In this document: one piece after another, positions 1-64,000 of the stretch | Position numbering within the stretch: the stretch's first letter is position 1 | Layout: the number at the start of each line of letters is the position of its first letter | Assembly (NCBI RefSeq): GCF_004403515.1 | Contig: NZ_SOHH01000061.1 | Location: 1-64,000 of the forward strand | Reading direction: 5' to 3' | Length of the DNA: 64,000 nucleotides | Source of the DNA: Cryobacterium fucosi | GTDB lineage: Bacteria > Actinomycetota > Actinomycetes > Actinomycetales > Microbacteriaceae | The notes under the pieces: generated by a model | What the model was told of the DNA's origin: nothing | Database searches by the model: none | The model's input: only the letters and a program-made list of their open reading frames with translations | Program-made: the position numbers and the translations under genes

Positions 1-6
1 GTAAGC

Positions 7-1104
7 TCACCCCGATCGAGTTTGAGACAATAAACGTGGCCCGCAAGGCCGCCTGAAACCACTAACCCTTCGAGTCAACTGAACTCGGGGCAGTCCCCCC
101 ACCGCATCCCTCAGCTTCCTCATGGGTTGAAAATCTCCGCCCGGAATTCGACTGCCAGCCTTGACCTCGAACGCAATGATCGCGCCATCGTCGCGCTCAA
201 CAACGAGGTCAACCTCGTCGCCATCGCGGGTCCGCCAGTGACCCACACCAGCAATTCCATCGAGCCAGGACGCCTGCCGTTGGATCTCGCCGACGACGAA
301 CGTTTCCAAGAGATGGCCGAACTCGGTCAGCGAGGTGGGATCGCGCCGAGTGAGCTTCTCCGGCGTGAGGCGCATCAGACGAGCCGCAACACCAGAATCC
401 ATCATGTGCAACTTGGGGGAGGCAGCCGTTCGGGACGTGAGCGTTGTGTGCCACGCAGGCAGTCGTTGCAGCAGGAACACCGCTTCAAGAAGGCGCGTGT
501 AATTGTCGGCTGTGGTCTTATCCATACCAATTTCTGATGCCGCCCGGGTGATGTTAAGAACCTGCCCGGTTTGGCCTGCAAGCCTTCCGAGCAACTGGGG
601 AAGTACTGCGGTCCGTCGAATATTACTGAGCTCGCGTGCGTCACGTTCGAGAGTGAGGCGGACGTAGTCATCGAACCAACGGTTTCGAGCGTGGGCCGAG
701 GTACGAGCCAGAGCCATCGGGAACCCTCCACGGACCATACGGTCGATGTACTCGTCCCTGCTCGTTGTGGACGACAGCCCAGGAACTGTTGCTGCTGGAT
801 CCGAGAAGAGCCCCTCAATGAGACGAATGTCCTGGCCTTCGATTTCCCCTTGGGTCAAGGGGTAGATCGTGATGCGATTCAAACGGCCGGTCAGCGATTG
901 CGCCGCGGTCGGCAACGCATCATGACGCGTCGAACCGGCCAGCAGGAAGCGACCTGGAGCACTACTTCGGTTCAGCTCGGTCTTGATTGCGTCTAGGACC
1001 AGCGGTGCCTTCTGATACTCGTCGACGCATACGGGTGCACTGCCCGCCATGAATAACGCCGGGTCCGCGCTGACGGCATCACGTGTTGCCAGATCGTCTA
1101 TCAA
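7..1104 (-). pseudogene. Truncated ATPase with DUF4143 domain
   Basis: The protein resembles the AAA-family ATPase/DUF4143 proteins: a Walker B-like region (CVDEYQKAP), the LLAGSTR sensor segment, the TGRLNRITIYPLTQGE stretch, and the C-terminal nuclease-like DUF4143 part (DGDEVDLVVE...FEVKAG). It begins at a TTG with MIDDLATRDA. The roughly 40 N-terminal residues that carry the P-loop (GxxxxGKT) in intact relatives are absent, and an in-frame stop lies just upstream. The last ~25 residues after RKLRDAVGG no longer look like the family, so the 3' end also seems frameshifted. Without a P-loop it should not bind ATP normally. Function of intact relatives is poorly known. Decayed gene, fairly sure. 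Confidence 0.7.
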
Positions 1105-1639
1105 TATATTAGGAATTTGGAGGCGTCTGTACTAGAAATTTGGAGGATCCTGAGCTAGGAATTTGACAGGAATGGAAATAGCCAGGTAGCTCGCTTCTAA
1201 CATGCCTGCCGGATAGCTCCCGGTTGCGATCGGCGGTGACAAAGCAGCCAAGCTGCCTACACCCTTGGACGATGGGCGGGACCGCGCCGGTTTGCCTCGT
1301 CGTTCGAGGCTGGCTTTTCTTGCGCGATGTGACGCTCGCGTAGGCGCCGTAGACGCTCGGCCACATCGACGGCTCCTCCCAAGTCGGTGTCCCCGGACAG
1401 CCGCTGCCGAAGACCGGCGACGCGCCCACGCGCCTCCGCCGCAACGTCGCCCTCAACAACACGTAGGCGCTCGAGGGATGCGACGGCGGTCGTTTAGGCG
1501 TCGTCGTCTGTGCGGCGATTCCTACTTCCCCGACGGCACCACCACCGGAACCCCCGAAGACGCCGTCACCACCGCCAGCCGCCTCTACCTCAACGCGAAA
1601 CCCGAAAACGGACCCCCGACGAACTATCGAACAGCACCA
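1105..1639. other. Gene-free stretch with 23-bp direct repeats and a coding relic
   Basis: Three copies of TAG(G/A)AATTTG(G/A) start at 1110, 1133 and 1156, exactly 23 bp apart, right at the point where the DUF4143 gene loses its 5' end. On the minus strand about 1262-1494 stays open with helix-rich text (ERLRRLRERHIAQEK) but has no start codon, so it looks like the 3' end of an unidentified gene. The plus strand around 1510-1640 is also open (reads like YFPDGTTTGTPEDA) but I cannot assign it. Probably mobile-element debris. Confidence 0.4.
1110..1170. repeat. Three direct repeats with 23-bp period
   Basis: TAGGAATTTGGAGG (1110-1123), TAGAAATTTGGAGG (1133-1146) and TAGGAATTTGACAGG (1156-1170) are spaced 23 bp start to start, close to two helical turns. 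Multiple short subterminal repeats of this sort occur at the ends of some insertion sequences such as IS21 family members, and as iterons at plasmid origins. No transposase or Rep gene is beside them here, so the identity is open. Confidence 0.55.
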
Positions 1640-3481
1640 CTAGCGGCCGGAGTCGCCCCGGTCGGAGTGACCGTCGTCGTCACGGTCCTTGTCGGCGCTG
1701 CGATCACGCTTCTTCCCCTCGGCGGCAATGGCGAACAACGTCGTCGTTCCGGAGACTTCGTTGCCGACCGCGAGCATCGGCTTCCCGCTTGGCGAGTCCT
1801 TCGCAGAGATGAAGGCGAGGCCCTCCGGGCCGAGGTCTCCCGCCCGCGACAGATCGGCCGCGCCCGTACCGGCCTCAACCGACTCCTCCATCGAAACGGA
1901 GAAGTCACGATTGTTGATGTAGGTCACGAATGTGGCCGAGGCGGGGTCGGTGATGTCGTAGGCCATGATCCCGCCGACGCGCTCAAGTCCGATGAAGGCG
2001 TAGCTGCGACCGTCGATCTCGCCGATCGCGAGGTTCTCCGGCTCAGGGCCCTTGTCGTCGCTTCGGCCCTCCAGGTTGGACACACTGTGGTTGGAGTTGA
2101 AGAAGTCGGGGTTGGCCGCGGCCGTGATCTCCTCGAGCTGCTGACCCGAGTCGAAGACCTGCTCACCGCCGGTCGTCCAGATCGAGAACGAGCGGGCGCC
2201 GAAGGCGTAGAGCTCCTCGTAGCAGGTGCCTGCCTCGTTCAGGCCGTTCTCGGTGGTCACGTTCAGCCGGCCGAGGTCGGCGTCGCCAGTCAGGCCGGCC
2301 AGCGGGCTGTCCGCGCAAATCGGCAGGAGGCCATCCGCGCCCAGATCCTTCACCCGGGCACCCTCCGCGTAGTCGCCCCATTCGCGGGCGTCGCCCTCGT
2401 TGGCGGTGACCAGGTAGGTCTCGTCGTCGGCGGTGTATGCGGTGATTCCGTCGGGCATGTACATGCCCTTGAGACCCTCGTAGCTCTCGATGTTGAGGGT
2501 CGGCGCGCCCTTCGGATCGCGGTCCGAGGCGTCGATCCCGTTACCGTCCAAGCCGTGGTTTTTGAACCCGAGCGGCCAGATTTCGGTGATGTCGGCATCC
2601 GCGAGGCTCACGACGGCCACCGCGTTGGCCTCCTGCAGGGCGACGTAGGCGACCGCGCTCCCGGCGTCGATCGCGACATACTCGGGTTCGAGGTTCGCCG
2701 AGACCGGGTTGGCCCCCAACCTGGGCCCGAAGACGCGAACATCCTCCGGCAGGGTCTTGCCGCCGCCCGCCTCGAACGCGTGGAAGTCGGCGGCTCTGAC
2801 CACCGATTGCTCCGGCGCGGTCACGCGCTTGGGCAGGGTGACGATGCTGACCGAACCCTCGGGGTCGACCGTGAAGTCCTCGTTGGGCTCCCCCTCGTTT
2901 GCGACGACGGCGTAGCGGCCGTCGGCCGAGATGCTGACCATGTCGGGGAGCGCGCCCACCCGCACGGCTCCCAGCACGGCCGCCTCGTCGGCGTTCGCGT
3001 CGAAGAAGACCAGCCAGCCGGCATCCGTCTTCACGTCTGATTCGATGGCGATCGCACCGAGCCCGTCCTCGCGGACCGCAACGGAGTTCGCGGTGGTTCC
3101 CGCCGGGATCACCGAACCGTCGTCGGCCGTGATGCCCTCCGCCGTGAGGTCGAAGATCTTGGTGGGGTCCGCGGGGTTCGCGGCGTCCAGCACGTCGACC
3201 GCGCCGGCCTGCGCGTTGACGACAAAGAGGCGCTCGCTGTCGGCGTGATAGGTGACGATCTCGGCGGCCGACGCGTCAAAGACGCCGGTCTCGTAGCGGC
3301 CGAGCACACTCAGCGTGAGCCCGGCGGCCTTTCGTGAGCGCGAGTCGCGCTCGTCGCCGTCGTCGGCGGATGCCGCCGGCACCATTGCCCCGGTTGCCAG
3401 GACGCCTCCGAGAGCGAGCGCCAAAACGGTGACCGACGCACGGCGGCGGCGGGGGCTGAGGCTGGGGCTGAGTGCGGGCAT
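1640..3481 (-). CDS. Secreted choice-of-anchor I family beta-propeller protein
   Basis: A 613-aa exported protein. Residues 1-40 form an Arg-rich signal peptide with a hydrophobic core (VTVLALALGGVLATGA) and an ASA cleavage site. The rest carries YVTN/LVIVD-type propeller repeats (LFVVNAQAGAVDVLD, YAVVANEGEPNED, AYVALQEANAVAVV), characteristic of the choice-of-anchor I family, sometimes annotated as alkaline phosphatase-like. The C-terminus is a charged Lys/Asp/Arg tail without LPXTG or a clear membrane anchor, so it is probably released or held by charge. Start ATG at 3481. It shares orientation with the next secreted enzyme upstream (3580-4413), so the two may be co-expressed. Substrate unknown. 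Confidence 0.8.
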   Translation of the reverse strand: MPALSPSLSPRRRRASVTVLALALGGVLATGAMVPAASADDGDERDSRSRKAAGLTLSVLGRYETGVFDASAAEIVTYHADSERLFVVNAQAGAVDVLDAANPADPTKIFDLTAEGITADDGSVIPAGTTANSVAVREDGLGAIAIESDVKTDAGWLVFFDANADEAAVLGAVRVGALPDMVSISADGRYAVVANEGEPNEDFTVDPEGSVSIVTLPKRVTAPEQSVVRAADFHAFEAGGGKTLPEDVRVFGPRLGANPVSANLEPEYVAIDAGSAVAYVALQEANAVAVVSLADADITEIWPLGFKNHGLDGNGIDASDRDPKGAPTLNIESYEGLKGMYMPDGITAYTADDETYLVTANEGDAREWGDYAEGARVKDLGADGLLPICADSPLAGLTGDADLGRLNVTTENGLNEAGTCYEELYAFGARSFSIWTTGGEQVFDSGQQLEEITAAANPDFFNSNHSVSNLEGRSDDKGPEPENLAIGEIDGRSYAFIGLERVGGIMAYDITDPASATFVTYINNRDFSVSMEESVEAGTGAADLSRAGDLGPEGLAFISAKDSPSGKPMLAVGNEVSGTTTLFAIAAEGKKRDRSADKDRDDDGHSDRGDSGR

Positions 3482-3579
3482 TCGAGGTCCTCCAGGGTCG
3501 TGCTTAACTGTTCCCCCTGTTTAGGGGCCGCAGATGGCGAACGGGTGAATTCCAGATGGCGGCGACGGGAACGACGGGA

Positions 3580-4413
3580 TCAGGAGCGAGCGCTGAGGAA
3601 TGCCCTGAGGCCGACCAGATCGTCGGTGTTGATGTGGTCGACTCCGGCCTCATAAAGCTGCGTCCAGACCGCGTCGCGCGCCGCACCGGCCACATCCGTC
3701 GTCGCCCAGAAGCGCACGCGGTAGCCCTTGTTGTGCGCGGTCTGCACGTACTCGTGCAGCTTCGCCCGCTCGGCCTCCGGCATTGCGCCTTCGCCGTTCC
3801 AGGTGAACAGCCTGGTCCAGTTCTCGCTGACCAGCGGCATGAGTGTGGCCGGGATGTCGCCGGCCAGATCGCCGGAGCGTCCGTCGTAGAAGCTGAACCG
3901 GTTCGTCTGGGCCCGCATCGTCGCCAGGGGTCGATTGCCGCTCACCACCGCGGTGACCGCTCCGCGTTTGGTCTTTCCGTCGGAGTAGCGAGTCATGATG
4001 CCGGAGCGTTCCGCGAGGGCTGCTTCGATCGCCGCGTACGTCGTCTCCGGCTCGGACTTGATGTCGATCAGCAGCTGCACGCTGCCGTTCCAACCGGGGT
4101 AGACGCTGCGGCCCTTCACCATCTCGTCCAGCGGGTCGAGGTAGAGGCTCTCGAGCGTGACGCCCGGCCGCACCCCCTCGAGGCTGTGCGCGACGAGAAG
4201 CTCCCCGCCGATCAGCCACACGTCGACCTCCACGCTGGTGAAGCCCTGCTCGAGGGCATCGAACAACGGGCGCTCGTGCTCGTAGTCGTTGTGGGCGTGC
4301 GCGGCCGCCAGCGGCTCGCCGAGCACGACGTCGACGCCGCGTGAGCGCGTAGCCGTGTGCTGCTGTGGCGGCGCCGCGGCGCCGGCGAGCGTCGCGAGGG
4401 CAAGGGCGGCCAC
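3580..4413 (-). CDS. Secreted GDPD/PI-PLC-like phosphodiesterase
   Basis: About 277 aa with an N-terminal hydrophobic signal segment (AALALATLAGAAA). The TIM-barrel signature AHAHNDYEHERPLFDAL followed by EVDVWL and LLVAHS places the two catalytic His and the metal-binding Glu/Asp of the GDPD/PI-PLC superfamily, in the branch of uncharacterised secreted members. GTG at 4413 is the first canonical start but cuts off the positively charged start of the signal peptide. The frame stays open to an ATC at 4443-4441, where a strong AAGGAG (4450-4455 complement) sits 6 nt upstream, and translation from there would give MRFAPITSVLVAALALA. The true start may therefore be 4443. Substrate not predictable. 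Confidence 0.75.
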   Translation of the reverse strand: MAALALATLAGAAAPPQQHTATRSRGVDVVLGEPLAAAHAHNDYEHERPLFDALEQGFTSVEVDVWLIGGELLVAHSLEGVRPGVTLESLYLDPLDEMVKGRSVYPGWNGSVQLLIDIKSEPETTYAAIEAALAERSGIMTRYSDGKTKRGAVTAVVSGNRPLATMRAQTNRFSFYDGRSGDLAGDIPATLMPLVSENWTRLFTWNGEGAMPEAERAKLHEYVQTAHNKGYRVRFWATTDVAGAARDAVWTQLYEAGVDHINTDDLVGLRAFLSARS

Positions 4414-4565
4414 GAGGACCGAAGTAATGGGTGCGAAACGGATGGGAGACTCCTTCTATTCTGAAAGGCGATGCCGCGCAGTGCCGCACCCCCCTTTTGG
4501 GAGCATGCCGAAGTCGCCCGGCAACCTCAAGCCGGCGCGGCAGTGTTCACCAGGGCGCCTTCCGC

Positions 4566-4601
4566 CCGCCGGCATCCGTTCACGGCGACGGATGCCGGCG
4601 G
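4566..4601. terminator. Perfect 14-bp inverted repeat built on GGCATCCGT/ACGGATGCC
   Basis: Arms at 4566-4579 and 4588-4601 pair perfectly (CCGCCGGCATCCGT) around an 8-nt loop. No U-tract follows. It lies in the roughly 290-bp spacer between the divergent secreted phosphodiesterase and the MFS gene, so it ends no obvious operon. It may be a dispersed palindromic repeat rather than a terminator. Nothing else coding is seen between 4444 and 4731. Confidence 0.5.
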
Positions 4602-4673
4602 CCCCGACCTCGTGGATGCGGCAGTCAGTACTACCGGGAAGGAAACAGTGGACGCCAGACATGGCGGGCTATT

Positions 4674-4695
4674 CATGTGCATTAGTGCGCACATG
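4674..4695. promoter_or_regulatory. Inverted repeat, candidate ArsR-family operator
   Basis: CATGTGC (4674-4680) and GCACATG (4689-4695) are perfect 7-bp arms separated by 8 nt, in an AT-richer patch 37 bp before the MFS start. The next gene but one encodes a metal-sensing ArsR protein, whose family binds imperfect palindromes over its promoters, so this is a plausible autoregulatory site. Binding is inference. Confidence 0.45.
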
Positions 4696-4731
4696 TATTA
4701 TTGGTACCCGAGCCACGAGGAGTGCTGCACC

Positions 4732-5973
4732 ATGCTGTCGGTTCTGAAAAACCCCGTCTATCGGAAGCTGTTCACCGCCCAGGTGGTGGCCCTGCTCGGG
4801 ACGGGTCTCTTGACGATCGCCCTGGGCCTGCTGGCCTTTGATCTCGCCGGATCCAAGGCGGGCGCCGTTCTCGGTACCGCCCTGACGATCAAGATGCTGG
4901 CCTATGTCGGTGTTGCGCCTGTCATTGCGGCTCTCGTTGAACGGCTCCCCAGGAAGGTCGTGCTGGTCGCTGCGGATATTGTCAGAGCCGCCGTGGCCTT
5001 GTCGCTGCCCTTCCTGACCGAGGTGTGGCAGATCTACGTCCTGGTTTTCGTGCTCCAGGCTGCTTCGGCCACCTTCACGCCGGCGTTCCAATCGGTGATC
5101 CCCGTCATCCTGCCGGATGAAAAGGCCTACACCAGGGCGTTGTCGCTCTCCCGACTTGCCTATGATCTAGAAGCCCTGGTCAGCCCTGCCCTTGCAGCCT
5201 TGCTGCTCACCGTCGTCAGCTACAACAACCTCTTCCTCGGCACTACTGCCGGATTCCTCGTCTCGGCATTGATGGTGGTCACGATCGCGTTGCCCACAGG
5301 CGAACAGGCTGCGGCGGTGGGAAGTGTCTGGCACAGGACCACACTTGGCGTCAGAATATTCGCTCGGACGCCCAGCCTGCGTTCACTGATGGTGTTGAAT
5401 CTGACGGTCGGTGCATCGACGGCCCTGGTACTGGTGAATAGCGTCGTCTATGCCAGGGACACGTTCGGGCTTTCCAACTCCAGCCTGGCCCTGGCCCTGG
5501 CGTCCTATGGTGCGGGGTCGATGATCGTCGCCCTCAACGTCCCGCGGATACTGGACCGCACTGGCGACCGGACGTTGATGCTAACGGGCGCCTCCATCCT
5601 CACGGTCGGTCTGCTGCTGGCCATTCCGATGACGGTCGCGGCTGGTGCCTGGGCAGGGTCCTGGTGGTTCCTGCTCGCGTTATGGGCGCTGATGGGGGCC
5701 GGAAACGCCATGATCATCACTCCGTCGGCGCGCATACTCCGGCGGGCATCCACCGATCAAACTCGCAGTTATATCTTCACGGCTCAATTCTCTCTTTCGC
5801 ACGCGGCCTTCCTGATCACATACCCGATCGCCGGGTGGCTAGGAGCCCTGGGACTGGTCTGGGCCGTCGTGGCACTGGCCATCATCGCCGCAGGCAGCAT
5901 GATCGCCGCGCGGGTGATGTGGCCGGCACCTCAACTGGCACCCGAGCCCGTCGCAACCATGACAGGAGCCTGA
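4732..5973 (+). CDS. MFS transporter of a metal-responsive operon
   Basis: A 413-aa major facilitator protein with about 12 hydrophobic helices; the first is TAQVVALLGTGLLTIALGLLAF, and a cytoplasmic loop VERLPRKVVLVAADIVRA matches motif A-like loop 2-3. I chose ATG 4732 (MLSVLKNPVYRKLF) because homologous N-termini begin there and the frame upstream is not protein-like. It ends 2 nt before the ArsR regulator, so the two form one transcription unit, with the P-type ATPase following. The pairing suggests export of the sensed metal or a complex of it, but MFS sequence alone does not give the substrate. Confidence 0.8.
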   Translation: MLSVLKNPVYRKLFTAQVVALLGTGLLTIALGLLAFDLAGSKAGAVLGTALTIKMLAYVGVAPVIAALVERLPRKVVLVAADIVRAAVALSLPFLTEVWQIYVLVFVLQAASATFTPAFQSVIPVILPDEKAYTRALSLSRLAYDLEALVSPALAALLLTVVSYNNLFLGTTAGFLVSALMVVTIALPTGEQAAAVGSVWHRTTLGVRIFARTPSLRSLMVLNLTVGASTALVLVNSVVYARDTFGLSNSSLALALASYGAGSMIVALNVPRILDRTGDRTLMLTGASILTVGLLLAIPMTVAAGAWAGSWWFLLALWALMGAGNAMIITPSARILRRASTDQTRSYIFTAQFSLSHAAFLITYPIAGWLGALGLVWAVVALAIIAAGSMIAARVMWPAPQLAPEPVATMTGA

Positions 5974-5975
5974 CC

Positions 5976-6371
5976 ATGGTCGATAACCGCAGCCACACCT
6001 CCGCAATCACGGCAGATGACTCGAGACTCGCCACGGCGGCTGCCACCTTGAAAATGCTGGCCGAAAAGACCCGGCTTCACATTCTGTGGATCTTGACAAC
6101 CGCGCCGGCGGACGTCAACTCGCTGACGAGAGCAACGGGTGCGTCGCGCACCGCCGTGAGCCAACACCTGGCCAAACTCAGGCTGGCCGGGCTCGTCGAT
6201 GCGCACAGGGAAGACCGTCATGTGATCTATTCCCTCCGTGACGGCCACCTCAGCCGACTGGTTGCTGAGAGCTTGAGCCATGCTGACCACATTGCAACCG
6301 GAGAACCGCTTCACCCACCGGAAACCGACGGCGAACCGGCCAGACGAGGCGCCCACAGGTCGACAGCGTGA
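5976..6371 (+). CDS. ArsR/SmtB-family metal-sensing repressor (alpha-5 site)
   Basis: A 131-aa winged-helix repressor: recognition helix TGASRTAVSQHLAKLRLAGL and wing HREDRHVIYSLRD. There are no cysteines, so it is not an arsenite or CmtR-type thiolate sensor. The helix after the wing reads DGHLSRLVAESLSHADH; D89, H91, H102 and H105 have exactly the spacing of the CzrA alpha-5 Zn/Co site (D84, H86, H97, H100), also used in related form by SmtB and NmtR. I infer a Zn, Co or Ni sensor. It starts 2 nt after the MFS stop. Inverted repeats lie before the operon (4674) and before the downstream ATPase (6440). The last ~20 residues are a polar tail. Confidence 0.88.
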   Translation: MVDNRSHTSAITADDSRLATAAATLKMLAEKTRLHILWILTTAPADVNSLTRATGASRTAVSQHLAKLRLAGLVDAHREDRHVIYSLRDGHLSRLVAESLSHADHIATGEPLHPPETDGEPARRGAHRSTA

Positions 6372-6427
6372 TCGGTTTGTCGCCGCGCGCTCCCGACAAA
6401 AATCTCCAATTGGCCGTCGGTCCTAAA

Positions 6428-6463
6428 GTATGCAAGAATCTGCGTATAAACGTAGATATGCAG
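6428..6463. promoter_or_regulatory. Candidate ArsR-type operator upstream of the P-type ATPase
   Basis: The spacer contains TATGCA (6429-6434), CTGCGTAT (6440-6447) and ATATGCAG (6456-6463). The last two form an 8-8-8 inverted repeat with one mismatch, and the first adds a third half-site. The tract is AT-rich compared with its surroundings and sits 54 bp before the ATPase start, fitting regulation by the upstream ArsR protein. Confidence 0.45.
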
Positions 6464-6516
6464 GTTTGTGGGCGAAACCCCGATAGGCACCACCACTTCG
6501 AAACGGACACCGCATC

Positions 6517-8391
6517 ATGAACGCACGACAGTCACCCGCAAGCACACTCCCGTCGCTGATGACACGGCAGCGCTGGATCGAAGTCGCCCGAATCGTCTTC
6601 ACGGGCATCATTTCTGTGCTGTTCTGGCAACAATTGGTGCCGGTCGCCGTATTGTGGGGTGCGGTCGCCATCGGGCTATACCCGCTGGCCAAGACCGGCT
6701 TGATCGAACTCATCCGCATACGCAAAATCGGGACCGAAATCTTCGTCACCGTCGCCACCCTGGTGGCGGTACTCGGTGGTGAACCGCTTGCCGGTGTGGT
6801 GTTGATGACCATCATTCTCATCGCCGAATTCATCGCCGAACTCAATACCGATCGAGCGCGTGCCTCGATAAAGGCGCTCATCGGTTCGGTCCCAGACACC
6901 GCTATCCTGCGCGACAAGGACGGCGACCGCTCGGTAGCCGTGGCCGAGCTGAAGATCGGTGACGTGGTCCTCGTACGGGCTGGCGAGAAGATTCCGGTCG
7001 ACGGCCGGGTCGACGGCGGTAGCGCGGCCGTCGACGAGTCTCCGATTACGGGCGAGAGCATTCCGAAGGACAAAGAAGACGGCGATCACGTCTTTGCCGG
7101 GACGATTCTGGAATCGGGTGCTCTGGACATCCGGACCGAACAATTGGGCAACGACACGACCTTCGCCCGCATCATCGCGCTGGTTGAAGAGGCCGAAGAA
7201 TCACAAGCCCCGGTTCAGAAACTCGCAGACAAAGTAGCTGCCTGGCTGATCCCCATCGTGTTCGTGTTCCTCATTGTGATCTTCCTGATCACCGGCGACG
7301 TGCGCCTGATCGTGACGCTTTTGATCTTCACGTCCCCCGCCGAGCTGGGGCTCGCCACGCCGCTGGTCATCATCGCGGCCATCTCCCGTGCCGCCCGCAA
7401 CGGCGTGCTGGTGAAAGGCGGGATCTTCCTGGAATCACTCGCCAAGGTAGACACCATTGTCTTCGACAAAACAGGCACACTCACCGAAAATACGCCGCGG
7501 GTCACGCAGATCGAACTCCACGACACGACTCTCTCGGAACAGGACGTCCTGGCTCTCGCTGCAAGCGCCGACAGGCGGTCGGCTCACCCGCTCGCCAAAG
7601 CGATCGTCGACGCCGCCAGCCAGCGAGGAATCGCGATTTTCGAACCCACAACCTACGACCAGATACGCGCCCGCGGCGTGAAGGCCGAAATCAACAACCG
7701 GCACGTACTCGTGGGCAATCCCGCTCTGCTTCTCGAAAACAACGTAGCCGTCGACAGGGAAGAGAAATTCCCCGGCGAAACCCCTATCCACATTGCCGTC
7801 GACGGAAAACTGGCCGGCATCATTTACGTAGCGGATGCGGTGCGCGCCGAGGCACGAGAAACCATCGCTCAGCTCAAAGCCACCGGTGTCAAGCGCATCA
7901 TCATGCTGACTGGAGACAACAAGGCAACGGGCAAGGCAATCGCCGACCAGCTGGGGATCGACGAAGTCCATGCCGAATTGCTACCGGAGGACAAGGTAAG
8001 CATCATCGACCGGCTGAAGAAGGAAGGCTCACGAGTTGCCATGGTTGGCGACGGCATCAACGATGCGCCCGCCCTGGCTCGCGCCGACGTCGGGATCGCG
8101 ATGGGCGGCAGCGGGTCGCAGGCAGCGCTTGAAGCGGCGGACGTCGCCCTGATGTCCGACGACCTGCACAAGATCGTCGTGGCCAGATCCATCGCGCGCA
8201 GGGCCTACCGAACCATCCAGGAGAACTTGTTTGTCGGTGTTGGTGTTGTGCATGTGCTGGGGATCACAGCGGCCCTGCTCGGCCTCATTGGACCGATTCA
8301 AGCAGCCCTCTTGCACCTCGGACCCGACATCCTGGTCTTCGTCAACTCCATCAAGCTTCTGCATGTAAAAATTCCGAACGCCAGCAAGTGA
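6517..8391 (+). CDS. P1B-type metal ATPase with SPA in place of CPC/SPC
   Basis: A 624-aa P-type ATPase. Seen: an N-terminal helix block without a HMA metal-binding domain, actuator TGES (ITGESIPKD), phosphorylation motif DKTGTLT near residue 317, the HP motif in SAHPLAKAI, and hinge GDGINDAPAL near residue 511. The transmembrane metal-site motif reads TSPAELGLATP (S274-P-A) where P1B pumps have CPC, SPC or TPC, so the usual Cys is gone. The last helix has HLGPD where the P1B-2/P1B-4 groups have HEGGT-like text. It is therefore an atypical P1B subgroup, probably exporting a divalent metal sensed by the adjacent ArsR. Start ATG 6517. Converges with the restriction gene 38 bp downstream. Confidence 0.85.
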   Translation: MNARQSPASTLPSLMTRQRWIEVARIVFTGIISVLFWQQLVPVAVLWGAVAIGLYPLAKTGLIELIRIRKIGTEIFVTVATLVAVLGGEPLAGVVLMTIILIAEFIAELNTDRARASIKALIGSVPDTAILRDKDGDRSVAVAELKIGDVVLVRAGEKIPVDGRVDGGSAAVDESPITGESIPKDKEDGDHVFAGTILESGALDIRTEQLGNDTTFARIIALVEEAEESQAPVQKLADKVAAWLIPIVFVFLIVIFLITGDVRLIVTLLIFTSPAELGLATPLVIIAAISRAARNGVLVKGGIFLESLAKVDTIVFDKTGTLTENTPRVTQIELHDTTLSEQDVLALAASADRRSAHPLAKAIVDAASQRGIAIFEPTTYDQIRARGVKAEINNRHVLVGNPALLLENNVAVDREEKFPGETPIHIAVDGKLAGIIYVADAVRAEARETIAQLKATGVKRIIMLTGDNKATGKAIADQLGIDEVHAELLPEDKVSIIDRLKKEGSRVAMVGDGINDAPALARADVGIAMGGSGSQAALEAADVALMSDDLHKIVVARSIARRAYRTIQENLFVGVGVVHVLGITAALLGLIGPIQAALLHLGPDILVFVNSIKLLHVKIPNASK

Positions 8392-8428
8392 AACCTGCGC
8401 GACGATCTCCTCCGCGACCGCACCCTCG

Positions 8429-11161
8429 CTACTGCGCAGCCGCCGCATTCGTGGCGGTGAACGGTGCGTAAGAGCGGGCGCCCTCGGCGATGTCCCGGTT
8501 GAGCCGGGTAAGCCGGGCGACGAGCTCGCCGGGGTTCTGTGCGGCCGACTTCGGCCAGCCGTACGCGGCGACGACGGCCTCGTCGAGACGCTTGTGCAGG
8601 GCGGCGAGGTCGGTGAAGCCGCCGTCGTCCATCAGGTTGTAGAGCCTGGTGAGCCCGATGTTGTGCTCGAGGCACAGCGCGCTCCTTCGGGCATACAGGG
8701 CAACGGATGCCGCGGCGACGGCCGCGCGCTGATCCGCCGTCACCGGGTCTGGCCAGGGGAACGTCTCGAACACCGTCGTCGGCGTGTACCGCAGACGCGT
8801 TTCGAGCGTGGAGGAGCGCGCCCACGCCCACGCGTCATGCGCGCGGGAAAGCAGGACGCCCATGCTGTAGTCGTCGTCGAAGGCGAAGACCATGTTCGCG
8901 TTGCTGGCGAGAGTCCACGTGTCTACCCAGGCGATGAGCATGCGCTTTCCGTGGGCTCCGACGGCCGCGTAACGGTCGAACGACGATGTAGCCTGACGTA
9001 ATCCAACGCGCGGCTCACCAAAGAGCCACCAATTCCTACGGTGCCCTTCGCGGCGAACCGTGTCCCGGAATGGTTTCACCTCATTGCGCACGATCGAAAG
9101 CGCCGCAGGGTACTTCGCTGCATTTTCAAGCGGTCGCTGAGCGAAATCGATGATCCATCTGCTTGGCGCTTGGTCTGGGAAATCAGCGAGATCACTCGCC
9201 GTCAAATACGGGCGCACGACATCCCGGTACTTGACAGTTTGATTTGCGAGAAGTACCGACGCCACCGTGGGGGGCACGACAAATCCAGAGCCAACGGGTA
9301 TCGGGCCCTGGAAGCACCTGCTCTTGTTCGCACCGAGCGCAACCGGCGCCCACTCCCCGCCGGTCCCGGCCGTCAGCGACGAGGTGATCCCGTCCACCCG
9401 CACGCCATCCAACTCGAACTCCGCGGGCGCGGCATCCGGCTGTTTGACCCAGTTCACGATGCTCACATGCACCTTGGCGTCGCCCGGCCATTTCTGCGTG
9501 GAAACGGCATCCGTGATCACGCCGCCCGTCGCGACGATGTAGTTGAGCGAGGCCTCGCGCCCGCGGTTCTGCGTGATCGAGTTGGTGCCGACGAGCCCGG
9601 CCCGCTGACCCGGCTTCAGCTGCTCCTGCGCACGACGGAACCAATAGACGCAGAGGTCGCGCACGCCCACGCCGAAGCTCTTTCCGAGCCACTCGACGTA
9701 CGGCCCGCCGAGACCCGCCCGCAGCAACTGCGACCCGAGGAACGGCGGGTTGCCGATGATCGCATCGACGTCGGGCCAGTCGGTTCGGAGCGCATCGGCG
9801 GCGCGGATGCCAGAGAGGTCGACGAGCGGGAGCACCGGCTCGGCCTCGCCGTAGCGCTCGATCATCTGCCGATGGCCCATCCACAGTGTGACGCGCGCGA
9901 TGAGCACGGCGATGCGTTCGATTTCGATTCCCTTGATGTTTGCGAGCGGGTAGTACGGCAGCGGGCCGGCGGGAACGGGCGCGCCCGTCTCCTGCGCGAG
10001 TCGGCTCATCCGCTGCTTGAGCTCGTGTTCAAGGCCACGCAGCTCGCGGTAGGCGACGTAGAGGAAGTTGCCGCAACCGCAGGCGGGGTCGAGCACCGTG
10101 AACGCGCAGAGCTCGTCGAGCAGCGAACGCGCCTCTCCGGCGGTCGCGGCGGCGTCGATGCGTTCGCGCCACGGGCGCACGATCGTGGGCGTGACAATCT
10201 TCATGATGTCGGCCTCGTGCGTGTAGTGCGCGCCGAGTTCGCCGCGACGCTCGTCGCCGAGCACGCCCTCCATGAGAGAGCCGAAGATGGTGGGGTTCAC
10301 CTCGCGCCAGTTGAACTCGGCCGCATCCCGCAGGTGCACAAGCTCATCGCGGTTGAGGTAGACCGCGGCGGGCTTGGCGAAGAGTTCACCGTTCACGTAG
10401 CGGGTTCCCGCGTACCGGCCCTTGCGGTTGTGGTTGCCCTTCTGGTTGAGCAGGGTGAACAGGTAGCCGATGTCGCGGGCCGAGTCCGGGTCTTTCTCGG
10501 CCAGCAGACCGTCGACCGTGTTCTGCAGCGGATACCCCTCGAGCATGCCGAGGTCTTCGGCGAAGAGACACCAGACCAGTTGCATCGTGAAGCGCTGGAT
10601 CTCGTCGATCGGCGCGGCCGAGCGGTCGGCCATCGAGGTGTACAGCTCGGCGATGTGCCGCGCGGCATCCTTCGTCAGTTCGCGGCGGTGTTCGGAAAAA
10701 ACCGGGTCGATGCTGTCCGACTGCAGGAACAGCAGCGCGTCGTAGTGGTCGGGCAGTTCGTCGATGCCGAAGCGGATGCGCGGCTCGTTGGGGAAACGAC
10801 CCGGCTCCCACACCTCGAACTCGCGGAAGTTGCAGGTGACCACCCAGCGTGCGGCCTGGATGTTCTCCTTCGAGTTCGAGGACTCCTGCCAGTAGCGGAT
10901 GCGCTGGTCTTTCGCCTTCTCGAGGGCGACGTTCGGGCCCTTCATCTCTACGATGAGGGTGCCCGGCCAGTGCAGGTCCATGAAGCCCGCCGACGACCTG
11001 AAGTCTTCGAAGAGCGCGCCGACGGCGGTGCGATCCGAGCCGTAGGCGTCGAAGAGTTCGTTGAGGAAGGTCTGCGCCTCGGCCTTCTCGGTGCCCGCGT
11101 AGCCCGACCATTTCTTGACGAACTTGTCAAGTGCCGCCTGGATCTCGAGGCCGCTACGCAC
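8429..11161 (-). CDS. MmeI-like (type IIL) fused restriction-modification enzyme
   Basis: A 910-aa single-chain enzyme. The N-terminus carries a PD-(D/E)XK nuclease of MmeI type: D62, nine residues, then E72-M-K74 (DLHWPGTLIVEMK), exactly the D-X9-EXK spacing. A helical connector follows, then an N6-adenine methyltransferase domain with motif I DPACGCGNF near residue 357 and motif IV NPPF near 468. The C-terminal ~350 residues would hold the target recognition domain. Length matches MmeI (about 920 aa). Enzymes of this family cut some 20 nt from the site and protect the host by methylating one strand. GTG at 11161 fits family N-termini (IQAALDKFVKKWSGY). The recognition sequence cannot be read from here. 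Some members are annotated only as methyltransferases. Confidence 0.85.
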   Translation of the reverse strand: MRSGLEIQAALDKFVKKWSGYAGTEKAEAQTFLNELFDAYGSDRTAVGALFEDFRSSAGFMDLHWPGTLIVEMKGPNVALEKAKDQRIRYWQESSNSKENIQAARWVVTCNFREFEVWEPGRFPNEPRIRFGIDELPDHYDALLFLQSDSIDPVFSEHRRELTKDAARHIAELYTSMADRSAAPIDEIQRFTMQLVWCLFAEDLGMLEGYPLQNTVDGLLAEKDPDSARDIGYLFTLLNQKGNHNRKGRYAGTRYVNGELFAKPAAVYLNRDELVHLRDAAEFNWREVNPTIFGSLMEGVLGDERRGELGAHYTHEADIMKIVTPTIVRPWRERIDAAATAGEARSLLDELCAFTVLDPACGCGNFLYVAYRELRGLEHELKQRMSRLAQETGAPVPAGPLPYYPLANIKGIEIERIAVLIARVTLWMGHRQMIERYGEAEPVLPLVDLSGIRAADALRTDWPDVDAIIGNPPFLGSQLLRAGLGGPYVEWLGKSFGVGVRDLCVYWFRRAQEQLKPGQRAGLVGTNSITQNRGREASLNYIVATGGVITDAVSTQKWPGDAKVHVSIVNWVKQPDAAPAEFELDGVRVDGITSSLTAGTGGEWAPVALGANKSRCFQGPIPVGSGFVVPPTVASVLLANQTVKYRDVVRPYLTASDLADFPDQAPSRWIIDFAQRPLENAAKYPAALSIVRNEVKPFRDTVRREGHRRNWWLFGEPRVGLRQATSSFDRYAAVGAHGKRMLIAWVDTWTLASNANMVFAFDDDYSMGVLLSRAHDAWAWARSSTLETRLRYTPTTVFETFPWPDPVTADQRAAVAAASVALYARRSALCLEHNIGLTRLYNLMDDGGFTDLAALHKRLDEAVVAAYGWPKSAAQNPGELVARLTRLNRDIAEGARSYAPFTATNAAAAQ

Positions 11162-11218
11162 GGGCCACCGCGCCGGCGCAGGCCACCCTGCTCCGGCCGA
11201 CCGGGGAACCTGGCCGCA

Positions 11219-11488
11219 CTAGATCAGCCGCACGGCGTCGCCGGCGTAGTACGTGTCTTGCAGCAGCCGCTTGTGGGTGCGGGCGAGGTCTTCGATGGCG
11301 TCAACCAGGGCGAGCTCGACGTTCTGGCTCCCGCCGGACTTCTTGACCAGCGCGAGCGCCTTCTTGGCACGGGAGAGGGTGTGCTCCAGGTTGAGCAGCA
11401 CGTCGGAGATCTCCCCCATCGCCTGCTCCTGTGCGACCTGGTGCGCGGTGCGGCCGTCGGCGTGCTCCGCGTTCGATTTCGCGCCCAT
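11219..11488 (-). CDS. Small helical protein upstream of the restriction-modification gene
   Basis: An 89-aa, mostly alpha-helical protein with a coiled-coil-like centre (VLLNLEHTLSRAKKALALVKK), no signal peptide and no membrane segment. It ends 57 bp before the MmeI-like gene on the same strand, so both are likely transcribed together. I do not recognise a family. It could be an accessory or control factor of the restriction-modification enzyme, but it lacks an obvious helix-turn-helix. Confidence 0.6.
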   Translation of the reverse strand: MGAKSNAEHADGRTAHQVAQEQAMGEISDVLLNLEHTLSRAKKALALVKKSGGSQNVELALVDAIEDLARTHKRLLQDTYYAGDAVRLI

Positions 11489-11720
11489 TCCAGCCCCTCA
11501 GCTTCCGTCAGTTCGTGGTTTCCAGACTACCCGGGGGCTGCGACATCCCTTCGACGGTGGCCCCTGTTTCGAAGAGTCGGCACCGGAGGCGGGTTGGGGA
11601 GGAGCCGCCTGCCCACCACCGACCGTGCGCGCTTGACGCCGGAGCTAGTCCAGCCACAGGCGTTCGGTGGCTGGCCTTTGTCCGAGCGGTGGAGTCCAAC
11701 GGCGCCGTGCGGGCTCGACG

Positions 11721-11810
11721 TCAGCCTCCGATCTCGCTGAAGAACGACCGGAGGTCGTCGGACACCAACTGCGGCGCCTCGGCGGAGGCGAAATGGCCGC
11801 CTCGCTTCAC
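11721..11810 (-). pseudogene. C-terminal scrap of an epoxide hydrolase-like alpha/beta hydrolase
   Basis: The minus strand encodes VKRGGHFASAEAPQLVSDD then RSFFSEIGG and a stop, with a TAG immediately upstream of the valine. GGHFA(S/A)xEAP is the catalytic-His segment near the C-terminus of epoxide hydrolases and related alpha/beta hydrolases. Only about 29 codons survive. I see nothing else between 11489 and 11720. Confidence 0.6.
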
Positions 11811-11842
11811 CTACGACCGCGTTTTCGACTCGGAGCTCCGCC

Positions 11843-12182
11843 GTGGGCGTTGAGCCCCGCTTCGACGAAGCGATCCACGCGCCCAACCGGCTACGCGTGT
11901 GCGGCCTCCTGCGCTCAGTTGCCAGCGCCGACTTCGCGACTATCCGCACAACGCTTGAACTCTCTGACGTGAGTCTCTCGAAAACGCTGCGAACCCTGGT
12001 GGAGGTGGGGTACGTCAGGACCGTCAAAGTTGCCTCGCCCGCCCGCCCGGACCGACGCACGACGTACCACCACTGTCAGCCTCACCCCACTCGGCCAACA
12101 CACCTTCGACGCGCACCTCAACGCGCTTCGCAACCTCGCCAAGCCACAAGCGAGCAGCGTCTCCGCCTCATCGTCTCGCTGA
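11843..12182 (+). pseudogene. Frameshifted winged-helix DNA-binding regulator
   Basis: Starts at GTG 11843. The first ~70 residues match the short winged-helix regulators of actinobacteria (PRFDEAIHAPNRLRVCGLL, then SDVSLSKTLRTLVEVGYV). After RPDRRTT the frame becomes nonsense, but the +1 frame continues the family as TVSLTPLGQHTFDAHLNAL and ends at a TGA at 12180-12182. One small insertion or deletion near 12065-12075 separates the halves. Either a decayed gene or a sequencing error; intact members are about 100-115 aa, which the repaired frame would match. Confidence 0.7.
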
Positions 12183-12653
12183 GGGTGGTTGGAAGGCGAT
12201 GCTCTGGGTGGTGAGAATTCGCCCTGACTGCGCCGTGCGCGTTTCCTACGATGATTTTGGCGATGGCCTCCAGTGAGCCAAGAGCATCCGTTAGAGCTCC
12301 TTCAAAGTCTTCGGGGGACGGTTCTGAGTTTCGTCAGGGCCTTCGTCATCCGGCGTCGCTGACGGGTTCACAACGCGACGTTCACCCAAAACGCTGGCCG
12401 CCGTGGTGTCTGTGGATATCCTGATCTCCCAGCACCCAGGATGGTCGAAGTCGAACCCGGTTCCCCACTCGTCACCGGGGCGTTCGTAGTTGCTGGATGC
12501 GTGTGGAACCGGACCCCACGAGAGCTGGCCGGGCGATACTACGACGCAGCTTGGGGCCGCAGGATGGACTCCCTGCGCCGCAGAGGAGCGCAACGATGGC
12601 CGCACACCGTTCCCCTTGCGACGCAGAGCACTTCCCGACCTCACCCTACAGTG
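12183..12653. other. Gene-free stretch, possible minus-strand relic
   Basis: No convincing gene. The minus strand between about 12360 and 12560 reads plausibly as protein (GFDFDHPGCWEIRIST), and the PGCWE signature recalls the C-terminus of small actinobacterial secreted/lipoprotein families. It has no lipobox or family-like N-terminus, so at most a relic. Confidence 0.3.
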
Positions 12654-12668
12654 GTACGCTATCAGGTA

Positions 12669-12678
12669 CTACTAGTAG
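12669..12678. promoter_or_regulatory. Palindrome in the leader of the toxin-antitoxin operon
   Basis: CTACTAGTAG is a perfect 10-bp palindrome just downstream of a weak -10 candidate TACGCT (about 12655) and partly overlapping the ribosome binding site AGGAGG (12677-12682), 5 nt before the antitoxin start. Phd/YefM antitoxins bind short palindromes over their own promoters, so this is the likely autorepression site. Confidence 0.5.
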
Positions 12679-12687
12679 GAGGCGATC

Positions 12688-12939
12688 ATGTCGGCGATCA
12701 CCGCGACGGAAGCACGCAGGAGCCTATTCGGGCTCATCCAACAGGTCAATGACGACCACATCGCTGTCGAGGTCGTATCCCGGCACGGAAACGCGGTCAT
12801 CCTGTCGAAGGAGGACTACGACGCGATGACCGAGACGGCCTACCTGCTGAGGAGCCCCGCCAATGCCGAGCGGTTGCTCACCGCGATCGAGCGCGCCCGG
12901 CGTGGCGAGTTCGAGCAGCACGACCTCTTCGACGCGTGA
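12688..12939 (+). CDS. yefM: YefM/Phd-family antitoxin
   Basis: An 83-aa antitoxin. Its N-terminal Phd/YefM fold is diagnostic (SAITATEARRSLFGLIQQVN, then VVSRHGNAVILSKEDYDAM). The C-terminal ~25 residues (ERARRGEFEQHDLFDA) form the flexible toxin-neutralising tail seen in YefM, where EHDL(I/L) is typical. A strong AGGAGG lies 5 nt upstream. It overlaps the toxin by 4 nt (GTGA), giving translational coupling so antitoxin is made first. The pair sits in a decayed accessory segment, consistent with recent acquisition. Confidence 0.92.
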   Translation: MSAITATEARRSLFGLIQQVNDDHIAVEVVSRHGNAVILSKEDYDAMTETAYLLRSPANAERLLTAIERARRGEFEQHDLFDA

Positions 12940-13196
12940 GGCGAACGATCGCCTTCGACCCGAATGGGTGGGAGGACTACGTCTACTGGCAGACTCAGGA
13001 CCGTAAGACTCTCAAGCGAATCAACCAGCTGATTACCGACGCACTCCGCGATCCGTTCGCTGGCATCGGCAAACCCGAGGCCCTTAAGCACATCCTCTCC
13101 GGCGCGTGGTCCCGCCGCATCGACGATACGAACCGCTTGGTCTATTTCGTCACGGACGACCACATCGTCATCCTGCAGGCCCGCGAACATTACTGA
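12936..13196 (+). CDS. yoeB: YoeB-family mRNA interferase toxin
   Basis: An 86-aa RelE-superfamily toxin that in E. coli cuts mRNA on the ribosome. It aligns along its whole length: GKPEALKHILSGAWSRRID for the catalytic Glu/Arg segment, NRLVYFV, and the conserved C-terminal AREHY with the catalytic His and Tyr. All key residues are present, so it should be active. Start GTG 12936 overlaps the antitoxin stop. No terminator is obvious downstream. Confidence 0.93.
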   Translation: MRRTIAFDPNGWEDYVYWQTQDRKTLKRINQLITDALRDPFAGIGKPEALKHILSGAWSRRIDDTNRLVYFVTDDHIVILQAREHY

Positions 13197-13859
13197 CCCG
13201 AGGTCCACGCTTCCCGCAAAGGGCTCGGCTTACAGGCACGTGTGCAGCCATTGGGTCAATGTGGACGGGGTGTGCTGTTGCGGTGAGTTCTTGGCCGAGG
13301 TGGCCATAGGAGGTGACACCGAGATAACATGTACATGACGTACTCAGCGTACGTTCGCACGCGCGGCTTTACCTGCGCAGGACGGTTGAAATGCCACTCG
13401 TCGCCGATTACAGGTCCTTTACAGACACGCGCTCACATCTCAAGGAAGTGTTCGATGCGGTACCCGGCCTCGACCCGCGAGGACCACGACGATTTCTGCG
13501 TGGTGGAGAAGTAGCAGCTCGTGCGCGGGGCATCAGGACAGCCTGTCCGGCATCACCGCACCTATGAGTTGGCGCTCTGGGACGGGCAAATCCTCCGCAC
13601 AAGAATCTCCAGACCCGTCGACAGGTCGACGTACTCTGCCGGGATGTGGACCCACATCCTGCGCGGCGGAAGCGGCGCAGCTGCTCTCCGAGAAGATGGC
13701 CGAGCGCTACGGCCACCCACGCAGTTCGTGAGTGATTCGACAGCTACTGGACTGATGAGCCTGAGCCCGACCGACCGTCCAGCGAGGGAGCCGACGGGGC
13801 AGCCGGCGCCGCGGCATCCGTTCGCATCGAGCCCCGCCGACGCCCGGTACTGTCGAGGG
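13197..13859. other. Gene-poor stretch with antitoxin relic
   Basis: Apart from the antitoxin relic at 13391-13515, I see no gene in these 660 bases. A short plus-strand open piece near 13670-13737 (QLLSEKMAERYGHPRSS) is unassigned. The last ~100 bases are the leader of the FAD oxidoreductase gene and contain one GGCATCCGT motif at 13812. Confidence 0.4.
13391..13515 (+). pseudogene. Frameshifted antitoxin relic
   Basis: ATG 13391 opens MPLVADYRSFTDTRSHLKEV, which looks like the start of a Phd-type or similar small antitoxin (YRSFTDxRxHLKEVLDA). After about 25 codons the sense continues in another frame (RYPASTREDHDDFCVVEK) and then hits TAG at 13512-13514. No partner toxin remains. Assignment rests on short text, so it is tentative. 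Confidence 0.35.
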
Positions 13860-15464
13860 ATGAGCGAACCCACACACGATGTCGTGATTGTCGGCGGCGG
13901 ACACAACGGCCTGACCGCCGCGGCCTACCTCGCCCTCGCCGGGAAGAGCGTGATCCTGCTCGAGCGTGACGACCACGTCGGCGGCGCGGCCATCTCCGCC
14001 GAGGCGTTCCCCGGCGTCGACGCGCGCCTCTCCCGCTACTCCTACCTGGTCAGCCTTCTCCCGCAGCGGATCATCGACGAACTGGGCCTGTCGATCGAGC
14101 TCGCCCGGCGCCGCTATTCCTCGTACACGCCGAACCCCGCCGACACCACCGGCGGCCTGCTGGTCGACCGCGGTGACGACGCCGCCACCCGCACGAGCTT
14201 CGACCGGGTCGGCGCCGGCGACGACTTCGAACCCTGGAACGCGTTCTACCGCGACACGGAGACCCTCGCCATGGCCCTCTTCCCCACGGTCTGCGAGCCG
14301 CTGCCGACCCGCTCGGAGGCGCGGCGGCTGGTCGGGGACGACAAGGTCTGGGACCAGTTCATCGAGCGCCCGCTCGGCACGGCCATCACCGAACGCTTCG
14401 CGAACGACCTGGTGCGCGGGGTCGTCGCCACCGACGGCCTGATCGGCACGTTCACGTCGTTGAACGATCTCTCCCTCGATGCCAACCGTTGTTTCCTCTA
14501 CCACGTCATCGGGAACGAAACCGGGGACTGGGACGTGCCGATCGGCGGGATGGGCGCCGTCACCGGCGCGCTCGAGAACGCGGCCCGCCAGGCCGGCACC
14601 CGCATCGTCACCGGTGCGCAGGTCACCTCGGTCAGCCCCGACGGCGAGGTGCGGTACCGCCGCGGCGACGTGGAACGCGTCGTCGTCGGCCGACACGTGC
14701 TCTCGGGCGTCGCCCCCTGGGTCCTTCAGGGGCTCCTGGCCGCCGCGGCAGGCAACGGGCCGGACTCGGCGCCCGTTCCCTCGCCGGCTCCGGCCATCGA
14801 GAAGCCGGAGGGCGCCCAGGTCAAGGTGAACCTGCTGCTCACCCGGCTGCCGAGACTGCGCGACCCGTCGGTCTCTCCCGAGGCCGCGTTCGGCGGCACC
14901 TTCCACATCAACGAGACCTTCAGCCAGCTCGAGGGCGCCTGGGACCAGTCGGTCCGCGGGGTGATCCCCGATCTGCTGCCCTGCGAGATCTACTGCCACT
15001 CGCTGACCGACCCGAGCATCCTCTCGCCCGAGCTCGTCGCTGCCGGCGCGCAGACCCTCACCGTATTCGGACTGCACGCGCCGAACCGCTGGCTGAGCGA
15101 CGAGAACAACGACGCCACCAGGGCCAGGCTCCAGGCGGCCGTGCTGGCCTCGCTCAATTCGGTGCTCGCCGAGCCGATCGAGGACCTGCTGCTGACGGAT
15201 GCCGAGGGAAACCCCTGCGTCGAGACGAAGACCACGCTCGACCTCGAGCACGCCCTCAATCTGCCGGGCGGCAACATCTTCCACGGCCCCCTGGACTGGC
15301 CGTTCCTCGACGACGACGAGCCGAAGGACACCCCCGCCGAGCGCTGGGGCGTCGCCACCGCGCACCCGCGAATCCTGATCTGCGGTGCGGGTGCGCGGCG
15401 CGGCGGCGGGGTGAGCGGAATCGGCGGGCACAACGCCGCCATGGCGGTGCTCGAGGACGCCTGA
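13860..15464 (+). CDS. FAD-dependent phytoene desaturase-like oxidoreductase
   Basis: A 534-aa flavoprotein. The Rossmann dinucleotide motif VVIVGGGHNGLTAAAYLALAG is followed by ERDDHVGGAA, and a C-terminal FAD motif RILICGAGARRGGGVSGIGGHNAA closes it. This layout is that of the CrtI/PYROXD2 family of NAD(P)/FAD-dependent oxidoreductases. No carotenoid genes are nearby, so a carotenoid role is not supported; members act on varied hydrophobic substrates. I chose ATG 13860 (MSEPTHDVVIVGGG) because it places the Rossmann strand at the N-terminus. Upstream sequence is non-coding in character. Confidence 0.85.
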   Translation: MSEPTHDVVIVGGGHNGLTAAAYLALAGKSVILLERDDHVGGAAISAEAFPGVDARLSRYSYLVSLLPQRIIDELGLSIELARRRYSSYTPNPADTTGGLLVDRGDDAATRTSFDRVGAGDDFEPWNAFYRDTETLAMALFPTVCEPLPTRSEARRLVGDDKVWDQFIERPLGTAITERFANDLVRGVVATDGLIGTFTSLNDLSLDANRCFLYHVIGNETGDWDVPIGGMGAVTGALENAARQAGTRIVTGAQVTSVSPDGEVRYRRGDVERVVVGRHVLSGVAPWVLQGLLAAAAGNGPDSAPVPSPAPAIEKPEGAQVKVNLLLTRLPRLRDPSVSPEAAFGGTFHINETFSQLEGAWDQSVRGVIPDLLPCEIYCHSLTDPSILSPELVAAGAQTLTVFGLHAPNRWLSDENNDATRARLQAAVLASLNSVLAEPIEDLLLTDAEGNPCVETKTTLDLEHALNLPGGNIFHGPLDWPFLDDDEPKDTPAERWGVATAHPRILICGAGARRGGGVSGIGGHNAAMAVLEDA

Positions 15465-15566
15465 CCGCTCCGCAGCCACACCGCGTCGGGTCGCCGCTGG
15501 CAAGTGACCAGAGAAGGGCATAGCGTGGTAGGTGAGGCCCGTGCCTCACTCACCGTGGAGGTTCCC

Positions 15567-16079
15567 ATGTCAGCCAAGCCAACCGGACGCCTCGCCCATC
15601 GCGAGGACGGGCTTTATCTCATGCTCGACCGGCTCTTCACCGCGCCGATCGACGACGTGTGGGCGAGCCTGAGCCGACCCGGCGGCCTCGCCGGCTGGAT
15701 CGGCACCTACACGGGCTCCCCTGAGACGGGCGCCGTGCGCTTCCGCCTCGACGAGCCTGACGCCGAGTGGGAGTACGTCAGCATCCTCAAATGCATCCCT
15801 CCGAAGCGGTTCACCGTCAACATCGGCGAGGGCGACGCAGCCCGGCACGTAATCCTTCACCTCGTCGAGGGTGCGGGGATGACCACCCTCACGTTCGGAC
15901 AGCGGTTGCACAGCGCCGCGGACGCCGAGACCGTCGGCCCGTACTGGGACTACTACTTCGACCGGCTGGTCGCCGCCCGGCACGGAAAGCCGCTCCCCGA
16001 CCGCGCGCACTACCACCCGCACGCCGAGTACTACCGGGAGCTCGTCGTTCCGAAGCGGGCCGCCGAACCGATCCACTGA
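15567..16079 (+). CDS. SRPBCC (AHSA1-like) domain protein
   Basis: A 170-aa START/Bet v1-like protein. It shows the family's opening strand LMLDRLFTAPIDDVWASLSRPGGLAGWIG, the central curved sheet, and a C-terminal helix around YWDYYFDRLVAARHG. Such proteins bind hydrophobic ligands; some modulate stress responses. Start ATG 15567 follows GTGGAGG at a good distance. It trails the FAD oxidoreductase by about 100 bp and converges with the thioesterase gene. Ligand unknown. Confidence 0.8.
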   Translation: MSAKPTGRLAHREDGLYLMLDRLFTAPIDDVWASLSRPGGLAGWIGTYTGSPETGAVRFRLDEPDAEWEYVSILKCIPPKRFTVNIGEGDAARHVILHLVEGAGMTTLTFGQRLHSAADAETVGPYWDYYFDRLVAARHGKPLPDRAHYHPHAEYYRELVVPKRAAEPIH

Positions 16080-16104
16080 CCGGCGTGGCCACTGGCCGGC
16101 GAGG

Positions 16105-16662
16105 CTACTCCCAGATGCTGGGGGCGGCCGCGCGGGTCGCCGGCATCGCGACATCCGTGCTCCACTCCAGCAGCCAGTGCGGAACGGTGACGGATGCCGG
16201 CACCGCCCCGACCGCGTCGGTGAGCTCGTCGATCGTGACGACTCCGCCGCCGCGTTTGAGGAATCGCCCTCGGATGAAGCCCTGGGCGTAGACCTCAGGT
16301 GCGCCGTCGGCATCCGGTCGCACGAAGCGCTGCTCCACGTAGACAGCCTTCTCGTCGAAGCCGAGGATGCGCGACTCCACGGTGAAGCGCTGGCCCAGGG
16401 TCAGGGATTTCCGAAAGCTGATGGTCTCCGAGACGACGACGGGGTACCAGCCCCTGGCGAGGAAGATCGCCCAGATTCCGGTGCGGTGCAGCATGTCGAA
16501 GCGCGCGATGTCCATGATCGACAGGTACACCCCGTTGTTCATGTGACGCAGGATGTCCTGGTCGGTCGGCAGGGTGATGAACCGGGTGCGGGCGACGTCG
16601 TAGTGGCCGAGCCGGGGGCCGAAGCGGGACAGCAGACTGTGGAGGAGGGTTCGCCAGAGCAT
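16105..16662 (-). CDS. Acyl-CoA thioesterase-like hotdog protein
   Basis: About 185 aa with the hotdog-fold features of the 4-hydroxybenzoyl-CoA thioesterase/THEM6-like group: DQDILRHMNNGVYLSIMDIARFDML carries the N(N/G)xxYxxxxDxAR segment, followed by the ETISFRKSLTLGQRFTVES strand pair. ATG 16662 is preferred; a GTG two codons upstream is possible. Divergent from the LysE gene, with a 48-bp shared promoter region. Substrate acyl chain not predictable. Confidence 0.78.
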   Translation of the reverse strand: MLWRTLLHSLLSRFGPRLGHYDVARTRFITLPTDQDILRHMNNGVYLSIMDIARFDMLHRTGIWAIFLARGWYPVVVSETISFRKSLTLGQRFTVESRILGFDEKAVYVEQRFVRPDADGAPEVYAQGFIRGRFLKRGGGVVTIDELTDAVGAVPASVTVPHWLLEWSTDVAMPATRAAAPSIWE

Positions 16663-16710
16663 ATGCACCCTGCGATGGTAGCCCGCCCCGGCGGCGGCTA
16701 GCATTCGTCT

Positions 16711-17349
16711 ATGGTTCCGTTGCCCAATCTGCTGACGTTCGCGCTGGCCTCCATCGCGTTGATTGCGCTGCCCGGACCGACCGTTTTGTTCGTGATCGGG
16801 CGGTCGCTGGCGCTCGGCCGCATCGGCGGTTTCCTCAGCGTGCTCGGCAACGCACTCGGAATGGTGCCCGTGATCGCCGCCGTCGCGCTCGGCCTCGGGG
16901 CCGTCGTCACCCAGTCCGTGGTGGTGTTCACCGTGATCAAGTTCGTCGGCGCCGCCTACATCGTCTACCTGGGCGTACACGCCATCCGGCACCGCCGCGC
17001 GGTGGCGAGAGACATCGGCGTCAGCGGCGCCCGCAAGTCCAACTGGCGCCTGCTGGCGGAGGGGTCGGTCGTCGGCATCAGCAACCCCAAATCGATTGTC
17101 TTCTTCGTCGCGGTGCTGCCGCAGTTCGTCGACTACCGGGCCGGTGCGGTGCAACTGCAACTGATGACCCTCGGCGTGCTGTTCGTGTTCCTGGCGCTGC
17201 TCGGCGACAGCATCTGGGCGTTGGCGGCTGGTTCGGCCAGGGCGTGGTTCGCGAAATCGCCCCGGCGGATGGAAAGCCTCTCGGCGACCGGCGGAGTCAT
17301 GATGATCGGCCTCGGCGGCGTGCTCGCGGCCACCGGCGCCCAGTCCTGA
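16711..17349 (+). CDS. LysE-family amino-acid exporter
   Basis: A 212-aa membrane protein with six predicted helices in the LysE/RhtB pattern. The opening LTFALASIALIALPGPTVLFVIGRSLALG contains the conserved PGP of helix 1, and the ISNPKSIVFFVAVLPQFVD segment is the family hallmark. Members export amino acids (Lys, Thr, Leu, homoserine lactone) or similar compounds. No adjacent LysG/ArgP-type regulator, so the substrate is open. Confidence 0.88.
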   Translation: MVPLPNLLTFALASIALIALPGPTVLFVIGRSLALGRIGGFLSVLGNALGMVPVIAAVALGLGAVVTQSVVVFTVIKFVGAAYIVYLGVHAIRHRRAVARDIGVSGARKSNWRLLAEGSVVGISNPKSIVFFVAVLPQFVDYRAGAVQLQLMTLGVLFVFLALLGDSIWALAAGSARAWFAKSPRRMESLSATGGVMMIGLGGVLAATGAQS

Positions 17350-17404
17350 GGTCGCCGCGGCGCGGTGCTGGTTCGGCGCTCGGCTCAGGCCGCGGCGGCG
17401 ATGG

Positions 17405-18454
17405 TCAGTGCGCCGCCGGGAGGGTGACGGCGGCGGCCGGCAGCGCGGCGACCCGGCGCACGAAGGCTCCGAGGCGGCGGTAGACCTCCTGTGACTCCGG
17501 GTGCCGGGAATCCTGCTGCCAGGTGTGGTGGGTGTTCGCCTGGCCGCGCTCGTAGATCAGCGTGTCAACGGAGATCGACCGGCGACGCAGCGCGGCGATG
17601 AAATTGAGGTTGGCCCGGTAGAAGTAGTCCCGCTCCGAGGTGGTCACGAAGACAGGCGGGAACCCGCTGTCGAGCCACTCGATCGGGGACATGAACCGGG
17701 CCGCGGCGCGCAGCACGAGCCCGCGGCCGCGCTCGGGCAGCAGCATCCGCAGAAAATTGAGGCTCAGCACGAAGCCGCGCTCGAAGAGCACCGAGACATC
17801 CGCGATGCTGCAATGCTGCACGAGGCCGCGCAGGTTCTCCGGTTCGACCTGCGGGCGGATTCCGTAGTAGGAGGCCAGCCTGGGTTCGTAGGCGGAGGCG
17901 GCGAGGAGCGCGGCGATGTGCCCGCCGGCCGAATCGCCGCCGAGCACGATCCGGGTCGGGTCGCCGCCGAAGCGTTCGATGTTGCGCGCCACCCAGTCGA
18001 GCACCTCGTTGGCGTCCTCGAGCATGTGCTTGAGCTGGAAGTGGGTGGCCATCCTGTAGTTCGCGTTGACCACGATCATGCCGTCGGCGGCCTGGCTCGC
18101 GCAGTACTTGGTCAGCGGCGCCTTGTCGCCCGAGGTCCAGCCGCCACCGTGGAAGTAGATGTACACCGGGAGCGGTTCGGGCGCGTCGTGCGGCACCATC
18201 ACGTCGAGGCGGTGATCACGGATGCCGTCGCCGGCATAGTCGAGGTCGAGATGGTAGTCCACGGAGTCGATCGGCTCGGCGTTGAACTTGTGCAGCTCAC
18301 CGGGCAGGATGCGGTGCATCAGTGCCCGCCAGACCCAGACCGGGACGCGGGAAAGCGCGGTCTCCTTGTGCGGTTTCGGCTTCCTCGGTGTTCGCTGCGT
18401 TGCGCCGGATGTGGGAGGTGCGTCGGTGCCGACCGCTGGACGTGTGTTCGTCAT
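17405..18454 (-). CDS. Hormone-sensitive lipase-type alpha/beta hydrolase
   Basis: A 349-aa serine esterase. The oxyanion motif YFHGGGW, nucleophile elbow GDSAGG, acid residue region TTSERDYFYR and catalytic His in NTHHTWQQ follow the alpha/beta-hydrolase fold-3 (HSL) order. The first ~45 residues are a polar Pro/Thr/Lys-rich extension without a signal peptide. ATG 18454 (MTNTRP) is the credible start; the open frame beyond it runs into the repeat array and is not protein-like. Substrate likely a short-chain ester; not decided by sequence. Confidence 0.87.
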   Translation of the reverse strand: MTNTRPAVGTDAPPTSGATQRTPRKPKPHKETALSRVPVWVWRALMHRILPGELHKFNAEPIDSVDYHLDLDYAGDGIRDHRLDVMVPHDAPEPLPVYIYFHGGGWTSGDKAPLTKYCASQAADGMIVVNANYRMATHFQLKHMLEDANEVLDWVARNIERFGGDPTRIVLGGDSAGGHIAALLAASAYEPRLASYYGIRPQVEPENLRGLVQHCSIADVSVLFERGFVLSLNFLRMLLPERGRGLVLRAAARFMSPIEWLDSGFPPVFVTTSERDYFYRANLNFIAALRRRSISVDTLIYERGQANTHHTWQQDSRHPESQEVYRRLGAFVRRVAALPAAAVTLPAAH

Positions 18455-18550
18455 GCGAGGGAGCGGTGGGTCTGGATCACCAGTTGACTGTACGACGCCC
18501 GACCGTGAGCAAGCTGAGAACGCCTCATCTTCCGGTGCTGCGCCCGCCCC

Positions 18551-18800
18551 GGTGATTGAGCCTGTCGAAATCACCTCCCCGACGTGGTCTCGACAGGCTC
18601 GACCACCGGCGGGCTCGACCACCGGCGAGGCTCGACCACCCCGGTGATTGAGCTCGTCGAAATCACCTCCCCAACGTGGTCTCGACAGGCTCGACCACCG
18701 ACAGGCTCGACCACCGGCGGGCTCGACCACCGGCGGGGCTCGACCACCGACGGGGCTCGACCACCGGCGGGGCTCGACCACCGACGGGGCTCGACCGGCC
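18551..18800. repeat. Degenerate tandem repeat array (GGCTCGACCACCGGCGG units)
   Basis: About 250 bp of tandem units. Two ~90-bp direct copies begin at about 18550 and 18642, each with GGTGATTGAGC..., then GTGGTCTCGACAGGCTCGACC. Short 17-18 bp units (GGCTCGACCACCGGCGG, GGGCTCGACCACCGACG) then expand, at least six in the second block. GGTGATT...AATCACC and GTGGTC...GACCAC make local palindromes. There are no unique spacers, so it is not CRISPR. The whole spacer 18455-18880 holds nothing else. Related text recurs at 50.4-50.9 kb. Confidence 0.85.
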
Positions 18801-18880
18801 GCGATTGAGAAGCCGGAGCGCACAATGACATCCGCGTCCCCTGTTGGACAGGTCACTCGCCGCGGGTGGAGGCTGGGCAG

Positions 18881-19852
18881 ATGGACTACACACAACTCGG
18901 CCGTTCCGGCCTCGCGGTCTCCCGCCTCTGCCTCGGCACCATGAACTTCGGCCACTGGACTCCTGAGGCCGACGCGCACGCCATCATGGACTCCGCCCGC
19001 GGCTACGGCATCAACTTCTTCGACACCGCCAACGTCTACGGTGACAGCACCGGCAAGGGCGGCACGGAGAAGATCATCGGCAACTGGTTCGCCCAGGGCG
19101 GTGCGCGCCGGGAGGGAACCGTGCTCGCGACCAAGCTCTACGGCGACATGAGCGGCCTGCCCAACGAGGGCAAACTCTCGGCGCTCAACATCCGGCGCGC
19201 CCTCGACGCGAGCCTGGCCCGGCTGCAGACCGACTACATCGACATCTACCAGTTCCACCACGTGGACCGGAACACCCCCTGGGACGAGATCTGGCAGGCG
19301 ATGGAGACGGCCGTCACGCAGGGCAAGATCCTCTACGCCGGCAGCAGCAACTTCGCCGGCTGGCACATCGCCACCGCGCAGGCCGAAGCGAAGCGGCGCA
19401 ACTTCACCGGGCTGGTCAGCGAACAGTCGATCTACAACCTGTTGACGCGCGACATCGAACTCGAGGTCATCCCCTCCGCGGTGAGCAACGGCCTGGGCAT
19501 CATCCCCTGGTCGCCCCTGCAGGGAGGGCTGCTCGGCGGGGTGCTCCGCAAGGAGAACGAAGGCAGACGCCGCCTCGAGGGCAAGGTCGGCGAACAGCTC
19601 GAGAAGCACCGCACCGCGATCGGGCAGTACGAGGACTTCTGCGCCGAGCTCGGCCACGAGCCCGGCGATGTCGGCCTGGCCTGGCTGTTGCACCAGCCGG
19701 CGGTCACCGCCCCGATCGTGGGTCCGCGCACCCAGGGCCAGCTGGACGCCGCCGTGCGCGCGCTCACGGTGAGCCTCGACGCGGCGGCTCTGGCCCGGCT
19801 GGACGAGATCTTCCCGGGCCGGAAGCCGGCACCGGAGCACTACGCATGGTAA
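18881..19852 (+). CDS. Aldo/keto reductase
   Basis: A 323-aa NADP-dependent (beta/alpha)8 reductase. The catalytic tetrad is visible: Asp and Tyr in FFDTANVYG, Lys in ATKLYG, His in QFHHVD. The PLQGGLLGG and VGPRTQGQL stretches form the cofactor pocket. ATG 18881 (MDYTQLGRSGLAVSRLCLGT) matches family N-termini and follows GGTGGAGG. The second aldo/keto reductase starts directly afterwards, so both are co-transcribed. Confidence 0.9.
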   Translation: MDYTQLGRSGLAVSRLCLGTMNFGHWTPEADAHAIMDSARGYGINFFDTANVYGDSTGKGGTEKIIGNWFAQGGARREGTVLATKLYGDMSGLPNEGKLSALNIRRALDASLARLQTDYIDIYQFHHVDRNTPWDEIWQAMETAVTQGKILYAGSSNFAGWHIATAQAEAKRRNFTGLVSEQSIYNLLTRDIELEVIPSAVSNGLGIIPWSPLQGGLLGGVLRKENEGRRRLEGKVGEQLEKHRTAIGQYEDFCAELGHEPGDVGLAWLLHQPAVTAPIVGPRTQGQLDAAVRALTVSLDAAALARLDEIFPGRKPAPEHYAW

Positions 19853-19884
19853 CGCCGGCCGGTCAGCCGGGGATTGACGGACTC

Positions 19885-20745
19885 ATGAAGACCAGGCTCA
19901 TCGCCCAGCGCGAGGTCGGCGCGATCGGGCTCGGCGGCATGCCCATGTCCATCGAGGGCCGACCGGACACCGCACGCTCCGTGGCCACGATCCACGCGGC
20001 CCTCGAGGCGGGAGTCACCCTCTTCGACACCGCGGATGCCTACCACGTGCACAGTGACGAGGTCGGCCACAACGAAACCTTGATCGCCGGCGCCATCGCA
20101 TCGTGGGGCGGCGACACGTCGACCGTGCTGGTGGCCACCAAGGGCGGGCACGTCCGGCCCGGCGACGGCACCTGGACGCTGGACGGCCGGCCGGAGCACC
20201 TCAAGCTGGCCGCCGAGGCCTCGCTGAAACGCCTCGGCGGCGATGCGATCGGGCTGTACCAGTTCCACCGGCCCGACCCGGCCGTGCCGTACGCCGACTC
20301 GATCGGCGCCCTGCGCGATCTGCTCGACGCCGGCACGATCGAGCTGGCCGGCATCTCCAACGCGAACCCGGAGCAGATCCTGCTGGCCAGGGAGATCCTG
20401 GGTGGGCGTCTCGCCTCGGTGCAGAACCAGTTCTCGCCGGCCTTCCGCAGCAGCGAGGCCGAACTGCGGCTCTGCGACGAGCTCGGCATCGCGTTCATCC
20501 CCTGGCGGCCGCTGGGCGGCATCCAGTCTGCGGCATCACTCGGCGACCGGTTCCCCGCGTTCCAGGCGGTCGCGGCCGTGCACGGGGTGAGCCCGCAGGT
20601 GGTCTGCCTCGCCTGGCATCTCGCGAAGTCATCCCACGTCATCCCGATCCCGGGCGCGTCCCGCCCGGAGAGCATCCGGGATTCGGTTCAGGCGGCCGAA
20701 TTCACGCTCACGCCGGAGGAATCGGCGTCGCTCGACGCCGCCTGA
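19885..20745 (+). CDS. Aldo/keto reductase, second copy
   Basis: A reductase of about 286 aa, distinct in sequence from its neighbour. Tetrad residues appear in LFDTADAYH, ATKGGHV and YQFHRPD. The frame also has an ATG at 19846 overlapping the previous stop by 7 nt, which would add 13 residues; I prefer 19885 (MKTRLIAQREVGAIGLGG) because the family's first strand begins there. Its 3' end overlaps the convergent LysR gene by 58 bp. The convergent arrangement hints that LysR may control the pair. Confidence 0.87.
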   Translation: MKTRLIAQREVGAIGLGGMPMSIEGRPDTARSVATIHAALEAGVTLFDTADAYHVHSDEVGHNETLIAGAIASWGGDTSTVLVATKGGHVRPGDGTWTLDGRPEHLKLAAEASLKRLGGDAIGLYQFHRPDPAVPYADSIGALRDLLDAGTIELAGISNANPEQILLAREILGGRLASVQNQFSPAFRSSEAELRLCDELGIAFIPWRPLGGIQSAASLGDRFPAFQAVAAVHGVSPQVVCLAWHLAKSSHVIPIPGASRPESIRDSVQAAEFTLTPEESASLDAA

Positions 20746-21620
20746 GCGGGCACCCGGGTGAGCAGCTGGTCGAGGAACGCCGTGGCGGCCGGGCTCGGTC
20801 CGTCCGCCACAGCCACCGCGACGTGCCACTGCGGCATGCCCGCGTGCAGCGCCACCGCGCGCAAAGCGTCGGGGCGTTTCTCCGCGAAGCTCTCCGGCAC
20901 GATCGCGATCCCGAGGTTGTGGCCGACCAGGTCGAGCAGCGGGTGCACGTCATTGACCTCGAGGGTGGCCCGGTAGTCGAACCCGGCGGCGGCGAAGGCG
21001 CGCCGGGTCAGCACGTGCGCGCCCCAGCCGGCCTGGAAGCCGACGAGCGGCTCGGTGCGCAGGGAGTCCATCTCGATCCCGGCACTGGTGGCGAGCGGAT
21101 GCCCGGGGTGGCAGAGCACGATCAGGTTCTGCGTGCTCAACCGAAGCAGCCGCACCCCGGGCGGGGTGTCGCCGGTCTCGACCACCAGCGCGACATCGGT
21201 CTGCCCGCTGGCGACGCTCTCGGCGAGGTCGACGGAGCCGGCGTAGCGCAACCGGATCTCGACGCCGGGGTTCAGCCGGCGGAACTCCGCCAGTTCGGCC
21301 GGCAGGTCGACCGACCCGAGGCACGGTTCGGCGCCCACCGTGAGGGTGCCGCGCATCAGTCCGCGCACCGCGGCCACCGCGTTCCGGGCGGCCGAGGCGC
21401 TGGCCAGGGTGCGCACGGCATCCGTCAGCAGCGCCCGGCCGGCCGCGGTCAGCTCGACCCGCCTGGTGCTGCGGATGAACAGGGACGTGCCCAATTCGAT
21501 CTCGAGCGCCCGGATGGACGCCGACAGGCCCGACTGCGAGATCTGCAGGAGCTTCGCGGCCCGGGTGAAGTGGCGTTCCTCGGCCACGGCGACGAAGTGT
21601 TCAAGCTGGCGCAATTCCAT
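20688..21620 (-). CDS. LysR-family transcriptional regulator
   Basis: A 310-aa regulator. The N-terminal winged helix-turn-helix is canonical (MELRQLEHFVAVAEERHFTR, AAKLLQISQSGLSASIRALE), followed by the linker helix and a periplasmic-binding-like effector domain from about residue 90 (RGTLTVGAEPCLG). The C-terminal ~20 residues are a low-complexity tail produced where the gene overlaps the convergent aldo/keto reductase. Effector unknown. Confidence 0.9.
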   Translation of the reverse strand: MELRQLEHFVAVAEERHFTRAAKLLQISQSGLSASIRALEIELGTSLFIRSTRRVELTAAGRALLTDAVRTLASASAARNAVAAVRGLMRGTLTVGAEPCLGSVDLPAELAEFRRLNPGVEIRLRYAGSVDLAESVASGQTDVALVVETGDTPPGVRLLRLSTQNLIVLCHPGHPLATSAGIEMDSLRTEPLVGFQAGWGAHVLTRRAFAAAGFDYRATLEVNDVHPLLDLVGHNLGIAIVPESFAEKRPDALRAVALHAGMPQWHVAVAVADGPSPAATAFLDQLLTRVPAQAASSDADSSGVSVNSAA

Positions 21621-21751
21621 TCAGCGATTCTAGTGCTGGATGGCCGTGTTTCCAGGAGCCGTCCGTGTTGCCCGTACCCAGCCCATTGAGATTCCGCCGA
21701 GATGCGAGGGGCCGACTCGAGGGAGAACCAGGCGGCCGGTAAAATGGGCCG

Positions 21752-22660
21752 ATGGCCATCCCGAAGATCCTGCTCTATTACGTCTTCACCCCCCTGGCCG
21801 ACCCCGACGCCGTGCGGCTCTGGCAGCGGGACCTCTGCGAATCGCTGGGCATCCGCGGCCGGATCCTGATCTCGGGCCAGGGGCTGAACGGCACGATCGG
21901 CGGCGACCTCGCCGCTCTCAAGCGCTATGTCCGGAAGACCCGCGACTACCCGGCGTTCACACGGATCGAGTTCAAGTGGAGCAACGGGAGCGCGCTGGAC
22001 CCGGCCGGACTCAGCCTCGACTTCCCCCGCCTGGTCGTGAAGGTGCGGGACGAGATCGTGAGCTTCGGAGCGCCGGGGGAACTCCGGGTCGACTCTGACG
22101 GAGTCGTCGGCGGCGGCGAGAAGTTGAGCCCGGCCGAACTGCATTCGCTGGTCGCCGAGCGCGGCGACGACGTCGTCTTCTTCGACGGGCGCAACGCGTT
22201 CGAGGCGGAGATCGGCCGGTTCCGGAACGCGGTCGTGCCCGGAGTCGCCAACACGCGCGAGTTCGTCGCCGAACTCGACAGCGGCAGGTACGACCATCTC
22301 AAGGGCAAGCCGGTCGTCACCTACTGCACCGGCGGCATCCGCTGCGAGGTGCTCAGCGGCCTGATGAAGGACCGCGGCTTCACCGAGGTGTACCAGCTCG
22401 ACGGCGGCGTCGTGCGCTACGGCGAGGCGTTCGGCGACGACGGCCTGTGGGACGGGTCTCTCTACGTCTTCGACCAGCGGATGTCCGTGGACTTCAGCGA
22501 CCACACCGCGGTACTCGGCCACTGCCAGGCCTGCGGCGAGCCGACGAAGAACATGCTCAACTGCCGGGACGTCTCCTGCCGGGAACAACTCGTCGTCTGC
22601 CCGGCCTGCGCCGGGCGGGACGGCCCGGCCTGCGCCGGGCACGCTGCGCCACCGCGCTGA
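21752..22660 (+). CDS. trhO: tRNA uridine-5 hydroxylase TrhO (rhodanese-like)
   Basis: A 302-aa YceA/TrhO-type protein: N-terminal acylphosphatase-like domain ([14 protein letters not shown]), central rhodanese domain with active Cys in YCTGGIRCE near residue 192, and a C-terminal Cys-rich zinc-like tail ([22 protein letters not shown]). In E. coli and Bacillus TrhO uses O2 to hydroxylate U34 of certain tRNAs. Start ATG 21752 fits ([15 protein letters not shown]). Confidence 0.9.
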
Positions 22661-22714
22661 CCGGCAGGGCAGGGCATAGTCTGGGGTCAAATCGAAAAGG
22701 CAGGGGGGGCGCGG

Positions 22715-23617
22715 ATGCCAGTCGGAGCGGTGATCGAGTTCAGCAACATCACCAAACGGTTCGGTGACGTCACCGCGGTGGACGATCTGTCCTTCACCGT
22801 CGAGCCCGGTCGGGTCACCGGCTTCCTCGGCCCCAATGGCGCGGGCAAGACCACGACCCTGCGGATGCTGCTCGGCCTGGTCAGCCCCAGCTCCGGCACC
22901 GCCACGTTCGGCGGCCTGCGCTATCACGATCTGCCGCACCCACTGGCGACCGTGGGCGCCGCCCTCGAGGCCGCCAGCTTCCATCCGGGCCGCACCGCCC
23001 GGAACCACCTGGCGATCTGCGCGACCGCGGCCGGACTGCCCTCGGCGCGGGTCGCGGAGGTGCTGCACCTCGTCGGTCTGGCCGAGCATGGCGGCCAGCG
23101 CGCCGGCGTCTACTCGCTGGGCATGCGCCAGCGCCTGGGCCTGGCCTGCACGCTGCTCGGCGACCCGGGCGTGCTGGTGCTCGACGAACCGATCAACGGC
23201 CTCGACCCCGAGGGCATCAAGTGGATCCGCGGCTTCCTGCGCGACATGGCGGCCGAGGGCCGCACCGTCCTGGTCAGCTCCCATCTGCTCAGCGAGGTCC
23301 AGCAGAGCGTCGACGACGTGATCATCATCGCCAAGGGCAGGCTGGTGCACCGCGGACCGCTGTCCAGCCTGGAAACCCAGGTGGCGCCGCAGGTGGTCGT
23401 GGACTCCCCCGATCGCGCCGCCCTCGCGAGCGCCCTCAGCCAGGCCGGCGTCGCCTTCTCCCCGGGGCGTACCGGGCTGCTGGCCGCGGCCACGGACCCG
23501 GCAACGATCGGCCACATCGCCTTCACCGCGGGTGTGGAGGTGAGCGCCCTGCACCGTCAGAAGAAGGGTCTGGAGGACGCGTTCCTCGCTCTCGTGGACG
23601 GAGGCGACTCGCTGTGA
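22715..23617 (+). CDS. ABC-2 type exporter ATP-binding protein
   Basis: A 300-aa ABC ATPase: Walker A GPNGAGKTT, signature LGMRQRLGLA (a common variant of LSGGQ), Walker B VLVLDEP and the D-loop NGLDPEG. About 80 residues follow the H-loop (SSHLLSE), as in DrrA/CcmA-type exporters. Translation of the permease starts within the last codons (GTGA overlap). Likely a lipid, drug or peptide exporter; cargo unknown. ATG 22715 is preceded by a G-rich tract. Confidence 0.9.
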   Translation: MPVGAVIEFSNITKRFGDVTAVDDLSFTVEPGRVTGFLGPNGAGKTTTLRMLLGLVSPSSGTATFGGLRYHDLPHPLATVGAALEAASFHPGRTARNHLAICATAAGLPSARVAEVLHLVGLAEHGGQRAGVYSLGMRQRLGLACTLLGDPGVLVLDEPINGLDPEGIKWIRGFLRDMAAEGRTVLVSSHLLSEVQQSVDDVIIIAKGRLVHRGPLSSLETQVAPQVVVDSPDRAALASALSQAGVAFSPGRTGLLAAATDPATIGHIAFTAGVEVSALHRQKKGLEDAFLALVDGGDSL

Positions 23618-24462
23618 CCATGCTGCTGCGCGCCATCAGGGCCGAGTTCGCCAAGCTGCTCACCACCCGCATCTGGTGGATCCTCGCCGCCGTCCTCTTC
23701 GGCTACATCGGCATGCTCTCGGGCGGCCTGGCCGCGCTGTTCGCCGGAATCCAGAGCGGGGCGATCGATCCGAGCGCGGCCGGCACCGGCACCGGCACCC
23801 AGGGCACCCCGCCCCTCGGCAGCCTGCCCCCGCTGGTCTACAGTTTCGCCTCCTCCGTCGGGTATGTCTTCCCTGTGCTGCTCGGGGCGCTCGCGACCAC
23901 CGGCGAATTCCGGCACCAGACCCTCACGCCCACCTTCCTCGCCAACCCGCGGCGGGCGCAGGTGCTCGGCGCGAAGGTGATCACCCTCTTCCTCGCCGGA
24001 GCCGCGTTCGGGGCCATCGCACTGCTGGCGTCCGTCGGCATCGGCGCCCTCGTCATCAACGCGTTCGGGGTGGACACCCTCCTCGGCGACAGCGCCACCT
24101 GGTCCCTGATCGGCCGCACCGTGATCGCCATGGCGCTGTGGGCGGCCGTCGGCGTCGGCCTCGGCGTGCTCGTCCCCAGCCAGGTCGCCTCGATCGTGAT
24201 TGTGCTCGCGTTCACCCAGTTCGTCGAGCCGCTGCTGCGCTTTGCCTCGATGTTCACCGAGGCCACCGCCGGGATCGCCACGTTCCTGCCGGGGGCAGCA
24301 TCGGATGCGCTGGTCGGCGCGAGCATCTTCACCATGGCCGGCCCGGTCGGCGGGGCGACGTCCACCCTCGACTGGTGGCAGGGCGGCCTGGTGCTCCTCG
24401 CGTACGCGGCGGCCGCCACCGTCGGCGGTTACTTCGTCAGCTGGCGCCGCGACGTCACGTGA
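23614..24462 (+). CDS. ABC-2 type exporter permease
   Basis: About 282 aa with six hydrophobic segments, opening with RAIRAEFAKLLTTRIWWILAA, the usual start of ABC-2 permeases. A large extracytoplasmic loop (residues ~45-75, Gly/Thr/Pro-rich) lies between the first two helices, and FRHQTLTPTFLANPRR is the conserved coupling-helix region. GTG 23614 is chosen because GGAGG sits 9 nt upstream; ATG 23620 is the alternative. Pairs with the upstream ATPase. Confidence 0.87.
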   Translation: MTMLLRAIRAEFAKLLTTRIWWILAAVLFGYIGMLSGGLAALFAGIQSGAIDPSAAGTGTGTQGTPPLGSLPPLVYSFASSVGYVFPVLLGALATTGEFRHQTLTPTFLANPRRAQVLGAKVITLFLAGAAFGAIALLASVGIGALVINAFGVDTLLGDSATWSLIGRTVIAMALWAAVGVGLGVLVPSQVASIVIVLAFTQFVEPLLRFASMFTEATAGIATFLPGAASDALVGASIFTMAGPVGGATSTLDWWQGGLVLLAYAAAATVGGYFVSWRRDVT

Positions 24463-24493
24463 TCCCGGCGCCTCCTGCCGGCGCCCCGTGACC

Positions 24494-24514
24494 GCGCCGC
24501 CGCCTGGGCGGCGC
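24494..24514. terminator. GC hairpin after the ABC exporter operon
   Basis: GCGCCGCC and GGCGGCGC pair over 8 bp with a 5-nt loop, 32 bp after the permease stop and 13 bp before the next start. No U-run follows, as often in high-GC actinobacteria. Could equally lie in the leader of the next gene. Confidence 0.4.
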
Positions 24515-24527
24515 GTAGGCTCGACCC

Positions 24528-25544
24528 ATGGGCATTGAGACGCAGTTCCGCGCAATCGTCGTCGACCGCACCGAAGACGCGGAGGGCAAGAAGACGCAGA
24601 GCTCGGCGCTCCGCCTGATCGATGACGGGTTCCTGATGCCCGGCGACGTGACCATCGCCGTCGACTACTCCGGCATCAACTACAAGGACGGCCTCGCCCT
24701 GATGGGTCGCCCCGGCGTCGTGCGGGTCTGGCCGCTGATCGCCGGGATCGACGTGGTCGGCACGGTCGAGTCAAGCACCGACCCGCGCTGGGGCGCCGGG
24801 GATCGCGTCATCCTGAACGGCGCGGGCCTGGGTGAAACCCACCACGGCGGACTCGCCGAGCGGGCCAGGGTGAGCGGCGCATCCCTCGTGAGGCTGCCGG
24901 CCGGCATCAGTGCGAAGCGCGCGGCCGCGATCGGCACCGCCGGGTTCACGGCCATGCTCTCCGTGCTGGCGCTCGAGCGGGGCGGCATCACGCCCGACTC
25001 GGGAGACGTCCTCGTCACCGGCGCCGCCGGCGGCGTCGGGTCGATTGCGATCGCCCTGCTGGCCGCCCGCGGTTACCAGGTGCACGCCTCCACCGGCCGG
25101 GCCGACGAACTCGGCGGCTACCTGCGGGGCCTGGGCGCCGCCGGCCTGGTCGACCGACGCACCCTGAGCGACGCCGGCAAACCCCTGCAGGGCCAGCGCT
25201 GGGCCGCCGCCATTGACTCCGTCGGCAGCGCCACCCTCGCCAATGTGCTGGCCCAGATGAACTACGGCGGAGTCGTCGCCGCCTGCGGCCTCGCCCAGGG
25301 CCCCGACCTGCCGACCACGGTCATGCCGTTCATCCTGCGCGCCGTCAACCTGATCGGCATCAACTCGGTCGAGGCTCCGCTTCCCCTGCGGGAGGAAGCG
25401 TGGGGCCGGCTCGCGGCCGACCTCGACCTCGGCCTGCTCGACGGCCTGACCGAGGAGATCGGCCTCGACGAGGCGTTCGGGGCGGCCGAACGCATCCTCG
25501 CGGGCACGATTCACGGGCGCACCGTGGTCGACGTCCGGCAATAG
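24528..25544 (+). CDS. Acrylyl-CoA reductase/YhdH-type quinone oxidoreductase
   Basis: A 338-aa zinc-free MDR-family enzyme: GINYKDGLALMGRPGVVRVWPLI is the AcuI/YhdH substrate-site hallmark, and GAAGGVGSIAIALLAARGY is the NADPH Rossmann motif. AcuI reduces acryloyl-CoA to propionyl-CoA; YhdH itself is less defined. No DMSP genes are near, so detoxification of acryloyl-CoA or general quinone reduction are both possible. Confidence 0.85.
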   Translation: MGIETQFRAIVVDRTEDAEGKKTQSSALRLIDDGFLMPGDVTIAVDYSGINYKDGLALMGRPGVVRVWPLIAGIDVVGTVESSTDPRWGAGDRVILNGAGLGETHHGGLAERARVSGASLVRLPAGISAKRAAAIGTAGFTAMLSVLALERGGITPDSGDVLVTGAAGGVGSIAIALLAARGYQVHASTGRADELGGYLRGLGAAGLVDRRTLSDAGKPLQGQRWAAAIDSVGSATLANVLAQMNYGGVVAACGLAQGPDLPTTVMPFILRAVNLIGINSVEAPLPLREEAWGRLAADLDLGLLDGLTEEIGLDEAFGAAERILAGTIHGRTVVDVRQ

Positions 25545-25624
25545 GCTGCCCGCATGAGCAAAGTCGCAGCCGCCTGCGTCGCCCTCGATGGTGCTCGCGG
25601 TGCTCCGCTGACGCGCCGCCTCGG

Positions 25625-25969
25625 TCAGAGCTTGAGCGAGGCGATCAGGTCGGGCGCGTGGTTGGTGGTCAGGATGACGCGCGTGAAATCCTCTTCGACG
25701 AGGTCGATCACGACGGCCTGACGCTTGCGTTTGATCGCGAGGAAGTCCTTGCCGCCGTGGAACTTCCAGGTGCCGACCGCGAGCACGAGCGGAAGCTCGA
25801 GCCCGGGCGCCCTGATGCCGCGGATCCAGATCCACGGGTCGTCGGTGATCGTCACCGAACGGATGTTCACCCGGTCCACCACGATGTCATCGCGCCGGAG
25901 CGAGAGGGTCTTCTCTGCCTTCGTGAGGTGGATCTCAAGCCGGTCAGGGTGAACGCGCAGGGAAGCCAT
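25625..25969 (-). CDS. Conserved hypothetical protein (beta-rich, PH-like)
   Basis: A 114-aa cytosolic protein with alternating strands (LRVHPDRLEIHLTKAEKTLSLRR is written here only in part: RLEIHLTKAEKTLSL; then VNIRSVTITDD and GTWKFHGGKDFLAI). There is no signal peptide or helix bundle. The pattern suggests a small PH-like or lipocalin-type sheet. I recognise it only as an actinobacterial hypothetical. It lies alone between the AcuI-like gene and hemL. Confidence 0.6.
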   Translation of the reverse strand: MASLRVHPDRLEIHLTKAEKTLSLRRDDIVVDRVNIRSVTITDDPWIWIRGIRAPGLELPLVLAVGTWKFHGGKDFLAIKRKRQAVVIDLVEEDFTRVILTTNHAPDLIASLKL

Positions 25970-26047
25970 GCTCCTAGTCTGCCTGTTCCGGGCGGAAATC
26001 GGTTTGTCGGTTCCTCACAAAGGAATAGCGTCGTCGCGGTCGGATGC

Positions 26048-27373
26048 TCACAACCGGGCCGTGGCGGCCGCCGCGGCCTTCGCCGCGGCCGGCAGCGCGT
26101 CGAGGATCCACTCGATCGCGGCCTCGTCGTGGGCGTCCGACACGAACCAGGCCTCGAACACCGACGGCGGCAGGGACACGCCCTGGTCGAGCATGGCGTG
26201 GAAGAACGGCCCGTACCGGAAGGCCTCCTGGCGCTGCACCTGGGCGTAATCGCGCGGCGCCGAGGCCTCGGCCTCCTCACCGAACACGAAGCTGAACAGG
26301 CTGCCGGCGCGTTGCACGCTGTGCGCGACGCCTTCCGCGCTGAGCGCGGCCGAGACCGCGCCGGAGAGGCGCAGAGCCGTGGCGTCGAGTCGGGCGTAGA
26401 CGCCGGCGTCCAGCGCCTGCAGCGTGGCGATCCCCGCGGCGACCGCCACCGGGTTCCCCGACAGGGTGCCGGCCTGGTAGACCGGGCCGTTCGGGGCGAG
26501 GTGGTCCATCAGGTCGGCCCGGCCGCCGAGCGCCGCCACCGGCAGCCCGCCGCCGATGACCTTGCCGAAGGTGAACAGGTCAGGGCTGTATCGCGGCCGG
26601 TCGCCCGCGTTCTCGAGTCCCCAGAAGCCGGCCGGGCCGACCCGGAAGCCGGTGAGGACCTCATCGATGATGAGCAGCGCGCCGTGCTCGTGCGCGAGCT
26701 CGGTGAGAGCCGCGTTGAAGCCGGGGTCCGGGGCCACGACGCCCATGTTCGCGGCGGCGGCCTCCGTGATCACGGCGGCGATCCGGCCGGGGTGCGCCTC
26801 GAAGGCCAGCCGCACGGCGGCGAGGTCGTTGTAGGGCAGCACGAGTGTCTGCGCGGCCGTCGCGGCCGTCACGCCCGCCGAGCCGGGCAAGGCCAGGGTG
26901 GCCAGGCCGGAGCCGGCCTGCGCCAGCAGCCCGTCGGAGTGGCCGTGGTAGTGGCCGGCGAACTTGATCAGGAGGTCGCGTCCGGTGAACCCGCGGGCCA
27001 GGCGGATGGCCGTCATGGTGGCCTCCGTGCCGGTCGAGACCAGGCGCAGCTTCTCGACCGCGCCCACGCGGGCCTCGATCAGCTCGGCCAGCACGGTCTC
27101 ACCCGGGGTCGAGGCCCCGAAGGACAGGCCGAGGGCTGCGGCATCCTGCACCGCCTGCACCACGCCGGGGTGGGCGTGGCCGAGGATGGCGGGGCCCCAT
27201 GAGCTGACCAGGTCGACGTACTCGCGCCCGTCGGAGTCGGTGACGTAGGCGCCCTTCGCCTTGACCAGGAACAGGGGCGTTCCGCCGACCGAGCGGAAGG
27301 CGCGCACCGGCGAGTTGACCCCACCGGGAATGGCGCGCTGGGCGCGCGCGAACAGGTCGTCGTTGTGGGTCAT
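26048..27373 (-). CDS. hemL: Glutamate-1-semialdehyde 2,1-aminomutase
   Basis: A 441-aa PLP enzyme converting glutamate-1-semialdehyde to 5-aminolevulinate, step two of the C5 haem route. Family landmarks: [12 protein letters not shown] near the start, the substrate-gating [22 protein letters not shown], and the PLP lysine in [11 protein letters not shown]. Length is normal. Its ATG overlaps the hemB stop (TGATG), making it the last gene of the hemB-hemL unit. Start is therefore certain. Confidence 0.96.
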
Positions 27374-28362
27374 CAGCGGGCAGGCCTTTCGGTGAGCCAG
27401 TCGGCCAGTTCGACGGCCCAGTAGGTGAGCACGGCATCCGCGCCGGCACGACGGATGCTGAGGACGGACTCCTCGATCGCGCGCCTGCGGTCGATCCAGC
27501 CGTGGGCGGCGGCGGCCTCGATCATCGCGTATTCGCCGGAGACCTGGTATGCCCAGACGGGTATGTCACTGACTCCGGCGACGTCGGCCAGCACGTCGAG
27601 GTAGCTGCCGGCCGGCTTGACCATGACGACGTCAGCGCCCTCGCTGATGTCGAGCAGGGCCTCGCGCACACCCTCCCTGCGGTTGGCCGGGTCGAGCTGG
27701 TAGCTGCGGCGGTCGCCGACGAGGGTCGACTCCACGGCGTCGCGGAAGGGCCCGTAGAAGGCGGAGGCGTACTTGGCCGAGTAGGCCAGCACGGCGGTGT
27801 CCACGTAGCCGGACTGGTCGAGCGCCTCGCGCACCGCCGCCACCTGCCCGTCCATCATGCCGCTGAGGCCCAGCAGCTGCGATCCGGAAGCGGCCTGCAC
27901 GAGCGCCATCTCGCGGTAGCGCTCGAGCGTGGTGTCGTTGTCGACGGTGCCGTCGACGGAGAGCACGCCGCAGTGCCCGTGGTCGGTGAATTCGTCCAGG
28001 CACAGGTCGGTCTGCACGACGAGGGCGTCGCCGACCTCGGCGACGAGGGCCCGGGTGGCCGCGTTGAGAATTCCGTCGGGGTCGGTCGCCCCGGTGCCGA
28101 TGGCGTCGCGCACGTCGGGCACACCGAACAGCATGATCCCGCCGATGCCGGCCTCCGCGGCCTGCGCGACGGCGCGCCTGGCGCTGTCGATGGTGTGTTG
28201 CACGACCCCCGGCATCGACCGGATCGGAACGGATGCGCCGGAGCCTTCCCGCACGAACATCGGCAGGACGAGCTCAGAGGCGTGCAGGCGGGTTTCGCTG
28301 GCCAGGCGACGGAGCGCGGGTGTGGTGCGCAACCGTCGCGGGCGGATGACGGGGTTTATCAC
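27373..28362 (-). CDS. hemB: Delta-aminolevulinic acid dehydratase
   Basis: A 329-aa porphobilinogen synthase condensing two 5-aminolevulinates. The two active-site lysines lie in [13 protein letters not shown] and [10 protein letters not shown]. The metal-site stretch reads [14 protein letters not shown]: two of the Cys seen in zinc enzymes are present and the middle one is Asp, a mixed type. Overlaps hemL by 1 nt. A 112-bp gap separates it from hemD, so it may have its own promoter. Confidence 0.96.
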
Positions 28363-28474
28363 TCGTCAACCCTACGCCGCCCGGCCGAGCCTCCGCGAAC
28401 TGTCAGGTGCACACCTTTCCGGGGCCTGGAACGGCGCTCAAGTCTCAGTTCGGCGGACCGGACCGGCGGCCAGG

Positions 28475-29266
28475 TCAGCGGGAGAGCGCGACCTGAACCA
28501 GGGCCTCGATCAGGGACTCGGCGCTGGGCGCCCCGGCGACGACGTCGACCCGCAGTCCGATCGCCGCGGCATCCTTCGCCGTTCGCGGGCCGATGCAGGC
28601 GACGATGGTGGTCTCGGGAACCGGGCCGAGCTGGTCCTGCACCTGCTGGGCGACGCTCCCGGAGGTGACGAGCAACGCCTGCACGCGGCCGGCGGCGACG
28701 TCGGCCACGACCCGCTCATCGACCGGGACGCCGATGGTGCGGTACGCGACGACCGATTCGACCTCATGGCCGATCCGGCGCAGCCCCTCGGTGAGGAGCG
28801 GCTTGGCGATCTCCGAGCGGAGGGTGAGGATGCGCAGCGGCACCACTCCCTGGGTCGCCGCCTCCCATTCGGCGAGGAGGCCGCGGGCCGAATTGTCCTC
28901 GGAGGGAACGATGTCGACGCGGTACCCGGCGGCGATCAGGGCTGCGGCGGTGGTCTCGCCGACGGCCGCGATCCGGGTGCCGGCGGCGACGGTGGCCCGG
29001 TGCGACGACAGCACGTCGACTGTGGTGGCGCTGGTGACGGTCATCCAGTCGAAATCGCCGGCGGAGAGCCTGGCCAGCGCCTCTGCGAGCGCGGGCGCGT
29101 CGTCGGTCGCGGCGAAGTTGATCATCGGCGCGACGATCGGCTGCGCACCCCTGGCGCGCAGGTCGGCCGCGACGTGGTCGCCCCACGGTCCGCCGCGGGG
29201 CACCAGGACGCGCCAGCCGGTCAGCGGCTTGGTCAGGTTCGGTTTGGTCTTGTAACGCCAGGTCAT
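28475..29266 (-). CDS. hemD: Uroporphyrinogen-III synthase
   Basis: A 263-aa two-lobed protein with the weakly conserved HemD pattern: GWRVLVPRGG at the start, DWMTVTSATTVDVL in the middle, and ALLVTSGSVAQQV plus IACIGPRTAKDAAAIGL toward the end. It closes and inverts hydroxymethylbilane to uroporphyrinogen III. Starts 1 nt inside the hemC stop (TAATG), so translation is coupled. Assigned by motif plus position. Confidence 0.93.
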   Translation of the reverse strand: MTWRYKTKPNLTKPLTGWRVLVPRGGPWGDHVAADLRARGAQPIVAPMINFAATDDAPALAEALARLSAGDFDWMTVTSATTVDVLSSHRATVAAGTRIAAVGETTAAALIAAGYRVDIVPSEDNSARGLLAEWEAATQGVVPLRILTLRSEIAKPLLTEGLRRIGHEVESVVAYRTIGVPVDERVVADVAAGRVQALLVTSGSVAQQVQDQLGPVPETTIVACIGPRTAKDAAAIGLRVDVVAGAPSAESLIEALVQVALSR

Positions 29267-30222
29267 TACGAAGTCACCTTCATCGGGGCGAAGTCGGCAG
29301 CACCACCGGAGAGCAGGTCTCTGGCCACACGTTCTGAGACGTCCTGGGCGGCGTCGACCAGGTGTGCAATGGAAAAGGATTCAGGCGTCGCGGCGTGCGA
29401 ACTCACGAGGCTTTGGGCACCATCTGGACTGTACACCGTCGCGGTCAGGAAGAGGAGTCCGTCGTCGATCGCGGCCATCGCGCCGATCGGAGCAGCGCAC
29501 CCCGCCTCGAGGCGCGCGAGCACGAGCCGCTCGGCCATCGTCGTGGCCTGGGTCGTCGGGTGGTTGATCGCGTCCAGCGCCCTGACCAGCGTGCGTTCCA
29601 GGCGGCCGGAGCGCACCTCGATCGCCAGGGCTCCCTGGCCCGGAGCGGTCGGCCAGGCGGACAGCTCGAGGAACTCGGGCTCGAAGGTGGTCAGTAGTCC
29701 GAGCCGGCCGAGGCCGGCGGCCGCGAGCACGACGGCGTCGAGGTCGCCCTCCACCACGCGACCCAGCCTGGTGTCGACGTTCCCCCGGAGGTCGACGACC
29801 TCGAGGTCGGGGCGCACCGAGCGCAGCTGCGCCACCCGGCGCGGCGACCCGGTGCCGACCCGCGCGCCCTGCGGCAGGGTGGCGAGGGTGAAGCCGTCGC
29901 GGGCGCAGAGCACGTCACGGGCATCCGCGCGCTTGGGCGTGGCCCCGATGGCCAGGCCGGGGTACTCGGCGGTGGGCAGGTCCTTGAAGGAGTGCACGAC
30001 CAGGTCGCAGTCCCCGGCGAGCAGGGCTTCCCGGAGGGCGCTGGCGAAAACACCGGTACCGCCCAGGCTCGACAACGGCTCGGCGGACGTGTCCCCGTGG
30101 GTCGTGACCTGCACGATCTCGACCTCGGCGCCCGCCGCGGCGGCGATCCGATTGGCGATCTGCGTCGTTTGGGCGAGAGCGAGGGCGCTCCCGCGGGTGC
30201 CGACCCGGATTGCCGCGCTCAC
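29266..30222 (-). CDS. hemC: Porphobilinogen deaminase (hydroxymethylbilane synthase)
   Basis: A 318-aa enzyme. IRVGTRGSALALAQT opens it, VHSFKDLPT and GTGSPRRVAQLR line the active site, and LEAGCAAPIGA carries the Cys that bears the dipyrromethane cofactor. GTG 30222 overlaps the hemH stop by 4 nt (GTGA), fixing the start. Forms hydroxymethylbilane from four porphobilinogens. Confidence 0.96.
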   Translation of the reverse strand: MSAAIRVGTRGSALALAQTTQIANRIAAAAGAEVEIVQVTTHGDTSAEPLSSLGGTGVFASALREALLAGDCDLVVHSFKDLPTAEYPGLAIGATPKRADARDVLCARDGFTLATLPQGARVGTGSPRRVAQLRSVRPDLEVVDLRGNVDTRLGRVVEGDLDAVVLAAAGLGRLGLLTTFEPEFLELSAWPTAPGQGALAIEVRSGRLERTLVRALDAINHPTTQATTMAERLVLARLEAGCAAPIGAMAAIDDGLLFLTATVYSPDGAQSLVSSHAATPESFSIAHLVDAAQDVSERVARDLLSGGAADFAPMKVTS

Positions 30223-31331
30223 GGCGCCATCCCCGCGACGGCGGGCTTGAACCCGAGGCGCACGTTCTCGCAACAGCCCGGACGGCAGACGTCGAACCAG
30301 GGGCCGAGGTCGGTCAGCGCCGGGCGTTCCTCGACCGGCACGTCGGTCAGGCGTTCGACGACGAGGTCGACCAGCCCGCTGACGTAGGCGGGGTCGACGC
30401 CGGGGGTGGGCACGCGCACCGAGAACAGTCCGTGTTCCGTGGCGGTTTCCGTCGCCTCGTTGTCGAGGTCCCACATGACCTCCATGTGGTCGCTCACGAA
30501 TCCGAGCGGCACGATCACGACGGCACGGATGCCCCTGGCCGGCAGCAGCGCGATGGCGTCGTTGATGTCGGGCTCCAGCCACGGCATGCTCGGCGGCCCG
30601 CTGCGGGACTGGAAGACCAGCTGCCACTGGGTCTCGACAGGCGGGGCCACCGAAGTGCCCGCGATGACGACCTGCGCCACCGCCAGGTGCTGGGCCTTGT
30701 AGGCGCCGCCCTCACCGAAGCCGAGGGTCGCCGGGCCGCTCTTCGCGGCATCCGTCATGGGGATGGAATGGGTGGAGAACAGGATCTCCACCTCGGTCGC
30801 AAGGTTGATGCCGGGGATCGCGGCGGCGACCTCCGCGAGGCCCTTCCGGACCCCGGTGATGAACGGCGTGACGAAGCCGGGATGGTCGAAGAACTGGCGC
30901 ACCTTGTCGATCTGCACGGTGCCCTCGAGGCCGTTGGCGGACAGCGCCTCGGCGAAGTCCTCCCGGTACTGGCGGCAGCCGGAGTAGGAGCTGTACGCAC
31001 TGGTGGCGATGGCGAGCAGCCGGTCCTGGCCGTTGGTGTGCGCCTCGGCGACGACGTCCCGCAGGTACGGGCCCCAGTTGCGGTTGCCCCAGAGCACGGG
31101 CAGGTCGATGCCGCGGGCGGCCAGTTCGGTCTCGAGGGCCGCCCTGAGCACGCGGTTCTGGTTGTTGATCGGGCTGATCCCGCCGAAGTGGCGGTAGTGG
31201 TGGGCCACCTCTTCGAGGCGCTCCTCCGGGATGCCGCGGCCGCGCGTGACGTTGCGCAGGAACGGGATCACGTCGTCCTGGCCCTCCGGCCCGCCGAATC
31301 CGGCCAGCAGAATGGCGTCGTAGTGCGCCAC
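30219..31331 (-). CDS. hemH: Coproporphyrin ferrochelatase CpfC
   Basis: A 370-aa class I ferrochelatase acting here on coproporphyrin III, judged from the HemQ partner. Seen: AILLAGFGGPEGQ, RNWGPYLRDVV, metal-site His in FSTHSIPM, and the catalytic Glu in the VVIVPLGFVSDHMEV segment. The C-terminal CRPGCC together with the internal SGCRQY gives four cysteines, matching the [2Fe-2S] ligands of actinobacterial enzymes. GTG 31331 overlaps hemQ's stop by 1 nt. Confidence 0.95.
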   Translation of the reverse strand: MAHYDAILLAGFGGPEGQDDVIPFLRNVTRGRGIPEERLEEVAHHYRHFGGISPINNQNRVLRAALETELAARGIDLPVLWGNRNWGPYLRDVVAEAHTNGQDRLLAIATSAYSSYSGCRQYREDFAEALSANGLEGTVQIDKVRQFFDHPGFVTPFITGVRKGLAEVAAAIPGINLATEVEILFSTHSIPMTDAAKSGPATLGFGEGGAYKAQHLAVAQVVIAGTSVAPPVETQWQLVFQSRSGPPSMPWLEPDINDAIALLPARGIRAVVIVPLGFVSDHMEVMWDLDNEATETATEHGLFSVRVPTPGVDPAYVSGLVDLVVERLTDVPVEERPALTDLGPWFDVCRPGCCENVRLGFKPAVAGMAP

Positions 31332-32095
31332 TACTGCAGCACCTCGACGAGCTCGGCCGTGCCGATGCGGCGGCCGGTGTAGAACGGGATCTCCTCGCGG
31401 ACGTGACGGCGGGCCTCGGTTTCGCGGAGGCCCCGCATGAGGTCGACGAGCTCGGTGAGGTCGTCGCTTTCGATCGGCAGGAGCCATTCGTAGTCGCCCA
31501 GGGCGAAGGCGGAGACCGTGTTGGCGATCGCGCCGCGGTAGGCGGCGCCCTTGCGGCCGTGGTCGGCGAGCATGGCGCTGCGCTCGGCCTCCGGGAGCAG
31601 GTACCACTCGTAGCTGCGCACGAACGGGTAGACCGTCAGCCAGCCCTTCGGCTCGACTCCGCGGAGGAATCCGGGAACGTGGCTCTTGTTGAACTCGGCG
31701 TCGCGGTGCACGCCCATCGCGTTCCAGGTGGGGAGCAGGCTCTTGAGCAGGCGGCTGCGGCGCAGTTCCCGGTTGGCCCACTGCAGGGCCTCGGCCTCGG
31801 CCGCGTGGGTCCAGATCATCACGTCGGCGTCGGCGCGCAGGCCGGAGACGTCGTAGAAGCCGCGCAGGGTGACGCCCTCCGCCTCGACGAGCTCCACCAC
31901 GTCGTCGAGCTCGAGCACAGCGTGTGGCACGTCGCGACCGTCGAGGTCGTCCGGGTTGGTCGGGTCCTTGCGCAGGACCGTGAACAGCGTGAACCCCTGA
32001 GGGGATTCCGCGGAGGCGTCGGCCGTGGACGGGGTCTCGGCGGGACTGGTCGGGTGGAGTGGGTTTACTGCCTCTCCGGCAGCCGGGTGAGTCAT
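31331..32095 (-). CDS. hemQ: Coproheme decarboxylase HemQ (ChdC)
   Basis: A 254-aa chlorite-dismutase-like protein that oxidatively decarboxylates coproheme to haem b, the last step of the coproporphyrin path. The reactive Tyr sits in TVYPFVRSYEWYLL and the haem-ligating His in AMLADHGRKG. About 30 polar N-terminal residues precede the fold (FTLFTVLR). First gene of the overlapping hemQ-hemH-hemC-hemD run. Its presence shows that haem is not made through protoporphyrin here. Confidence 0.95.
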   Translation of the reverse strand: MTHPAAGEAVNPLHPTSPAETPSTADASAESPQGFTLFTVLRKDPTNPDDLDGRDVPHAVLELDDVVELVEAEGVTLRGFYDVSGLRADADVMIWTHAAEAEALQWANRELRRSRLLKSLLPTWNAMGVHRDAEFNKSHVPGFLRGVEPKGWLTVYPFVRSYEWYLLPEAERSAMLADHGRKGAAYRGAIANTVSAFALGDYEWLLPIESDDLTELVDLMRGLRETEARRHVREEIPFYTGRRIGTAELVEVLQ

Positions 32096-32178
32096 GAGTA
32101 CTAGTCTCTACTTCTTTGCGACCAGAGCCAAAAGCCGTGTCCCGTGCGCGCGGGCGCACCGGTGTTTCCGGCGGTGGT

Positions 32179-32499
32179 TCAGCGGTCCTGGACTGTCTTC
32201 ACGCCGAGCCAGACCGCCGCGCCGGCGACGAGGGCAGCGGCGACGGCGATACCGGCCAGGGCGGCCGGGTTGTCCTCGCCGAGGCGGTACAGCCGCAGAT
32301 TGAGCAGCCGCGCCCGATAGCGGAGCTGCCTGGGCAGGTTGAGCTTGTACTCGATCGCATCGAGCGTGCGGGCAAGCTCGGTCCTGGCCGTCATCGCGTC
32401 GGCGCGCAACTCGGCTTTCGATCGACGAGGGTTGGTTCCGTCGATGACGGCCACAGTTTTCGCCTGGCTTCCGGTTGTGCTCTGGTACTCAGTGCTCAT
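32179..32499 (-). CDS. DUF3618 small membrane protein
   Basis: A 106-aa protein with the DUF3618 signature (ELRADAMTARTELARTLDAIEYKLN) followed by one C-terminal membrane helix (ALAGIAVAAALVAGAAVWLGV). ATG 32499 is the family-like start and overlaps the upstream holin-like gene by 11 nt. Such proteins occur with the holin-like and YtxH-like genes upstream and are thought to be envelope-associated; role unknown. Confidence 0.8.
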   Translation of the reverse strand: MSTEYQSTTGSQAKTVAVIDGTNPRRSKAELRADAMTARTELARTLDAIEYKLNLPRQLRYRARLLNLRLYRLGEDNPAALAGIAVAAALVAGAAVWLGVKTVQDR

Positions 32500-32920
32500 A
32501 CTGGCCAACTCCCTTGAACGCGTCAACGTCGTGCCGGATGCTTGCCGTGATGCCCTCGGGGTCGGGGGCCGTTCCGGCCTTCACCCGGTTCACTCCGACG
32601 AGGACCAGGATCACCGCGATCAGCAGCAGCGCCACCGCCACGATCAGCGTGGCGAGCCAGAGCGGCAGCACGAGCGCGAGCGCGATCACGGCCAGGGCGA
32701 TCAGCACGATCACGGCGAGGAACGCGAAGACCCCGGCGACGGCGAACAGGCCGATGCCGAGGCCGATGTTCTTCGCCTTGCCGGCGACCTCGGCCTTGAA
32801 GGCGTCGAGTTCCGCCTTGACGAGGGCGATGATCTGGCCGGGCAGCTCACCGAGCAGCACGACGAGCGATCGCTTCGTCCTGGGGTTGAAACCATTCGGG
32901 TTGAATCCGCTGTTGCTCAC
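32489..32920 (-). CDS. Phage holin family (actinobacterial superfamily III) membrane protein
   Basis: A 143-aa membrane protein: amphipathic N-terminal helix (VVLLGELPGQIIALVKAELDAF) and two long hydrophobic helices (residues ~55-105), then a charged tail. This is the Act_holin/Pfam phage-holin-3_6 pattern, common in chromosomes without prophage and not evidence of phage here. GTG 32920 follows AGGGGAG. Middle gene of a three-gene envelope run. Confidence 0.8.
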   Translation of the reverse strand: MSNSGFNPNGFNPRTKRSLVVLLGELPGQIIALVKAELDAFKAEVAGKAKNIGLGIGLFAVAGVFAFLAVIVLIALAVIALALVLPLWLATLIVAVALLLIAVILVLVGVNRVKAGTAPDPEGITASIRHDVDAFKGVGQYEH

Positions 32921-32957
32921 AGCTCCCCTTCCTTCGATTCCTTGGAGTGCGCGGCGG

Positions 32958-33359
32958 TTACTTCGTGGCGGTGTCGTCGGACGCGGGCGTCGGGGCGGCC
33001 TTCGCCGCGGACTTGGCGCCGGCGGACTTGGCACCCGGCTTCGCCGCGGCGGATTTGGCGGCCGCAGTCCTGGCGGGGGTGGCCGGGCTGTGCGCGGTGC
33101 CCACGGCATCCGTCGAGCCGGTGGTCTTGGCCTGAACGGCCGTGACGATCTTCTTGCCGGCGTCGAACAAAGCGGACGGGACGTCACCGACCCGCTCGAG
33201 GGCGAAGTCGCGCACCTCGGTCACCCGGCGCTGAACGGGCGGGGCGCTCCACAGATTCTCCGCGGCGGCCGCGATCTGGTCGTAGCGCTTGCGTCCGGCG
33301 CGGGCGCCCAGGACGTAGCCGACGAGTCCACCAGTGATGAACAGAAGCTTTCCCCGCAT
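32958..33359 (-). CDS. YtxH-like protein with Ala/Lys-rich tail
   Basis: About 133 aa: a short N-terminal membrane segment with the small-residue motif KLLFITGGLVGYVLGARAGRKRY, as in YtxH/DUF proteins, then an amphipathic helix, then a histone-like AAKSAAAKPGAKSAGAKSA tail from about residue 95. The basic tail could touch DNA, anionic polymers or be disordered. ATG 33359 with GGAG 5 nt upstream; GTG 33365 possible. First gene of the envelope run. Confidence 0.75.
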   Translation of the reverse strand: MRGKLLFITGGLVGYVLGARAGRKRYDQIAAAAENLWSAPPVQRRVTEVRDFALERVGDVPSALFDAGKKIVTAVQAKTTGSTDAVGTAHSPATPARTAAAKSAAAKPGAKSAGAKSAAKAAPTPASDDTATK

Positions 33360-33469
33360 TGTCACTCCATTCCTCGAGGTTCATGTATCCCACCAGCGTA
33401 TCCCGCAACGGGTTGATGTTGCAGCCCTCGTCGGTGAACAACCTCTCTGGTGTCCTGAAGGACGAGCAA

Positions 33470-33673
33470 CTAGTCCCAGGAGAACACGCCGTCGCCCAAC
33501 TCGGAGCGGGGCCGAAGGCCGACGTCGTCGCTGCGCGAAGCCGCGTCACGAATCGCTGTGGCGATCAGGGTCTCGTAGCGCTTGCGTGCTTCCTCGCCGA
33601 ACTGCTCGTAAGACCATGCGAGGATCGCGACGATGTCAGCTTGGGCTGTGTGGGTGAGGCGGTATCCCGACAT
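33470..33673 (-). pseudogene. Truncated ParE/RelE-family toxin
   Basis: 67 codons from ATG 33673: YRLTHTAQADIVAILAWSYEQFG and EARKRYETLIATAIRDAA are the N-terminal hairpin of ParE toxins. A TAG at 33472-33470 stops it after GVFSWD, where intact members continue with the C-terminal sheet strands (about 30-35 residues). No antitoxin gene is recognisable upstream. Likely inactive; a remnant in the Fic islet. Confidence 0.6.
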
Positions 33674-34067
33674 CAACCAGCCGACTGGTTCCGCGCCGCG
33701 CGAACGCCGAGTGTTCCGATGAAGTCGTTCGGGCCGCTGGATCGAATACCGGCTCGATGAGCCCGGTGTCGGGATGCGATCCGGACGCAGCCGCACCAAG
33801 GACCTGCCTGACGAGCGGGTGAAGTTCGCGCGAAACGCGTTACCGCCTGCCGGACCGTGGTTGCCCTGGCAATTGCTTCCGAAGGGCGAGGCCGGCGCTG
33901 TCGACTAATCGCCGGAGCCCGCTGTCCCGGTGAGCGTTCCGCATAGAGAGCCGACAACGCGCCGCAACGAGTGGTGTCGCCACACACGGAAGCGCCAGCA
34001 GGCCAAATCACCTTTATGATTGATAAAGTAAATATACTTACTCAGTCATTGACGTTAGGAGCGACTC
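33674..34067. other. Gene-free stretch between the ParE relic and the Fic gene
   Basis: No real gene. The plus strand near 33755-33908 reads plausibly as a protein C-terminus (KFARNALPPAGPWLPWQLLP) but has an in-frame stop just upstream and no start, so it is probably a relic. The final 60 bases are AT-rich and hold the presumed Fic promoter. Confidence 0.4.
34027..34042. promoter_or_regulatory. Fic gene promoter region with inverted repeat
   Basis: AGTAA-ATATAC-TTACT is a perfect inverted repeat with 5-bp arms and includes TATACT (34033-34038), a near-consensus -10 box. It sits 25-40 bp before the Fic start in an unusually AT-rich patch for this genome. The overlap of palindrome and -10 suggests repression, perhaps by the winged-helix end of the Fic protein itself; inference. 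Confidence 0.45.
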
Positions 34068-35351
34068 ATGCCCCACTACGTTGACCTGCTCTGGAACCCG
34101 GAAGACGCTGCGCACCTGGGTCGCAAGGACCGGGCGCCGGGCCACTATCGAGCCTACGTTCCCGACGCGCTCGGAACCCAGGTGCCGGAACTCGGCAGGG
34201 AAGCACAGCAGGCGGCAGAGGATGCGCTGGCGGTGCTCGCGCGTGCAGACGAGCGCATCGGCGCCCGCGGGGGCTACCTCAACCACCTGCTGATTCGCTC
34301 CGAGAGCATCTCGTCGTCGTGGATCGAGGGGAACAGCGTCACCCCGAAGAAGCTGGCCATTGCCGAGCTCCTTCAGCAGGGCACGCGCGTTGCGGTGGAC
34401 GTCGTTGCGAACGTGCGCGCTACTGAGGAGGCGATCGCTGAGCTTGCTGATCGCGATCGTGCCGTCACCGTGGCCGATATCGAGCGCGTGCAGCACATCA
34501 TCGAGCCCGCGCTCGAGGTCGGGCTGAGAACTGAGCAGAACTGGGTGGGCGGGCCCGGCTGGAGCCCGCTCCGTGCAGACTTCGTACCTCCGCCGGAGAC
34601 TGAGGTGCCGCGCCTGGTCGATGATCTGTGCCGATTCGTGAGCGCAACAGCGGGGAATCCCATAGTGCGGGCGGCGATCGCTCATGCCCAGTTCGAGACA
34701 ATCCACCCGTTCATCGACGGAAACGGTCGCACCGGACGTGCACTCATCCACACGGTCCTCCGCCGAACGGATGCGCTGCGGAACACGCTGATCCCGATCA
34801 GCACCGTGTTTGCGGGCAACAAGGATGCGTACCTCGAGGGATTGACGGCCTTCCGGGCTGAGCCCTCTCGCCTGGACGACTGGATCATTGGCTTCGCCCA
34901 CGCTGCTGAGCTGGCTGCTGCAAACACGGTGCGTTTGTCTGTCGACATCGGGGCACTTGATCAGACCGTCCGCGAGGAGCTCAGCCACTACCGCAAGCAG
35001 CACGAAATCTCGCCGGCCATTCCGCGCAGTGACGCTGTGATTCTGCGCATTCTGGACACGCTGGCCAGCGAGCCTGTGCTGACCATCGATACTGTTGCTG
35101 CACGGCACAGAGTGTCCACAGCAGCTGCGTATCGCGCGCTGGTGCAGCTCGCCGACGCGGGCATCCTGGGGCGCGACAAGGACCAGAAGGGGCGTCTGAT
35201 CTGCTGGAGCGCTGACCGCCACCTCGCCCTCGTCAGCTTGACCGAACGCAGCAGCCGCGTCGGAGCAGGTGACACCGGCCGCGGCAAGCCCAGACTGGGA
35301 CCGCCGGCGCCAGCCATCGACCAGATGGGTGCGCTGCGCCCACGAGATTGA
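34068..35351 (+). CDS. Fic-domain AMP-transferase with C-terminal winged helix
   Basis: A 427-aa class II Fic protein. The active motif HPFIDGNGRTGR (near residue 214) has the catalytic His and all phosphate-binding residues. An N-terminal SSWIEGN near residue 85 fits the (S/T)xxxE(G/N) inhibitory helix, whose Glu blocks ATP in resting enzymes. After the Fic core, residues ~320-390 form a winged helix (IDTVAARHRVSTAAAYRALVQLADAGILG), typical of the Fic/DOC_N type. Such enzymes AMPylate targets; here the target is unknown. It is inserted between cgoX and the envelope genes, with an AT-rich promoter, suggesting later acquisition. Confidence 0.88.
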   Translation: MPHYVDLLWNPEDAAHLGRKDRAPGHYRAYVPDALGTQVPELGREAQQAAEDALAVLARADERIGARGGYLNHLLIRSESISSSWIEGNSVTPKKLAIAELLQQGTRVAVDVVANVRATEEAIAELADRDRAVTVADIERVQHIIEPALEVGLRTEQNWVGGPGWSPLRADFVPPPETEVPRLVDDLCRFVSATAGNPIVRAAIAHAQFETIHPFIDGNGRTGRALIHTVLRRTDALRNTLIPISTVFAGNKDAYLEGLTAFRAEPSRLDDWIIGFAHAAELAAANTVRLSVDIGALDQTVREELSHYRKQHEISPAIPRSDAVILRILDTLASEPVLTIDTVAARHRVSTAAAYRALVQLADAGILGRDKDQKGRLICWSADRHLALVSLTERSSRVGAGDTGRGKPRLGPPAPAIDQMGALRPRD

Positions 35352-35414
35352 GCCCACGTCTCGCACGTGTCGTCACGACGTGCGTCGCGAAACGGTAGTC
35401 TCGGGGCCCGACGC

Positions 35415-36965
35415 TCAGATGCCGAGCGCCGCGTGCCTCACCCTGGCGGCCGCCGCGATGGCGTCGGGGATCACCGAGGCGAGCCCGGTGCCCGCCAGCC
35501 AGGCGCCGGTCAGCTCCAGCCCGGGCATCGCCTCGGCGGCGGCCCTGACCTGCCCGACCCGGCCGGGCGCCCCGATGGTCGCCGGCGACAGGGCGTCTCC
35601 CCATACCGTGCGGGCGAAGCCGCGCACTTGGGCGGCGTCGAGGTCGACTCCGAGGATGGCCGACGCGTCCCGCAGGGCCAGGGCGAGCAGCTCAGGGTCG
35701 GACAGGTCGGCGGTCGGGCCGGCCTCGCCGGCCCGGCCGTAGGAGAGGCGGATGACATGGCGGCCCGGTCCGGCCGCCTCGGCGAGCCAGTCCCACTTCG
35801 CGGTGGCGTGGGTGAGCGCCTTGGCGGTCACGCCGGGGGTGCCGGCCGCAACGAGCGCGCCCGTTCCCCGGGGGTGCGCGTCCAGCCGGGGGGCGTCGAT
35901 GACGATGGTGGCCAGTTCGACCGCGGTGGCCTCCGGCCAGTCGAGTCCGGCGAGCGCCGCGAGCTCGGGGCCGAGGTCGGCAACCAGGCGAAGCGCCTGG
36001 GCGCCCGGGGTCGCGAGGATCACGAAGCGGGCCTCCCTGTCGCGGGTCGCGGGCGACGACGCAGGTTCGGCAGCGGACTCGACCGGCAGGGCGTCGACCG
36101 GCAGGGCGTCGACCGGCCCGGGAGGCTCTTCCGGCAGGTCCGCGGCCACGGCCGGAACCCCGTGGCGCACGACCCAGGTCACTTCGCCGGCCTCCGACGG
36201 TCCCGAGTGCCGCAGGGAGGTGACCGGGGCATCCGTCAGGATCTCGACCCCGAAATGCTCGAGGTCGGCCACGAGCGCGGCCACCAGGCGCGACATGCCG
36301 CCGCGCAGGCCCGCCACGGCTGACCCGGCCGGGGCCGCGGACCGGAGCGACAGGACCGCCCCCGACAGCGAGCCGGCCGTGGTCAGGGCCGCGTTGAGCC
36401 CCGGGGCGACGACGTCGATCTCGAGGTCGTCCGCCGCCGAGGAGTAGACGCCGGCGGTGACGGGCTCGACGAGCCGTTCGAGCACGCGGCGGCCCATCCG
36501 TTTGCGCACGAGGTCGCCGAGGCTGTGCTCGCGGCCGATCGTGAGCACCGGCATCAGCCGATCGAGGTAGGCCCGGCAGGCTCCGCCCCAGCCGATCACG
36601 CGGCGCACGTCGTCGGCGAGCGGCGAACCCGGGATCCCGAGCACCCCGGCCTGGGGCAGGGGGACGCTGATCGCGCCGCCGCCCGGGCCCTCGTCAGGCA
36701 GGTGCAGCCAGGCGCCGGCGGGGTTCGGGGCGACCACGTCGCCGGTGAGGCCGAGGGAATCCACGAACTCGGCGACCGCATTGCGGCGCACGGCGAAGCT
36801 CTCGGCCCCGCTGTCCAGGGTCAGTCCGGCCACCTCGTGGCTCGAGACCGCCCCGCCCACCGAGGACGTCGCCTCGAGCACGGTGACGCCGAGGCCGACC
36901 CGGGCGCACGCCCTGGCCGCGACGAGGCCGGCCACACCTCCGCCGATGACGATGACGTCCTGCAT
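35415..36965 (-). CDS. hemG: Coproporphyrinogen III oxidase CgoX (HemY/HemG type)
   Basis: A 516-aa FAD enzyme oxidising coproporphyrinogen III to coproporphyrin III. Rossmann motif VIVIGGGVAGLVAARACARVG, then EATSSVGGAVSS, and GLRGGMSRLVAALV in the middle. Family length is usually ~460-480; the excess is explained by an acidic/Pro loop near residues 280-305 (VDALPVDALPVES) encoded by a 15-bp tandem repeat at 36081-36120. Ends 64 bp from the convergent Fic gene and lies 30 bp after hemE. Confidence 0.92.
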   Translation of the reverse strand: MQDVIVIGGGVAGLVAARACARVGLGVTVLEATSSVGGAVSSHEVAGLTLDSGAESFAVRRNAVAEFVDSLGLTGDVVAPNPAGAWLHLPDEGPGGGAISVPLPQAGVLGIPGSPLADDVRRVIGWGGACRAYLDRLMPVLTIGREHSLGDLVRKRMGRRVLERLVEPVTAGVYSSAADDLEIDVVAPGLNAALTTAGSLSGAVLSLRSAAPAGSAVAGLRGGMSRLVAALVADLEHFGVEILTDAPVTSLRHSGPSEAGEVTWVVRHGVPAVAADLPEEPPGPVDALPVDALPVESAAEPASSPATRDREARFVILATPGAQALRLVADLGPELAALAGLDWPEATAVELATIVIDAPRLDAHPRGTGALVAAGTPGVTAKALTHATAKWDWLAEAAGPGRHVIRLSYGRAGEAGPTADLSDPELLALALRDASAILGVDLDAAQVRGFARTVWGDALSPATIGAPGRVGQVRAAAEAMPGLELTGAWLAGTGLASVIPDAIAAAARVRHAALGI

Positions 36966-36995
36966 GCGCTCCTCAGCTCTCGGGTCGACGGATGG

Positions 36996-38153
36996 TCAGG
37001 AGGCGACCGGTGCGGAGGCGCCGATCTCGTGCACGAAGGAGACCAGGCGGGTGAGCACGTTCGGGTCGGTGAGCGGCGGGACGCCGTGGCCCAGGTTGAG
37101 AACGTGGGCCGGAGCCGTGCGTCCGCGCTCGAGCACGTCGAGGACGTGTGCTTCGAGAACCGGCCACGGCGCGGCGAGCAGCGCCGGATCGATGTTGCCC
37201 TGCACGGGGACCACTCCGCCGAGGCGGCGATTGGCCTCGTCCAGCGGCACCCGGTAGTCGACTCCGACGACGTCGGCGCCCACCCCGTGCATCTCCTTGA
37301 GGAGTTCCCCCGTGCCGACGCCGAAGTGCACGACCGGCACGTTGCGACGCGTGGCCGTCTCCTCGCCGGTCTGGTCGGCATCCGTGGGGACGCCGTTCTC
37401 GGTGTAGGTGAGATCGCGCACGTGCGCGATCGCGGCCGCGGATGCCGGCGCGACGTAGCGGGTGTAGTCGTCCAGGGACAGGGCGCCGGCCCAGGAATCG
37501 AAGAGTTGGGCGGCACTCGCCCCGGCCAGCACCTGCGCGCGCAGGAAGCGGCCGGTCACCTCGGCGGTCCAGGCCATCAGGGCGGCCCAGGCCTCCGGGT
37601 CGGCGTGCATGAGGGTGCGGGCGTTGATGTGGTCCTTCGACGGTCCGCCCTCGACCAGGTAGGCGGCCAGGGTGAACGGGGCGCCGGCGAAACCGATCAG
37701 CGGGGTGGCGCCGAGCTCGGCGACCGTGCGGGCGACCGCCTGGCGGATCGGGGCGAGGCTGGTGTCCAGCACGGATGGGTCGAGGGCGGTGAGCTCGGCG
37801 ACATCATTCGCCGTGCGCACGGCCTTGCCGAGCACCGGGCCCATGCCGGCGACGATCTCCACGTCGACCCCGACCAGCTTGAGCGGGATCACGATGTCGC
37901 TGAACAGGATGCCGGCGTCGACGTTGTGCCGGCGCACCGGCTGCAGGGTGATCTCGCTGGCCATCTCGGGGTCGAGGCAGGCGTCGAGCATCCGGGTGCC
38001 CACCCGGAGCGAGCGATATTCGGGCAGGGAGCGGCCGGCCTGGCGCATGAACCAGACGGGGGTCACCTCCGGGCGGGTGCCCTGGTAGGCCCGGATGAGG
38101 CGGGCGTCGGCGGTGAGTCCGGTTGCGAGGGGGTGTTGCGCGTCAAGGTTCAT
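36996..38153 (-). CDS. hemE: Uroporphyrinogen decarboxylase
   Basis: A 385-aa TIM-barrel enzyme making coproporphyrinogen III. Signatures [16 protein letters not shown] near the start, [17 protein letters not shown], and the YRVPLDEA segment are all present with the conserved Arg and Asp residues. ATG 38153 gives a normal N-terminus; a TTG at 38171 is possible. Divergent from hemA across 71 bp, which must contain both promoters and could allow common control by haem or iron; no clear operator is visible. Confidence 0.95.
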
Positions 38154-38224
38154 TTGCTTCAATTCTGTCAAACTTCACACACCCGGGCGATTCGGCCCCC
38201 AGAATCGCAAAGTAGACTCCAACG

Positions 38225-39592
38225 GTGTTGATCTGCTTGTCCGCCAGCCACAAGAACTCCAGCTTCGACGTGCTCGAGCGGTTGTCTGTCGGTTCCGACG
38301 ACGCCGCGGCCGGCATCCTGGAGCGGCACCCTGCCCTGGTCGGGGCCGTCGTCGTGGCCACCTGCAACCGCTTCGAGGCCTATCTCGACCTGGACGAACC
38401 GACCGGCACCTCTCCCATGTCGGCGGTGCGCGCCGCGATCGACGGCGTCAGCGCAAGCACCGGCGTGGCCGCCGAGGTACTGCGTGACACCCTCGAACTC
38501 GTCCACGGCCACACCGTTGCCGAGCATCTCTTCGCCGTCACCAGCGGCCTCGAGTCCGTCGTCGTCGGCGAGGGCGAGATCGCCGGCCAGGTGCGGCGCT
38601 CGCTCGAACAGGCCCGGCGGGTGGGCACCACGAGCCCGGAACTGGAGCGACTGTTCCAACGCGCGTCTCAGACCTCGCGCGGGATCAAGAACCGCACCGG
38701 GATCGGCGCGGCCGGCCGTTCGCTCGTGCGGCTGGCGCTCGAACTGGCCGAAAGCCGCATCCCGGACTGGGCCGCGACCCGGGTGCTGCTGGTCGGCACC
38801 GGGCGTTACGCCGGCGCCTCCCTGGCGGCGCTGCGCGATCTCGGCGCCGAGAATGTGCGCGTCTACTCCCCCTCCGGCCGTGCCCGCAAGTTCGCGTCCT
38901 CGCACCAGATCACCGCTGTCACCGAATCGGACTTCGCCGCGGAGGCGGCGCGCGCCGACCTCATCCTCACCTGCACGACCGCCGACCACCACGTGATCAC
39001 GGCGGCCCTGCTCCGGGCCGGGCGCGCTCAGGGCGAGACGATGGCGGATGCCGCGTCACCGGCAAACGGCTGCCCGGTCGGCGAGGCGCCTGGGACTCCC
39101 GAGGCTCCGCAGCGGCTGATCATCGACCTCGGCCTGCCGAGGAACGTCGACCCGGATGTGACGGAGCTGGCCGGGGTGGAGCTGCTCGACCTCGAGACCA
39201 TCCGCATCCACGCCCCGCTCGAAGAGCTCAACGCCACCAGCGACGCCCGCCTCCTTGTCGGCAGGGCCGCCCGCAAGTTCTCCGCCGTCGCCGAGGAGCA
39301 GAGCCTCGCGCCGGCCGTCGTGGCCCTGCGCAGCCACATCTTCGGCCTGCTCGACGCGGAGATCGAACGCGCCCGCCGCCGCAGCGACTCCAGCGAACAG
39401 ACCGAGGCGGCACTGCGGCACCTGGCCAGCGTGCTCCTGCACACCCCGATGGTGCGCTCCCGGGAACTCGCGCGGGCCGGCGAGCAGGCCGCGTTCCTCA
39501 GCGGCCTCGACGCGATGTTCGGCATCCGGGTAGACCTCCCCGCCGTCACGGCAACGCCGGGCGACGCCGAGATCACTCCCACCGCCTCGTGA
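38225..39592 (+). CDS. hemA: Glutamyl-tRNA reductase
   Basis: A 455-aa enzyme for the first committed step of the C5 route, reducing Glu-tRNA(Glu) to the semialdehyde. The catalytic Cys lies in VVVATCNRFEAYLD; SGLESVVVGEGEIAGQVR follows, then the NADPH domain (VLLVGTGRYAGASLAALRD) and a C-terminal dimerisation helix. GTG 38225 start. An Ala/Gly-rich loop near residues 270-290 is longer than usual. Opposite in strand to the rest of the haem genes. Confidence 0.95.
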   Translation: MLICLSASHKNSSFDVLERLSVGSDDAAAGILERHPALVGAVVVATCNRFEAYLDLDEPTGTSPMSAVRAAIDGVSASTGVAAEVLRDTLELVHGHTVAEHLFAVTSGLESVVVGEGEIAGQVRRSLEQARRVGTTSPELERLFQRASQTSRGIKNRTGIGAAGRSLVRLALELAESRIPDWAATRVLLVGTGRYAGASLAALRDLGAENVRVYSPSGRARKFASSHQITAVTESDFAAEAARADLILTCTTADHHVITAALLRAGRAQGETMADAASPANGCPVGEAPGTPEAPQRLIIDLGLPRNVDPDVTELAGVELLDLETIRIHAPLEELNATSDARLLVGRAARKFSAVAEEQSLAPAVVALRSHIFGLLDAEIERARRRSDSSEQTEAALRHLASVLLHTPMVRSRELARAGEQAAFLSGLDAMFGIRVDLPAVTATPGDAEITPTAS

Positions 39593-39625
39593 CGCGGCAT
39601 CCGTCGTGATGTCTCAGCCGTCGTA

Positions 39626-39823
39626 ATGTCTCGGTCGTCGGAGCTGGGCGCGCACCGGGTGGTCGCCGAGCTCGATCCACGGAACACGGCATCCGCCGCC
39701 CTCTGCCGGCGGCTGGGGATGCGCCTCAAGGCGCACTTCGTCGAGAACGAGTTCTTCACGGGCGAGTGGTCCGACCTGCGGGTGTTCGCGATCGTCGGCC
39801 GCGACTGGATGGCCGCGCGATGA
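39626..39823 (+). pseudogene. C-terminal remnant of a GNAT acetyltransferase
   Basis: 65 codons: LGAHRVVAELDPRNTASAALC then RRLGMRLKAHFVENEFFTGEW match the last third of RimJ-like GNAT enzymes, including the acetyl-CoA-facing N-x-AS-x-x-L-x-x-x-LGM helix. The first ~110 residues of a normal enzyme, with the acetyl-CoA pyrophosphate loop, are missing. It ends in a 4-nt ATGA overlap with the dehydrogenase start, so the stub may persist because its translation feeds the next gene. Confidence 0.6.
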
Positions 39824-40878
39824 GGGCCGTCTGGTTCGGCCGCTTCGGCGAGCTGCCCGAGCTGCGCGAGGTGCCGGACCCGGTCGCCTCCGCCGCCGGC
39901 GTCGTCGTGCGGGTCGAGGCGACCGGCCTCTGCCGCAGCGACTGGCACGGCTGGCTGGGGCATGACTCCGGTATCGCGCTGCCGCACGTTCCTGGCCATG
40001 AGCTCGTCGGCGTGATCGATTCCGTCGGAGCGGAGGTGCGCCGCTTCCGGATCGGCCAGCGCGTCACCGTGCCGTTCGTCTGCGCCTGCGGCGACTGCCC
40101 CGATTGCGCGGCGGGAAACGCCCAGGTCTGCCGCAACCAGACCCAGCCGGGATTCACCCACTGGGGTTCCTACGCCGAACTGGTCGCCCTGCACCACGCC
40201 GACGTCAATCTCATCGCCGTGCCGGACAGCCTCGACGCGGGGGCGGCGGCCCTGCTCGGCTGCCGGTTCGCCACGGCCCATCGCGGTCTGGCCCATCAGG
40301 CCCGCCTGGCGCCCGGAGAGACACTCGTGGTCGTGGGCTGCGGCGGCGTCGGGCTCTCCGCCGTGATGATCGGGGCGACACTCGGCGCGACCGTGATCGC
40401 GGTGGACATCAGCGCCGCGGCGCTGGACGCGGCAGCACGATGCGGAGCCGCGCACACGGTCGACTCCTCCGGCCTGGACGACGACGAGGCGGTCGCCCGC
40501 ATCCGCTCCGCCGCGGGGAGCGCGGGCGTGCAGGTCAGCGTCGAGGCGCTCGGCCGGGAGAACACGGTCTCCATCGCCATCCGCTCCCTGGCGGCCCGCG
40601 GCCGCCACGTGCAGATCGGCCTGCTGGCAGAGAACCCGCGGTTCCCGCTCGGCGAGGTCATCGCCCGGGAACTCTCGGTGCTCGGCAGCCACGGGATGCC
40701 TGCCGCCGACTACCCCGCCCTGCTGGCCCTGGTCGAATCGGGCCGGTTGCGCCCCCAGGACCTGGTCGACCGGCGGATCACGCTCGCCGAGGCGCCGGCC
40801 GCCCTCGCGGCGATGTCGGCCCCGGTCCCCTCAGCGGGCGTCACCCTGATCGAAGTCGCGCCCCACTCCCGCGCATAA
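39820..40878 (+). CDS. Zinc-dependent alcohol dehydrogenase
   Basis: A 352-aa MDR enzyme. Catalytic zinc ligands are indicated by ATGLCRSDWHGW and HVPGHELVG; the structural zinc by four cysteines in CACGDCPDCAAGNAQVC. The NAD(P) motif is VVGCGGVGLSAVMIGATLGA. Family: zinc-dependent alcohol/butanediol-type dehydrogenases. Start ATG 39820 overlaps the GNAT stub stop. The gene ends inside the left arm of a long inverted repeat. Confidence 0.9.
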   Translation: MRAVWFGRFGELPELREVPDPVASAAGVVVRVEATGLCRSDWHGWLGHDSGIALPHVPGHELVGVIDSVGAEVRRFRIGQRVTVPFVCACGDCPDCAAGNAQVCRNQTQPGFTHWGSYAELVALHHADVNLIAVPDSLDAGAAALLGCRFATAHRGLAHQARLAPGETLVVVGCGGVGLSAVMIGATLGATVIAVDISAAALDAAARCGAAHTVDSSGLDDDEAVARIRSAAGSAGVQVSVEALGRENTVSIAIRSLAARGRHVQIGLLAENPRFPLGEVIARELSVLGSHGMPAADYPALLALVESGRLRPQDLVDRRITLAEAPAALAAMSAPVPSAGVTLIEVAPHSRA

Positions 40879-40965
40879 CTCCTGCAATTCGCAGCCGGCC
40901 GCAGTTCCCACCCCGTAATCACGCGGAATTGCGGCCGGGCCGAGGCGAATTGCAGGAGTTATGCG
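40872..40965. repeat. Long nested hairpin between convergent genes
   Basis: Perfect 21-bp outer arms at 40872-40892 and 40945-40965 (core CATAACTCCTGCAATTCG). Inside, CCGGCCGCAGTTCC (about 40894-40907) pairs with GGAATTGCGGCCGG (about 40925-40938) with one mismatch, so almost the whole 94 bp folds into one hairpin. It overlaps the last codons of the dehydrogenase and lies before the end of convergent glyS. It may act as a two-way terminator or be a small palindromic mobile element. Confidence 0.8.
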
Positions 40966-41018
40966 AAACGCTGGTCACGCGCGGGCGCGGCTGTGACCGG
41001 CCAGCGGAGGCGCGGGGC

Positions 41019-42404
41019 CTACGCGCCGCGGAGGCGCGCGGCGAGGTAGGCGTCGAGCTTGTCCAGCGGCACGCGCTCCTGGGCCATGGAATCGCGGTCG
41101 CGCACGGTGACGGCCTGGTCCTCGAGCGAGTCGAAGTCGACCGTGACACAGTATGGCGTGCCGATCTCGTCCTGGCGGCGGTAGCGGCGGCCGATCGCGC
41201 CGGCGTCGTCGAAGTCCACGTTCCACGACTCACGGAGGCGCGCGGCGAGCGCCTTGGCCATCGGCGAGAGCGCCTCGTTGCGAGACAAGGGCAGCACGGC
41301 CACCTTGATCGGCGCCAGGCGCCGGTCGAGCTTCAGCACGGTGCGCTTGTCGACGCCACCCTTCGCGTTGGGCACCTCTTCCTCGTGGTACGCGTCCACC
41401 AGGAATGCCATCAGCGAGCGGGTCAGGCCGGCGGCCGGCTCGATCACGTAGGGAACCCAGCGCTCGTTCTTCGTCTGGTCGAAGTAGGACAGGTCCTTGC
41501 CGGATGCCGCCGCGTGCGTCTTCAGGTCGAAGTCGGTGCGGTTCGCGACGCCCTCGAGCTCGCCGAATTCGCTGCCGGTGAAGCCGAAGCGGTACTCGAT
41601 GTCGACGGTGCGCTTTGAATAGTGAGAGAGTTTCTCGGCCGGGTGCTCGAACAGGCGCAGGTTGTCGATATTAATGCCGAGGCCGGTGTACCACGCCATG
41701 CGCTGGTCGATCCAGTACTGGTGCCACGTCTCATCCGTGCCGGGCTCGACGAAGAATTCCATCTCCATCTGCTCGAACTCCCGGGTGCGGAAGATGAAGT
41801 TGCCCGGTGTGATCTCGTTGCGGAAGCTCTTGCCGATCTGGCCGATGCCGAACGGGGGCTTCATCCGTGCGGCCTGCAGTACGTTGGCGAAGTTCACGAA
41901 GATGCCCTGCGCGGTCTCGGGGCGCAGGTAGTGCATTCCGGCCTCGTCGTCGACCGGGCCGAGGTAGGTCTTGAGCAATCCGGAGAAGGCGCGCGGCTCG
42001 GTCCAGATGTGGCGGTTGCCGCAGTTCGGGCAGGGGATGCCGTCGATGCCGCCCTCGGGCGGGCGGCCTTTCTTCTCCTCGAATTCCTCCTCGAGGTGGT
42101 CGGCCCGAAACCGCTTGTGGCAGCTCGTGCACTCGACCAGCGGGTCGCTGAAGACCTCGACGTGGCCGGATGCCTCCCAGACCTTTCGGGGCAGGATCAC
42201 CGAGGAGTCCAGGCCCACCACGTCCTCACGGCTGGTGACCATGAATCGCCACCACTGCTTCTTGATGTTCTCCTTGAGCTCCACGCCCAGCGGTCCGTAG
42301 TCCCAGGCGGACCGGGATCCGCCGTAGATTTCACCCGCCTGGAAGACGAACCCGCGATGACGGGCGAGGGCGATGACGGAATCGAGGCGGGTGGGGGCGG
42401 CCAC
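41019..42404 (-). CDS. glyS: Glycyl-tRNA synthetase
   Basis: A 461-aa class II synthetase of the alpha-2 (eukaryote/actinobacteria-like) type, not the alpha-2 beta-2 type. Motif 1-region [17 protein letters not shown], the zinc-binding CTSCHKRF...CPNCGNRH insertion, motif 2 SFRNEITP and motif 3 [10 protein letters not shown] are present. GTG 42404 ([20 protein letters not shown]) gives the standard length; a longer frame upstream is unlike the family. Essential housekeeping gene. Confidence 0.96.
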
Positions 42405-42585
42405 GGTGGCTCCAATGGTCGAGGGGTGGGAGAGTGTGTCGCGAGCGGGCGGGAGCCCGACGGGCGCTCCGCTCATTTTAGGCGCTCGCTCCACCCGCCT
42501 CGAGTACGGTCGCCGAGCATCCCTCACAAGCTGTTAGCCTTGCTAAGGAATCCCGCACGCTTCGCGGGGCCTCAAGGGAGAGATC

Positions 42586-44867
<2,282 letters not shown>

Positions 44868-44868
<1 letters not shown>

Positions 44869-45083
44869 TGAACACCGTCGAGCTCCTCAAGAAGGGCGCC
44901 AGGGACCTCGCCTGGTTCGTCAAGGGCGTCATGGGCGACGACGCCTACGACAAGTACAAGGCCCACCACGAGTCGAGGCACCCATCCGCCGGGGCCGACG
45001 CTCCCCCGGTGATGACCGAGCGCGAGTTCTGGCGAGACCAGACCGACCGCCAGGACACCAACCCGCAGGGACGGTGCTGCTGA
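44868..45083 (+). CDS. YbdD/YjiX-family small CstA partner
   Basis: A 71-aa DUF466 protein: YDKYKAHHESRHP, MTEREFWRDQTDRQD and the conserved C-terminal RCC. YbdD and YjiX are obligate partners of CstA and BtsT transport. Its ATG overlaps the cstA stop, so expression is coupled one after the other. Confidence 0.93.
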
Positions 45084-45124
45084 ACACGCGCGGCTGAACC
45101 CGGGCCCAGAATAGCGGGCCCAGA

Positions 45125-45160
45125 ACGGATGCCTCCCCGCCAATCCGGGAAGGCATCCGT
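45125..45160. terminator. Bidirectional terminator hairpin made of ACGGATGCC/GGCATCCGT
   Basis: ACGGATGCCT and AGGCATCCGT pair perfectly over 10 bp and extend inward by 4 of 5 further bases around CCAATC. It lies exactly between the convergent YbdD and isochorismatase-family genes. No long U-run. It uses the same 9-mer as the hairpin at 4566. Confidence 0.7.
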
Positions 45161-45163
45161 GCG

Positions 45164-45769
45164 TCAGCCGGCCGCCGCGCGCTCGGCCAGGATCTCCTCG
45201 ACGGAGGTAATGCCGATCAACGGGGCGTAGAGGGCCATCGCGTCGAGCGCACGCCGGTGGTCGGCGTCGCTGAGGCCGGCACAGGCATCCGCCACCACCC
45301 GCACCCGCACGCCGTCGTCGGCCGCGGCCAGCGCCGTAGAGATCACGCAGCAGTCGGTGGAGACGCCCGCGAGCACGATCTCCCCCGGGTCGTCGAGGGC
45401 CGCGCGCGTCTCGGCGCTCCACTTGCCGAAGGTGGGCCGGTCGATCAGCCGGGCGTCCAGCGGCGGGAACTCGGGCACGAGGTCGTAGAGCGCACGGTTC
45501 GCCGGGTCGAGCGCGAACGGCCACTCCTCGTAGTACGGGATCCAGGCCCCCTCGGGCTTCTCGGGCGCGAGGAACCGGGTCAGGGCGACCCGCGCGCCGA
45601 ACGCGGGCCGGAGCCGGGCGGCGCCCGCCGCGGCCTCGGCGAAGCGCGGCGTGAACCAGTCGCTTCCCGGTTCGCCGAAGATGCGCTGCAGGTCGATCAG
45701 GACGAGCCACGACCCGTGGTCACGGCCGGCGGCGGGCCCGGCCGCGGAATCGCCCGGTGCGGCGCTCAT
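45164..45769 (-). CDS. Isochorismatase-family cysteine hydrolase
   Basis: A 201-aa hydrolase with the Asp-Lys-Cys triad: Asp in VLIDLQRIF, Lys in FGKWSAET, Cys in GVSTDCCVIST. The cis-peptide after GVST is conserved. Members hydrolyse amides such as N-carbamoylsarcosine, nicotinamide and biuret. It overlaps the NCS1 permease stop by 4 nt, so a substrate imported by that permease, perhaps a hydantoin or other N-heterocycle product, is likely. Confidence 0.88.
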   Translation of the reverse strand: MSAAPGDSAAGPAAGRDHGSWLVLIDLQRIFGEPGSDWFTPRFAEAAAGAARLRPAFGARVALTRFLAPEKPEGAWIPYYEEWPFALDPANRALYDLVPEFPPLDARLIDRPTFGKWSAETRAALDDPGEIVLAGVSTDCCVISTALAAADDGVRVRVVADACAGLSDADHRRALDAMALYAPLIGITSVEEILAERAAAG

Positions 45770-47280
45770 GCCGACAGCAGCTCCTGGGCGGCCTGGTCCT
45801 CGCCGGGGACCGGCAGGGCCTCCTGCGCCCGAACGGCGCCACGACCGAAGAGCAGGGTGCCGCCGAAGCCGATCACGAGCGCGGCGAGCACGCCGAGGTT
45901 GGCAAAGGCCCACTCCCCACCACGGCCGCCGAGCCCGAGGGGGTCCAGCAGGTAGCCCTGCCAGGCGAGCCAGTCGGCGAAGCCGTTGGTGACCATGCCC
46001 CAGCCGATGAACGATCCCGCCGCGATGAGCACAATGGAGAGCACCCGCACGCTGCCGTAGCGCCCGGCCGGGTCGAACAGTTCCTTCACCGCGTAGCCCT
46101 TCTTGCGGAGAAGGATGTCCGCCATGAAGATGCCGCACCACGCCGCGACGGGCACGCCGAGGGTGATCAGGAAGCCCTGGAACGGGCCGAGGAAGCTGCC
46201 CGCGAAGAAGACCACGTAGATCGCGCCGAGCACCATCAGCACCCCGTCGATCCCGGCGGCCACGAACCGGGGCACCCGGAGGCCCGTGGTGAGCAGGGCC
46301 AGCCCTGATGAGTAGATGTCGAGCACGGCGCCGCCGACCAGGCCGAGAACGGCCACCAGGGCGAACGGGATCAGGAACCAGATCGGGAGGATCGTGGTGA
46401 GGGCCCCGATCGGGTCGACCGCGATCGCGCCGCTGAGCTCGGCGGAGGAACCGGCCAGGAGCAGCCCGAACAAGAGCAGGATGATCGGCGCCAGTGACGC
46501 GCCGAAGGTGGTCCAGGCGACGACGCCGGTACTCGAGGCCGACCGCGGCAGGTAACGGGAGTAGTCGGCCGCTGCGTTGACCCAGCCGAGGCCGAAGCCC
46601 GTCATCATGAAGACGAGGGCGCCGATCACCTGCGGGGTGCCGCCGCCGGGGATCGCGGCAAGCGTGTCGAAGTTGATCTGGTCGGCGACGAGGATCACGT
46701 AGACCACGGTGAGGATGCCGGTGATGATGGTGATCCACTTCTGCAGCTTCATGATGAAATCGAAGCCGAGCACCCCACCGACGACGATCAGCGCTGCGAC
46801 GACCACAAGCGCGACGACCTTGGTCAGGACGCCGCCCTCCCAGCCGAGCTCGGTGAACACGGTCGCCGTGGCGAGCACGGCGAGGGAGGCGAGCACGGTC
46901 TCCCAGCCCACGGTGAGCAGCCAGGACAGCGCCGACGGCACCCGGTTGCCGTTGATGCCGAAGGCGGCCCGGCTGAGCGTCATCGTCGGGGCGTGGCCGC
47001 GCTTGCCGGCGAGCGCGATGAAACCGCAGAACAGGAACGAGACGACGATCCCGACCAGTCCCACGATCGTCGCCTGCCACAGGGAGATGCCGAAGCCGAG
47101 CAGGAAGGAGCCGTAGCTGATGCCGAGCACCGAGACGTTGGCGGCGAACCAGGGCCAGAACAGGTCCCTGGGGTGCCCCTTGTGCTCACTCGAAGGGATC
47201 GCGTTGATGCCGTTCAGCTCGATCTCGAGGGCCGAACCCGTGGCCCCGCCGTCGGCGCCGATCGTGGATGGGGTGGACAT
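45766..47280 (-). CDS. NCS1-family nucleobase/cytosine-type permease
   Basis: A 504-aa transporter with 12 helices in the purine-cytosine permease pattern: NGINAIPSSEHKGHPRDLFWPWFAANV is split by the typical WF(A/G)AN motif, then GPMTLSR-like TMTLSRAAFG, and GWVNAAADYSRYLPR in helix 6-7, which lines the substrate site. Imports nucleobases, allantoin or related compounds. Co-transcribed with the hydrolase. Confidence 0.9.
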   Translation of the reverse strand: MSTPSTIGADGGATGSALEIELNGINAIPSSEHKGHPRDLFWPWFAANVSVLGISYGSFLLGFGISLWQATIVGLVGIVVSFLFCGFIALAGKRGHAPTMTLSRAAFGINGNRVPSALSWLLTVGWETVLASLAVLATATVFTELGWEGGVLTKVVALVVVAALIVVGGVLGFDFIMKLQKWITIITGILTVVYVILVADQINFDTLAAIPGGGTPQVIGALVFMMTGFGLGWVNAAADYSRYLPRSASSTGVVAWTTFGASLAPIILLLFGLLLAGSSAELSGAIAVDPIGALTTILPIWFLIPFALVAVLGLVGGAVLDIYSSGLALLTTGLRVPRFVAAGIDGVLMVLGAIYVVFFAGSFLGPFQGFLITLGVPVAAWCGIFMADILLRKKGYAVKELFDPAGRYGSVRVLSIVLIAAGSFIGWGMVTNGFADWLAWQGYLLDPLGLGGRGGEWAFANLGVLAALVIGFGGTLLFGRGAVRAQEALPVPGEDQAAQELLSA

Positions 47281-47404
47281 GCGAAGGTCCTCTCGTCGAA
47301 CCTGCCAAAGCCTCTACAGCGGAGACTAGGGCGGCGCGCGGATGCCTGTCAAGGCCGGGCGCGAACGCCCCGACCCGGCGGGAGCACGCGTGGACTTCCG
47401 CCGG

Positions 47405-48313
47405 TCAGTGGACGTATTCGAGCAGGTCCATGCCGACCGCGCGCATGCCGTCGAGCACGGCGAGCCTGGCCGAGAGGGCCGTGTCGGCGAACGACATCGA
47501 CACCGCGTAGGTGACACCCGCGCGGGGGCCGCGGAGGATCCCGACCTCGCTGCGCACGCCGGCATCCGTGCCCGTCTTGTTCACCAGCAGCAGGCCGTGG
47601 TCGCCCTGTCGGTGGGCGAGCGGGTCGAAGCCGAAGGCGCCGGCCACCATGGACAGGTCGGTGCCCAGGGAGAGCCAGCCGATCACCCGTTCGCTGGCTG
47701 CGGCGTCGACGATCTCGCCGCGGGCGAGCGCCGTGAACAACCAGGTGAGGTCCTTGGCGCTGCCGACCGAGAGCTGCGGCGCGTGGTCCGGCCCGCGTTC
47801 GTCGCGCACGAGGTCGAGCAGCGCCGTGCGGGAGAGGCCGAGCTGCTCGGTGCGGGCGCGCACGGCGTCCAGGCCGACCGCCCGGATGAGCACATTGGCG
47901 GCCAGGTTGTCGCCGGTGGCTCCGATCAGGGCGGCGAGGTCGGCCACCGGCAGCGACGGGGCCTGCAGGTGCTGCCAGATGCCCGAGCCGCCGACCGAGT
48001 CGAGCGGGGTGCGGTCGAGGATCGCGTAGGCGCCGAAGTCGGCCTCCCGCAGCCGGGCCGCGACCTCGATCAGGAGGAGCACGGTGCCGATCCCGGCGGT
48101 GGGCATCACGACATGGTCGTCGACGGAGAACAACACCCGCCCGGTGACGAGGTCGGTGGCGCGCGCCGACACCTGCACCCCGTTGACGGCGAGGTCACCC
48201 AGGGCCTGGAACCCGCGGCCGAAGTTCACGCTCGCCGGGGCCCCGCCGTGCTTCCCTAGATGCGCGGAGGCGTGACGGGACCGTCGCCCTGAGCCCTGGG
48301 TTGGCTTGACCAC
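47405..48313 (-). CDS. Class A beta-lactamase-like protein lacking the SxxK nucleophile
   Basis: About 302 aa, without a signal peptide. The fold is that of the serine hydrolase/beta-lactamase class A family: TGDNLAANVLI occupies the SDN position, and VNKTGTDAGVRSEVG carries the KTG triad. But the nucleophile helix reads MPTAGIGTVLLLIE, so G74-x-x-T77 stands where Ser-x-x-Lys must be. It should not hydrolyse beta-lactams. Start may be GTG 48313 or, more conservatively, GTG 48229. Possible role as a binding or regulatory relative. Confidence 0.78.
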   Translation of the reverse strand: MVKPTQGSGRRSRHASAHLGKHGGAPASVNFGRGFQALGDLAVNGVQVSARATDLVTGRVLFSVDDHVVMPTAGIGTVLLLIEVAARLREADFGAYAILDRTPLDSVGGSGIWQHLQAPSLPVADLAALIGATGDNLAANVLIRAVGLDAVRARTEQLGLSRTALLDLVRDERGPDHAPQLSVGSAKDLTWLFTALARGEIVDAAASERVIGWLSLGTDLSMVAGAFGFDPLAHRQGDHGLLLVNKTGTDAGVRSEVGILRGPRAGVTYAVSMSFADTALSARLAVLDGMRAVGMDLLEYVH

Positions 48314-48400
48314 CGGATGCGGGTCCTTCCGTGCGCCGGACCTGCTGGCCCGGCAACACCATAACTCAACGAGGTTGGAGGTTCCTTGCGGAGAAGACCC

Positions 48401-50365
48401 CTACCAAATGGTGACGCGCTTCTCCGGGGTGAGCCAGAGAGCGTCGCCCTCGGCCACACCGAAGGCGGCGTAGAACTCGTCGATGTTGCTGACGATCTGG
48501 TTGCAGCGGAATTCGTTGGGCGAGTGCGGGTCGATCGCGAGCAGCCGGATGGCCTCTTCGTCGCGCATCGTGAGCTGCCAGGCCTGCGCCCAGGACAGGA
48601 AGAACCGCTGTGCGCCGGTGAGACCGTCGATCACGGGCGGCTCGGCGCCGGCCAGGGAGATCAGGTAGGCCTTCCACGCGATCGAGAGGCCGCCGAGGTC
48701 GCCGATGTTCTCGCCGATCGTCAGGGCGCCGTTGACGTGGTGGTCGGGAACCTGCCGGGGGGCCAGGGCGGTGAACTGCTCGATCAGCGAGCTGGTGCGT
48801 TCCTCGAACGCGGCGCGGTCCTCCTCGGTCCACCAGTCGGTGAGGAGCCCGTCGCCGTCGTACTTGGAACCCTGGTCGTCGAATCCGTGCCCGATCTCGT
48901 GGCCGATCACCGCGCCGATCGCGCCGTAGTTCGCCGCGGCATCCCGGTCCGCGTCGAAGAACGGCACCTGCAGGATCGCCGCGGGGAAGACGATCTCATT
49001 GAAGCCGGGGTTGTAGTAGGCGTTGATGGTCTGCGGGGTCATGAACCACTCGTCGCGGTCGAGCGGGTTGCCGATCTTGCCGAGCTCCCGCTGGAACTCG
49101 AACTCGTTGGCCCTGCGCACATTGGCGATGAGGTCGCCCGGGTCGACGGCCAGCGTCGAATAGTCGCGCCACTTCACCGGGTAGCCGATCTTGGGGGTGA
49201 ACTTCTCGAGCTTCTCGAGCGCCCGGCCGCGGGTCTCCTCGGTCATCCAGTCGAGGTCGGCGATGCTCCGGCGGTAGGCCTCGACGAGGTTGGCGACGAG
49301 CACGTCCATGCTCGCCTTGGCACTCGGCGTGAAGTGGCGCTCCACGTAGATGCGGCCGACGGCCTCGCCCAGGGCACCCTCGACCAGCGACACCCCGCGC
49401 TTCCAGCGGTCGCGCAGCTGAGGGGTGCCGGTGAGGGTGCGGCCGTAGAAGTCGAAGCTCGCGTCGACGAAGTCGGCCGACAGGTACGCGGCGCTCGAAC
49501 GGATGATCTGCCAGCGCAGCCAGTCCTGCCAGGCTTCCAGGCGGTCCTCGGTGAGCATCTCGGCCAGGCCGGTGACGAAGCTGGGCTGGCGCACGACGAC
49601 CTCGTCGAACGCGGCCGCCGGGGCGTCGAACCCCTCGAGCCAGAGCTGGAGGTCGGCCCCGGCGGCGAGAGCGGTGACCTGGCCCCAGGTCTTGAGGTTG
49701 TAGGTCTTCTCGCTGTCGCGGGAACGGACCTTGTCCCAGTGGTGGGTCGCGAGTTCGGTCTCGAGGTCGAAGACCCGGCCGGCCCTGGCCGCGGCGTCCG
49801 TCAGCCCGGCGAGGCCGAACATCCGCTCGATGACGGCTTGGTAGGCCACCCGGATCGCGCCGGACGTCTCGTCGCGGTAGTAGGACTCGTCGGGCAGGCC
49901 GAGCCCGGCCTGCTCGACGAAGACGAGGTAGCGCTCCGGGTTTCCCGGGTCGTTGTCGACGTAGAGCTGGAACGCGCCGGCGACCCCGGCGCGTTCCAGC
50001 CGGCCGAGGGTGCCGAGCAGCACGGGGATGGAGGAGATGCCGTCGACGGTGGCGAGGTCGTCGGCGAGCGGGGTGGCGCCGAGCGCCTCGACCTTCTGCT
50101 CGTCGAGGAAGCTGGCGTAGAGGTCGCCCAACTTGCGCTCCTCGGTGCCTGGCTCGGCCGACTGGGCCTCGAGGATGATCTCGCGCACGGCCCTCTCGGA
50201 CTCCTCGGCCAGGAGGTAGAACGAACCCCAGCGGGCCTTGTCGGCCGGGATCTCGGTGCGGTCGATCCACTTGCCGTTCACGTGGCGGAACAGGTCATCC
50301 TGTGGACGCACGCCCGGGTCGAGTTCGTCGCGGTCGATTCCGGATGCGGTCCCCTGCTCAGTCAT
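48401..50365 (-). CDS. M13-family (neprilysin/PepO) zinc endopeptidase
   Basis: A 654-aa metallopeptidase. Zinc-binding HEIGH in VIGHEIGHGFDDQGS and the third ligand Glu in ENIGDLGGLSIA are intact, with NAYYNPGFNEIVFPA for substrate backbone binding. It has no signal peptide or membrane anchor, so it is cytosolic, like several bacterial PepO enzymes. Length is typical. Cleaves short peptides. Confidence 0.94.
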   Translation of the reverse strand: MTEQGTASGIDRDELDPGVRPQDDLFRHVNGKWIDRTEIPADKARWGSFYLLAEESERAVREIILEAQSAEPGTEERKLGDLYASFLDEQKVEALGATPLADDLATVDGISSIPVLLGTLGRLERAGVAGAFQLYVDNDPGNPERYLVFVEQAGLGLPDESYYRDETSGAIRVAYQAVIERMFGLAGLTDAAARAGRVFDLETELATHHWDKVRSRDSEKTYNLKTWGQVTALAAGADLQLWLEGFDAPAAAFDEVVVRQPSFVTGLAEMLTEDRLEAWQDWLRWQIIRSSAAYLSADFVDASFDFYGRTLTGTPQLRDRWKRGVSLVEGALGEAVGRIYVERHFTPSAKASMDVLVANLVEAYRRSIADLDWMTEETRGRALEKLEKFTPKIGYPVKWRDYSTLAVDPGDLIANVRRANEFEFQRELGKIGNPLDRDEWFMTPQTINAYYNPGFNEIVFPAAILQVPFFDADRDAAANYGAIGAVIGHEIGHGFDDQGSKYDGDGLLTDWWTEEDRAAFEERTSSLIEQFTALAPRQVPDHHVNGALTIGENIGDLGGLSIAWKAYLISLAGAEPPVIDGLTGAQRFFLSWAQAWQLTMRDEEAIRLLAIDPHSPNEFRCNQIVSNIDEFYAAFGVAEGDALWLTPEKRVTIW

Positions 50366-50949
50366 GCCTCCACCCTATTCGCTGCGCCGGGCCGATCGGC
50401 CTCCCCGGACTGAGCGCTGGGCACCCTCCCAGCCGCCTGTCGAGCTCCTCGGACCGGTGGTCGAGCCCCGGGCGCCCGAGCCCCGTCGCTCGAGCCCCCG
50501 TCGCTCGAGCCCCGTCCCTCAAGTTCCTCACCGGGCACCGTGCCAGGACTGTCCCGAATTCAGGTGTAGAACCTGGAGCAGTGCGACGGATGCCGGCCAA
50601 GGCGTTGGATGCGGGCTGTTCTCCTGAATTCGGAACACCCGTGGCCGCCGGTCGAGCCCCGGCGGTCGAGCCCGTCGAGACCCGGATGCCCGCACGCTCC
50701 GCCCCAGGCCGCGCCGGTTTCGGCAACCCGCTACCGCCGCGGCCCTGTGAGCCCGCGCTGGCAGCCCGCGCTGGCAGCCCGCGACTGCGGCCGCGGGGGC
50801 GGTCTGCGAAAACGTTCGCGGGCTCGCGGCGTGATGATCTCGACTGGCTCGATCACCGGCGGGTGAGGCTGCGCCCGCGACTGAGCCCGTCGAGGCCCTG
50901 GTCGAAACGGTCGAGACCTCGCGCGGCCCGACAGCTAGTCTGGAGCATC
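50366..50949. repeat. Repeat-rich spacer (GGTCGAGCC family and an EcoRI-centred hairpin)
   Basis: 584 bases without a gene. 50425-50530 and 50645-50930 contain many variants of GGTCGAGCC(C), CTCGAGCCCCGTC and GATCTCGACTGGCTCGATCACC, related to the array at 18551. Between them CCGAATTCAGG (50554-50564) and CCTGAATTCGG (50623-50633) are perfect 11-bp arms, with AGAAC/GTTCT extending the stem. One ACGGATGCC lies in the loop. Confidence 0.7.
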
Positions 50950-50952
50950 ACC

Positions 50953-52278
50953 ATCCTTCGCCCGCAGCCCATCGACCGCGAGATCCTGCGCCTCGCCGTT
51001 CCTGCCGTGGGCGCGCTCATCGCCGAGCCGATGTTCCTGTTGGCCGACTCCGCGATGGTCGGGCACCTCGGCACTGTTCCGCTGGCCGGGCTCGGGCTGG
51101 CCAGCGCGGTACTGCAGACAGTCATCGGCCTGATGGTGTTCCTCGCCTACAGCACGACTCCCGCGGTGGCCCGCTGGCTCGGCGCCGGCGACCGCGGGCG
51201 CGCGGTCTCGGTCGGCATCGACGGCCTCTGGCTCGCCCTCGGCCTGGGCGTGCTGCTGGCGGCGGCCGGCTGGTTCACCGCCCCGGCTCTGGTCGGCGCC
51301 TTCGGAGCCGAGCCGGCCGTGACGGACGCCGCCGCCCGCTACCTCGGCCTGTCTATGCTCGGACTCCCGGCCATGCTGCTCGTCTTCGCGGCCACGGGCC
51401 TGCTCCGCGGGCTGCAGGACACCCGCACCCCGCTCTGGGTGGCCGGGCTCGGCTTCTCCGCCAACATCCTGCTCAACCTGTGGTTCATCTACGGGCTCGG
51501 TCTCGGCATCGTGGGTTCGGCGCTCGGCACCGTGGTCGCCCAGTGGTCGATGGTCGGCGTCTACCTCGTGGTCGTGGTGCGCCACGCCCGCCGCGAGGGT
51601 GCCGGGCTGCGGCCGCACCGGGCGGGCGTGCTGCGCGGGGCGTCCAGCGGCGGCTGGCTCTTCCTGCGCACGGTGAGCCTGCGCGCGGCGATGCTGCTCG
51701 CGGTGTTCGTGGCGACCAACCTCGGTTCACCCGAGCTGGCGGCCTTCCAGATCGCGATGACCCTGTTCGCCACCCTCGCGTTCGCGCTCGACGCCCTGGC
51801 CATCGCCGCCCAGGCGCTGGTCGGCCGGGGCCTCGGCGCCGGCGACCTGGCCGGCGTGCGGGCCGTGCTGCGGCGTTGCCTCGAGTGGGGCGTGCTCAGT
51901 GGCGCTGTGCTCGGGCTGATCGTGATAGCCGCCAACGGCGTGCTCGGCGCCCTGTTCACGAACGCCGCGGAGGTGAAGACCCTGCTCCCGGCCACACTGG
52001 TCGTGCTCGGGCTGTCCGTTCCCCTCGGCGGCGTGGTCTTCGTGCTCGACGGCGTGTTGATCGGCGCGGGCGACGCGCGTTACCTCGCCGTCACCGGCGT
52101 CGTCAACCTGGCCGCGTTCGTTCCGCTGGCCGTCGGCGTGCTGGTCTGGGCGCCATCCGGGGCCGCCGGGCTGGCCTGGCTGATGGCCGCATTCGCCCTC
52201 GGCTATCTCGGAGCCCGCGCGGTCACCCTGGGACTGCGCGCCCGCGCCTCGAACTGGATGGTGGTCGGGGCGCACTGA
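50953..52278 (+). CDS. MATE-family efflux transporter (DinF-like)
   Basis: About 441 aa, 12 helices. Family segments: FLLADSAMVGHLGTVPLAGLGLA near the start, GLLRGLQDTRTPLWV, and LDALAIAAQALVGRGLGAGD in the second half. DinF/NorM members export drugs or metabolites using Na+ or H+. No ATG, GTG or TTG lies at the place where relatives start. The natural position is an ATC at 50953 with GGAG 7 nt upstream; the only in-frame conventional start is a GTG about 80 bp earlier within repeats. Confidence 0.85.
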   Translation: MLRPQPIDREILRLAVPAVGALIAEPMFLLADSAMVGHLGTVPLAGLGLASAVLQTVIGLMVFLAYSTTPAVARWLGAGDRGRAVSVGIDGLWLALGLGVLLAAAGWFTAPALVGAFGAEPAVTDAAARYLGLSMLGLPAMLLVFAATGLLRGLQDTRTPLWVAGLGFSANILLNLWFIYGLGLGIVGSALGTVVAQWSMVGVYLVVVVRHARREGAGLRPHRAGVLRGASSGGWLFLRTVSLRAAMLLAVFVATNLGSPELAAFQIAMTLFATLAFALDALAIAAQALVGRGLGAGDLAGVRAVLRRCLEWGVLSGAVLGLIVIAANGVLGALFTNAAEVKTLLPATLVVLGLSVPLGGVVFVLDGVLIGAGDARYLAVTGVVNLAAFVPLAVGVLVWAPSGAAGLAWLMAAFALGYLGARAVTLGLRARASNWMVVGAH

Positions 52279-52326
52279 AGCGCGGGGCCGGGACGGGCGG
52301 ATGCTCGCTGCTTGCGACGGTCGGGG

Positions 52327-52884
52327 TCAGACGACCCAGTCGAAGGACTCCTCGAACGTCTCACTCCCGTCGTCGTCGTCGAACACGTTCGCGACGACGT
52401 GGGTCAGGAACAGCGCGAACCCGACGGCGATCTCGGTGAAGCGGGCGCTGCCGAAGGGGCCGTACCAGGACACCCGGCACTCCCCCTCCGGATCGAGGTC
52501 GAGCCGTGTGGTCGCGACGCCGTCCTCGTCGGCGAGCACGAGGATGCGCACCGACCGCCACGGCGGGTTGGCCCCCATGATGCGGCCGAGGTTCAGCCCG
52601 TCGGCCGCGTGGGCGGCGAGGGCCTGGGACAGCTGCACCGCGACATCCGCCGTGCGCTCGTCGGCCACCCGGAACCTGAGGTAGGCGGCCCGGTCGCTCG
52701 ACACGAGCTGGATCGCGTCGGGCTCCCAGGCGAGCCGGCGGTATTCGAGCAGTTCGAGCGCGGAGCGCACGAGGTCGGTGAGCAGCCGGCCGGCGGTCTC
52801 GGCGTCGACGACGTTGCCGTAGTCCGGGGTGTCGCCCTCCCAGACGCCTCGAACGGCGACCCGGGTGGTGGGGATGCTTGGCAT
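52327..52884 (-). CDS. Hypothetical actinobacterial protein
   Basis: A 185-aa cytosolic protein from ATG 52884. Mixed alpha/beta text (AYLRFRVADERTADVAVQLSQAL, VRILVLADEDG) ends in an acidic NVFDDDDGSETFEESFD tail. There is no signal peptide, membrane segment or known motif. It is convergent with the MATE gene and unlinked to the oleate hydratase gene upstream. No function assigned. Confidence 0.65.
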   Translation of the reverse strand: MPSIPTTRVAVRGVWEGDTPDYGNVVDAETAGRLLTDLVRSALELLEYRRLAWEPDAIQLVSSDRAAYLRFRVADERTADVAVQLSQALAAHAADGLNLGRIMGANPPWRSVRILVLADEDGVATTRLDLDPEGECRVSWYGPFGSARFTEIAVGFALFLTHVVANVFDDDDGSETFEESFDWVV

Positions 52885-53101
52885 GGACTTCACTTTCCGG
52901 CGGCGAGTCCGGGAAAATTCCTGATCCGCGGGCCTCTCTGCTCCAGTGGGCCGGGTGCCGACCGGTACAGGACGATTATCGTCGTGCTCGGGCGCCTCGC
53001 TGTCCGCGGCGCGCTCAGGGTCCGAAAGCGGGTGAGGAAGGCGCCGTGGAAGCTGCTCCGAGCTCAGCAATCCACGGCATCGGCCCGTCGCCCCATCCGG
53101 A

Positions 53102-54697
53102 CTACTTGAAGGCGGCCTTGACTGCCTGGATCGCAACCTTCGAATCCCGCAGGCCGTCGTAAATCGGCGGGATCGGCCGGTCGACAGCGAAGAATTGGTA
53201 GACCGCGTGCATGGCGCCGTGGATCGAGTACTCCACGGTGAAAACGACATCCTTCGCGAGCTCGGTGAACTGACCGAGGAACGCGAAGTTCTGCGAGCCG
53301 TCGGGGATGACCTTGGGACGGTCCTTGGGTACCCGCCGGCTGAACAGCGCCGAGGCGTACGGCATCATCACTGTGGTGACGTCGGTGGTTTCGAGTACCT
53401 CGTCGAGGATGTCCTCGAAGCCGAGCTGGTGGACCAGCTCGGTGAGAACCTCCTTGCCGGTGGCCTGGGACATCTTCTTTTTGACGAAGTCGCCGTCGTC
53501 GTCGATCTCGAAGCCGTAACCCCACAACGTGTATGTGTTCTCGGGCATGTTGGGGAAGTGCGGCTGGGCCGGCACGACCATCGACAGGTGCCAGCCCGAC
53601 TCGGTGAACGTGGTCAGCGCCCCGGTGCCCGGTTCATTGCCCGTGTACTCGATGATGCGGTTGATCAGCACATCACTGTGCATGGTCAGCGTGAACGACT
53701 CCCACTTATTTTCGTCGATGTTTCCGGCGAAGGTGTTCGGACGCCCGAAGTCGGGGGCCTTCTTGGCGATCGCCTCCCACAACGACCACGCATGGTCGAC
53801 GCGGTCGCGGATCAGCGGCGGCACTGTGTCGTTGCCGCCGTAGGTTGCGTCGGCGGTAATGGATCCGATGGTGAGGAACGTGTAGTCGCTCCCGCCGAGT
53901 GAGATCGTCGAGGCGCCGGCCGAGTCCTCGACGTGCAGGCGCGTGGCGCGCCGCGACTGATCTGCGCCTGCGAAGTCGACATCGGTGACGCGAGTGCCGA
54001 AGCGGACGTCGACGCCCTGGGCCGCGAGCCAGCGCTGCAGCGGCACGATCATCGAGTCGTATTGGTTGTACTTGGTCCGGCAGACCCCGCCGACCGTGTC
54101 GAGGAGGTCGAACTCCTGAACGAAACGCAGGAAGTAGCGCCGCAGCTCAATCGCCGAGTGCCATTTCTGGAACGCGAACATGGTGCGCCACATCTGCCAG
54201 AAGTTGGTCTCGAAGAAGTGGTCGCCAAAGATCTCGTCGATGCGGCGAGCCCCGAGGGTCTTCTCGCTCATGCCGAGCAGGCGCGTCATATCGAGACGAT
54301 CGCGATTGCTCAGGCCGTAGCTCGAGGCGTCCAGAATATGGTGCCGCGCGTCGACCAGGCGCGCACGGGCGCGGGTCGTGAACGTGGAATTGAAGTCGAT
54401 GATTTCCTGGCGGACGGTGACCTCCGGGTCCTCAAGCGAGGGGATCGTGGAGAAGAGGTCCCAGGTGGTCTGATACGCCTGTTCCTCGAACATCCGACCG
54501 CCGCGGGTCACGTAGGCGCCCGGCTCCACGGGGGACCTCGCCCCATCCATATTCCCGCCTGCGATCTCGAGCTCCTCGAGGATGTGGATGTTCTCGCCGG
54601 GAACGCCGGCATCGCGGATGGCGAAGGCGGCGGCCGCCATGCCGGCGATGCCTCCACCCACGATCCACAGGTGGGCCCTCTTCGGATCGATGCTCAT
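53102..54697 (-). CDS. ohyA: Oleate hydratase, short Met-type (HFam3-like)
   Basis: A 531-aa FAD protein adding water to the cis-9 double bond of oleate to give 10-hydroxystearate. FAD motif HLWIVGGGIAGMAAAAFAI, the GNMDG segment, and FLGQFTELAKDVVFTVEYS near the end are family landmarks. The classic catalytic Glu region GGREME reads GGRMFEE, so Met69 replaces Glu. This is the same replacement reported for the short monomeric Rhodococcus erythropolis enzyme, which is active. ATG 54697 follows GAGAGGGAAG. Divergent from a TetR regulator. Confidence 0.92.
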   Translation of the reverse strand: MSIDPKRAHLWIVGGGIAGMAAAAFAIRDAGVPGENIHILEELEIAGGNMDGARSPVEPGAYVTRGGRMFEEQAYQTTWDLFSTIPSLEDPEVTVRQEIIDFNSTFTTRARARLVDARHHILDASSYGLSNRDRLDMTRLLGMSEKTLGARRIDEIFGDHFFETNFWQMWRTMFAFQKWHSAIELRRYFLRFVQEFDLLDTVGGVCRTKYNQYDSMIVPLQRWLAAQGVDVRFGTRVTDVDFAGADQSRRATRLHVEDSAGASTISLGGSDYTFLTIGSITADATYGGNDTVPPLIRDRVDHAWSLWEAIAKKAPDFGRPNTFAGNIDENKWESFTLTMHSDVLINRIIEYTGNEPGTGALTTFTESGWHLSMVVPAQPHFPNMPENTYTLWGYGFEIDDDGDFVKKKMSQATGKEVLTELVHQLGFEDILDEVLETTDVTTVMMPYASALFSRRVPKDRPKVIPDGSQNFAFLGQFTELAKDVVFTVEYSIHGAMHAVYQFFAVDRPIPPIYDGLRDSKVAIQAVKAAFK

Positions 54698-54770
54698 GGT
54701 CTTCCCTCTCGGTCGGTCTGCGGCGGCGTGCGACGACGTGACGGTGCTCGATCGCCTGACCGCTGAATTT

Positions 54771-54800
54771 CGGACTGTACTCACTTCGGAGTCTAGTCCG
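54771..54800. promoter_or_regulatory. 30-bp palindrome, likely TetR operator
   Basis: CGGACT-GT-ACTC-ACTTCG-GAGT-CT-AGTCCG is an inverted repeat with 10 paired positions per side and a 6-nt centre. It is located 74 bp before the ohyA start and 80 bp before the divergent TetR start. Size and symmetry suit a TetR dimer or dimer pair controlling both genes, with a fatty acid or hydroxy-fatty acid as probable inducer. Confidence 0.65.
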
Positions 54801-54879
54801 TATGTTAGTTTCATATCCAGACGGGAACGATGCGCGCCGCAGGCGGCCGCCATCGGCTCCCCTGGAAGGAGCACCACCC

Positions 54880-55527
54880 GTGACACCCGCCGAAGGGCCT
54901 CCCCGAACGCCGATCACGATCGACCGGCGGGCACGCAACAAGGCGGACAAGCAGCACCGGATCTTCGTGGCGGCTGCCTCGCTGTTCACCGGGCTGGGGT
55001 ACTCGGCAGTGACGACTCAGATGGTTGCGGACCGGGCGGATGTGGGAACGGGCACGTTGTTCCGCTACGCCAGCTCCAAGGCTGAGCTACTGATGATGGT
55101 GCTGAACGAGCAGATGCGACTGGCCACCCGCGAGGGTGTACTCGCGTCCGAGGCCGGCGACTCGCCGGTCGACGCAATCATGGCGCTGCTCGCGCCACAG
55201 ATCCACCTGAGCCTGGAATTCCCGGAGAACACCGCGGTCTACCAGCGGGAGATCCTCTTCGGAAGCGAGCGGGGGCCGTACCGCGCCGAGGCACTCGCGC
55301 GCATCTCGGAACTTGAGAACGCGATCGCGGACATCCTGGCTCGGTTCGCGCTGGTCAGCCGGGTGAGGAGCGGCGTCGACCTGCGGGGAGCGGCGCGCAC
55401 CATGTTCTCGACGCTGCACATGGAGTTGATCCGCGTCAGCCTCGGGCGCGAGGACCCGCGAGCCCTGCCGGGGACGCTGCGCGCACACGTCGACGTGCTG
55501 CTGTACGGGGTGCTCGCGCCGGCGTGA
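54880..55527 (+). CDS. TetR-family regulator divergent to oleate hydratase
   Basis: A 215-aa repressor. Helix-turn-helix in [22 protein letters not shown] then [18 protein letters not shown], the canonical TetR motif. The remaining 150 residues form an all-helical ligand domain. GTG 54880 follows GGAAGGAG with 8-nt spacing; the longer frame upstream overlaps the promoter. Its neighbour and the shared palindrome suggest control of ohyA in response to unsaturated fatty acids. Confidence 0.9.
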
Positions 55528-55672
55528 GACCGACTGTGGTGCCGGACGGCGTGGGCGCATCACCGCGGCGCGCATGGGCGCGAAACTGCGCAGACTGGTC
55601 GAGAATAGTGATCGGCCGACGGGGCTCCACCGAACCCCGAGGCAGGCCGAATACCACCCGGGAGAGAACACC

Positions 55673-57658
55673 ATGACGCCACCAGCCGGACCGCTGATCC
55701 CCGCGAGCGTGCCGCGGCCGCCGCGCACCCTCACCCCGGCCAGCGGATTCACGCGCTGGCTGCTTCAGAACCGGGTGCAGCCGGTTGGGCCGGAGACAAG
55801 CGAGGACACCACGGCGACCCACTCCTGGTGGAAGGTGATGTGCCTGACCGGTGTCGACTATTTCTCGACCCTGTCCTACCTTCCCGGGATCGCGGCGCTG
55901 GCGGCCGGCGCCCTCTCACCGCTGGCGACGCTGCTGATCGTCGCCCTGACTCTGCTCGGGATGCTGCCGATGTACCGACGGGTGGCCAAGGAGAGCCCGC
56001 GCGGCCAGGGGTCGGTGGCGATGCTGGAGCGGCTGCTGCCGTTCTGGCGCGGGAAGGTCTTCGTGCTCGTGCTGCTCGGCTTCGTCGCCACGAGCTGGAT
56101 CATCACGATCACGCTGTCGTCGGCGGATGCCACGGTGCACCTTCTCGAGAACCCCTACGCGCCGGACTTCCTCCAGGGGCATGCCGTGACCATCACGGTG
56201 GTGCTGCTGCTCATTCTCGGCGGGGTCTTCCTGCTCGGCTTCAGCGAGGCGGTCTCGGTCGCGATCCCCCTGGTTGCCCTGTTCCTGCTGTTGAACGGGA
56301 TCGTGATCGGCGTCGGCCTGTACGACGTGTTCACCGAACCCGGCGCCCTGTCCGGCTGGACCGACGCCCTCTCCGCCCGCGGCACTGGCTTCGGCGACAT
56401 TGCCGGCCCGGCGATCATCGCGTTCCCCCTGCTCGTGCTCGGCCTGTCCGGCTTCGAGACCGGGGTCAGCATGATGCCGCTCGTCGCCGCCGCAGGCGCC
56501 ACCCCTGAAGAGCGGCTGGCGTCGCGCATCCGGAACACCCGCAAGCTGCTCACGGCCGCGGCCGTCATCATGAGCCTCTACCTGCTGGCCAGCAGCCTGG
56601 TCACCACCGTGCTCATCCCGCCGGAGGCGTTCCAGGACGGCGGGGCGGCCAGCGGGCGCGCCCTCGCCTACCTCGCGCACGAGCGGGTCGGCAACGTGTT
56701 CGGCACGGTCTACGACGTCAGCAGCATCCTGATCCTGTGGTTCGCGGGGGCGTCGGCGATGGCCGGCCTGATCAACATCGTCCCGCGATACCTTCCGTCC
56801 TACGGCATGGCCCCGGAGTGGAGCCGGGCCGTGCGTCCGGTCGTGCTGGTCTACACCGGCGTGAGCATCCTGATCACGATCGGGTTCAACGCGGACGTGA
56901 ACGCCCAGGCCGGGGCCTACGCCACCGGCATCCTGGCGATGATGGTGTCCGGGGCGGTCGCGGTGACCATCTCCGCGGTGCGGCGGCGGCAGCGACGAGC
57001 GAGCGTCGCCTTCGGTGTGCTCACCTTCGTGCTCCTCTATGCCCTGGGCGCGAACATCATCGAGAAGCCGGACGGCATCACCATCTCGGCGTTCTTCATC
57101 GCCGGGATCGTCACCGTGTCCCTGATCTCGCGGGTATCGCGCACGACCGAGCTCCGGGTGGAGCAGGTCGAGTTCGACGAGACGGCCCGGCGGTACATCC
57201 GGGACTCCCTCGACCACGACGGGGCCCTCAACCTGATCGCACACAAGCGGGCGGCCGGCGCCCGCGGCGACTACGCGCAGAAGGAGCGCGAGCAGCGCGG
57301 GATGAACCCGGTTCCCGGTGCGGCCGACGTCATGTTCCTGGAGATCGAGGTCGTCGACCCGTCCGGCTTCAGCGAGCGGCTGCAGGTTCGCGGGGTCGAG
57401 GCGGACGGCTACCGGGTGCTGCGGGCGAAGAGCCCGGCGGCCCCGAACGCCATCGCCGCCATCCTGCTGGCGCTCCGGGACGCCGCCGGCGTGCGGCCGC
57501 ACGCCTACTTCGAGTGGTCGGAGGGCAACCCGCTCGGCCACCTCTTCCGCTACCTCCTGCTCGGGCAGGGCGACACCGCCCCCGTTGTGCGCGAGATCCT
57601 CCGCACCAGCGAGCCCGACCCGGCCCGCCGGCCCGGCATCCACGTCGGCGGGGGCTGA
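55673..57658 (+). CDS. APC-superfamily amino-acid permease with C-terminal cytoplasmic domain
   Basis: A 661-aa transporter. After ~45 residues, [21 protein letters not shown] opens a block of about 12 helices to residue ~510, typical of APC permeases ([20 protein letters not shown] marks helix 6). About 150 soluble residues follow ([19 protein letters not shown] onward), a regulatory extension found in actinobacterial members. ATG 55673 follows GGGAGAG. Converges with the PLP decarboxylase gene 36 bp away. Substrate unknown. Confidence 0.85.
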
Positions 57659-57694
57659 GCCGGCCCACAGACGGATGCCGCCGCGCCCACGTCG

Positions 57695-59113
57695 TCAGTC
57701 AGCCGATTCCCGGGACGAAGCGGCATCGACGTCCGCGACCGCCTGCGCGAGCGCGGCCAGCGAGAGCGCGACGTCGTCGGCATCCGTGGACCAGTTGCTC
57801 ACCGAGATGCGCAGCACGTCCCGGCCGTGCCAGCGCGACCCCGACATCCAGGCCACGCCGCCGGCGAGCAACGCCGCGGTCACCCGCCGCGTTCGCTCGT
57901 CGTCGCCGAAGCTGACACTGACCTGGGTGAAGACCACGTCGTTCAGCACCTCGGCGCCGGGGATGCGGGCGATCCCGGCGGCGAGTTCGGACGCCCGGTC
58001 GGCCAGCCGCTCAACGAGTGCGATGGTGCCCGCCCGGCCGAGCGACCGGAGCGCGGCCCACACGGTGACGCCCCGGGCGCGGCGGGAGAGTTCCGGGACC
58101 TTGTCGAACGGATCGCCCGGGCCGGTGTCGTCGGTGATGAGGTAACTGGTGTGCACGCCGAAGGCCGCGCGCACGACGTCGGGCCTGGCCACGATGGCCA
58201 TGCCGCAGTCGTAGGGCACGTTGAGCGTCTTGTGCCCGTCGGTCGCCCACGAATCGGCGAGCTCGAGACCGGCCAGGGCCCCGCGGTAGCGCGGGCTGGC
58301 CGCAGCCCAGAGGCCGAAGGCGCCGTCGACGTGCACCCAGGCCCCGCGCTCGTGCGCCACGGCGATCGCCGCCTCCATCGGGTCGAACGCCCCCGAGTGC
58401 AGGTTGCCGGCCTGCAGGCAGACGATGGCCGGACCGGCCGGACCGGCCCCGTCCATGGCCGCAGCCAGCGCGTCGGGGCGGATGCGGCCCTGGTCGTCGG
58501 CGTCGACGAGGATGGGCGCGCCGAGCCCGAGGTAGCGCAGCACCAGGTCGATGACATCGTGCCGCTCGGCTCCCGCGAACACCCGGATGCGCGGCGCCCC
58601 GGCCAGCCCCAGGCCGGACAGGTCCCAACCGACCCCGTCCAGCACGGCCTGCCGGCCCGCGGCGAGGCCGACGAAATTGGCGGTGGTCCCGCCGGTCGTG
58701 AAGCCCACGTCCGAACCGGCCGGCAGGTGGAGGAGGTCGAGCAGCCACCCCGCGGCCGCCTCCTCCGCCGCCGCGACGGCGGGAGTGGCAAACCGCATGC
58801 CCGCGTTCTGGTCCCAGGCGCTGACAAGCCAGTCGGCCGCGAGCGCAGCGGGAAGGGTCCCCCCGATCACCCAACCGAAGAAGCGTCCGGACGGCATCGC
58901 CATCAGGCCCGGTTCGGTCAGGCGGGCGAGTTCGTCGATGACGGCTGCCGGATCGGTGGGGTGCTCCGGCAGCGGCGCTGCGAATCCGGCCAGGAGGGCG
59001 TCGGCGTGCACTGCGGGGCCGATCGGGCGGGCGGGAACGGACGCGAGCCACGCCATGGTGTGCACTCTCGCCCGTTGCAATGCCGCCTCGAAGGCGTCCG
59101 GCTGGGCAGACAT
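57695..59113 (-). CDS. PLP-dependent group II-type decarboxylase
   Basis: A 472-aa aspartate-aminotransferase-fold enzyme. The PLP lysine lies in DSWATDGHKTLNVPYDCG; VHVDGAFGLWAA holds the Asp that contacts the PLP nitrogen; FTTGGTTANFVGLAAGR binds phosphate. Relatives are aromatic L-amino acid and glutamate decarboxylases, but close actinobacterial members are mostly uncharacterised. Next to an amino-acid permease, so an imported amino acid could be its substrate; inference. Confidence 0.87.
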   Translation of the reverse strand: MSAQPDAFEAALQRARVHTMAWLASVPARPIGPAVHADALLAGFAAPLPEHPTDPAAVIDELARLTEPGLMAMPSGRFFGWVIGGTLPAALAADWLVSAWDQNAGMRFATPAVAAAEEAAAGWLLDLLHLPAGSDVGFTTGGTTANFVGLAAGRQAVLDGVGWDLSGLGLAGAPRIRVFAGAERHDVIDLVLRYLGLGAPILVDADDQGRIRPDALAAAMDGAGPAGPAIVCLQAGNLHSGAFDPMEAAIAVAHERGAWVHVDGAFGLWAAASPRYRGALAGLELADSWATDGHKTLNVPYDCGMAIVARPDVVRAAFGVHTSYLITDDTGPGDPFDKVPELSRRARGVTVWAALRSLGRAGTIALVERLADRASELAAGIARIPGAEVLNDVVFTQVSVSFGDDERTRRVTAALLAGGVAWMSGSRWHGRDVLRISVSNWSTDADDVALSLAALAQAVADVDAASSRESAD

Positions 59114-59269
59114 GGCGCCAGTTTAGCCCTCCGCGAGTCGATCGGGTCGGCTAGTTTTGGAGGGGACGGATGCGCCGATCCGGCCCGATTCCGCCGCTCG
59201 GCACCAAGCGTCCCGCCCGCCGACGACGGCCGCACCAGACCCGCCACACCGACCCACCAAGGACTCCCC

Positions 59270-60523
59270 GTGCCCCAGCCCGCACAGCCGACCGGAACGA
59301 CCACGCCCAGCACGGCCGGCCGCGGCCTTCTCGCCTGGCGCAACGCGGTCTTCGTCATCTTCTTCATCAGCGGGCTCACCCTTGCCACCTGGATGTCCCG
59401 GATACCGGCCGCGCGCGATGGTCTGCAGCTGAGCACCGCCGAGGTCGGCATCCTCATCTTCGGCCTCTCGGCCGGGTCGGTGCTCGGCCTGGTCGCCGCG
59501 GTCTGGATGCTCGGCCGGTTTGGCGCGCGGCGGGCGATGCTGCTCAGCGCCTCGCTCTCCGTCGTCGGGCTGACCCTCGTCGGAGGCGGCGCCAGCCTGC
59601 TCACCTCGGCCCCCTTCGTCTTCGTCGGTCTGGCCCTCGTCGGCTTCGGCATCGGCTCGCTCGACGTGGTGATGAACGTCGAGGGTGCCGCGGCCGAGCG
59701 CGAGATCGGCAAGACCCTGATGCCGCTGATGCACGCCTGCTTCAGCCTCGGCACCGTGGTCGGCGCCCTCGTCGGTGCCGGCGCCTCCCTCATCGGGCTA
59801 CCGGTTCACTTGCACCTCGTCGGCATCGCGATCCTCGTGCTCGCCACCGCGCTCGTCGCCGTGCGGTACATCCCGCAGCTCGATCCCCGGGCCGAAACCG
59901 CGGCCGCCTCGCCCGCCGCGTCCCCGAAGAGCCGGCGTGAGCGGCTGCGAGAGAGCCTCATCGTCTGGGCGGACCCGAAGATCCTGCTGATCGGCACGAT
60001 CGTGCTCGGGATGACCTTCGCCGAGGGCTCGGCGAACGACTGGCTGGCCCTGGCCTCCGTCGACGGCCACGGCCTCAGCAACACTGAGGGCGCGATCGTC
60101 TTCGGCGTGTTCGTGGCCGCGATGACCGTGGGCCGAGTGCTCGGCGGCCCCGTGATCGACCGCTTCGGACGAGTGCCTGTTCTCCGCAGCTGCGCGGTGC
60201 TCGGCGTGCTCGGCCTGCTCCTGTTCATCCTGGCGCCCAGCCACGCTCTGATCTACTGCGGCACCGTGCTCTGGGGGCTGGGTGCCTCGCTCGGCTTCCC
60301 GGTAGGCATGTCGGCCGCCGCCGACGACACGAAGAACGCCGCCGCGCGGGTGAGCGCGGTCGCCATGATCGGTTACTTCGCGTTTCTGGTCGGACCTCCG
60401 GTGCTCGGCCTGCTCGGCCAGGCCTGGGGCATCCTCAACGCCCTGTTCCTGATCCTCGCGCTGATGGTGCTCGCCGGCCTCGCCGCGCCCGCCGCGCGCG
60501 AAACCCGCCACGTCTCCGGTTAA
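59270..60523 (+). CDS. MFS transporter
   Basis: A 417-aa protein with 12 helices; RNAVFVIFFISGLTLATWMSRIPAARDGLQLS opens the fold (shown here as RNAVFVIFFISGL and TWMSRIPAARD), the motif A loop is MLGRFGARRAMLL, and PVIDRFGRVPVLR in the second half repeats it. Similar to the YfkF/FucP-like bacterial MFS branch with TWMSRIP. GTG 59270 follows AAGGA. It ends 9 bp before nucS. Substrate unknown. Confidence 0.85.
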   Translation: MPQPAQPTGTTTPSTAGRGLLAWRNAVFVIFFISGLTLATWMSRIPAARDGLQLSTAEVGILIFGLSAGSVLGLVAAVWMLGRFGARRAMLLSASLSVVGLTLVGGGASLLTSAPFVFVGLALVGFGIGSLDVVMNVEGAAAEREIGKTLMPLMHACFSLGTVVGALVGAGASLIGLPVHLHLVGIAILVLATALVAVRYIPQLDPRAETAAASPAASPKSRRERLRESLIVWADPKILLIGTIVLGMTFAEGSANDWLALASVDGHGLSNTEGAIVFGVFVAAMTVGRVLGGPVIDRFGRVPVLRSCAVLGVLGLLLFILAPSHALIYCGTVLWGLGASLGFPVGMSAAADDTKNAAARVSAVAMIGYFAFLVGPPVLGLLGQAWGILNALFLILALMVLAGLAAPAARETRHVSG

Positions 60524-60532
60524 GCTCGAACG

Positions 60533-61228
60533 GTGCGCCTCGTAATAGCCCAATGCTCCGTCGACTACGCCGGAAGGCTCAACGCGCATTTGCCGCTCGC
60601 CACCCGCCTGCTCATGCTCAAGTCGGACGGCAGCGTGCTCGTGCACTCCGACGGCGGCTCCTACAAACCGCTGAACTGGATGAGCCCGCCGTGCGCCCTC
60701 GCGGTCGACGAGCCCGATGACGATCAGGCGGATGCCGGCGTCACCGAGGTCTGGACGGTCACCCACGCCAAGACCGCCGACCAGCTCATCGTCAGCATCT
60801 ACGAGGTGCTGCACGATTCGGCCCACGAGCTGGGAATCGACCCCGGTCTGATCAAGGACGGCGTCGAGGCGCACCTGCAGAAGCTGCTGGCCGAGCACAT
60901 CCACCTGCTCGGCGACGGCCACACGCTCGTGCGCCGCGAGTACATGACCGCCATCGGCCCGGTCGACATCCTGGCGAGGGATGCCGGCGGCGGCTCGGTC
61001 GCGGTCGAGCTCAAGCGCCGCGGGGACATCGACGGGGTCGAGCAGCTCACCCGGTACCTCGAGCTGATGAACAGGGATCCGCACCTCGCCCCGGTGGCCG
61101 GGGTGTTCGCGGCGCAGATCATCAAACCGCAGGCGAGGACCCTGGCCGAAGACCGCGGCATCCGCTGCCTGGTGCTCGACTACGACGCCATGCGCGGCCT
61201 CGACGACACCCAGTCCAGGCTGTTCTAG
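60533..61228 (+). CDS. nucS: Mismatch endonuclease NucS (EndoMS)
   Basis: A 231-aa endonuclease that replaces MutS/MutL mismatch repair in actinobacteria. N-terminal DNA-binding and dimer domain ([18 protein letters not shown]), then the RecB-like catalytic core with Asp in GPVDILARD and E-x-K in [20 protein letters not shown]. The C-terminal SRLF is the sliding-clamp binding motif. GTG 60533 gives the usual length. Confidence 0.95.
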
Positions 61229-61363
61229 GCCCGGACGCGAGTTGCCGACCACGGAACCGCGACACACTGCGCAAGAGGCTGGCGGCCACGGCGAAACAGG
61301 AATAAACTTCCGTTCTCACTTTCCGGTGCACGACTTTGCGTCAATGCCGCCTAGGATTAGCGA

Positions 61364-62032
61364 GTGAATTCGACATTGACGCGCACTTGGAGCGCCATCC
61401 TCTTTGACCTCGACGGAACGATCACCGACTCCGCCCCGGCCATCACCAACTCCCTGGCCCGCACCTTCGCCCTCCTCGGCCGCCCGGTTCCGCCGGCCTC
61501 CGAACTCCTTGCCTACGTCGGCCCGCCCCTGCTCGCGGCCTTCCGTGAATACGCCGGGATGACGCCCGATGAAGCCCTCGAGGCCCTTGCCGTCTACCGG
61601 GCCGACTACCAGGGCGAACACATGCTCGACACGGCCGTGTACCCCGGCGTGGCCGGCCTGCTCGAGCGCATCCACGAGGCGAAGATCCCGATGGCCCTGG
61701 CCACGAGCAAGCCGGAGCACGCCGCCATCGCCATCCTCGAGCACTTCGACCTCGCCAGGTACTTCACGGTCATGGTCGGCGCCTCCGACACGGAGACGCG
61801 AAGCTCCAAGGCCGACATCGTGGAAGAGGCGCTGACCCGCCTCGGCGCCGTCGGCGCCAACCTTGCGGCCCCGGTCATGGTCGGCGACCGCAGCTACGAC
61901 GCGGAGGGTGCCGCCGCCCACGGCGTTCCCACCATCCTGGTCGAGTGGGGCTACGGTTCCCCCGCCGAGGCCGCCGCCGCGACCGCGACGGTCTACTCGG
62001 TCGACCAGCTCGCCAAGCTCCTGCTCGGCTGA
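61364..62032 (+). CDS. HAD-family phosphatase (phosphoglycolate phosphatase-like)
   Basis: A 222-aa HAD hydrolase: motif I LFDLDGTITDSAP with the nucleophile Asp, motif II ALATSKPE, motif III Lys in SSKADIV, motif IV VMVGDRSYD. A helical cap lies between residues ~20 and 85 (PPLLAAFREYAGMTPDEAL). Gph/PgmB-like; the exact phosphate ester is not determined. GTG 61364 start. The 135-bp gap to nucS holds nothing clear. Confidence 0.9.
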   Translation: MNSTLTRTWSAILFDLDGTITDSAPAITNSLARTFALLGRPVPPASELLAYVGPPLLAAFREYAGMTPDEALEALAVYRADYQGEHMLDTAVYPGVAGLLERIHEAKIPMALATSKPEHAAIAILEHFDLARYFTVMVGASDTETRSSKADIVEEALTRLGAVGANLAAPVMVGDRSYDAEGAAAHGVPTILVEWGYGSPAEAAAATATVYSVDQLAKLLLG

Positions 62033-62093
62033 CCCGACCGCCGCACGACGATTCTCCGCGTCGGGACCGGGACGGCTTCGAAGGGACCTCTCA

Positions 62094-62714
62094 ATGGACG
62101 TAGACGAGTGGGACATCCGCTACCGGCAGGCACGCGAGGGCCACTACACCCGCCTCTGGTCGGCCCTGCCTGCGCAGCTCGTGCAGGACACCGTGGCACC
62201 CTGGACGCCGGGGCGCGCGCTCGACCTGGCCACCGGCGACGGCCGCAACGCGATCTGGCTGGCCGCCCGGAGCTGGAGCGTCACCGGGCTCGACTTCTCC
62301 GCGGAGGCGATCGCCCAGGCCGGGGAGCACGCGCGGGCCGCCGGCGTCGACGTGGACTGGCTGGTGGCGGATGCCACGACCTGGCAACCCCCGGAACGCT
62401 TCGACCTGGTCACCGTGATGTACCTCCACCTGCCGGAGGTGCAGTTCCGCTCCCTGCTGGCCAGGGCGCTGGGCTGGCTCGCCCCCGGCGGGCACCTGCT
62501 CGTGCTGGGCCACGACCGGGCCAACATCGCGGCGGGCGGTCCCGGCCCCGGCAACCCCGACATCCTCTACACGCCCGAGCTGTTGTCGTCGATCGTCGGG
62601 CCAGAGCGAGTGGTGCGCTGCGAAACCGTCAGCCGGGACCTCGCCACCGACCCTGAGTCCCCTGCGGACATCCGCGGAGCGGCCCTCGACACCATCCTGG
62701 TCGCCACGGCTTGA
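62094..62714 (+). CDS. Class I SAM-dependent methyltransferase
   Basis: A 206-aa methyltransferase. Motif I is ALDLATGDGRNAIWLA, with the SAM ribose acid residue in VTGLDFS and motif III-IV FDLVTVMYLHLPE. The opening WDIRYRQAREGHYT is shared with TehB/thiopurine-type small-molecule methyltransferases. ATG 62094 follows AAGGGA. Stop lies 60 bp ahead of the next gene's start. Confidence 0.88.
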   Translation: MDVDEWDIRYRQAREGHYTRLWSALPAQLVQDTVAPWTPGRALDLATGDGRNAIWLAARSWSVTGLDFSAEAIAQAGEHARAAGVDVDWLVADATTWQPPERFDLVTVMYLHLPEVQFRSLLARALGWLAPGGHLLVLGHDRANIAAGGPGPGNPDILYTPELLSSIVGPERVVRCETVSRDLATDPESPADIRGAALDTILVATA

Positions 62715-62728
62715 GGCCTCGCGAGGAT

Positions 62729-62746
62729 TACCCCATGGGGTATATT
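62729..62746 (+). promoter_or_regulatory. CsoR/CstR-like operator over a -10 box
   Basis: TACCCCATGGGGTA (62729-62742) is a perfect 14-bp palindrome with the C4-centre-G4 layout bound by CsoR/RcnR-family repressors; the persulfide sensor CstR uses very similar TACCCC...GGGGTA sites. It overlaps a good -10 box, TATATT (62741-62746), and an AAGGAG lies at 62762-62767. The regulator is not in this window. Confidence 0.65.
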
Positions 62747-62773
62747 GGGAGGTACAGAACAAAGGAGCACATG

Positions 62774-62998
62774 ATGTCCATTCTTCAGTTCCTCGGGTCG
62801 ACTTCGGGCCGCTGGGCGCGGATCATCGCCGGCATCGTCCTCGTCGTCCTGGCCGTGGTCCTCGGCGGCTGGTGGTGGATTCTGGCGGTGCTCGGCACCG
62901 TCTTCATCGCCGCCGGATCGTTCGACTTCTGCCTCCTCGCCCCGCTCTTCGGCAAGCCGCTCCAGGGGCCCGCCTTCCGGAAGACCTTCACATCCTGA
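62774..62998 (+). CDS. YgaP-like (DUF2892) small membrane protein
   Basis: A 74-aa protein with two hydrophobic helices (IIAGIVLVVLAVVLG, WWWILAVLGTVFIAAGSFDFC), then LLAPLFGKPLQG, the DUF2892/YgaP transmembrane pattern usually seen with rhodanese and sulfide-detoxification genes. ATG 62774 lies 6 nt after AAGGAG; ATG 62771 would be too close. The CstR-like operator just upstream supports a role in reactive sulfur handling. Confidence 0.82.
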   Translation: MSILQFLGSTSGRWARIIAGIVLVVLAVVLGGWWWILAVLGTVFIAAGSFDFCLLAPLFGKPLQGPAFRKTFTS

Positions 62999-64000
62999 AC
63001 CCGGATCTGCCCACGGCCGTTCCCACTCCCGCCACGCCGCCGAGCACGCCGGACCACAGTCCGGTTCAGCGCTCGGTTGTCCGGGTGCTGGTCGTCGGTC
63101 AGATCCTCGGCGGCATCGGCATGGGCGCAACCCTGTCCCTCGGCGCCCTGCTGGCGGCCCAGCTTTCCGGCTCCAGCGCCTGGTCCGGCATGGCCGCCAC
63201 CATGAGCACGCTCGGCGCGGCCCTCGTCGCGGTTCCGCTGGCCAGGCTCGCCCAGGCCCGCGGCCGGCGACGCTCGCTGGCGACCGGATCACTCATCGCC
63301 GGAGCCGGGGCCGTGCTGGCCATCACTTCGGTGGCCGTCGACGCGTTCCCGCTGCTGCTGCTGGCCCTCATCCTCCTGGGTGCGGGGTCGGCCACCAACC
63401 TCCAGGCCAGGTTCGCCGCAACCGACCTGGCCAGCGTGCGGTTCCGCGCCCGCGACCTCTCGATCGTCGTCTGGTCCACCACCATCGGCGCGGTGCTCGG
63501 CCCGAACCTGTTCGGCCCGGGCGAGACCGTCGGCGCCGCCCTCGGCCTCCCGCCCCTGACCGGGGCGTTCGCGTTCTCCCTGCTGGCCACGGTGGGTGCG
63601 GCCGTCGTGTACACGGTCGGACTCCGGCCCGATCCATTGCTCACCGCGCTGGCCGCACGCACGAGCGGCTCCGCGGGCGGGCGTCGGATCGGCGGACTGG
63701 CCATCATCCGATCCAACCCGGGCGCCCGCTTCGCCGTGGGAGTGATCGCCCTCAGCCACGCCACAATGGTGGCCCTGATGTCCATGGCCCCCGTGCACCT
63801 GCGCGACCACGGCGCCACGCTCACCGTGGTCGGGCTCACAATCAGCCTGCATGTGGCCGGGATGTACGCCCTCTCCCCCGTCTTCGGCGCCCTCGCCGAC
63901 CGGATCGGGCGGATGCCGGTGATCCTGACCGGCCAGGCCCTGCTGTTGGCCGCGCTGACGCTGTTCTGGCTGAACGGCGACTCCCCGGTCGCGATGACCG
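62995..64000 (+). CDS. MFS transporter, 3'-incomplete at window end
   Basis: The frame stays open to the window edge. VLVVGQILGGIGMGATLSLGA is the first helix, RLAQARGRRRSLATGS is the motif A loop, and ALADRIGRMPVILTG is the second-half repeat, so it is a major facilitator. The start is unclear: CTG 62995 or ATC 62992 overlap the previous stop, and the first conventional start, GTG 63085, would trim the N-terminus close to helix 1. It follows the YgaP-like gene and probably shares its operator. Confidence 0.8.
   Translation, partial: MNPDLPTAVPTPATPPSTPDHSPVQRSVVRVLVVGQILGGIGMGATLSLGALLAAQLSGSSAWSGMAATMSTLGAALVAVPLARLAQARGRRRSLATGSLIAGAGAVLAITSVAVDAFPLLLLALILLGAGSATNLQARFAATDLASVRFRARDLSIVVWSTTIGAVLGPNLFGPGETVGAALGLPPLTGAFAFSLLATVGAAVVYTVGLRPDPLLTALAARTSGSAGGRRIGGLAIIRSNPGARFAVGVIALSHATMVALMSMAPVHLRDHGATLTVVGLTISLHVAGMYALSPVFGALADRIGRMPVILTGQALLLAALTLFWLNGDSPVAMT

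Follow-up and report, generated by a model that had tools for sequence, protein, structure and literature searches.

The classification of P1B-ATPases is based on the metal-binding motif in their membrane helices, a motif expected to contain cysteine. P1B-1 (CopA) has CPC in M4 and MxxSS in M6, P1B-2 (ZntA, PbrA) combines CPC in M4 with a Lys in M5 and an Asp in M6, a CPH motif marks P1B-3 (CopB), and TPC in M4 marks P1B-5 (Nia). P1B-4 (CoaT, CtpD, CtpJ; sCoaT, 7QBZ) is recognized by SPC in M4 and HEG(S/G)T in M6 (PMC7689651; PMC8880997); the latter motif has an essential His, located between the residues of SPC (PMC8880997). CPH is also listed as an M4 motif in PMC4932525, where Ni and Fe transport is reported for Nia, and the P1B-6 and P1B-7 classes are described as not biochemically examined.

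Several nickel-responsive regulators serve for comparison. NmtR controls a P-type Co/Ni ATPase (PMC7055735; PMC7689651), NmtR and RcnR both bind Ni six-coordinate, and the RcnR fingerprint is HCHH (PMC7055735). NreA of Mesorhizobium is reported to repress an operon for Ni tolerance in a Ni-responsive manner, and its operator has been modelled as TATCCTCTCCAGGAGGATA, of the form TATCC-N9-GGATA (PMC12724321). The nre/ncr modules (NreA, NreB, NcrB, NcrC) share with the loci described below the type of regulator, the form of the operator and the partner transporters (PMC12724321; PMC5557971; PMC3046157), but a P-type ATPase goes unmentioned as a component of them, the word "ATPase" occurring in PMC12724321 and PMC5557971 not at all and in PMC3046157 once, in a reference title.

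We analysed a window of 64,000 nucleotides from Cryobacterium fucosi (contig NZ_SOHH01000061.1, positions 1 to 64,000), in which genes for a major facilitator superfamily (MFS) transporter and an ArsR-family sensor precede that of a P1B-type ATPase with the motifs SPAE and HLGPD (Table 1). We read this ATPase as the pump of a module conferring resistance to nickel, probably to nickel and cobalt, that was acquired horizontally and comprises an NreB-like MFS, an NmtR-like ArsR and an SPA-type P1B ATPase, and put the probability of this reading at about three in four.

Table 1. Genes, metal-site codons and candidate operators of the window.
Feature	Position	Strand	Remark
MFS transporter	4732..5973	+	most likely start; longer mechanical ORF start at 4471
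ArsR/SmtB-family metal sensor	5976..6371	+	closest solved structure NmtR (2LKP)
SPAE/HLGPD P1B-type ATPase, 624 aa, without cysteine	6517..8391	+	ATG start; stop counted in
Codon E104, invariant acidic residue, fourth transmembrane helix	6826..6828	+	from the alignment
Codons S273 P274 A275 E276, sixth transmembrane helix	7333..7344	+	SPC in P1B-4, CPC in P1B-1/2
Codon H579, seventh transmembrane helix	8251..8253	+	histidine seen in SPA rows alone
Codons H600 L601 G602 P603 D604, eighth transmembrane helix	8314..8328	+	HEG(S/G)T in P1B-4
Candidate ArsR operator before the MFS start, dyad ATTCATGTGC-N8-GCACATGTAT	4671..4698		
Candidate ArsR operator TGCGTA-N10-TATGCA	6441..6462		one mismatch from the dyad that precedes nreB-like/arsR operons of Arthrobacter

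The motifs reported in the first-pass annotation are all present as given there: TSPAELGLATP (residues 272-282), HLGPD (600-604), and the catalytic TGES (178-181), DKTGT (317-321), HP (357-358) and GDGIND (511-516). The gene has no internal stop. The protein scores 563.5 bits against NCBIfam TIGR01525 (cut-off 346.25), which places it in the P1B family, and Pfam identifies E1-E2_ATPase and two haloacid-dehalogenase hydrolase models and no HMA domain, in agreement with the earlier remark that an N-terminal metal domain is missing. An AlphaFold2 model (24 family members, mean pLDDT 80.7) has eight long membrane-type helices, the P1B layout of eight in all with two extra at the N-terminus. The first 16 Foldseek rows and the first nine VIA-align rows for the model are P1B ATPases. 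By VIA-align, sCoaT (7qbz) is first by Z (32.1; rmsd 11.9, 574 aligned) and CopA 7r0g is tied with it (31.9; rmsd 4.4, 598 aligned); with both at Z 32, this model-based comparison cannot settle ligand roles or the direction of transport.

SPAE and HLGPD belong to a group of proteins, here called SPA. Our alignment has 26 rows, the window protein and 25 relatives 61-72% identical to it, with truncated or split genes (L058, L059, L061, L062, L065-L067, L069) and the near-copy L014 excluded. S273, P274, A275, E276, H579, H600, G602, P603, D604, E104, N110 and K613 are each found in 26/26 rows. At position 601, 25 rows have L and one has V; at position 108, 19 have E and seven have D. The catalytic motifs are likewise kept in all rows, which come from several phyla. 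The co-occurrence of SPA with HLGPD, raised in the first-pass annotation, extends to every SPA row in the form H(L/V)GPD, and the possibility, raised there too, that SPA is a lone point change is ruled out by the invariance of SPAE. When 16 SPA rows were compared with 50 others (48 P1B, one other P-type pump and the SPA fragment L059), none of the 50 had E276 or N110, and only the SPA fragment had H579. By analogy, E104 may have a role in ion release.

Eighteen of the 26 SPA members, the window protein included, have no cysteine whatever, so that a thiolate metal site is excluded, on sequence alone, for most members; the remaining eight have one or two cysteines, never at the SPA site. None of the 95 other P-type sequences that were scored, almost all of them P1B and some near-copies, has a cysteine-free core, the minimum being one cysteine and the median two; nine of the 104 non-SPA rows had no anchor motif and were left unscored. 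A CPC-like M4 motif with a metal-binding cysteine is absent from SPA. The P1B family is defined by overall sequence and helices, and therefore SPAE is a variant within it rather than the sign of a non-member.

In a quick tree of 66 rows SPA came out as a single clade (SH-aLRT 100), next to sequences that have GACG for CPC; this tree still included the fragment L059, one row from outside P1B (L101_+131) and one of great length (L101_-4941). A careful tree of 40 hand-chosen rows, from which these three were removed, gave a monophyletic SPA (100/100) and united it with the GACG group (94/90, unstarred), which is with moderate confidence its sister. A tree uniting SPA with a P1B-4 pair (L126, L063_-2882) was rejected by the AU test (p-AU 6.1e-5), the P1B-4 group having been named when the quick tree was already known. 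L126 anchors P1B-4, since sCoaT 7qbz (564 bits) is the only PDB entry that it matches at E 1e-100 or better; an SPC row of the window's own genome (L003) falls outside the pair. Membership of P1B-4 is ruled out by this test and by the absence of SPC and HEG(S/G)T.

The marks of P1B-1 and P1B-2 are not found in the SPA ATPase either. CPH is absent from the SPA rows, a comparison made by motif. TPC is absent too, and the TPC row of pSymA, an unannotated record that we take to be Nia, sits on a separate, starred branch; the two P1B-5 rows compared have TPC and QExxD and are distant in the trees. SPA thus stands apart from the characterised subfamilies represented in the trees, which had no P1B-3, P1B-6 or P1B-7 reference rows. 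The view that its metal-site residues differ from those of the classical subgroups is borne out by SPAE with H(L/V)GPD and by a clade of its own beyond the P1B-4 rows used. GACG-type members are those of Bosea (L015), Novosphingobium (L148) and Methylorubrum (L149) and loci L139-L143. Like SPA they have the M6 His and, at 604, an acidic residue (HVxSE), where the M6 stretch was displayed; unlike SPA they retain the Cys and have no M4 Pro (AGACGV against TSPAEL), and H579 is absent in the two rows compared.

SPA genes are scarce. A tblastn search of 72,556 plasmid records found three relatives, in Cupriavidus, Shinella and Rhizobium, at 67-69% identity and all with SPAELGLATP and HLGPD; the other 4997 of the 5000 best records were below 60%, with 37 others among the matches listed at 36.5-43.0%. 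Two N-terminal peptide patterns, applied to a set of 84,980 species with one genome apiece, gave 32 loci and 31 counted family members, members without those patterns being missed by such a scan. Record titles assign the 31 to Planctomycetes, Pseudomonadota, Deinococcales, Cyanobacteria and Thaumarchaeota, the last represented by only 35 residues at a contig end; the host labels carry a binning risk because all but one are from metagenome-assembled genomes. Viral contigs gave 82 pattern matches and no family member, and 36 genomes of the same genus gave no close relative (best identity among the matches listed 44%). In same-phylum genome samples for the window and four members, with the top 3-11 first-look candidates per genome scored, only the seed genomes were positive (1/396, 1/398, 1/199, 2/111 and 1/199). 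The G+C content of 4732-8391 is 61.3%, against 69.9% for 12001-64000 of the window. Horizontal transfer fits this rarity and the lower G+C, and the SPA ATPase looks to be a rare, horizontally acquired gene.

We examined the partners of the ATPase in the window. The best PDB match of the ArsR is NmtR (E 3e-15), and its alpha-5 pattern D-x-H-x10-H-x2-H is aligned and identical to Asp91, His93, His104 and His107 of NmtR, which are Ni(II) ligands (PMC7055735). At its predicted start the window ArsR has H7 and not H3, the further Ni ligands of NmtR being the N-terminal amine and His3. CzrA and SmtB also match it, less well than NmtR, and the alpha-5 ligand pattern occurs in Zn sensors too, so that zinc is compatible with this pattern alone. 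Over residues 1-365 the MFS shares 60.8-68.3% identity with the best 15 plasmid matches listed, two of which are annotated as "putative nickel resistance protein (nreB)" and "nrsD". NreB has a His-rich C-terminal tail, which the window MFS does not share, having one His in its last 60 residues.

In all six actinobacterial plasmid regions opened, an arsR gene adjoins the MFS gene; in the single enterobacterial region opened there is no ArsR by the MFS, and HupE and a metal-sensing repressor are present. The dyad TGCATA-N10-TATGCA precedes the MFS start in three of five actinobacterial plasmids, with imperfect dyads in the other two (L170, L171), and has no match in the sixth region (L146). A pattern for this operator, written after both window promoters were known, matched the window once with one mismatch, 54 bases upstream of the ATPase start, and matched none of 100 window shuffles. 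The same pattern occurs once in the whole 3.44-Mb genome, while its reversed control occurs twice per strand, so that the place of the ATPase-side site, and not the count, is evidence. A pattern made for the MFS promoter, GTGCAT-N5-GCGCAC with up to one mismatch, was not found in the window, even at the MFS promoter (shuffles averaged 0.82), and the link between the promoters therefore rests on the ATPase-side site. A sigma-70 scan of 4400-8600 gave one site, shuffles giving 0.7. No sequence of the NreA operator form occurs in the window, where the NmtR-like ArsR takes the place of NreA.

Neighborhoods of 35 SPA loci were compared with those of 20 hand-picked control regions around other P1B genes, drawn from 11 of the same host genomes and none near an SPA gene. 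L068 (39% over 89 residues) was dropped, and some of the SPA loci are near-copies (L050/L059; L052/L062/L058; L013/L014/L064). An ArsR with the alpha-5 pattern occurs at only three of the 35 (the window, L051 and L056; tblastn with ArsR queries), the ArsR-like matches of L038 and L053 being without it, and the suggestion that such an ArsR always accompanies SPA is ruled out. The first-pass annotation had proposed an uncharacterised export group coupled to this type of sensor; the group stands as a clade of its own, whereas the coupling is confined to those three loci. No metal was named in that annotation, and nickel/cobalt can now be proposed.

The SPA loci lie in islands rich in resistance genes of many kinds, so that neighbors point to a metal only by association. 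Eleven neighbor classes were scored, with most queries taken from the SPA loci and p values uncorrected. NreB-like MFS genes occur at 9/35 SPA loci and 0/20 controls (p 0.019), HME-RND genes of mixed types at 19/35 and 4/20 (p 0.022), and DUF3240 at 7/35 and 0/20 (p 0.040). Differences were not significant for NicO/RcnA (3 SPA loci and 0 controls), HupE (5 and 0), CDF (2 and 0), CzcE (2 and 0), ArsR (5 and 1), MerR (2 and 3) and CopR (1 and 1). Four pooled Ni/Co-type classes give a weak 19/35 against 5/20 (p 0.049); none of them is found at the other 16 SPA loci, several of which are truncated contigs. In L044, genes for a Ni/Co exporter of the NicO/RcnA type and for a CDF protein flank the pump, and CadR-like MerR and CzcE genes are also found among SPA loci (L049, L053, L012). 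In L050/L059 the ORFs of the NreB-like MFS and the SPA ATPase overlap. The MFS proteins of L051 and L056 are only 30-33% identical to that of the window, and since gene order differs at these two loci, the link between MFS and SPA may have arisen more than once.

Regulators of the RcnR/CsoR family as a whole are not enriched (13/35 against 5/20, p 0.39); the NreA subtype alone is, with homologues at 45-71% identity (E < 1e-15) at 11/35 SPA loci and 0/20 controls (Fisher p 0.0044). This comparison is fairer than that of the neighbor classes, as its query comes from outside the SPA loci. One control, L156, has a CsoR-like match to NreA (E 2e-12, 34% identity). We scanned the 34 SPA loci other than the window for the NreA operator. 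Exact TATCC-N9-GGATA sites precede an nreA-led operon that includes the pump in L044 (at 6442) and L067 (at 6524), and lie between divergent nreA and pump genes in L045 (at 7799 and 7868) and L055 (at 7885); sites with one mismatch precede the nreA-MFS-pump row of L050/L059 and, in L069, lie 52 bases before the pump match. In all there are 12 exact matches in 460 kb of SPA loci, seven of them away from the pump and some in near-copies, against one in 340 kb of control sequence. Operator-like sites distant from the pump were seen in L013, L014, L064, L049, L057, L039, L052 and L061. A CsoR/RcnR-family gene with the RcnR fingerprint (H3, C35, H60, H64) stands immediately upstream of the pump in L039; by NCBIfam its FrmR score exceeds that for RcnR, both being below cut-off. 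Regulators with this fingerprint also directly precede the GACG-type pumps of L148 and L149.

Three kinds of regulator, each with Ni or Ni/Co-responsive relatives, are thus found at SPA pumps. Because NmtR-like ArsR, NreA and RcnR-like regulators meet at one clade across phyla, an exporter of Ni(II), possibly of Ni(II) and Co(II), is the simplest reading. As cytosolic Ni(II) or Co(II) rises, the window ArsR would bind the metal through its alpha-5 Asp and His ligands and leave the putative operators that precede the MFS-arsR pair and the ATPase, whereupon both exporters would be made. The ATPase would run the usual P1B cycle with phosphorylation of D317, its predicted ion being held by oxygen and nitrogen ligands from S273, E276, H579, H600 and D604, with no thiolate; H600 may act like the His of HEGxT in P1B-4. 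By analogy with the sensors, such a cysteine-free O/N site fits six-coordinate Ni chemistry.

A different cargo is conceivable if the pump works like P1B-4, as a broad divalent exporter (Co/Zn/Cd/Ni) whose cysteine has merely been replaced, nickel being one cargo among several. SPA shares with P1B-4 the P1B architecture, the absence of a classical HMA domain, the Ser-Pro of M4 and the first His of HEG(S/G)T; sCoaT heads the VIA-align list, tied as it is with CopA, and the RND genes near 19 SPA loci are CzcCBA-like. We consider this reading doubtful, as the AU test rejects the union of the two groups, the Cys of P1B-4 is replaced by Ala followed by Glu and the Glu and Thr of HEGxT are replaced in 26/26 rows, an extra M5 His is present, and NreA-type regulators are found at 11/35 loci, CadR/MerR-like ones at 2/35.

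The nickel module at this locus might instead consist of the MFS-ArsR pair, the neighboring ATPase being independent and serving another metal. MFS-arsR pairs with no annotated P-type ATPase do occur in plasmid regions of Arthrobacter, Paenarthrobacter and Brevibacterium, and 145 bp separate arsR from the ATPase gene in the window. This is unlikely given that NreB-like MFS and SPA ATPase genes come together at nine SPA loci and the MFS at none of the controls, that their ORFs overlap in L050/L059, and that the candidate operator lies immediately upstream of the ATPase. Export of a hard metal, Mn(II) or Fe(II), to which a cysteine-free, carboxylate-rich site would be suited, is quite improbable. 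The carboxylates E276 and D604, the lack of conserved Cys, a VIT1/CCC1 gene adjoining the Bosea sister-clade gene and an NRAMP gene 5.7 kb downstream in L013 speak for it, but the annotations of three SPA regions name no MntR-, Fur- or DtxR-type regulator beside the pumps, and RcnR-type regulators stand by the sister-clade genes L148 and L149. That the ATPase is degenerate, its metal site and transport lost along with the otherwise conserved CPx cysteine, is scarcely credible when the replacement residues and catalytic motifs are invariant in 26/26 rows from several phyla and the window gene has no internal stop.

SPA is a real and rare P1B clade in which the metal site has been rebuilt without a conserved cysteine, and its best reading is as a nickel/cobalt exporter. 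We found no description of an SPA-type pump in the open-access papers searched. The balance tips slightly towards SPA being an undescribed P1B subclass, a thiol-free, nickel-selective exporter (Ni over Zn/Cd) with a site of Ser, Glu, two His and Asp, which with its Pro-less GACG sister would form a Ni/Co branch in which CPx was rebuilt twice independently. If this is true, a P1B pump can do without the cysteine by which its transmembrane site is held to be defined. A working clade without that cysteine, tied in several phyla to nickel-sensing regulators, would offer a clean natural test of which ligands give a primary pump its Ni/Co selectivity, and annotation pipelines could name genes that are now called only "cation-translocating P-type ATPase".

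Matches to the published NreA operator (TATCC-N9-GGATA, the form of the operator modelled for Mesorhizobium NreA in PMC12724321) recur upstream of SPA pump genes in different phyla, and even a contig that bears the label Thaumarchaeota has such a match and pump gene at its edge. From sequence, it looks as if the promoter with its NreA operator and the SPA pump gene had spread as one unit. Exact operator-like sequences also occur in the near-copy loci L013, L064 and L014, and tblastn found no NreA homologue in these three.

In the window, a large ORF, presumably a restriction-modification DNA methyltransferase gene, is convergent with the ATPase gene and ends 37 bases past its stop; two small ORFs next to each other resemble a YefM-YoeB type toxin-antitoxin pair.

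Operator-like sites in SPA pump loci (L-numbers, locus-internal coordinates) and window ORFs
Record	Position	Strand	Feature	Placement
L045	7799, 7868		operator match	upstream of pump gene
L055	7885		operator match	upstream of pump gene
L044	6442		operator match	upstream of pump gene
L067	6524		operator match	upstream of pump gene
L069	7930		operator match, one mismatch	upstream of pump gene
L013	4338, 12775		exact operator-like	
L064	205, 8643		exact operator-like	
L014	4337		exact operator-like	
Window	8429-11161	-	large ORF	downstream of ATPase gene
Window	12688-13196		small ORF pair	downstream of ATPase gene

Sister to the SPA clade are P1B ATPases with AGACG in place of CPC (L015, L037/L139, L140-L143, L148, L149), which lack the M4 proline and retain one cysteine; an RcnR-type regulator gene lies immediately 5' of the ATPase gene in L148 and L149. 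Among the other P1B ATPases of this analysis, CPG accompanies HEASV-like M6 text (L019-L023, L025, L074, L075, L084, L089, L096), and CSC or CTC accompanies NEGSA-like text (L017, L077, L085, L092, L102). Judging by such motifs, the named P1B subgroups understate the variety of the CPx motif.
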